Notes under the pieces: generated by a model | The model's input: the letters and a program-made list of their open reading frames with translations, nothing else | Database searches by the model: none | Told to the model about the DNA's origin: nothing | Program-made: the position numbers and the translations under genes | IMG/VR virus record: IMGVR_UViG_3300032083_002175 | Location: 1-26,838 of that record | DNA length: 26,838 nucleotides | Source: a virus | Strand: one strand, 5' to 3' | In this document: piece after piece, positions 1-26,838 of the stretch | How the letters are laid out: the number at the start of each line of letters is the position of its first letter | How positions within the stretch are numbered: the stretch's first letter is position 1

Positions 1-36
1 AATGTAGTCAGGGTTAAGGTGAGTTATCGTGTGCAT
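1..36 (-). CDS. 5' end of an unknown gene, cut by the window edge
   Basis: Only twelve codons are visible (MHTITHLNPDYI), reading leftward off the window. The start is supported by a GGAG ribosome-binding site 8 bases upstream of the ATG and by a near-consensus sigma70 promoter (positions 83-110) about 40 bases further upstream. Nothing can be said about function from twelve residues. The strong promoter suggests an early or constitutively expressed gene. Confidence 0.55.
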   Translation of the reverse strand, partial: MHTITHLNPDYI

Positions 37-82
37 CGTTGTTTCTCCGTTGCTTTGTCGTTGTTGTGTTTCGATGATTAGA

Positions 83-110
83 ATTATAATGGTTTATCGT
101 GACGTGTCAA
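83..110 (-). promoter_or_regulatory. Near-consensus sigma70 promoter, leftward
   Basis: Read on the minus strand, a perfect -35 box TTGACA (105-110) is followed by a 16-base spacer and a perfect -10 box TATAAT (83-88). The expected transcription start is near 76, which gives a leader of about 40 bases before the ATG at 36. It is the best promoter match seen in the window. Confidence 0.75.
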
Positions 111-141
111 TGGTTTTTGTTAAAAATAACGGGAAAATTCA

Positions 142-163
142 GGGTAACTAATATCAGTTACCC
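142..163. repeat. 8-bp inverted repeat, possible terminator or operator
   Basis: GGGTAACT (142-149) and AGTTACCC (156-163) are perfect inverted arms around a 6-base AT-rich loop. The element lies between the end of the 159-residue gene and the strong leftward promoter, so it could end the upstream transcript or act as an operator. On the minus strand it is followed by only a weak T-stretch. Next to it are the palindrome ACCTAGGT (164-171) and an AT dinucleotide run (about 173-187). Confidence 0.5.
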
Positions 164-208
164 ACCTAGGTAATATATATATATATAAGAAAAAAAAGAG
201 AGATGTAT

Positions 209-688
209 TCACGTTATTTTGCGTTTTGTTCCATCAGTCTGAAAATACGACCTGATATCATCAGGAATCTGGCTGATTGGCTTTGTCGACCCTGGTAAGT
301 ATTCGTAATGGGTGTAGCACTCAAGATAACCATTACTGCGCATAGAATAACCATGGCTATTGGCTTCCCCAATATAATTCAATCTGGACATGCAAGGCAG
401 TACGCTATTTTTAGAAATACCCATTCGCCAATTCTTAACAGTAATTCCAAGAATGTGAGCCGCCAGCTCAACGTCATGCATACTCACATAGCGTCCACCC
501 CAAGATTCAATTTCATGTTTACGATGACAGTTCCCCTTTATGGATTTGGTTTTTTTCTGCGCACTAAGCCATTCGTAAGCAATACGCACACAATCGTTAT
601 GTTCGTGAAACCCTTCATCTCCCCCACACATGTATTTGATCTCCTTCTTAGCAACGTCAATGGTCGCGTCATCAAGTTTATGTCCCAT
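209..688 (-). CDS. Unknown 159-residue phage protein
   Basis: I do not recognise a domain with confidence. The protein is soluble, with no signal peptide or membrane segment. The segment GGRYVSMHDVELAAHILGI (about residues 65-83) looks like a motif I recall from uncharacterised phage and mobile-element proteins, but I could not check this. Several Cys and His residues (CGGDEGFHEH near 21-30, later C and H residues) could bind a metal, which is speculative. The ATG follows a GAGGAAA ribosome-binding site. It stands alone, downstream on the minus strand of the AT-rich gap that separates it from the primase-helicase. Confidence 0.75.
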   Translation of the reverse strand: MGHKLDDATIDVAKKEIKYMCGGDEGFHEHNDCVRIAYEWLSAQKKTKSIKGNCHRKHEIESWGGRYVSMHDVELAAHILGITVKNWRMGISKNSVLPCMSRLNYIGEANSHGYSMRSNGYLECYTHYEYLPGSTKPISQIPDDIRSYFQTDGTKRKIT

Positions 689-813
689 ATTCTAATTTCC
701 TCACAATTTAGCCATGTTTAATTTTTAACCAGTCGAGGGGTCGGAAACTATAAAACTTCACGCCCTCCGACAAACCGTTGATTTTATTACGTTTTTCCAG
801 TTTTTTTGAACCC

Positions 814-948
814 AAGGGACTTAAAGGGTCGCGATTCCTATACTGTTTATACTCAGCTATATAAAACTTTATATTTTCATATTTTATGATTTAATACACT
901 ATATACTATTTCCTTATTTATTGCGCCCCTTAAGTCCCTTATAGTGTA
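814..948. other. AT-rich region with two interlocking inverted repeats; candidate replication origin
   Basis: The 357 bases from 689 to 1045 carry no credible gene. Arm AAGGGACTTAA (814-824) pairs with TTAAGTCCCTT (930-940); allowing one mismatch the arms extend to 15 bases (814-828 and 926-940), separated by 97 bases. A second pair, TACACTATA (895-903) and TATAGTGTA (940-948), interlocks with the first. The enclosed sequence is strongly AT-rich. The position directly downstream of the primase-helicase gene fits a replication origin, but a regulatory or packaging role is also possible. Confidence 0.4.
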
Positions 949-1021
949 GAAGTGTTGGTATCACTGGCTTGTAAAAGGGGGTGCGATTAAAAACCCACTA
1001 ATCCCCCACCGAGCCCTAAAT

Positions 1022-1054
1022 GCTTGTTCAAGCCCCCCCTTTTGGTCAAAAGGG
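1022..1054. other. Two tandem stem-loops at the end of the primase-helicase gene
   Basis: CCCTTTTGGTCAAAAGGG (1037-1054) is a 7-bp stem with a 4-base loop, and the TGA stop of the primase-helicase (1046-1048) lies inside it. A second stem, GCTTG/CAAGC (1022-1026 and 1029-1033), follows on the minus strand. Neither is followed by a clear U-run, so this is not a textbook intrinsic terminator. It may stabilise the 3' end of the transcript. Confidence 0.45.
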
Positions 1055-3355
1055 TATTTCACTGTCAGAGTGGAACGAACGCACCAGGCCGCCTATTGGC
1101 CGTTTGTCGTCATAATTTCTAAGCCAAATGTAGTGGTTACGCCTTGTTGATTGTATTTTGACCTTCCTTTTTTTATACGGTTGATAGCCCATTTCCAACA
1201 ATATCGCCGACAATGGCCTTGGCTTCGGCAGCTCTATATCACCCATTTTGCAAAGATCTCTTAGCCAAGTGATATCAATAACTTTACTGTTAATGATCTC
1301 GCACTCATGCTCACTAATTGCATCATCCAGCGCTTGGCGCTCAGGACTGATTGACAGGTCTATCATCTCCTGCTTTGCTCTCGTTTTGGGCGCACGCCCT
1401 CGGGGTGAAAAACTTTCCGATATCTTTCTGTTTTTCAAAAACCAGGCTAGTTCTCCAGCTTGGTCGGATTCCAAAGCATCGTATAAATCCTCATAATACT
1501 TTTGTGCTGCCAGCTCGCCGCCCAGTTCCGAGAACATTTGCTCTTCGCTTTGCCAGCGCGAATAAAGCACACAATAGCGCCTGTCCCCATCGTTAATAGG
1601 GATAGCATCTTTATGGTTAGTGAGTAAGAAGTATGACGAGAAATTGGGGACAGTCCTTTGGTCACGGCCTTTTTCTTCAATGGCCACCATCTTGTTGGTT
1701 ATAAAGGGCTTCATTTTATCTAACATTTCATATTTGAATTCACCCTTAACCTTAATCTCCTCCACGGCAACCACCGTGGAGCCATATGCCCAACCAGTGA
1801 AACGTCCAGTAAAATCCCCATTGCTGATAAGTCTTGCGTTACTACCCAACAACGTTTGGAGTACATCGTAAAAATATGTTTTTCCTGTGCCTTGCGTCCC
1901 TTGTAGTAATACGGCCCAATTGATCCGCTGTCCAGGGTTCTGACAAACGTATGAAAGCCAATCTAGGAATATTGTTCTATCCCCCACGTCATCAAATGTC
2001 AGCTCAAGGTGTTTATTGAACAATCCGACAATCTCCGAACCGCCCTCAGGTTCAATTGGCACTATTCCTCTGTCGCGGTATATGTTCAACATCGCCTTAC
2101 CTTCGCAATCGAATAACGTGTTGGCGCCAGGCCAGTACAGGGTGTCGACAATCGTAGGGATCTTCACTGTGTTTAAAGCGTATTGGGATGCCGGTATTTC
2201 AGCCATTTCACATTCAATTTCACGGTCATATTTAGCGTTAAACGCCTCTCTTTTTATGCTATAATCTAACTCGATGTTTATAAACTCCATCGCCGTCTCG
2301 CAATAGACCCAACCCAAAAGCCATGATGGTTTTTTAGTAGTCCCTCCACTAATATCACGGCTTTTGGATAGGAGCTTACGAACATCGCCCACAGGCAATT
2401 TGACACCTAATAGTTCTTTGAACCTCCCTTGATACGCTTGTACAATCATTTCGCGCCCTATGTTGTCAAGAGTCGCGCTTTTAATCTTTTTAACTAGATC
2501 GTCGCTTTGCAAAGCTTCCTCGTCAGCAACCTTTATTTGATCTATCAGGTTCGCGCTAATGTCCTGCGCTATAACACCTTTCCCGCCAGCTTTCTTAATA
2601 ACTGTCGCAAACGTGACCGCCCGCTTCCCTTGGTTATCCCACGACTCCCAACGCTTGCGGTTCTGCCCTTCGTCGTACGCCGCAGCATCCCTACGACTGA
2701 ACTCGTCGAACAGCTCCCAACCATCTTCACTGCCGCCAGTTTCGTGGTAAATGCCCATTCCGATATCAAGCCAGTCACCCCCACTACCGGCCATAGAATC
2801 CGGTAACGCTTCAACATACGCTCGAAGCTCATCCGCCCCTAGGCCCAAACGCTCGTTATTCAACGCCTCTTCAAGCCCGAAGTCATCGTCTTCAACAACT
2901 TCAAACCCGATATCCAACGTAGCCAACGCCTCCTCACCCAATTCCGGTAAACAATCAGGATCACTTAGCGTTTCATCAATACCGAACAAAGTCAGGTCTT
3001 CGTACCCTTTACCGCTAGCTATATAGCCTTTACCGCTCGCTCTGGTATCAAAACCTTTAACGCCGAATAGATCTGAACCCTGACGCAACTGACACCCGTT
3101 AGGTATCCGAAAAGCGTAATGTTTGCCGCCGTTGCGTGTCTTTTGTAGTTCGGCCTCATGCCATAAAAGTTCGCAACCTAAAACTGCTTCAACATCCGCA
3201 CATGTAACGTCTTTATATGTGTCCAGATCCAACACGATTACCCCGTCGGGTATCATGTAACCCACAACAGCGCTATCAACAGCGCCTTTGTAAGTTTTCC
3301 AACCGCCAACAGCCGGTGATTTGTCATCTTTGCAAGGGAATTTAATTAATGTCAT
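1046..3355 (-). CDS. Bifunctional primase-helicase (prim-pol plus PriCT-2 plus D5/DUF5906-type SF3 helicase)
   Basis: Makes primers and unwinds DNA at the phage fork. With ATG at 3355 it has 769 residues. The N-terminal prim-pol domain shows a hydrophobic strand ending in DLD (Asp43, Asp45), a GGKHYAF motif (His79) and a later Asp near 103. A PriCT-2-like segment spans about 172-245. The C-terminal ATPase has Walker A GTQGTGKT (486-493), an acidic Walker B pair (Glu532-Glu533) and a LLTNHKD...DRRY sensor/arginine region near 580-605. The start is uncertain: in-frame TTG (3373) and ATG (3364) also exist; I chose 3355 because MTLIKFPCKDDK resembles relatives' starts. It overlaps the upstream regulator by 14 bases. 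Oddly, it ends in SDSEIPF, very like the tip of bacterial SSB. Confidence 0.9.
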   Translation of the reverse strand: MTLIKFPCKDDKSPAVGGWKTYKGAVDSAVVGYMIPDGVIVLDLDTYKDVTCADVEAVLGCELLWHEAELQKTRNGGKHYAFRIPNGCQLRQGSDLFGVKGFDTRASGKGYIASGKGYEDLTLFGIDETLSDPDCLPELGEEALATLDIGFEVVEDDDFGLEEALNNERLGLGADELRAYVEALPDSMAGSGGDWLDIGMGIYHETGGSEDGWELFDEFSRRDAAAYDEGQNRKRWESWDNQGKRAVTFATVIKKAGGKGVIAQDISANLIDQIKVADEEALQSDDLVKKIKSATLDNIGREMIVQAYQGRFKELLGVKLPVGDVRKLLSKSRDISGGTTKKPSWLLGWVYCETAMEFINIELDYSIKREAFNAKYDREIECEMAEIPASQYALNTVKIPTIVDTLYWPGANTLFDCEGKAMLNIYRDRGIVPIEPEGGSEIVGLFNKHLELTFDDVGDRTIFLDWLSYVCQNPGQRINWAVLLQGTQGTGKTYFYDVLQTLLGSNARLISNGDFTGRFTGWAYGSTVVAVEEIKVKGEFKYEMLDKMKPFITNKMVAIEEKGRDQRTVPNFSSYFLLTNHKDAIPINDGDRRYCVLYSRWQSEEQMFSELGGELAAQKYYEDLYDALESDQAGELAWFLKNRKISESFSPRGRAPKTRAKQEMIDLSISPERQALDDAISEHECEIINSKVIDITWLRDLCKMGDIELPKPRPLSAILLEMGYQPYKKRKVKIQSTRRNHYIWLRNYDDKRPIGGLVRSFHSDSEIPF

Positions 3356-3557
3356 TATCTTCATCCGCTTCAATTAAGTTGAACGCCAAGAACTTGCCGC
3401 CTGTTATCCGTTCAATCTGAATGGCCCGTTTTGGCGGGAAATAGCCATTGTCTTGCCATTGTGTAACGTTCACCCGATGAACCCCCAGCGCCCTAGCCAA
3501 CGCGGCTTTACTGCCGAAATGCTCAACAACCTTTTGGAATTCTTTTCCTAATTTCAC
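3342..3557 (-). CDS. Cro/YdaS-like helix-turn-helix regulator
   Basis: A 71-residue DNA-binding protein. The segment SKAALARALGVHRVNVTQW (about 15-33) is a helix-turn-helix, and the following PPKRAIQIERITGGK matches the pattern of YdaS/Cro-type phage regulators. It probably represses the divergent rightward replication operon, its own promoter, or both. The start codon is GTG with a GAGGTAAA ribosome-binding site just upstream. Its last codons overlap the primase-helicase start, so the two are co-transcribed. No partner CI-type repressor is visible, so lifestyle cannot be judged from this gene. Confidence 0.85.
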   Translation of the reverse strand: MKLGKEFQKVVEHFGSKAALARALGVHRVNVTQWQDNGYFPPKRAIQIERITGGKFLAFNLIEADEDNDIN

Positions 3558-3623
3558 TTTACCTCAACCTCATCATGTTATATTGTTAACTTCACACTAA
3601 CACACAAAACGGGAATAATCAAA
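3558..3623. promoter_or_regulatory. Short divergent control region between regulator and replication operon
   Basis: These 66 bases separate two divergent operons and must hold at least one promoter. On the minus strand TATAAC (around 3579-3584) could be a -10 box for the Cro-like gene. The sequence GTTAAC lies next to TTCACACTAAC and forms a loose dyad that could be an operator. The boxes are too weak to place start sites. Confidence 0.35.
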
Positions 3624-3938
3624 ATGCTAGAAACTGAAATAAAGAAACTAACTAAAGCAATCGAGACGCTAACGGCGGTTATGGAAGCGCAAGGTGTAGC
3701 GGTCGAACAACCTAAAGCCGAAGAGCAACTAGAACAACCTAAAGCTGAAGAACCTAAAGCTGAACCAACCGTCACCCACGACGAAGTTAAAGACCTTTGT
3801 TTGAAAATCAGCCGAGCGGATCGACTCAAAAAGCCAGCTATTAAAGCTGTACTGAGCGAGTACGGCGCTAAAACCGTTGCGCAAGTTGCAGCCGAATCAC
3901 TGGGCGAACTTAAATCTAAACTGGAGGCGCTCCAATAA
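3624..3938 (+). CDS. Small charged protein opening the replication operon
   Basis: A 104-residue soluble protein in three parts: an N-terminal amphipathic helix (about 1-30, coiled-coil-like), a low-complexity linker with repeated PKAEE/PKAEP units (about 35-52), and a folded-looking helical C-terminus (about 54-104). I do not assign a function. It is the first gene of the operon, and its stop shares a base with the start of the next gene (TAATG). The GGAGG site for that next gene lies inside its last codons, so the two are likely translationally coupled. It could be an adaptor for the replication proteins (inference). Confidence 0.8.
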   Translation: MLETEIKKLTKAIETLTAVMEAQGVAVEQPKAEEQLEQPKAEEPKAEPTVTHDEVKDLCLKISRADRLKKPAIKAVLSEYGAKTVAQVAAESLGELKSKLEALQ

Positions 3939-5062
3939 TGACACAGCACGCCAAATTATCAGCTAGCGGTTCGCACCGTTGGCTTAACTGCCTTGGCTCT
4001 GTCGAGGCTGAAGCGCCGTTTAAAGATACAACTAGCGCCGCAGCACAAGAGGGTACGTGTGCTCATGAACTTGCGGAGCTTGTCTTAATTGAGGGTGGTA
4101 GCTGTCAGGCTTGGGTCGGCAAACCTTTGATTGAAAATAATCAATATACGGTCGAGCAAGAAATGGCCGACTACATTCAGGAATATGTCGATTTCGTCAA
4201 AACGCTACCGGGTGAACAGCACTACGAAATTCGCGTAGATTTCAGCGATTGGGTGCCCGAAGGTTTCGGGACGTCAGACGTTATCAGCATCGATAACGAG
4301 ACGATTTATATTTGTGACCTCAAATACGGCAAAGGGTTACAGGTTAACGCCGAAGAGAATAGCCAGGGGATGTTATATGCCCTTGGGGCGTTCGCCGAGT
4401 ACGAGCTGGTACACGACATCAAAGAAGTGGTTATCATCATTCACCAACCGCGATTAGATCACGTTAGCGAATGGCGTATAAGCGTTCAAGAGCTGCTGAA
4501 GTGGGGAGCTTGGGTTTCTGAGCAATGCGCTATCATCGAAGAGGGTAACGCACCCCGCACCCCTGGTGAAAAACAATGCCAATGGTGTAAAGCCAAAGCG
4601 ACTTGCCCAGCGCTAAAGTCTTACGCTGAAAAGATCATATTATCTGAATTCGAAGAACTTGATAGCCCTGATCCGACAACGTTAAACCAAGAGCAATTAC
4701 GGAACGCCCTGAAAGCTAAAAAGCTGATTGAATCTTGGCTCAGTGCTGTTGAGGGTCATGTTAAAGAGCTGTTAGAAAAAGGTGAAGAGTTCGAGGGTTT
4801 TAAACTTGTCGAGGGTCGATCAATTCGCAAGTGGGCCGACGAAGACGTTGCCGCAGAGCAGTTAGAAAACTTATTGGAGGATAGGGCGTATGAAAAGAGA
4901 CTCATCACACCAGCGAAAGCTGATAAGGTGCTTGGGAAATCGAAGAAAGGCGAGATTGCGGGTTATATTGTTAAGCCACAAGGCGCTCCAACACTGGTAC
5001 CAGAAAGCGACAAACGACAAGCAATAAACATTTCTGAAAAAGACTTTGACAGTTTCGAATAG
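3938..5062 (+). CDS. DUF2800 family Cas4/RecB-like nuclease with predicted Fe-S cluster
   Basis: A 374-residue PD-(D/E)XK nuclease of the DUF2800 family, expected to process DNA ends during phage replication or recombination. The N-terminal motif EGTCAHELAE places a His at 43. The catalytic core follows as SDV (Asp114) and DLKYGKG (Asp127, Lys129). Cysteines 214, 217 and 223 (CxxC, five residues, C), together with an upstream Cys (18 or 41), fit the 4Fe-4S arrangement of AddB/Cas4 proteins. The C-terminal ~130 residues are charged and helical. It is coupled to the preceding gene and lies 65 bases before the DUF2815 gene. I am sure of the family; the in vivo substrate is unknown. Confidence 0.9.
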   Translation: MTQHAKLSASGSHRWLNCLGSVEAEAPFKDTTSAAAQEGTCAHELAELVLIEGGSCQAWVGKPLIENNQYTVEQEMADYIQEYVDFVKTLPGEQHYEIRVDFSDWVPEGFGTSDVISIDNETIYICDLKYGKGLQVNAEENSQGMLYALGAFAEYELVHDIKEVVIIIHQPRLDHVSEWRISVQELLKWGAWVSEQCAIIEEGNAPRTPGEKQCQWCKAKATCPALKSYAEKIILSEFEELDSPDPTTLNQEQLRNALKAKKLIESWLSAVEGHVKELLEKGEEFEGFKLVEGRSIRKWADEDVAAEQLENLLEDRAYEKRLITPAKADKVLGKSKKGEIAGYIVKPQGAPTLVPESDKRQAINISEKDFDSFE

Positions 5063-5127
5063 TTAAGTTACGCTTAACATTCTTAAAACGCTAAAACTGA
5101 AAACTAACCAAAAAGGTAAAAATCAAA

Positions 5128-5661
5128 ATGGCTAAATTTAAAGTTAAAAACGCTCGACTTTCTTACCCTTCACTTTTTCAAACTGCGTCTTTCTCTGGTG
5201 AACCAACGGGCAAATTTGAATGCACATTCATTCTTGATAAGGATGGGCACGCTGACGTGATTGAAAAGCTTCAAGCCGAGATACAAAGACTTCAAAAAGA
5301 TGAACTAAAGAAAAAGTTACCCGCCGATAAGATTTGTTTGAAAGATGGCGACGACTTAGACGACGAAGCTTACGCTGGTAAGATGACCATCAAAGTCTCT
5401 ACCAAAAAGCGCCCAATAATTTTAGATCGTGATAAGACACCACTAATTGAAGAAGATAACAAGCCTTACGCCGGTTGTTACGTTAACGGTATCTTCAGCC
5501 TGTGGGCGCAGGACAACAAATATGGGAAGCGTGTTAATGGTCAGCTCGACGGTGTTCAATTCTACGCTGACGGCACGCCGTTCGGTGATGGCGGCGCAAG
5601 TTCCGACGACTTCGACGCCTTTGGCGACGATGATTACGACGATGATGGAGACGACTTTTAA
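5128..5661 (+). CDS. DUF2815 family single-stranded DNA-binding protein
   Basis: A 177-residue protein of the DUF2815 family, which is regarded as a phage ssDNA-binding protein with an OB-like fold. The start MAKFKVKNARLSYPSLF is characteristic of the family. The body ends in a very acidic tail (about 158-177, almost all Asp with Gly) finishing in DDF. In bacterial SSBs a tail of this type recruits partner proteins. It is encoded right after DUF2800, as in other phages with this module, and its stop codon abuts the next ATG. An AAGGT ribosome-binding site precedes the start. Confidence 0.9.
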   Translation: MAKFKVKNARLSYPSLFQTASFSGEPTGKFECTFILDKDGHADVIEKLQAEIQRLQKDELKKKLPADKICLKDGDDLDDEAYAGKMTIKVSTKKRPIILDRDKTPLIEEDNKPYAGCYVNGIFSLWAQDNKYGKRVNGQLDGVQFYADGTPFGDGGASSDDFDAFGDDDYDDDGDDF

Positions 5662-6207
5662 ATGAAAGCTTTAATGATTGATTTAGAAAGTTTGTCAACA
5701 GAAGAAGACGCGGTGCTAGTCCAAATAGCATGGGTTGTGTTTGACTCTAAAACGTTTGAGGTGATCAACAGGCATGTGTTTCATCCGAACATTCAGCAGC
5801 AAATCACATTAGGCCGTGATGTTAGCGCGTCAACGTTGAAATGGTGGATGGGCCAAGATGATAAAGCTAAGCAGATATTTAGCGTAGCTGGCACTGCAAC
5901 GCCAGACTCAGTTAAGTATACGCTACAACAAGTATTGAGCGATTACAACATCCAGGAAGTATGGTCAATGGGGCCGTTGTTTGATGTACTGGCGTTGTCT
6001 AGCTTTTGTGGCGAGGTGTACACGGAACTCTTTAATTTTGGCGCAATAAGAGATGTTAGAACTGTGCGAGAAATTGCTCGTAGTGACGGCGTTGATCTTG
6101 ACGCCATTTACAGCAGAATAGCGCCGGGTACACACCACGACGCATTAAGTGATTGCATTTGGCAAATAGGCTTGCTGAAAGAGCTTGAGGCGGCGAGATT
6201 GTCTTAA
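5662..6207 (+). CDS. DEDDh 3'-5' exonuclease (RNase T/Rv2179c-like)
   Basis: A 181-residue exonuclease of the DnaQ-like superfamily. The five catalytic positions are visible: Asp7 and Glu9 in MIDLES, Asp108 in GPLFDV, His159 and Asp164 in HHDALSD. The short form with a WWMGQ segment resembles the RNase T/Rv2179c-like (exodeoxyribonuclease VIII-like) subgroup. It begins directly after the DUF2815 stop and is the last gene before an intrinsic terminator. Since the downstream polymerase has its own exonuclease domain, this enzyme more likely trims or degrades DNA or RNA than proofreads (inference). Confidence 0.88.
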   Translation: MKALMIDLESLSTEEDAVLVQIAWVVFDSKTFEVINRHVFHPNIQQQITLGRDVSASTLKWWMGQDDKAKQIFSVAGTATPDSVKYTLQQVLSDYNIQEVWSMGPLFDVLALSSFCGEVYTELFNFGAIRDVRTVREIARSDGVDLDAIYSRIAPGTHHDALSDCIWQIGLLKELEAARLS

Positions 6208-6221
6208 ACAATTCCAACCCT

Positions 6222-6250
6222 AAAAGACGGCCTTTCGGGGCCGTCTTTTT
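6222..6250 (+). terminator. Rho-independent terminator after the exonuclease gene
   Basis: AAAAGACGGCC (6222-6232) pairs perfectly with GGCCGTCTTTT (6239-6249) around a TTTCGG loop, and the stem ends in a run of five T. It separates the first three nuclease/SSB genes from the polymerase operon, so the latter needs read-through or its own promoter. Confidence 0.9.
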
Positions 6251-6269
6251 CCAACTAATTTTTCCAACT
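6246..6269 (+). repeat. 11-bp direct repeat upstream of the polymerase gene
   Basis: TTTTTCCAACT occurs at 6246-6256 and again at 6259-6269, 13 bases apart. It starts in the T-run of the terminator and lies 40-60 bases upstream of the polymerase ATG, in the region where a promoter is needed. It may be a regulator or RNA-polymerase contact site. TATGAT at 6291-6296 is a possible -10 box, but there is no good -35 at the right distance and no clear ribosome-binding site. Confidence 0.35.
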
Positions 6270-6309
6270 GGGAAGACTTTTTAAAACAACTATGATATAG
6301 GCCACCCCT

Positions 6310-8097
6310 ATGAAATTAGACCGAATCTACCTTGATGTAGAGTGTTACAAAGATTATTTTTTAGTTTCATTTCTCCGAGAATCAACAGGAAATATTCTGG
6401 ATATCGAGTTCCACGCTGATCAGCCGTTAGATAAAAAGAAGTTGGCAGCGATTATGGGTAAAAATCAGACTATCAGCTTCAACGGTAACGGCTACGACCT
6501 TTATATGATTGCCGCAGCGCTTACAGGTTTTCCGAACGAAGCGCTTAAAAAGCTATCCGATAAAATCATTAAATCGAATTTACCAGCTTGGCGCATTGCC
6601 AAAGATCATGAGATTCATATTCCAAGCCGATGGGATCACATCGATATCATGGATGTTGCCCCTGGTATGGCCAGCCTTAAAATATACGGTGGCAGGCTGG
6701 GCGCACCTAAACTTCAAGATCTACCTATCAAGCCCGATGACGCCATAACACCCGAACTACGTGAACCCATGCGGCTTTATTGCCATAACGACCTGTACAC
6801 AACACAATTGCTCTGCAATAAGCTAATAAAGCAACTTGAGTTACGCGAATCGATGTCAGAACAATATGGTGTTGATTTGCGTTCGAAATCTGACGCTCAG
6901 ATTGCCGAAACGGTTATTAAATCTGAACTGGAAAAGATGACGGGTAAAAATTATCGGCGTTTTGAAGCGCCAGACGATTACGGATTCAAATATAAAGATC
7001 CTGGCATTATTGAATTCAAAACCGAAAAGCTAAAAAGTATTTTCGCAAAAATCAAAACGCACAAATTCAGCCTTACCGCTAATGGTTCGGTTAAGATGCC
7101 CGAATTTTTGAAAAAAGAACCTATAGAATTCGATGGTGCTAAGTATCAAATGGGTATCGGCGGTTTACACTCTTGTGAAAAGCAACAATACGTTAAGCCA
7201 TCATCAAACCAATTATTATTTGATATTGACGTTGCGAGCTACTACCCGAATATTATTCTACAACAACAAATAGCCCCAAAGTCTATGGGTGTGCCGTTCT
7301 TAAAAGTCTACCAATCGATAGTAGATAGGCGAATTAAAGCTAAAAATGCGGGTGATAAGGTTGTGGCCGATACCCTAAAGATCGTTGTCAACGGATCGTT
7401 TGGGAAGCTCGGTTCAAAATGGTCTACGCTATACGCCCCTGAACTTTTGATTCAAACAACCATGACAGGCCAACTGGCGCTTTTAATGTTGATCGAAGCA
7501 TTAGCCGAAAAGGGTGTTAAGACGATGAGCGCAAACACTGACGGTGTTGTAGTGCTATGTGGTAAAGATCAAGAGCAAACTGTTGAAGAGATCGTGTTCG
7601 ATTGGGAGTTAACAACCAGCTACACCCTAGAGCGCACCGACTACGCTGCCATGGCGAGCCGTGACGTTAACAACTATTTGGCAGTTAAGCATGATGGTAG
7701 TACGAAAGGAAAAGGGGTATTCGCAAAGCCAGGGTTATCTAAAAACCCTGACACTCTAATTATTTATAAAGCCGTTGCTGATTATGTTGCAAAAGGTGTG
7801 CCCATCGAACAGACAATAAAAGAATGTAATGACGTCAAACAATTTGTAAAAGTGCGACAAGTGAAAGGGGGTGCTATCTGGCGAGATGAAGAACTCGGAA
7901 AAGCCACGCGCTTTTATTATTCAAGCGATGTGTCACCGGATGAATGCCTGCGCTATGTATTAAACGGCAATAAAGTACCCATGTCAGATGGTGCTAAACC
8001 GCTTATGGACTTACCTGACCAATTCCCCGACGATGTTGATTACAAGCGCTATATTGATAGCGCCAACCAACTATTAAAGGATATCGGCTATGCGTGA
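6310..8097 (+). CDS. Compact family-B DNA polymerase with 3'-5' exonuclease
   Basis: The replicative polymerase, 595 residues. Exonuclease motifs: ExoI LDVE (Asp9, Glu11), ExoII NGNGYDL (Asp63), ExoIII YCHND (Tyr157, Asp161). Polymerase motifs: A DVASYYP (Asp307), B KIVVNGSFG (Lys357), C ANTDG (Asp411). Motif A with SxYP and the KxxxNGSFG form mark family B, not family A. Motif C has Asn where most members have the first Asp of DTD; the second Asp is kept. Only 50 residues separate motif A from motif B, so the TPR1/TPR2 insertions of protein-primed phi29-like polymerases are absent, which fits the phage having its own primase. The start overlaps nothing, and the stop overlaps the VRR-NUC gene by 8 bases. 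Confidence 0.9.
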   Translation: MKLDRIYLDVECYKDYFLVSFLRESTGNILDIEFHADQPLDKKKLAAIMGKNQTISFNGNGYDLYMIAAALTGFPNEALKKLSDKIIKSNLPAWRIAKDHEIHIPSRWDHIDIMDVAPGMASLKIYGGRLGAPKLQDLPIKPDDAITPELREPMRLYCHNDLYTTQLLCNKLIKQLELRESMSEQYGVDLRSKSDAQIAETVIKSELEKMTGKNYRRFEAPDDYGFKYKDPGIIEFKTEKLKSIFAKIKTHKFSLTANGSVKMPEFLKKEPIEFDGAKYQMGIGGLHSCEKQQYVKPSSNQLLFDIDVASYYPNIILQQQIAPKSMGVPFLKVYQSIVDRRIKAKNAGDKVVADTLKIVVNGSFGKLGSKWSTLYAPELLIQTTMTGQLALLMLIEALAEKGVKTMSANTDGVVVLCGKDQEQTVEEIVFDWELTTSYTLERTDYAAMASRDVNNYLAVKHDGSTKGKGVFAKPGLSKNPDTLIIYKAVADYVAKGVPIEQTIKECNDVKQFVKVRQVKGGAIWRDEELGKATRFYYSSDVSPDECLRYVLNGNKVPMSDGAKPLMDLPDQFPDDVDYKRYIDSANQLLKDIGYA

Positions 8098-8356
8098 ACG
8101 TGATATTGAACACGCGTTAGTACGACGGGTTAAAGAGTTAGGTGGTCTATGTGAAAAATTCGTGTCGCCTAGCCGGCGGAGCGTACCTGATCGCCTAGTC
8201 ACATTGCCGGGTAACAGGGTTATTTTTGTGGAACTAAAAGCGCCAGGTAAAAAGCCCACCGAATTACAACAACGCGATCATGATAGGCGAAGGGCGCTAG
8301 GTTGTGATGTTCGTGTGATTGATTCGCTTGGGGGTGTTGAATGCTTTCCAGAATAA
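8090..8356 (+). CDS. VRR-NUC domain nuclease
   Basis: An 88-residue stand-alone VRR-NUC (PD-(D/E)XK) nuclease. Conserved residues are seen in SVPDR (Asp34) and VELKAPG (Glu48, Lys50), with an N-terminal acidic helix (Glu3, Asp5, Glu7). Family members cut branched DNA, including Holliday-junction-like structures. The gene overlaps the polymerase by 8 bases and the helicase by 16 bases. This is the usual phage VRR-NUC/SNF2 pairing, suggesting that the two act together on replication intermediates. Confidence 0.93.
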   Translation: MRERDIEHALVRRVKELGGLCEKFVSPSRRSVPDRLVTLPGNRVIFVELKAPGKKPTELQQRDHDRRRALGCDVRVIDSLGGVECFPE

Positions 8357-9681
8357 ATTTACACGACTATCAGAATCGCGGTGTTGAGTTTATAAAATCT
8401 GAAAAGCGCTGTGCTTTATTTCTTGAAATGGGTTTAGGTAAAACGACAACCACCCTAACCGCCGCCAGTGATTTACTAGACAGTTTCGAAATTAGCAAAG
8501 TGTTAGTTATTGCGCCGTTGCGTGTAGCCAATAGTGTATGGGCGCAAGAGTGTTTGAACTGGGAGCACCTACAACATTTAAAAGTTAACGTTTGTACTGG
8601 TTCGGAAAAGAACCGGTTAGCAAAATTACAAACCGCCGCAGACATTTACACCATCAACCGCGAAAACGTACCATGGTTAGTTGAGCATTACGCTAAAAAA
8701 TGGCCGTTTGATTGCGTGATAATCGATGAATCGAGTTCATTTAAAAACGCTAGTTCCAAGCGATTCAAAAAGCTAAAACAGGTTATGCCGCTAACAACTC
8801 ATTGCGTGTTATTAACAGGTACCCCCAGCCCGAACAGCCTAATGGAACTTTGGCCGCAACTTTATCTTATCGACTTCGGAGAGCGTTTAGGCCGAACTAT
8901 GTCAGGTTTTAAGCGCCGTTTTTTCGAGTCTGATTACATGGGTTATAAGTGGGAACTTAAGAAAGGTTGCGGCGATATTATCCATAAGCTAATTGATGAT
9001 AAGTGTCTAAGTATGGTCGCAGAAGATTATCTTGATTTACCCGAACGGATCGATTTAAAAGAAATCATCGGCATACCAGCTAAAGCGCTAAAAGCTTATC
9101 AGCAATTTGAAAAAGAGCTTTTTATTCAGATTGAAGATGAAGAAATCGAGGCGACTAACGCGGCGGTATTAGCTAATAAGCTTTTGCAGTTCGCCAACGG
9201 CGCCAATTACATTGACGAAAATAAAAACTGGGTTGAAACACACAAGGCTAAATTAGACGCTCTGGCGGATCTTGTCGAAGCGAACGAAGGGGAAAACATC
9301 CTGGTGGCGTACAATTATAAAAGCGACTTAGAACGACTGCAAAAACGCTTTCCTGACGCCGTTGTACTTGATAAAGAACAAAGCACTATCGACGCCTGGA
9401 ACGCTGGTGAGATCCCAATGCTGTTGGCCCATCCCGCGAGTGCTGGCCATGGACTTAATATCCAACACGGCGGATCGATCATTGTATGGTTAAGCTTGAT
9501 ATGGTCGCTTGAACTCTACCAGCAGTTTAACGCCAGATTACACCGGCAAGGCCAAAGCGTATCAGTTAGGATTATACATCTTATCGCTAATGGTACCGTG
9601 GACGAAAGGGTGTTATCTGTTTTGGCCGATAAAGACGCAACACAAAGCGCATTAATTGACGCGCTAAAAGGTGAAAAGTAA
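8341..9681 (+). CDS. SNF2-type superfamily 2 DNA helicase/translocase
   Basis: A 446-residue SF2 ATPase. Motif I is GLGKT (31-35), motif II DESS (129-132, in place of DEAH), motif III LTGTP (158-162), motif V GHGLN, and motif VI ARLHRQGQ (Arg399, Arg402). It is shorter than chromatin remodelers and has no extra domains, matching the phage SNF2 proteins found next to VRR-NUC. It probably unwinds or remodels branched DNA with its neighbour. The start lies 16 bases inside the VRR-NUC gene, and the stop overlaps the next ATG (TAATG). Confidence 0.93.
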   Translation: MLSRINLHDYQNRGVEFIKSEKRCALFLEMGLGKTTTTLTAASDLLDSFEISKVLVIAPLRVANSVWAQECLNWEHLQHLKVNVCTGSEKNRLAKLQTAADIYTINRENVPWLVEHYAKKWPFDCVIIDESSSFKNASSKRFKKLKQVMPLTTHCVLLTGTPSPNSLMELWPQLYLIDFGERLGRTMSGFKRRFFESDYMGYKWELKKGCGDIIHKLIDDKCLSMVAEDYLDLPERIDLKEIIGIPAKALKAYQQFEKELFIQIEDEEIEATNAAVLANKLLQFANGANYIDENKNWVETHKAKLDALADLVEANEGENILVAYNYKSDLERLQKRFPDAVVLDKEQSTIDAWNAGEIPMLLAHPASAGHGLNIQHGGSIIVWLSLIWSLELYQQFNARLHRQGQSVSVRIIHLIANGTVDERVLSVLADKDATQSALIDALKGEK

Positions 9682-9872
9682 TGACTAACCAAAAACACTG
9701 GAACCACCACCTCGCCACGCCGGCAGTGCCGCTAATCATTCTGCTGGAAACTGGCGAGATCATCAAAGGTATACGCCCCAACTATATCAAGAGCAGAGAG
9801 CAGGGCGACCAGGGGTATCGAACGCATGACGGTAAAATCATTAACAACGTAGAAGGATGGATTTATGAGTAA
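9681..9872 (+). CDS. Small unknown protein
   Basis: A 63-residue soluble protein with no recognised domain. It contains a short hydrophobic beta-like stretch (PAVPLIILLETGEIIKG) and a C-terminal GKIINNVEGWIYE. Support for it being real is its tight packing: its ATG overlaps the helicase stop by one base, and its own end overlaps the next gene by 8 bases. Its function is unknown. Confidence 0.7.
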   Translation: MTNQKHWNHHLATPAVPLIILLETGEIIKGIRPNYIKSREQGDQGYRTHDGKIINNVEGWIYE

Positions 9873-10098
9873 TGAAACAAAACGAGGTGTGAGAGTGAGA
9901 AACGATGATCTAAAGGTTGTGGGCAGCCATCAATACATGTCGCCCTGGGATGATGCCTACGAAAAAGGATGGATAATGTCTAACCGGTGGGCTAAATGCG
10001 CTGCAAAGCTGAATTTACTAGCTCGCACAGATCACCGAAAACTATCTGAACAACAACTTTCCGACATTGAAAAACTTTTGGATGGATTGAAACTATGA
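9865..10098 (+). CDS. Small unknown protein
   Basis: A 77-residue soluble protein, N-terminally basic with a helical C-terminus (LSEQQLSDIEKLLDGLKL). No recognised domain. It sits in an unbroken chain of overlapping genes (8 bases upstream, ATGA overlap downstream), so it is very likely expressed with the helicase. Confidence 0.72.
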   Translation: MSNETKRGVRVRNDDLKVVGSHQYMSPWDDAYEKGWIMSNRWAKCAAKLNLLARTDHRKLSEQQLSDIEKLLDGLKL

Positions 10099-10556
10099 CA
10101 CATAAAGAAGGAATAATTCGCCCGATCACGAAAGAAGAGCTAACAGCGGCTGTTCGCGAACATGAGCATTTGACCACTACCAATGGCGACAAGATTACAA
10201 TCGTTGATGGTCAGCTCAGGTTCACATTCAAAAGCGGCAACGAAGAGCCGCTAGTTGCCGATTATTGGATCGGTAAACCGCTTCTGTTGCCAGCGGATAA
10301 ATCGCAAACAGAAGAGCACACTGGCGGAAGCTCCAGTTATTACGATGTTACTATTAATGGCCACACGATTAGCTGTCTAGACATAATTGAAGCTCTAGAC
10401 ATGGATTTTACCCTCGGTAACATTTTCAAAGCAGCTTGGCGCATTGCTGCTAGCCGAAACGGTAAAAAGAAGAAGGGTAACAATGAATGTTATGACGCCG
10501 AAAAGATTGTGTTTTTCGGTGAGCGACTTTTGAAAAAAGAAAAGCCCTCATTGTGA
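10095..10556 (+). CDS. Unknown protein ending the replication operon
   Basis: A 153-residue soluble protein without a recognised domain. The N-terminal half looks beta-rich (TTTNGDKITIVDGQLRFTF), and the C-terminal third is basic (NGKKKKGN). It starts in an ATGA overlap with the previous gene. Its stop codon lies in the right arm of the hairpin at 10542-10562, so translation ends on the terminator itself. Its last 9 bases overlap a convergent minus-strand gene. Confidence 0.75.
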   Translation: MTHKEGIIRPITKEELTAAVREHEHLTTTNGDKITIVDGQLRFTFKSGNEEPLVADYWIGKPLLLPADKSQTEEHTGGSSSYYDVTINGHTISCLDIIEALDMDFTLGNIFKAAWRIAASRNGKKKKGNNECYDAEKIVFFGERLLKKEKPSL

Positions 10557-10562
10557 GGGCTT
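10542..10562. terminator. Hairpin shared by two convergent genes (bidirectional terminator)
   Basis: AAGCCCTCA (10542-10550) pairs with TGAGGGCTT (10554-10562) around a 3-base loop. On the plus strand GGCTTTTA follows, a weak U-run; on the minus strand TTTCTTTTTTC follows, a better one. The stops of the rightward 153-residue gene and the leftward 33-residue gene both lie in the hairpin. Confidence 0.7.
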
Positions 10563-10649
10563 GGCTTTTAACTCTTGAATAATACTAGCTGTAACAACAC
10601 CAACAAACATCGGTGACAATGCGAGCACCACCGGGTATAAATTTTCCAT
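10548..10649 (-). CDS. 33-residue hydrophobic peptide
   Basis: The short frame MENLYPVVLALSP..., ending in a charged ELKAKPSQ tail, carries one hydrophobic stretch of about 20 residues, so it is a candidate single-span membrane peptide. It has an AAGGA ribosome-binding site about 10 bases before the ATG. It lies 80 bases downstream of the RHH regulator gene on the same strand and ends in the shared hairpin. I do not know its function; its size and topology would fit a small inner-membrane or toxin-like peptide, but that is only a guess. Confidence 0.5.
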   Translation of the reverse strand: MENLYPVVLALSPMFVGVVTASIIQELKAKPSQ

Positions 10650-10663
10650 TTTTTTAAAATCCT

Positions 10664-10729
10664 TCAGATAAGTTGTTCAAACGCCCCTAAGCCCACCACC
10701 ACACCAAATATATAACCTAAAATACCCGC
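10664..10729 (-). other. Hydrophobic in-frame extension after the RHH stop codon
   Basis: Directly after the TGA of the RHH gene the same frame stays open for 21 codons and encodes GILGYIFGVVVGLGAF, which looks like a membrane span, before a second stop. No ATG starts this frame. A short out-of-frame ATG (ATGA overlap with the RHH stop) gives an 18-residue peptide that looks less protein-like. It may be a remnant, a readthrough extension, or chance. Confidence 0.3.
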
Positions 10730-10867
10730 TCATGACTTGGTCTCCATTGCTTCACGAATTAATGATCGAACCACTTCTGTAATCGTTCGCCCCGTTCTCT
10801 TGGCTTCTTTCTCTAACCATTGCTTTTGCTCTTGCGTGACTTTCATTGTTGCTAGTCGTGGTTTCAT
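10730..10867 (-). CDS. Ribbon-helix-helix (Arc/CopG-like) regulator
   Basis: A 45-residue protein. The short basic strand RLATMKVT is followed by helix A (EQKQWLEKEAKRTG) and helix B (TITEVVRSLIREAME), the classic RHH layout with the TG turn and RTITEVVR. Such proteins dimerise and read operators with the strand; it probably represses its own promoter and the divergent small-gene operon. An AGAGG site precedes the ATG, and a consensus-like promoter lies 30-58 bases upstream. Candidate operators AAAGATA lie between and on the two promoters. Confidence 0.85.
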   Translation of the reverse strand: MKPRLATMKVTQEQKQWLEKEAKRTGRTITEVVRSLIREAMETKS

Positions 10868-10896
10868 TCTTATTACCTCTTGTTAGTGGGACTATA

Positions 10897-10925
10897 AAGA
10901 TACACGCACATAAAAAATATGTCAA
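10897..10925 (-). promoter_or_regulatory. Promoter of the RHH gene
   Basis: On the minus strand a perfect -35 TTGACA (10920-10925), a 17-base spacer and -10 TATCTT (10897-10902). The start codon is about 30 bases downstream of the -10 box. Confidence 0.65.
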
Positions 10926-10932
10926 AAAGATA

Positions 10933-10960
10933 TTGCAATTATGCTTGTGGGTGCTATCTT
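10933..10960 (+). promoter_or_regulatory. Promoter of the rightward small-gene operon
   Basis: -35 TTGCAA (10933-10938), a 16-base spacer and -10 TATCTT (10955-10960), followed about 35 bases later by the DUF6948-like gene. The -10 box is identical to that of the divergent RHH promoter, suggesting shared control. Confidence 0.55.
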
Positions 10961-10964
10961 TACT

Positions 10965-10976
10965 CTATCAACAACG
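10965..10976 (+). repeat. 12-base leader repeat, copy 1
   Basis: CTATCAACAACG occurs here in the leader of the DUF6948-like gene and again at 11658-11669 in the leader of the 84-residue gene; each is followed by an AAGGA-type ribosome-binding site. It could be a translational enhancer or regulator site, or a trace of duplication. Confidence 0.45.
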
Positions 10977-10996
10977 CAAACTAAGGAATAGAAATT

Positions 10997-11371
10997 ATGA
11001 ACATGAACGATTTAACAATTGCCCAAGCAAAAGAATTAGTCGCTCTGTTTGGTGAGCAACAATCGACAACTGTTGATAACAAAATGACAGGCAAATACGT
11101 CATCGTCAGATGCAAAGACGCGGGAGTCCATGCTGGGGTGCTCGAATCTTACAGCGGTCGTGAAGCAGTGCTAACTGAGTCGCGTCGATTGTGGTACTGG
11201 GAGTGCGCTCAAGGCGCTTTTTTGTCTGCCGTGGCAGTGTATGGGCTGTCAGACGAAAGCAAAGTGGGCGTACCGCTATCAAGAATTCATTTAACTGAAA
11301 CGTGCGAGCTTATCGAGTGTTCATACATCGCAGAGCGGTCTATTCGTGATCGGGCGAATCACAATGAATAG
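10997..11371 (+). CDS. DUF6948-like phage protein
   Basis: A 124-residue soluble protein. The block GKYVIVRCKDAGVHAGVLE, followed by RRLWYWECAQGAFLSAVAVYG, matches my memory of the DUF6948 family of phage proteins of unknown role. It has the operon's promoter and an AAGGAA ribosome-binding site. Its last 8 bases overlap the start of the Gly/Tyr repeat protein, a pairing that suggests the two are used together. The family name is from memory and not verified. Confidence 0.8.
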   Translation: MNMNDLTIAQAKELVALFGEQQSTTVDNKMTGKYVIVRCKDAGVHAGVLESYSGREAVLTESRRLWYWECAQGAFLSAVAVYGLSDESKVGVPLSRIHLTETCELIECSYIAERSIRDRANHNE

Positions 11372-11621
11372 ATACGGCGACGGCTACGGCAGCGGCTACG
11401 GCAGCGGCTACGGCTACGGCTACGGCGACGGTGGCGGCAAAGGCGACGGCGACGGTGGCGGTGGCGGCAAAGGCAAAGGCTACGGCTACGGCTACGGCAG
11501 CGGCTACGGCTACGGCTACGGCAGCGGCTACGGCTACGGCTACGGCGACGGTGGCGGCAAAGGCGACGGCGACGGTGGCGGCAAAGGCCACGGCTACGGC
11601 GACGGTTGGGGCAGCGGTTAA
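11364..11621 (+). CDS. Gly/Tyr/Asp/Ser low-complexity repeat protein
   Basis: An 85-residue protein made almost entirely of GYG, GSG, GDG and GGGKG units after MNRYGDG. It has no hydrophobic core or known domain and is probably disordered; Tyr/Gly repeats of this type can be sticky or phase-separate (family-level knowledge of low-complexity proteins, not shown here). It starts inside the DUF6948-like gene. Use of GGC and TAC codons is almost uniform, unlike the neighbours. A 60-base block is repeated exactly with a 120-base offset, showing growth by internal duplication. The opposite strand is also open (Ala/Val-rich) as a by-product of the repeat. Confidence 0.75.
   Translation: MNRYGDGYGSGYGSGYGYGYGDGGGKGDGDGGGGGKGKGYGYGYGSGYGYGYGSGYGYGYGDGGGKGDGDGGGKGHGYGDGWGSG
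11401..11580 (+). repeat. Exact 60-base repeat at 120-base offset inside the Gly-rich gene
   Basis: Bases 11401-11460 are identical to 11521-11580. Around and between them the sequence is built from GGCTAC, GGCGAC and GGCAGC hexamers. This is a coding minisatellite prone to expansion and contraction by slippage or recombination. Confidence 0.95.
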
Positions 11622-11640
11622 CAGCTACGGCTAAGCATTG

Positions 11641-11669
11641 AGCGTCCTTTATGGGCGCTATCAACAACG
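11641..11669 (+). other. Short hairpin followed by 12-base leader repeat, copy 2
   Basis: AGCGTCC (11641-11647) can pair with GGGCGCT (11653-11659), with one G-T pair. It lacks a U-run, so it is not a convincing terminator. CTATCAACAACG (11658-11669) repeats the leader element found at 10965-10976. Confidence 0.4.
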
Positions 11670-11691
11670 AAGCAACGAAGGATAACAAAAA

Positions 11692-11946
11692 ATGAAAACG
11701 TACATTTGTTACAACAGCCTGAACGAACCGGAACCGTTTGCAGTTATCGCAAACTCGCCTCATGGCGTTGCAGAAGCAGTTACGGTAGCGCTCACAGACC
11801 TATGCGGCGGCGTGCGTAAGGGGTTTTACAGAAAACATAATGACGTAGTGGTCAAATGGGAAGATAGTGTGGGCATTCCTTTCAGCGTTTACTGCATACC
11901 TGCAAAAGTTTACGGGGGCCAGTATGCTGACGTTAACAATGCCTGA
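11692..11946 (+). CDS. Small unknown protein
   Basis: An 84-residue soluble protein, probably alpha/beta (KTYICYNSLNEPEPFAVIANSP at the N-terminus). No recognised domain. An AAGGA ribosome-binding site is well placed before the ATG, and the 3' end overlaps the next gene by 23 bases. It is likely a host-modifying or accessory early protein, as usual for such clusters (inference). Confidence 0.7.
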   Translation: MKTYICYNSLNEPEPFAVIANSPHGVAEAVTVALTDLCGGVRKGFYRKHNDVVVKWEDSVGIPFSVYCIPAKVYGGQYADVNNA

Positions 11947-12091
11947 GCGTATCGCGTTAATGGCGCTCGTTGACCAGCAAATAAAAGAAGTTAAGCGCAT
12001 TATTCGTACGGGCCAAAGCGTTGAATACAAGCGGAACTTTGAGCAGAATTTAAAAGAATTACAGGTAATTAAACGGAAATTGGCATTATGA
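11924..12091 (+). CDS. Small helical protein
   Basis: 55 residues from ATG 11924 (an alternative ATG at 11939 would give 50). Almost all of it from residue 6 is predicted helical, with heptad-like spacing (IALMALVDQQIKEVKRII, then NLKELQVIKRKL), so a coiled-coil dimer is plausible. A G-rich stretch upstream can serve as ribosome-binding site. It ends with an ATGA-type overlap with the next gene. Confidence 0.6.
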   Translation: MLTLTMPERIALMALVDQQIKEVKRIIRTGQSVEYKRNFEQNLKELQVIKRKLAL

Positions 12092-12261
12092 AAGATTTGA
12101 TTTGCATACTGGGCGTGCTATTCGTTGTCGGCGCTCATGAGTCATTAACTGAAATAATTTTGAACGAGGTGGCAACAAATGAGCAAAGAATCGTGGTTGA
12201 TAGCAGAGATCGAGGCCCAGTGCCAGAATTCACGTTTATTCAAGAAAAAGTTGGCCGCTGA
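12088..12261 (+). CDS. Small protein with an N-terminal membrane segment or signal
   Basis: 57 residues: MKDL, then the hydrophobic stretch ICILGVLFVVGA (about 5-16), then a charged tail. The hydrophobic run is short for a span and could be a signal anchor. The start overlaps the preceding gene by 4 bases. The last 83 bases overlap the next gene in another frame, which is a lot; one of the two may not be expressed, or this one may end as a fused tail. Confidence 0.45.
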   Translation: MKDLICILGVLFVVGAHESLTEIILNEVATNEQRIVVDSRDRGPVPEFTFIQEKVGR

Positions 12262-12352
12262 AGAAATTGAGCGGTTAGAAACTGAGGCTGAAAATGTGAA
12301 TTCAGAACATATAAAGACGTGGTGTAGACGAAAGATTAAGGAATTGAGATGA
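12179..12352 (+). CDS. Small charged helical protein
   Basis: 57 residues, strongly helical and charged (KKKLAAEEIERLETEAENV in the middle, basic C-terminus RRKIKELR). A GAGGTG ribosome-binding site 8 bases before the ATG and the ATGA overlap with the following pentapeptide gene favour it over the overlapping frame. Function unknown. Confidence 0.55.
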   Translation: MSKESWLIAEIEAQCQNSRLFKKKLAAEEIERLETEAENVNSEHIKTWCRRKIKELR

Positions 12353-12525
12353 ACCGAGATGAGCTAAAACACATTTTAGATTTACATAAACGATGGTTAG
12401 CAGATGATGAAAGCGGTCGGATGGCCGATCTAAGCGAGGCCAATCTAAGCTGGGCCGATCTAATCAGGGCCAATCTAAGCTGGGCCAATCTAAGCTGGGA
12501 ACTGTCTGGAAAAGAAAATGACTAA
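12349..12525 (+). CDS. Pentapeptide-repeat miniprotein
   Basis: 58 residues. The N-terminal helix MNRDELKHILDLHKRWLAD is followed by five pentapeptides A(D/N)L(S/I)x (residues 26-50) and a short tail. This is the layout of phage pentapeptide proteins, but with far fewer repeats than the usual right-handed beta-helix, so it may be a decayed or minimal form. The role in phages is unknown; some larger members mimic DNA and inhibit gyrase. ATGA overlap upstream, 8-base overlap downstream. Confidence 0.75.
   Translation: MNRDELKHILDLHKRWLADDESGRMADLSEANLSWADLIRANLSWANLSWELSGKEND
12424..12498 (+). repeat. 15-base coding repeats of the pentapeptide gene
   Basis: Five 15-base units encode the pentapeptides. 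The unit GCCAATCTAAGCTGG is present three times without change (12439, 12469, 12484). Such identity at the DNA level points to recent expansion or contraction. Confidence 0.9.
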
Positions 12526-13060
12526 AAAATACATAAACAGCTGGCGTCAATACGAAGCGCCGTACGTCCAAGCCATGGCAATGGCCGGTGTTAGTCGCGA
12601 AGATTGTGAGGATAGGTTGTGGGCTGTAAATAAGCGACTCAACGTCCCTTACCGCAGCGATAACGTTATAGCGAAAATGGCTGCCGGAGCATTCAAAGAA
12701 GCTGCAAAAAACAAGCGACAAACGGAAACTATAGCGCGATATAACATGATTGAGCGATACATCAAAAAACACAAGGATTGCACATTCGCCCACGCCGCTA
12801 CTATATTCGGATGTTCAGTTTCAACAGTAACAGCTGCTATTCGGTACGTTCGTAAAACGAATGATATTAAGGGTTTCGCTTGGGCAGAATGGGAGACGTT
12901 TTACTGTGTTGAGTTGCGAAAACAAGGGCTTGAATACGATGAGATATACCGACGTCTATGGCCTATCTCGCAAAAACTTCGCAGGCAAATACGCACTAAA
13001 CATGCGATAGCCGAACGTGTGCAAAAAACAAGGAGATTGCGGCGTGCTAAAGAAACTTAA
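12518..13060 (+). CDS. Putative helix-turn-helix DNA-binding protein
   Basis: A 180-residue basic protein. The segment TFAHAATIFGCSVSTVTAAI (about 88-107) reads as a helix-turn-helix, flanked by helical, Arg/Lys-rich regions; the C-terminus (QKTRRLRRAKET) is very basic. No family is recognised. It could regulate late genes, since it is encoded near the end of the rightward operon and the late genes start beyond it in the opposite direction (inference). It overlaps the pentapeptide gene by 8 bases, and its end overlaps the zinc-knuckle gene by 17 bases. Confidence 0.7.
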   Translation: MTKKYINSWRQYEAPYVQAMAMAGVSREDCEDRLWAVNKRLNVPYRSDNVIAKMAAGAFKEAAKNKRQTETIARYNMIERYIKKHKDCTFAHAATIFGCSVSTVTAAIRYVRKTNDIKGFAWAEWETFYCVELRKQGLEYDEIYRRLWPISQKLRRQIRTKHAIAERVQKTRRLRRAKET

Positions 13061-13178
13061 AAAGTTATTTTGCAGGCATCGTACTTGGGATTATGAAAAA
13101 AAGCCGTATCGAATGTACCGCACATGCCACAGATGCGGCCAACAGCAATTTGAAAGAACCTACTGGGAAAATGTTTAA
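13044..13178 (+). CDS. Small Cys/His zinc-knuckle-like protein
   Basis: 44 residues starting with GTG behind a strong AGGAG site at 8-base spacing. It has CRH near residue 10 and CHRCG near 28-32, giving C-x-H...C-x2-C, a likely zinc-binding set. Similar tiny phage proteins (DUF1660-like, from memory) share the basic N-terminus and this metal site. It ends one base before the dUTPase ATG. It is separate from the dUTPase: the upstream codons of that gene's open frame are in another frame of this one. Confidence 0.7.
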   Translation: MLKKLKKLFCRHRTWDYEKKPYRMYRTCHRCGQQQFERTYWENV

Positions 13179-13179
13179 A

Positions 13180-13596
13180 ATGATTAAATTCAAAAAACTA
13201 AATGAAAACGCAACAATACCCACGCGTGCGACACTTGGAAGCGCTGGTTTTGATTTGAGCTACTGCGGTGATAAAGATATCTTACTGGAAAGTGGGGAGC
13301 GGTATTTGTTTTCAACTGGTGTTGCCTGCGCTATACCTCAAGGTCATTGCGGCCAGGTTTGGCCCCGTAGCGGCTTAGCTCTAAAGTACGGAATCGATGT
13401 GCTGGCGGGAATGATTGATAGCGATTACCGCAAAGAAATTGGGGTTATATTAATTAATCACGGTGGTTCAGCATGCCTGATTGAGCCAGGCGATCGTATT
13501 GCTCAACTGATAGTAGCGCCGTTTGTCGGTAGTAGCGAGTGGGTGAATGCATTAGACGATTCTAATCGCGGCGGATTTGGGAGTAGTGGCCGCTAA
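13180..13596 (+). CDS. dut: dUTP diphosphatase (dUTPase)
   Basis: 138 residues. Hydrolyses dUTP to dUMP and PPi, keeping uracil out of phage DNA and feeding dTMP synthesis. All five trimeric-dUTPase motifs are present: I AGFDL (22-26), II PRSGLA (62-67), III GMIDSDYRKE (77-86, catalytic Asp80), IV GDRIAQLIV (104-112), V RGGFGSSG (130-137). The frame is open from 13093, but I chose ATG 13180 because MIKFKKLNENATIP matches the family's usual start, the upstream codons overlap the zinc-knuckle gene, and GGGAA lies at a reasonable distance. It is the last gene of the rightward block; its stop overlaps the convergent holin stop by 3 bases. Confidence 0.96.
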   Translation: MIKFKKLNENATIPTRATLGSAGFDLSYCGDKDILLESGERYLFSTGVACAIPQGHCGQVWPRSGLALKYGIDVLAGMIDSDYRKEIGVILINHGGSACLIEPGDRIAQLIVAPFVGSSEWVNALDDSNRGGFGSSGR

Positions 13597-13865
13597 TCAT
13601 CTTCTGCGGCCTGGGAACGGGCCGCTTCTGCTTTGATAAGCTCAATTTCAAGTTGAGCTTTTTTTATGTCAAGCATCCCTTTACGGATATGGAATACGAT
13701 GAGAACTGCGGTTAAACAAATACCGATCAATGAGGCTAGTTTTCCAATGTCATCTGGTATGACGTCGAACCAGGTGCTGACACCCGCGCCCGTTGTCGCT
13801 GTGCCGGTTATCGCAGCCGCTTTCACGCTTGTTGCATGCTGCATTAATTGCTCTTTGGCGATCAC
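13593..13865 (-). CDS. Holin-like membrane protein (two membrane spans)
   Basis: 90 residues, last gene of the leftward late block. A small-residue-rich hydrophobic stretch (AAAITGTATTGAGVSTWF, about 16-33) and a clear span (LASLIGICLTAVLIVFHI, about 43-60) are joined by VIPDDIGK; a long charged, helical tail follows (KGMLDIKKAQLEIEL, then AARSQAAEDD). This fits small class II-type holins that permeabilise the inner membrane. The start is GTG (GTGA overlap with the upstream gene's stop) after a GAGG site. Its C-terminal codons double as the terminator of the opposite operon. Confidence 0.75.
   Translation of the reverse strand: MIAKEQLMQHATSVKAAAITGTATTGAGVSTWFDVIPDDIGKLASLIGICLTAVLIVFHIRKGMLDIKKAQLEIELIKAEAARSQAAEDD
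13606..13625. other. GC-rich hairpin just after the dUTPase gene
   Basis: GCGGCC (13606-13611) pairs with GGCCGC (13620-13625) around an 8-base loop. No U-run follows. It lies between the dUTPase stop and the true terminator and may protect the 3' end of the message. Confidence 0.4.
13638..13665 (+). terminator. Intrinsic terminator of the rightward operon, inside the holin gene
   Basis: AAGCTCAA (13638-13645) pairs perfectly with TTGAGCTT (13653-13660) around a 7-base loop, followed by at least five more T (13661-13665). It lies about 45 bases past the dUTPase stop, antisense to the C-terminal coding part of the convergent holin-like gene, where the same bases encode AQLEIEL. Confidence 0.8.
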
Positions 13866-14287
13866 AACCTAACCTCACTTTTAAAATAAAAAGCACTGAA
13901 TGCACTGTCATTAGCGCGAAAACCAGTACCGCCCCCACCGTCTCCAAATCCATCTCCGCCACCCTGCGCACACACCACTGCTGTTATCATATACAAGAAT
14001 AATAAAGAATAATCATATAAGGTAGGTGGAAGGTATAAAAACCAATCCATATAACCAAACATATTAAAGATGATGGAAACTAAACATATTAATTGTACGC
14101 CAAATGAGCGCCTCATAACCAGGAGTACTAAATAATCGAACATGGCTGCGGTTCCGTAATAAGCGAAACCTTCATACGCGCCAAAAATGACATCATGCAA
14201 AATGCATATGCACACAAAGAAAAGGACAGGAATATTTCGGCAAATAATCGAAATTAGAAGAAGTGAAGCAAAAGCGGCGTCAATCAT
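13862..14287 (-). CDS. Polytopic membrane protein with Gly-rich tail
   Basis: 141 residues. About four hydrophobic segments (residues 7-20, 22-36, 47-77, 87-107) are followed by a soluble tail with GGGDGFGDGGGGTGF (about 109-123). No recognised family. Its place between endolysin/holin genes and a second holin suggests a lysis or inner-membrane role, for example an antiholin or superinfection factor, but the sequence does not show which. It overlaps both neighbours by 3-4 bases. Confidence 0.7.
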   Translation of the reverse strand: MIDAAFASLLLISIICRNIPVLFFVCICILHDVIFGAYEGFAYYGTAAMFDYLVLLVMRRSFGVQLICLVSIIFNMFGYMDWFLYLPPTLYDYSLLFLYMITAVVCAQGGGDGFGDGGGGTGFRANDSAFSAFYFKSEVRL

Positions 14288-14376
14288 GGCCTGGGGCGTG
14301 GCTTGGATTTTGGCTTAGTAGTTGCTTTCTTTTTACGCTGTTTACCTTTACCACCAGCTATTTTTAAAAAATTCAT
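14284..14376 (-). CDS. 30-residue basic peptide
   Basis: A very short frame MNFLKIAGGKGKQ..., then mostly Lys/Arg/Pro to the end (KPKSKPRPRP). It has a GGTGAG ribosome-binding site close to the ATG and an ATGA overlap with the downstream membrane protein. It follows the terminator at 14389-14420. It may serve mainly to couple translation, or be a genuine basic peptide. Confidence 0.5.
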   Translation of the reverse strand: MNFLKIAGGKGKQRKKKATTKPKSKPRPRP

Positions 14377-14388
14377 AACTCACCAGTT

Positions 14389-14420
14389 AAAAAAAATGCG
14401 CGGCCTTGGGAGAACCGCGC
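14389..14420 (-). terminator. Intrinsic terminator inside the lysis region
   Basis: On the minus strand GCGCGG (complement of 14415-14420) pairs with CCGCGC (complement of 14398-14403) around an 11-base loop, followed by A and eight T (complement of 14389-14396). It lies after the 3TM holin gene, so the three downstream genes need read-through or a promoter I cannot see. Confidence 0.8.
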
Positions 14421-14475
14421 TAAACAACAACGTACAACGATGGAGTGGCATAATAGAGCTTATTTTAACAGGAAG

Positions 14476-14871
14476 TTATTTGCTCTTTCCAGTTGTTTTT
14501 TCAAATGTGCGCAAACCGGCAAGGCCAAGCATAGCGATAACGATCTCCATTAGCACATCGAGCGGTAATTCTGGGCCAGGCGCACCGGTACACCACTGGA
14601 GTATTGGATTAATCAGGAACGGGAACGCCAGGCCAGTTGCACAAACCCACCCGATAGCAGGACGCCAACCCGCCACAAAACCCGATCGGTGTTGCGCCTC
14701 GAGCTTGTTCAACTCGATTTGCATTTTTGCAGGCTCCTGCAGTGCTTTCAGTTTCAAAAGCTCCGCAGCCTCGCGCTCTTCGTCACTAGTGACTAGTGCG
14801 TCAATACCTTTAAACACGGCTTCAATTGGTTGAGCAGTTGCCCCGCCAAACAGCTTAGATAGAATGCTCAC
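14476..14871 (-). CDS. 3TM-type holin (GTA_holin_3TM family)
   Basis: 131 residues. An N-terminal helical, charged part (MSILSKLFGG, then DALVTSDEEREAAELLKLKAL) is followed by the family's hallmark AQHRSGFVAGWRPAIGWVCA (about 59-78) and further hydrophobic segments (GLAFPFLINPIL; LMEIVIAMLGLAGLRTFEK). Such proteins are predicted holins that let the endolysin reach the peptidoglycan. The start is GTG, overlapping the endolysin stop as GTGA, with a GGAG site 8 bases upstream. An intrinsic terminator follows. Confidence 0.88.
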   Translation of the reverse strand: MSILSKLFGGATAQPIEAVFKGIDALVTSDEEREAAELLKLKALQEPAKMQIELNKLEAQHRSGFVAGWRPAIGWVCATGLAFPFLINPILQWCTGAPGPELPLDVLMEIVIAMLGLAGLRTFEKTTGKSK

Positions 14872-15257
14872 TCTAACAACTCCAAATGCGGGAAATCAGG
14901 AAACGAATCCCACAAGCCGCCCCACTGCAATTGGTGCCCAAGCATTGAGGCCGCCTGCAAATGAGCCGCCGCAACAATCGCTAAGTGTTCGCGATCCCAC
15001 GAAGCTTTGCCATCAACAAACGCGTAAAAATCTAACGCCTTGCCGCTTTGGTGGCGTGACTTGCGGCGGGTGCCATCACACTTTGATTTGCCCGCATCGA
15101 ACAAACATTTCTGCTGTTCAGCTGTACGCAATCCGCCGTGCCGTGGTATGCCGAAGTCAAGAGGGCTAATCTGCAACGCTAAATCGCTGATTGCAATCAA
15201 CCGCGGGTCCACGCCCTCACGGCGCTGCTTGCTTCTTTCTGAGAATTTAAAATTCAT
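14868..15257 (-). CDS. M15-family endolysin (L-Ala-D-Glu or D-Ala peptidase)
   Basis: 129 residues, a single-domain zinc peptidase of the M15 family that cuts the peptide part of peptidoglycan. Zinc ligands are His69 and Asp76 (SRHQSGKALDF) and His124 (FPDFPHLEL), with Asp121 in the catalytic position; GGLRTAEQQ (41-49) is also typical. No signal peptide, so it needs a holin. It is encoded after the tailspike with a 139-base gap that may hold its promoter, and is coupled to the 3TM holin. Confidence 0.93.
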   Translation of the reverse strand: MNFKFSERSKQRREGVDPRLIAISDLALQISPLDFGIPRHGGLRTAEQQKCLFDAGKSKCDGTRRKSRHQSGKALDFYAFVDGKASWDREHLAIVAAAHLQAASMLGHQLQWGGLWDSFPDFPHLELLE

Positions 15258-15396
15258 CGCGCACCTTGGTTAAAGTTTTGTGTTTTAGGGCTCATTAGTT
15301 GTTACTCACAGTGCAATAATAAGTGCAGCTCACTTTTTTAACTGTTTGTGTAGCCCGTAGGACTACACGTAGTTTATGAATATGTGTAAAGTGTAA
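15258..15396. other. Intergenic region between tailspike and endolysin, with hairpin and weak promoter
   Basis: GTGTAG (15348-15353) and CTACAC (15363-15368) form a 6-bp hairpin without a U-run. On the minus strand TTTACA (15385-15390), a 17-base spacer and TGTAGT (15362-15367) make a weak sigma70-like promoter that could drive the lysis genes separately. I see no gene here. Confidence 0.35.
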
Positions 15397-17694
15397 TTAT
15401 GTTGCAGTGATCCATAATGCACCATCTGTGGCGTTAGCTGGTGGGGTTGCTTTAATCCTAACATCATTACCGTTAGCCCATATATACACTCCACCAAGTA
15501 CAAATGGGGCGTCCCATGTGCCATCGAGTTCAAACTGATCGCCTGATCCTACACCAAGTCGATTAGTTCCTTTACGTTCTAAGTATGTATCAGGTATGTT
15601 AGAACCATCACCTAATCCTAGTCGTGTGGTGCCTGCTGTTGTTGTTTCTATACGGAATCTTTCAGTACTGTCACCAGATTTGCGACCACCATAATACCTA
15701 GTTAATGAGTTATCTGCGGCTCCACGTATTGTGTGTCCTATGGGTATACCTGATCGGCCTTCCGGTATATCTAAGATTCTTTCAGATTTATCATATATTC
15801 TAGCAATACCGTTATAGTCTACAATTTCAACGTAGTTTGATGTGGAATTGTCAGAGTATGTTATGTCTATTTTGTTACGTTCTGAACCTTGTACACTCGG
15901 CATAAAGATTATACCTGTCTGGTTCGCTCCACCACTTGCTATAGTAGTGTCTAGCTTTATACCAGATGGTGTTTTTGCTCCGAGATCACCAATTAATGCT
16001 GATATACCTTGAGGTCTATCGGCTGTGAATAGGTTGGTGCCATGTATATACGTATTTTGTGTACGTCCTATTTCCAGACATCTAACATCTTCTTGACCGG
16101 TGATTTCAGGATAGTCACCGATTGCTTCTGTTTGGATCTGGTGTATATGCCCACTGTAGATATTTATATGTGTGTTGTACCCGGTGTTTCGGTTGTTGTC
16201 TATTCTCAGTAAACATTTGTTGTCAGAGTCTCTGCATATAGGGCTGTATAATGTTACTTGGTTTTGTCTGTCACCTATAACGTATACCTCGTCAACAATA
16301 TCGAATAGTGCTTCATCTTGGTAAACTTTCTGCCAATAGTGGTTGCCTGTATCTGAGTCGTTTGTATTTTGTGTTAGTGGATCTTGCCCAGAATGTTGGA
16401 TAAGACATTTGTAATCTTGGTGCGGGACTTTTCGCCAGTAAGTTGATGTGGTACCAGGAGTGTTGCCTGTATTGCTATTCTCTGCGCTAATCCAGTTCTC
16501 ACCTCCTGATAAGACAACTTCACCGGTTGTATAGGTTGTCCCTGCGCTATATGCAGCAGGTCGATAGCGCACAATATCATTAATATTCCATGTCGTTAGA
16601 TTATCCCAATCACCAGCCAAAGCACCGTCTGAATAAGCTTCTCTATGTGCGCCGTTGATACCTTGTGGCATAAATATAACTGCCTCACGTAGACGATCGA
16701 ATAGGAAAGCTCTACCTAGTGGATTTTCTACACGTGGTGAGTAGTAAGTTAAGTGATCAACATTATATGTACGCATTCCTCGGCAGAGGAAATTACATTT
16801 TAACCATGGGGTCATTAGAAATGATGGGTGGTAGAACTGTGGGGTATATGCACCCGCTTGACCACCAGATTCTATATTCACCAAATAGTCATCGGTAAAA
16901 CCTGTCATTGCATACCAACATCCCAGCCATTCCGCCTTAAGGAAATCAGACGTAATTTCTAATTGTCTGTGAACTCCAAAACTACCATCCGGTGTAACAA
17001 TCTTATTTCCTGTACCCTCCATATATGTGAATGCATCTTCTATAGCGGAGGCGTTATTGTTGGAATCGCCGGTAATTGCACCAAACGCATAAATAGTAAC
17101 TTGTTGATCTACTGTGATCTCCCACTCCACGCCGTCACCATCCCACACATAGCCAGCCTGGGTGCCTGTGCCAATAGTCGATACAGCAACAGGACTACCA
17201 ACGGTAGGACTAGTGTTAGTTCCGCCTGTACGGTGCCGCTTATGGCCGCCTTTAGGGCCTGCGGTAGATGGGTAGGTGATTTCGTAATACGATTCTATTT
17301 CAATGACGTTAAAAGCATCGTTGCCGGTGCTATCTCGAAGGGATGCAACAGAGGTGTATTTCTTATCAACACCTTCAGGCGATAGATTATCAATTACCCA
17401 TGCCGCGCTGCCGGTTGCATCCGCGTCAGCATCGGTTGAATTTGTGTATAAAACTAGCTTGTAATCACGATCTATATGCGGAATAAACGGATCATCCGAA
17501 CCGTTAACAGCCCAGCCTGTAGCGTCAATCTTACACTTGTCTAGCGTCGTGCCGCCTGTTGAGTCGGTAGCCATGCTAATGGCTGTAGTGGTGCCTGCTG
17601 CATAAAACTTGAGATAATAATCAGCCGCCGCCGCTCCGCCTGCGTTTTTAGCGTACTGTATTGCTGTGCCTGAAATTGGTGCCCATGTTGCCAT
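15397..17694 (-). CDS. Tailspike / receptor-binding protein with beta-helix
   Basis: 765 residues. The N-terminal ~120 residues (MATWAPISGTAIQYAKNAGG, FYAAGTTTAI, IDRDYKLVLYTN) match the virion-attachment domain of podovirus tailspikes. The following part has the Gly/Ser/Asn-rich, beta-repeat look of a right-handed beta-helix, probably binding or cutting surface polysaccharide. Around residues 370-470 a pair of YSAGTTYTTGEVV...YWRKV and CLIQHSG...HYWQKV units resembles CBM5/12-like carbohydrate-binding modules, inserted in the helix. The C-terminal part is variable. The start overlaps the gp16-like stop (TAATG). It takes the place of P22 gene 9. Confidence 0.85.
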   Translation of the reverse strand: MATWAPISGTAIQYAKNAGGAAAADYYLKFYAAGTTTAISMATDSTGGTTLDKCKIDATGWAVNGSDDPFIPHIDRDYKLVLYTNSTDADADATGSAAWVIDNLSPEGVDKKYTSVASLRDSTGNDAFNVIEIESYYEITYPSTAGPKGGHKRHRTGGTNTSPTVGSPVAVSTIGTGTQAGYVWDGDGVEWEITVDQQVTIYAFGAITGDSNNNASAIEDAFTYMEGTGNKIVTPDGSFGVHRQLEITSDFLKAEWLGCWYAMTGFTDDYLVNIESGGQAGAYTPQFYHPSFLMTPWLKCNFLCRGMRTYNVDHLTYYSPRVENPLGRAFLFDRLREAVIFMPQGINGAHREAYSDGALAGDWDNLTTWNINDIVRYRPAAYSAGTTYTTGEVVLSGGENWISAENSNTGNTPGTTSTYWRKVPHQDYKCLIQHSGQDPLTQNTNDSDTGNHYWQKVYQDEALFDIVDEVYVIGDRQNQVTLYSPICRDSDNKCLLRIDNNRNTGYNTHINIYSGHIHQIQTEAIGDYPEITGQEDVRCLEIGRTQNTYIHGTNLFTADRPQGISALIGDLGAKTPSGIKLDTTIASGGANQTGIIFMPSVQGSERNKIDITYSDNSTSNYVEIVDYNGIARIYDKSERILDIPEGRSGIPIGHTIRGAADNSLTRYYGGRKSGDSTERFRIETTTAGTTRLGLGDGSNIPDTYLERKGTNRLGVGSGDQFELDGTWDAPFVLGGVYIWANGNDVRIKATPPANATDGALWITAT

Positions 17695-19667
17695 TATTGG
17701 TTGCCCTCTTGTGCTGCCTGTACCGCCGCATTAAGTTTTGGTATAGAAGTTCTAATTAGCCGATCAAAGCCCGTGCTATTAATAGGCGTGTCCGCCAATC
17801 TTAACAAGAAATTTCTAACGGGCGCTGACTCATAAAGTCGCGCAGCACCCCCACCAGTTGCCGATGCAAGTAAGGTTTCCATAAAGCCAACCTGCGCCCC
17901 AGCACCAACCGCCGTTAAGCCGAATAAAGATTGCCCGGTTGGAGTGACCACCGCTGCATTTTGAGCTTGCCTCGTGGCTTGTAGCAGCTTCTGCATGCCT
18001 TTAAGCGCTTTTTTATCTTGCCCCTTAAAGAATATGCTCGCGTTATCTTTCATGTCATCCAATTGTTTAGCAAAGATGTTTGGGCTTATTTCATCACCAG
18101 TCTGCGCCTTTCGTAACGCTCTTTGAACTAATGCCGCCCTTGCTGCGGCCTTACCTTCCGCGTTAAGGCTGTCATGTAGCAATTTTACTTCCGATGGCTT
18201 GCGACTAAATATCATATTTTCTACTGTTTCAGGCGTCAGATCACCTTTATCTAGTATGTTTTTTAGTCTGGACTTAGTGAGCTTTTTAGCTTCCTGCTGA
18301 TAAATTGTGTCAGCCTCTTTATATCGCGCCAATTGCCTGGTCCCTAAATTATCCGATACAAAATTATCAAGATCACGTGTAATGGCTTGACGCACCTGTT
18401 CTAAAGCCGCTTTACTTTTTGACGGTAGTTGTGATTTACCAGCCGGATCTGTGACAGATGCTAACTCTCTTACGCGTGTTCTAGCATCACGCAACTGCGA
18501 GAAGTTATGCGGTTCCCTGGCACCCTCTTTTATTCGCTGTAAAGCGCCTATTGTCGCCTCGTCCGGTTCGATTTTAACATCGCTTAGCCGATCAATCGCT
18601 TTATCAATCTGCGCTATCAGGTTATCTCTAGGCACATCGCCAAGCGGGGTTAGCTCATCCTGAATACTACCCAAACGATTGCCGGCTGACCGTTTAACTT
18701 TCGCGGTTTGTTTTTTCAGGCTTTCAAATACTTCTTGTGCGGTGTTTTCTGGAAATTGATCTGTGAATTCTTTAACCGCCTTCTCTCTAGCTTCAACCTG
18801 GATGGCTCGCTTCCCACCTGTACCAAAAATAGGGATGCGCTCACCCAGTTGCCTGGCTAGCCCTCCGACAATGCCTTTTGGGGGAACGACATCAGTGGTC
18901 ATTACGGGGACGCCTGCGCGTTCTCCGGCCTCTATAATTTGCTGCTCACGAGCACCTATGCCACCTCGACCAGCTCTTGTACCTGCGCTGACTAATTCGC
19001 CCAGCAATTGACCGCCTGTACCGAGGGCGGCTGACAAAGCGATATCTTCGCCGGTAATATCTTCAGATCCTACGCCAACAGCACCCGCCTGTAATCCTGC
19101 TTCAGTAGCGCCGGACGCCAAGCCAACCGCGCCAACCCTACCTGCGGCACCAGTCGGTAAAGTCGCGGCCCGTCCCGCTGGCGTAAAGGCCGCAAATTGA
19201 AATATACCTCTAGCTATATCCTGACCGGATAACCCTGGCTTGTTCAATGCGTACGCGCCGGACGGCAAATCAACGATCATATTGCCTTTTTCGTCTTGGC
19301 GGAATTCCGCCCCTGGTATCTGATTCTTAATAATCTGTGTGGCTTTGTCAGTATCGCCAGTGAATAATAGACCTGCACTTGCTTTGAGCGAGCTTAAAGA
19401 AAACTCATTCAGCTCTGGAGCCATGCCGATCTCTGGTACTTCTTCTATAGCGCTAGTGGTTCGGCTTTCACCTGTTACAAAATCACGAATAGTAGCTAAT
19501 ACGCCTCGGGATTCAGGCTGTGTAGTTCCCGCTGGCACATCAGACATTAAGCGCTGCAAGTCATCGATGGATAATTCTTGATTTTGTGATGGTGGTGACG
19601 TACCCGTTGATACGCCTTGCTCGTCACCAATTAGCGCTTGAAGTTCGTTTAAATTGAGTTCCGCCAT
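17694..19667 (-). CDS. gp16-like DNA ejection protein
   Basis: 657 residues, in the position of P22 gene 16. A Gln/Ser-rich N-terminus (about 1-60) precedes a Gly/Ala-rich hydrophobic zone (about 165-235, glycine-zipper-like, such as GAAGRVGAVGLASGA) that could insert in a membrane. The rest is long, charged helices. This fits an internal protein ejected with DNA to open a path through the cell envelope. The call rests on position, size and composition rather than sequence motifs. It is coupled to both neighbours by TAATG overlaps. Confidence 0.7.
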   Translation of the reverse strand: MAELNLNELQALIGDEQGVSTGTSPPSQNQELSIDDLQRLMSDVPAGTTQPESRGVLATIRDFVTGESRTTSAIEEVPEIGMAPELNEFSLSSLKASAGLLFTGDTDKATQIIKNQIPGAEFRQDEKGNMIVDLPSGAYALNKPGLSGQDIARGIFQFAAFTPAGRAATLPTGAAGRVGAVGLASGATEAGLQAGAVGVGSEDITGEDIALSAALGTGGQLLGELVSAGTRAGRGGIGAREQQIIEAGERAGVPVMTTDVVPPKGIVGGLARQLGERIPIFGTGGKRAIQVEAREKAVKEFTDQFPENTAQEVFESLKKQTAKVKRSAGNRLGSIQDELTPLGDVPRDNLIAQIDKAIDRLSDVKIEPDEATIGALQRIKEGAREPHNFSQLRDARTRVRELASVTDPAGKSQLPSKSKAALEQVRQAITRDLDNFVSDNLGTRQLARYKEADTIYQQEAKKLTKSRLKNILDKGDLTPETVENMIFSRKPSEVKLLHDSLNAEGKAAARAALVQRALRKAQTGDEISPNIFAKQLDDMKDNASIFFKGQDKKALKGMQKLLQATRQAQNAAVVTPTGQSLFGLTAVGAGAQVGFMETLLASATGGGAARLYESAPVRNFLLRLADTPINSTGFDRLIRTSIPKLNAAVQAAQEGNQ

Positions 19668-20914
19668 TATTGATTCAACCGTGCCAAAACTTCATCAATA
19701 GTCATATTATTGTTAACAGCAACATCTTGTAGATTTTTGAGCGATACTTCACCGCCATTAGTTTTAATCTTCTCATCAAAACTAAATGAAAATTGGTCAG
19801 GATCGCCCCCCTCTTTTACGAAGTTATTATATTGTTCAAATTCGCGCTGCATAAACCAATTATTTCTAGAAAGCGATTTCAAGCGGGCGACGTTAGCACT
19901 ACGAGGATCGCCCAGCTTACCAACTATCTGTTGTGTGACATTGAATTCAAAGTTAGTAGTTGGCCCTTTGAATTGCTGTAATTGTTCTAACGCTAACCTT
20001 TTCAAGACTGAATCCAGCGCGCCTTCGTCTGACACATCTACGCCTGGCAAGAGCCTGGCCAATGCTGTTTTAACATTGGCAGTCAATCCCTCGGTGGCAT
20101 TGGAAACGGTTAATAGCGCCTCCTGGATAACACCTTGAGCGCGAGCGGCGTTTCGGTTGCGGTCGGAAATTTCGGAGCGGATTTCCCCAGAGCGAGCTAT
20201 GCGCTGCTTGATTAATTCTTTCTTCTGGGTTTTGGTAATATCAAGTCGGTTGATTTCTTCACGGGCCTTCGCCTCCATTGTGATTTCTTCTTTCTTAGTC
20301 ATCCCTTTAGCGCCAGGGATTTCCTGCTTTTGGAAGCTGTTCGTATTAGGGTCAAAAGAAATTGCAAAAAATTGACCTGTTTCAGGGTCTTTTTCAGGCG
20401 CAAACGCCCGCGCCTGAGCACCCTTACCCGTTTTCGCACCAATCCACCCCTGACCACGCGCAAACTCTGACGCACTTTTACCCGCATCAATTAGAGCGGT
20501 TATAGCGCCCGCGTCATTGCTTCGTAAAACATCAATAGCGTTTAGGGTGTCTGATAAATCCGCATCAGTTTGGCCTGCCGCCCGTTGGCGCTCAACATAC
20601 GATTCTAAGTCGCTAGCCACCTGCTCATAGTTGCCCGCTGTCAGGTTTCTTTTGTGTAGCTCGTAGTTTGTCGCTATGTTAGTGGTATCACGCTGCTGAT
20701 TAGCTGCCTGTTGGCCTGCTAATGCTTCATTCAACTGAATACCTTGAATAGCTGCTTGCTGTTCAGCTATTTGCTGACGAATAGGTGCCTCTTGCTGCTC
20801 TTGGCGCATCTGCTGAAATATTCCCCGAGTGCGCAAGGTTTCTTGTTGCGTCTCTTGAATGCCTTGAGCACTCGGCATAAACTGTCTAAAAACCAAGCTA
20901 GGATCTAACGCCAT
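19667..20914 (-). CDS. gp20-like DNA ejection protein
   Basis: 415 residues, in the position of P22 gene 20. The first ~75 residues are Gln/Glu-rich coiled coil (QMRQEQQEAPIRQQIAEQQ); a beta-rich stretch with PETGQFFAISFDPNTNSFQ lies near 175-195; the remainder is helical, ending with a helical NNNMTIDEVLARLNQ. Assignment is by synteny and composition. The ATG lies next to the stop of the gp7-like gene. Confidence 0.7.
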   Translation of the reverse strand: MALDPSLVFRQFMPSAQGIQETQQETLRTRGIFQQMRQEQQEAPIRQQIAEQQAAIQGIQLNEALAGQQAANQQRDTTNIATNYELHKRNLTAGNYEQVASDLESYVERQRAAGQTDADLSDTLNAIDVLRSNDAGAITALIDAGKSASEFARGQGWIGAKTGKGAQARAFAPEKDPETGQFFAISFDPNTNSFQKQEIPGAKGMTKKEEITMEAKAREEINRLDITKTQKKELIKQRIARSGEIRSEISDRNRNAARAQGVIQEALLTVSNATEGLTANVKTALARLLPGVDVSDEGALDSVLKRLALEQLQQFKGPTTNFEFNVTQQIVGKLGDPRSANVARLKSLSRNNWFMQREFEQYNNFVKEGGDPDQFSFSFDEKIKTNGGEVSLKNLQDVAVNNNMTIDEVLARLNQ

Positions 20915-21991
20915 TTACGCCACCAATTTCGGTTGGTATTTGTTGGAAACCCAAAGCTTACCTTGCGGCCCTTGGATAACGTGTTCAGGATCAACCGCTT
21001 GCACTTCGTCGGCCATATAACCCTCATAAGTCTTTGATGCATCAGACTTGTATTTAAAGCGATACACATTCAGGCCATTAACGCCACGACCAACACGCTT
21101 AATTTCGGTCTTCAACCGCCTATCGCTGGCGCTAAACATGCTCATTAAGCCTTGCATCGAAGCGCCTTGGCCGCCCTGCCCACCCTGTCCGCCGCCCATG
21201 AAGCGCCCAATATCAACTGCACCACCCGTTAATGCGCTCGGTAAGCCGCCGCTTCCGAAATTAGATAACATATCTTGCCTGGATTGAGCTAAAATATTAC
21301 CACGCTGAATAGTGGTGCCCGCTTGCACATTACCAATACCTGTTAACAAGTTGCCAACGTTCGCCGCAGTGCCTTGAATCGCACCGGCTTGACCGGTCGA
21401 AACGTTTGCGCCTAGCTGGGCAACATTAAATAACTGACCAAAGCGTTGAGCCTGTAAGCCCGCCTGTTCAGCCCGCAAACCTTGCTGGATTTGCGCCTCT
21501 TGAATTTGGTTAGCTATATCTTGCTGCCTGAATTGCTGCCCTAGCTGTAAGAGGTTTCTACTTAACGCCAAATCTGTACCGCCCGCCCCGACTTTCCCGC
21601 GGGCCGCAGCACTACTAAGTAGGCGTTGCTCCTGCTCTCGCGCAAGCTCTTGAAAAAATGGGTCTTCGGTAACGCGCTCCGGTGACACATCAAATTCGAA
21701 GCCTGTATCTGCCGCTAGCTGCGTTGCTTCCCTTTGAGGCTGCATGAAGCTGGGTAATCTGCGACTAGCTAAACCACGGGCCTGTGGTGCGCCGCCCAAT
21801 ATTTCAGCCAGCAAACCGCCTATAGCCTGCTGACCAACTTGTGCAAATGGCTTCTGTATGCCTAAAATTCGTTCCAGTGCCGCTTCTTGCTGTGAGATAG
21901 CGGCCTGGCCTGCGGCCTCTTGTGCTCGCCCAGCCTCTCGCGCTGCCTGCCGCTGACCTTTTGCACCAGTGACCTCCCTAATTTTCCCCAT
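20915..21991 (-). CDS. gp7-like ejection protein with C-terminal S74 chaperone domain
   Basis: 358 residues from ATG 21991, chosen over an upstream in-frame start because a GGAGG site lies 6 bases before it. The N-terminal 260 residues are Gln/Ala/Gly-rich helices (AAREAGRAQEAAGQAAIS), typical of an ejected virion protein in the P22 gene 7 position. The C-terminus, SDRRLKTEIKRV...GYMADEV (289 onward), is an intramolecular-chaperone S74 domain; Ser289 and Lys294 have the spacing of the cleavage dyad in endosialidase-type domains. At ~70 residues it is shorter than the usual ~110-160, so cleavage is uncertain. S74 domains are normally on tailspikes and fibers, so its presence here is notable. 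Confidence 0.75.
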   Translation of the reverse strand: MGKIREVTGAKGQRQAAREAGRAQEAAGQAAISQQEAALERILGIQKPFAQVGQQAIGGLLAEILGGAPQARGLASRRLPSFMQPQREATQLAADTGFEFDVSPERVTEDPFFQELAREQEQRLLSSAAARGKVGAGGTDLALSRNLLQLGQQFRQQDIANQIQEAQIQQGLRAEQAGLQAQRFGQLFNVAQLGANVSTGQAGAIQGTAANVGNLLTGIGNVQAGTTIQRGNILAQSRQDMLSNFGSGGLPSALTGGAVDIGRFMGGGQGGQGGQGASMQGLMSMFSASDRRLKTEIKRVGRGVNGLNVYRFKYKSDASKTYEGYMADEVQAVDPEHVIQGPQGKLWVSNKYQPKLVA

Positions 21992-22058
21992 TATCAACCT
22001 CCACTTTACCTTTTGCCTTTTGATTGATACCATGCTGGAAACTCAAAGAGGTAAGAGC

Positions 22059-22631
22059 ATGGAAACCTGGAAACCCATCAAAGGTTATGAAACGTTTTAT
22101 ATGATTAGCAATCACGGTAATGTTAAAAGCCTCGATAGAGTGGTCGCACGTAAAAATCAAGGGGCCCTCCCCATACGAGGTAAAACGCTTTCTAAGCGCG
22201 ATAACAACCACGGCTATCATGCTGTCGCTCTCTGGCGAGACAATCAAGAAAGGCAAATTACCGTTCACCGACTTGTCGCAGAACATTTCTTGCCTCCACC
22301 GAAAGAAGGTCAAACCGACGTTAATCATATTAACAGTATTCGCACTGATAATCATATCGACAACCTAGAGTGGGCCACTCGTTCCGAAAATATGCGCCAC
22401 GGTGTCAAGTATGGTTTTTGCAATTCAAAGAACGACAACTGGAACCCTGATAAAAACCCCAAACTTTTAGCCAAAACTAACCCCAACAAAGCGAAAAAAC
22501 TAACCAAGGAAGCGGTTGAGGATATGCGCAACCTTAGAAACCAAGGTTGGACATATAAAGCTATTGGCATCAAATACAACGTGTCTCGCCAAATGGCCAG
22601 TTTCGTTTGTCGCGGTAAAAGTTGGCGATAA
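22059..22631 (+). CDS. Free-standing HNH homing endonuclease (NUMOD4-HNH)
   Basis: 190 residues. Order: NUMOD4 (WKPIKGYETFYMISNHGNVKS, about 4-24), HNH_3-type nuclease (His70-Arg71-Leu, then Asn89-His90-Ile, Asn98, DNLEWAT at 101-107), and a C-terminal helix-turn-helix (DMRNLRNQGWTYKAIGIKYNVSRQ). Such enzymes nick or cut phage DNA lacking the insertion and spread their own gene. The start has a GAGGT site. It lies opposite to all its neighbours, abutting the gp14-like stop (zero bases) and 67 bases from the gp7-like start, so it is probably a late insertion into the tail operon. Its expression promoter is not visible. Confidence 0.93.
   Translation: METWKPIKGYETFYMISNHGNVKSLDRVVARKNQGALPIRGKTLSKRDNNHGYHAVALWRDNQERQITVHRLVAEHFLPPPKEGQTDVNHINSIRTDNHIDNLEWATRSENMRHGVKYGFCNSKNDNWNPDKNPKLLAKTNPNKAKKLTKEAVEDMRNLRNQGWTYKAIGIKYNVSRQMASFVCRGKSWR
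22059..22631 (+). mobile_element. Inserted homing endonuclease gene, single-gene mobile element
   Basis: The HNH gene interrupts an otherwise tightly packed leftward operon. No intron core or inverted repeats were seen at its edges, so it is a free-standing rather than an intron-borne endonuclease. Relatives without it should have the gp14-like and gp7-like genes nearly touching. Confidence 0.7.
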
Positions 22632-23102
22632 TTAATCACGGCACAAACCCATGTATATTTGGTCTAATAATACACCATATTTCTGTATGCTGCGCCTGTT
22701 AATACCCTCAACCATAAAACCGTGATGTTTTAGGAATTGTGCGACTTCTGGGTATATTGCAGGGATCTGCACTGTGATTTTTTGCGCGGGAGTGTTACCC
22801 CAGGCCCATGCTATAGCCAGCTGAAAAAGCTCATGGGCATGATGACGGAACTGCTTTAAAACTTGCATGTGACCTTCCCAATTGACGGGGTTTATCGGGT
22901 GAATGTTAAACATGCCGGCAAGAACACCATCAATATAACCGGCTACCCAATATTCACCCTCTAATGTCGGCACCCATCCATCAGAGCTAACACAACCATC
23001 TGACGAAATACGCTCGTAAATTTCAGGATCACACATTACCGCCCGAATTTCTTCGGGGCTTTGTGTTTCGATCACATTAAGTTTCGGTAGTCCCGCTTGC
23101 AT
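22632..23102 (-). CDS. gp14-like protein, DUF2824/GNAT-like
   Basis: 156 residues from ATG 23102 (GGTGA site 7 bases upstream; an in-frame TTG at 23105 is less likely). The pattern resembles the DUF2824/GNAT fold: a helix with AVMCDPEIYERIS, EGEYWVAGYIDGVLAGMFNIHPI, HMQVLKQFRHHAHELFQLAI, and a C-terminal QFLKHHGFMVEG. P22 gene 14 sits here and its relatives carry this domain; it is needed for making infective virions, by my recollection. Acetyltransferase activity is unproven. It overlaps the upstream gene by 26 bases. Confidence 0.75.
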   Translation of the reverse strand: MQAGLPKLNVIETQSPEEIRAVMCDPEIYERISSDGCVSSDGWVPTLEGEYWVAGYIDGVLAGMFNIHPINPVNWEGHMQVLKQFRHHAHELFQLAIAWAWGNTPAQKITVQIPAIYPEVAQFLKHHGFMVEGINRRSIQKYGVLLDQIYMGLCRD

Positions 23103-23418
23103 CAATATTCACCACACTAGCTGTTGCTGCCTGAGCGGATAATTTCATGTTTGGCCCTAGCACATGGGATGGCAATCCTGTCACGCGAGTTAATCCTGGT
23201 GGGATTGCCTTTTTGTATATCCAGTTGCCACCACTACCCGTTGTTTCAGTTGTCGCACTAGCTACGCGCCACAAATAAACCTCAACGTTTGCGGAACTGG
23301 TGTTGGTGAGCGTCACATTGCCGAGAAACTTAGTTTCGCTCGTGCCGGTTGATACAATAGTGGCTGGGCTAGTAGTTAGCTGTGTTTCGCTGGAAAAACT
23401 GTTAAGAGTAGTGGTCAT
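23077..23418 (-). CDS. Small beta-rich structural protein
   Basis: 113 residues, Thr/Ser/Val-rich and predicted beta (FLGNVTLTNTSSANVEVYLW, WIYKKAIPPGLTRVTG). No recognised family. It is in the late operon between gp10-like and gp14-like genes, where P22 has only the tail needle, so it is probably a virion or tail component. ATGA overlap upstream. Confidence 0.7.
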   Translation of the reverse strand: MTTTLNSFSSETQLTTSPATIVSTGTSETKFLGNVTLTNTSSANVEVYLWRVASATTETTGSGGNWIYKKAIPPGLTRVTGLPSHVLGPNMKLSAQAATASVVNIDASGTTET

Positions 23419-24053
23419 AGCTGCGCACCGAACCCGCGAATATTGAACGCATCAATACCCGTTGATAAATCATCATGAATTGTAAATTGAAGTCTATCCA
23501 GAGTGCCTTTACGAAGATGCAACCCCCACTCAAAACCAAACGTTGCACTCAAATCAATAACCGGAAGATAAGTGTCGGCACCACCGCCCGACAAATCTGC
23601 TTTAAACGCGTCAGTTCCGCCGCCAATCGCTGGCGTGGATATGCCTAGGCGAATGAAATCAAGATTAGTCTGGATAGCGTCTTGAATTGTTAGCTCACCT
23701 GCTGCGCCGCCAATATACTCAAATGTCACGCCGTTGGTTAGTGCCGCCAACGCTCCAAACTCGTTTAAGTTGGCTCCCGCGTCTGAGATTCGAACCGATA
23801 TAGTTTTTATGAACACATCTATATCTTGCCGGGCTGAAATGTAAAAGCGCTGGGAATCAGTCGAACCGTCTACACGCAGATCATTGCTGCCGGTCGCCAA
23901 CCCGTTATCGGTGAACCATTGCGCGAACGGGAACGCCTCTATAGTTTCCTCAAGCGGGGGGTGGCTATGCATTGTCACGGATATTTCACCCTCGCCGTTA
24001 ATTTTAAGGCTGTTTTGAGGGTTTTCACCGCTAATTAGCTGTGTTTTTATCAT
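23415..24053 (-). CDS. Putative virion structural protein
   Basis: 212 residues, beta-rich, opening with MIKTQLISGENPQNSLKING and ending with FTIHDDLSTGIDAFNIRGFG. I recall similar uncharacterised phage structural proteins, but assign no name. It starts 2 bases after the previous late gene on the minus strand and overlaps the 113-residue gene by 4 bases. It may belong to a tail tip or fiber replacing the P22 needle (inference). Confidence 0.7.
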   Translation of the reverse strand: MIKTQLISGENPQNSLKINGEGEISVTMHSHPPLEETIEAFPFAQWFTDNGLATGSNDLRVDGSTDSQRFYISARQDIDVFIKTISVRISDAGANLNEFGALAALTNGVTFEYIGGAAGELTIQDAIQTNLDFIRLGISTPAIGGGTDAFKADLSGGGADTYLPVIDLSATFGFEWGLHLRKGTLDRLQFTIHDDLSTGIDAFNIRGFGAQL

Positions 24054-24055
24054 CT

Positions 24056-24646
24056 CTATTCGGCCTTGAGATGCCCAACAATGGCGGCATAGACATTCGT
24101 CGTTCCCGCCGTTGTCTGCGTATCGACAGTGATAGCTACGCTATTACCTGGGTTTAATTCGAGCGCGATCCCCGCGAATAATCGCCCGCCCGCGCTCTGA
24201 AAAAATATAGCGAGATCCTCACCATCAGTTACAGTTGAACCTTCCGCCCCTTTGTACGCCAATGATGCGGCCAGGGCGTTACTACTGCCGAATGACCTGT
24301 TAGTGTTCATATCAACATCAGTCGCACCGCTGATTAGCGTGCCCAACGTTGGGTTTTTGATAACTTTAACAATGCTCATATCGCTAGTTGTACCAGCTGA
24401 ACCGATGCCAACAGTAATGGCCTCAATAATAAATCGTCTTGACTCGTTATTTTTAAAATACAACACGCCACTTTCAGTTGATGAAGTTAGACCAATAACG
24501 CCGGAATTAATGTTGTAGCCGTCACCTAGTTCAGTTGCCTCTTGGGCCTCGCTCTCACTAACCGAGAACGCCTTAATTTGGCCGCGAGCTGTGGCGCCCA
24601 CCTTGTACGTGGCCGCGCCGTCATTGCCCTGGATATCTAGTGCCAT
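24056..24646 (-). CDS. Putative virion structural protein
   Basis: 196 residues, beta-rich and Thr/Ser/Gly-rich (GVIGLTSSTESGVLYFKNNES; GLFAGIALELNPGNSVAITVD-like C-terminal part). No recognised domain. The start overlaps the stop of the 49-residue gene (TAATG). Same functional guess as its neighbour: a tail or decoration component. Confidence 0.7.
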   Translation of the reverse strand: MALDIQGNDGAATYKVGATARGQIKAFSVSESEAQEATELGDGYNINSGVIGLTSSTESGVLYFKNNESRRFIIEAITVGIGSAGTTSDMSIVKVIKNPTLGTLISGATDVDMNTNRSFGSSNALAASLAYKGAEGSTVTDGEDLAIFFQSAGGRLFAGIALELNPGNSVAITVDTQTTAGTTNVYAAIVGHLKAE

Positions 24647-24795
24647 TAATCTTCCCCTATATCTCTTGTGCCATCTGGTTCAAAGTCTGCAATTAGTTCA
24701 AGCAAGAAAACCGCCCGCTTTAACAAGGCTATTATCTGCTCGTTGTCGCTTTCAAGCTCCTGCTCATGCTCTATATCGTCAGGTTGAAAACTCAT
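24646..24795 (-). CDS. 49-residue acidic helical protein
   Basis: A small gene that is easy to miss: MSFQPDDIEHEQELESDNEQ, then helix IIALLKRAVFLLELIADFE and an acidic end. It overlaps the upstream gene's stop as ATGA and the downstream gene's start as TAATG, so it fills the gap exactly and should be real. It may be a chaperone or coiled-coil subunit of the tail; function unknown. Confidence 0.7.
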   Translation of the reverse strand: MSFQPDDIEHEQELESDNEQIIALLKRAVFLLELIADFEPDGTRDIGED

Positions 24796-25307
24796 TTTGC
24801 TAACCACTCGTTATCATCAATAAAATAATAGAATTCAATCGCCGTGCCTTTTCGGATCAGTGATCCGGTGTTGCTATCGTTAATTGTACGCCCATTACCA
24901 TTAAAATTTATTTTCGATCCGTCTGCATTGCGTACAAGTATGACACAATTTTCCGTAGGCGACTTAGGAAAATAAACCGTTGATTTGTTAGATGCGTTTA
25001 TAAAATCATAGGGTAATGCTGTGTAAATTTCATTGCTAACACTTACCGCCCGAAACGCTGGAAAATCAAAGCCGCCAGCACTAAATAGGCTTTGTAGCTC
25101 TGCGCCTTTTTCATATTCGCTATGATCAATCGGCCACGGGTATGATTCTCTAACACCAGTATCAGCTATTGCGTCAGTCCCGCCGCCTGTTCGCTGTGTA
25201 ATGTCGTGCGCCCAGCGTATAAAGTATTCAAAGAAGCCGCGCGTCTCGCTATCTTCCTGTAATTTTTTGGGTATTGGCAATAAAAACGGATCAACTTTAA
25301 CAGTCAT
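24792..25307 (-). CDS. Putative tail protein
   Basis: 171 residues. The N-terminus VDPFLLPIPKKLQEDSETRGFFEYFIRWAHDI is a helical segment I recall from other podovirus-like phages; the C-terminal half looks beta (TVYFPKSPTENCVILVRNADGS). It follows the gp10-like gene, in the place of the P22 tail needle gp26, but I see no long trimeric coiled coil, so I do not call it a needle. It overlaps the gp10-like stop by one base. Confidence 0.68.
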   Translation of the reverse strand: MTVKVDPFLLPIPKKLQEDSETRGFFEYFIRWAHDITQRTGGGTDAIADTGVRESYPWPIDHSEYEKGAELQSLFSAGGFDFPAFRAVSVSNEIYTALPYDFINASNKSTVYFPKSPTENCVILVRNADGSKINFNGNGRTINDSNTGSLIRKGTAIEFYYFIDDNEWLAK

Positions 25308-26707
25308 TACCAGCCACCCGCCTTGATATCTATGGCTGCACTATGGAATGACACGAAAACTGGCGCAACCACTTTGAACCTAACCATGATTTCATAAGCG
25401 CTGGCCATGTTAAACCATTCGACTTTTATGCGCCCTTCGTTCATACGACCGATAGAAACCCAGTCCTCATTTGTCCAACTCTTACCACCGTCATAAGACG
25501 CCTCAAAAACCACAACAGGGTCAACACCGTCACCGCTAATGGTTCCTACGCCCACTTCCATAATGAGCTGAAAGCGCGACATCATTAAACGAGCGCCACT
25601 AGGGTCTACAATGGGTGCTGCAACCCTGGATCTGACCATCTGCTCACCATTACTGGTGTAAGTGTCTATATCCAGCTCGCGAACCGCGCCACCAAACTCA
25701 ACAAGCTTTTTACCATAACACTCGGCATAAGCGGTGCCGCCATAATTACTGAACGGCCAATCAATTCCGGTCGATAGCTCAAACCAAGCGTTACCGGCTT
25801 CGCTATACACCCAAGTTTGTGCGGCTGTCGGGAAGCTGATAACGTAGAAGTATTGGCCCTCAAGATTCAGCGTAAAGCCTCTTGAGTCACTAACATCATT
25901 AAAGTTTTCAAATACGCTAGCAACGGCATTAGGTGTGACGCGCTCAGCTTGGTATGCGCTCACCCTGTAAACAGACTTATCGAACCCAAGAAAATAAACA
26001 TAATCAGCACTAGAAGCGACAGAATAAACAGCACCGAGCGCAATATTCATCGTGCCGCCCTGGATACGGTCAAACGGTGGATTACCTGCGCCCGAGTTGT
26101 ACCATGTTTCTGTGTTATTTCGATCACCGAAGAGATATAACCGCTCGTTAAACGTAAACACTCGAACAGTGTCGTCGGGTGCGCTTTCGGCGGTAGCAAA
26201 GTTCAGCCCATCAATACTATCAGGATCACCAACGTCGCTAACCTGGAATTGGCCGCCAGTTGAATCATTGATCATTTGCTGGTTCAGATACGCCACCGAA
26301 TTGCCTGGGCGTATATCGGGATCTGTGATTGCAGCTAGTGTGGAGCCATCATAAATATAATCTTTTCCACCCGATGCTATCCGCATAGAGTTACCATCAT
26401 CTGCAAATACGCAAGGGCTGACACCGTCAATCGCGCCTATCGAGGTTTGCACCCCATCCGCCGCTATTTTATACAAAGTGTTCGCAGTAACCTTGTATAG
26501 CTCATTCCTAAATACGTGTAGCCCACGGCCTGCCCCGCTACCATAAGAAAAATCTTTGTCACCAGGCCAGCAGGTTAACGCCTTATTATTGCGACCGCTG
26601 GGCGTGAATTCAGGGATAAGATTAACTGTCGACTGAGACGATAGCGACCGGCTACGGTGTTTGTACGACTGACCAACTATATCAACCGGAACGGTGCGGA
26701 AAGTCAT
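25307..26707 (-). CDS. P22 gp10-like packaged-DNA stabilisation / tail hub protein
   Basis: 466 residues, the size of P22 gp10. Start MTFRTVPVDIVGQSYKHRSRS with SSQSTVNLIPEF is characteristic, and repeated blade-like motifs (GLHVFRNELYKV, VFTFNERLYLFGDRNNTETWYNSG, DSRGFTLNLEGQYFYVISFP) fit its beta-propeller-like hub. It closes the tail after packaging, holds the DNA in, and joins the portal/gp4 ring to the downstream tail parts. ATGA overlap with the gp4-like gene. Confidence 0.92.
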   Translation of the reverse strand: MTFRTVPVDIVGQSYKHRSRSLSSQSTVNLIPEFTPSGRNNKALTCWPGDKDFSYGSGAGRGLHVFRNELYKVTANTLYKIAADGVQTSIGAIDGVSPCVFADDGNSMRIASGGKDYIYDGSTLAAITDPDIRPGNSVAYLNQQMINDSTGGQFQVSDVGDPDSIDGLNFATAESAPDDTVRVFTFNERLYLFGDRNNTETWYNSGAGNPPFDRIQGGTMNIALGAVYSVASSADYVYFLGFDKSVYRVSAYQAERVTPNAVASVFENFNDVSDSRGFTLNLEGQYFYVISFPTAAQTWVYSEAGNAWFELSTGIDWPFSNYGGTAYAECYGKKLVEFGGAVRELDIDTYTSNGEQMVRSRVAAPIVDPSGARLMMSRFQLIMEVGVGTISGDGVDPVVVFEASYDGGKSWTNEDWVSIGRMNEGRIKVEWFNMASAYEIMVRFKVVAPVFVSFHSAAIDIKAGGW

Positions 26708-26838
26708 GGCGTGGAGCCTTCTATGCGTATTTTAGGTGCCGGCCCGTATCTGCCACGCTTATACAGTTTATTAGCCCCGCGAATGGCCGCTTGGAATTTG
26801 TTTTCGTGGTATTCAGCCTGGTCTGGTTGCATCGACCA
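26704..26838 (-). CDS. 3' end of a gp4-like tail accessory gene, cut by the window edge
   Basis: Only the last 44 codons are visible: WSMQPDQAEYHENKFQAAIRG, then a basic C-terminus (LYKRGRYGPAPKIRIEG). It lies directly before the gp10-like gene, as P22 gene 4 does, and the length of the helix plus basic strand fits the C-terminus of a head-to-tail adaptor of that type. The rest of the gene lies outside the window, so the assignment rests on position. Confidence 0.6.
   Translation of the reverse strand, partial: WSMQPDQAEYHENKFQAAIRGANKLYKRGRYGPAPKIRIEGSTP

Follow-up and report, generated by a model that had tools for sequence, protein, structure and literature searches.

The window, meaning the whole stretch of DNA analysed here, is a 26.8-kb IMG/VR virus record (26,838 nucleotides). 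Its primase-helicase gene comes after a Cro-like gene and is divergent from a module encoding a DUF2800 exonuclease, a DUF2815 SSB, an exonuclease, a DNA polymerase, an endonuclease in the VRR-NUC position and an SNF2-type helicase (Table 1). This module is common to Vibrio phages 1.017.O and LP.1 and to the Casjensviridae. Elsewhere in the window, a low-complexity ORF on the plus strand (11346-11621), possibly a gene, is rich in Gly-Tyr/Asp/Lys repeats (GYGSGYG...GDGGGKGDG).

The primase-helicase is encoded by a minus-strand ORF (1046-3373) of 775 residues, or 769 when counted from the ATG at 3355 (MTLIKFP...), a start that is backed by homologue starts in Vibrio phages. The alternative TTG start at 3373 adds six residues, and residue numbers below follow this longer, 775-residue frame. 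The protein matches phrog_1156 (DNA primase), and among solved structures the helicase region of the phage NrS-1 polymerase (6k9c, 6k9e, 6lrb) comes closest to it in both sequence and fold. Prim-Pol, PriCT/HBD and a DUF5906/SF3-like motor are joined in a single chain, the arrangement that defines the NrS-1-like class. Pfam reports only primase and helicase domains and no OB-fold SSB domain (PF00436) in this protein; the bearer of the tip is a Prim-Pol/PriCT-2/DUF5906 primase-helicase and no SSB. Its C-terminus, ...GLVRSFHSDSEIPF, is followed directly by a TGA stop, which bears out the sequence-only reading that the protein ends in SDSEIPF (...SFHSDSEIPF, then stop). The resulting DSEIPF-COOH end sets a hydrophobic-Pro-Phe group after acidic residues, as in the C-terminal tip of bacterial SSB (SSB-Ct), and is itself weakly acidic (DSE). 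None of the other likely genes of the window has a -PF end.

Table 1. Features of the primase-helicase gene and of the phage SSB gene in the window (residues in the 775-residue frame)
Feature	Positions	Strand	Basis
Primase-helicase: Prim-Pol, PriCT_2, DUF5906 motor, C-terminal winged-helix-like domain, tail	1046..3355	-	Pfam, PHROGs, fold match
Prim-Pol domain, residues 33-118	3020..3277	-	Pfam 1.8e-4, 0.3 bits under the curated cut-off
PriCT_2 domain, residues 184-262	2588..2824	-	Pfam 4.9e-12
DUF5906 ATPase motor, residues 490-599	1577..1906	-	Pfam 9.9e-21
Variable linker after the last winged-helix-like strand, residues 751-766	1076..1123	-	18% mean pairwise identity in clade
Short tail helix with conserved aromatic-His pair F767-H768, residues 760-769; overlaps linker end	1067..1096	-	AlphaFold2
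SSB-Ct-like tip DSEIPF, residues 770-775	1049..1066	-	Sequence; pLDDT 52 (last five); -PF in 25/36
Phage SSB, DUF2815 = Enc34_ssDNA-bd, T7 gp2.5 type, acidic tail	5128..5661	+	PF10991 1.3e-34; phrog_112 gp2.5-like SSB 5.1e-47

An AlphaFold2 monomer model of the primase-helicase, built on a 42-row alignment, has a mean pLDDT of 88.7. In this model the winged-helix-like domain runs to about residue 751, and the tail helix reaches a pLDDT of about 87. The last five residues lie outside the folded domains and drop to 52, so that the tip is not buried in the modelled monomer; burial in a modelled fold had been named beforehand as an outcome that would speak against a docking role.

Conservation of the tip among homologues

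Homologues were collected from viral contigs, genome contigs and named phages, and are mostly metagenomic contigs; those from viral contigs were found with primase and polymerase alignments, a single-protein query having given no match. In a tree of 59 homologues, dereplicated at 85% identity and aligned with the tail left out, the window protein branches off first within a clade of 36 members (support 100; 99 for the remaining 35 together). Within this clade, 25 members end in -PF, six in acidic or polar residues plus F, two in acidic residues plus L or I, and three have no such end. The terminal Phe is thus present in 31/36, and the common form is [FY]H-acidic-x-[V/I/A/C]-P-F. Ends seen in the clade include FHDDPDFVPF (L085), FHDDPHFAPF (L018), FHDGDEIVPF (L087) and WHEGADDFNDVPF (L020) and, among MAGs, FHDGDNEPPF (L220, Methyloprofundus) and FFDKDEAPF (L219, Tolumonas). 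The -PF class has a mean net acidic count of +1.96 over the last nine residues, and H768 and F775 are invariant in nine aligned homologues.

The sequence-only reading had proposed to look for a tip that is kept where its flank drifts, and this is the pattern found in the clade of the window. Mean pairwise identity is 74% at the last residue and 62% over the last two, against 18% in the 16-residue linker; positions -5 to -3 stand at 11%, the winged-helix-like domain at 45% and the motor at 54%. A conserved tip therefore stands behind an unconserved flexible linker, part of which is a short helix in the model. Members keeping -PF share about 31-50% identity with the window protein, and the same end occurs in 22 (0.86%) of the 2558 non-primase ORFs in the fetched loci that are 150 residues or longer, compared with 25/36 clade homologues. 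A second -PF tail, of unlike sequence, is present in the sister clade (AEEEGGVYVPF and AEEDGEYIPF in L075/L098), of whose 11 members nine lack a -PF tail and end shortly past the folded domain; the tree alone can't separate gain from loss here.

The nearest cultured relatives, the Vibrio phages, do not carry the tip and end in ...HRIYSKLY or ...HRIYSK. A large subclade (L182-L217) and two Methylococcales contigs end in KEHYGI, KKYYKQV or similar, and the primases of Casjensviridae have an acidic-Leu end in place of -PF. These C-termini rule out a tip universal in the family, just as the homologues carrying -PF rule out one unique to this phage. Unrelated ends among homologues, which had also been named as evidence against a docking role, do occur in the Vibrio phages and in the L182-L217 subclade, while the clade of the window mostly keeps the tip. 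Since these phages do without it, the tip is dispensable for the enzyme as such. Its conservation elsewhere is evidence of constraint, not of a partner. Kept beyond its flank and left unburied in the model, the tip has the support expected of a real SSB-Ct-like docking motif, and its conservation suggests that it is probably a true docking handle for a partner protein.

Candidate partners of the tip

Which partner would such a handle serve? As the leading explanation, put forward tentatively from the alignments and the model, the last six residues would serve the phage primase-helicase as a conserved and flexible SSB-Ct-type docking peptide, most likely for host SSB-interacting proteins. By homology, an NrS-1-like motor ring would present several tips on flexible linkers beside the fork, a ring-shaped oligomer for the window enzyme being inferred from NrS-1 only. 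Each tip would then bind an SSB-tip pocket, in which a hydrophobic hole takes the C-terminal Phe and a basic rim faces the acidic residues. The likeliest owners of such pockets would be host SSB-interacting proteins such as RNase HI, topoisomerase III, RecG, Pol III chi, PriA, RecO or ExoI, which might be brought to the phage fork or kept there, the fork itself carrying a coat of phage SSB that lacks an IPF-type tail. In bacterial SSB, IPF is the part of the SSB-Ct needed for function, and binding is tightened by the proximal Phe and by the Asp residues (PMC10143822). The tip peptide alone suffices to bind RecO, PriA and chi (PMC7145534), and RecG figures as a host SSB-interacting protein in PMC10164576. 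Tips of the FHDDPDFVPF kind are built like the end of E. coli SSB (DFDDDIPF), with an aromatic residue, an acidic run and hydrophobic-Pro-Phe, and the SSBs in MAG bins with -PF homologues end in DFDDDIPF, although the bin is weak evidence of a host. Recruitment or blocking of host SSB-interacting proteins, the role originally suggested for the tip, is a plausible candidate function.

The tail of the phage's own SSB bears on this choice. The DUF2815 protein ends in ...DDDYDDDGDDF and unites an Enc34_ssDNA-bd domain with an acidic C-terminal tail, as Enc34 T7-type SSBs do; Enc34 ORF6 is itself a T7-type SSB, in a group for which an acidic tail is normal (PMC5686142). The sequence-only reading was right that this protein ends in an acidic run plus Phe (DDF). 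Because the protein is of an SSB family with an acidic tail as the norm, the DDF end is ordinary and is ruled out as part of the same trick. Of the dereplicated contigs, 22 pair a -PF primase with an SSB whose tail could be read. Eleven of these SSBs have the terminal F but not the Pro, one ends in PF, and the other ten close with something other than F, their endings including FM, FS, FV, FD, FN, FG and LV. With ten of these 22 phages having an SSB that does not end in Phe, the primase tip appears to be constrained apart from the SSB tail. The idea that the tip copies the phage's own SSB tail is not supported in the clade of the window, where SSB ends differ. Host SSB-interacting proteins are favoured because the Pro-Phe is strict and because the tip is kept irrespective of how the phage SSB ends.

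As for the SSB tails themselves, those of the -PF-primase contigs L018, L020, L143-L147, L184, L200, L210 and L219 either run one or two residues past the Phe (DDFM, DFFS, GFMN, DIFG) or are Phe-less (DDLV).

A phage-encoded partner ranks closely behind a host one. The tip could instead dock the phage's own polymerase, SNF2 helicase, DUF2800 exonuclease or SSB and so couple that partner to the helicase ring, its likeness to the host SSB-Ct being convergence on a common pocket chemistry; we consider this possible, if somewhat less likely. In T7, the C-tails of gp4 and the tail of gp2.5 both make contact with partners from T7 itself (PMC12593628, PMC5686142). In HK620, phage-encoded Sak4 depends on the NDYPPF tail of the SSB, which acts on it (PMC5928155), so that a -PF end is no proof of a host partner. 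In Casjensviridae and their kin (L135-L141, L033, L037), an acidic run followed by Leu closes the primase as well as the SSB, with Met or Ile sometimes taking the place of Leu in the SSB (primase/SSB: ETEL/EQEL in JS26, DDEL/DEDL in FoX4, DNEL/DDDL in L037), whereas bacterial SSBs end in Phe. Tails that match each other and depart from the bacterial Phe end suggest a shared phage-side pocket in those phages. Against such a tether in the clade of the window, Pro stands in the primase tail and, except in L167, not in the SSB tail, and many clade SSBs have no terminal Phe. Moreover, the matching of primase and SSB tails comes down to few independent events: a co-variation test on the tree had four to six independent pairs, too few to reach significance once the tree is taken into account. 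Phages without the tip retain the same polymerase, SSB, exonuclease, VRR-NUC and SNF2 genes.

Regulation of the enzyme by its own tail is unlikely. The tip would here compete with DNA for a basic site on the same enzyme or a neighbouring subunit, as the tails of gp32 and gp2.5 do; acidic tails of phage SSBs act in this way, and tail-less Enc34 ORF6 gains dsDNA binding (PMC5686142). However, a strict terminal Pro-Phe with variable acidic positions fits a Phe pocket better than charge masking, and the tip has low confidence in the monomer model. It is very improbable that the -PF end has no function and was inherited by chance, as its loss in several lineages might suggest, given its retention at such low overall identity while the preceding residues drift, its background rate of under one in a hundred and the second, unlike -PF tail of the sister clade.

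SSB-like tips on other phage proteins

The SSB-Ct is commonly regarded as a property of SSBs, and no account of an SSB-like tip on a phage primase-helicase was found in the open-access literature. Other ORFs with an acidic-PF end are few, and several of them are non-SSB replication proteins, namely phrog_16 SF2 helicases, phrog_947 proteins, a polymerase and a VapE-type primase. A scan of viral contigs for DDDIPF followed by a stop gave, among the matches listed, mostly SSB-like or unassigned small proteins, together with phrog_16 helicases, at least one phrog_947 protein and at least one Erf protein.

The full bacterial SSB-type tip, DDDIPF, ends the phrog_16 SF2 helicases L045:3-1559, L057:432-2264, L273:4836-6536(-), L307:870-2774, L315:3115-4845 and L311:1-840. 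The phrog_947 proteins (DNA polymerase processivity factor) L077:8678-9844, L083:8648-9853 and L304:6511-7689 end in DDEIPF, MDDDIPF or EDDDIPF, and an Erf-like annealing protein (L255:12671-13486(-)) in GDDDIPF. Small proteins ending in DDDIPF, one of them weakly DUF736-like, are found at L297:8163-8456 and L276:3117-3593(-) and in L281 and L317.

The window may offer one example of SSB-like tips being used more widely, and other DDDIPF-ending phage replication proteins (SF2 helicases, processivity factors, Erf) may rely on the same trick. In its boldest form, which we regard as doubtful, the phage lineage would show the host-SSB tip on its primase-helicase in place of its SSB. A helicase ring with several tips would then trap host genome-maintenance enzymes at the phage fork, and the IPF-less phage SSB would keep them off the remaining ssDNA. 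If this were true, phages would redirect the host SSB interaction hub by relocating its docking peptide, and a peptide assay could reveal the host enzymes that such phages need or must block. The tip could also be used to search phage genomes for unrecognised proteins that dock SSB-interacting proteins.

Comparison with known systems

The closest parallel is the SSB-Ct itself (MDFDDDIPF in E. coli), which is likewise C-terminal, flexible and acidic, ends in I/V-P-F, often has an aromatic residue before the acidic run and follows the folded domains after a linker that is not conserved. Differently from the SSB-Ct, the tip in the window is carried by a primase-helicase and not by an OB-fold SSB, has fewer acidic residues, and follows a linker of about 16 residues with a short helix in place of the long disordered linker of SSB. 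The NrS-1 phage polymerase, which combines Prim-Pol, a helicase-binding domain and a ring-shaped helicase, shares the domain order and the DUF5906-like motor with the window protein, a likeness of domains and motor at 16-17% identity. In HK620, too, the -PF tail of a phage protein docks a DNA-metabolism protein, but there the tail is carried by the SSB and the partner, Sak4, is phage-encoded. T7 gp4 provides the example of an acidic C-terminal tail on a phage primase-helicase, where it binds the gp5 polymerase; the primase and helicase families are different, and it is the conserved Pro-Phe end that marks the clade of the window.
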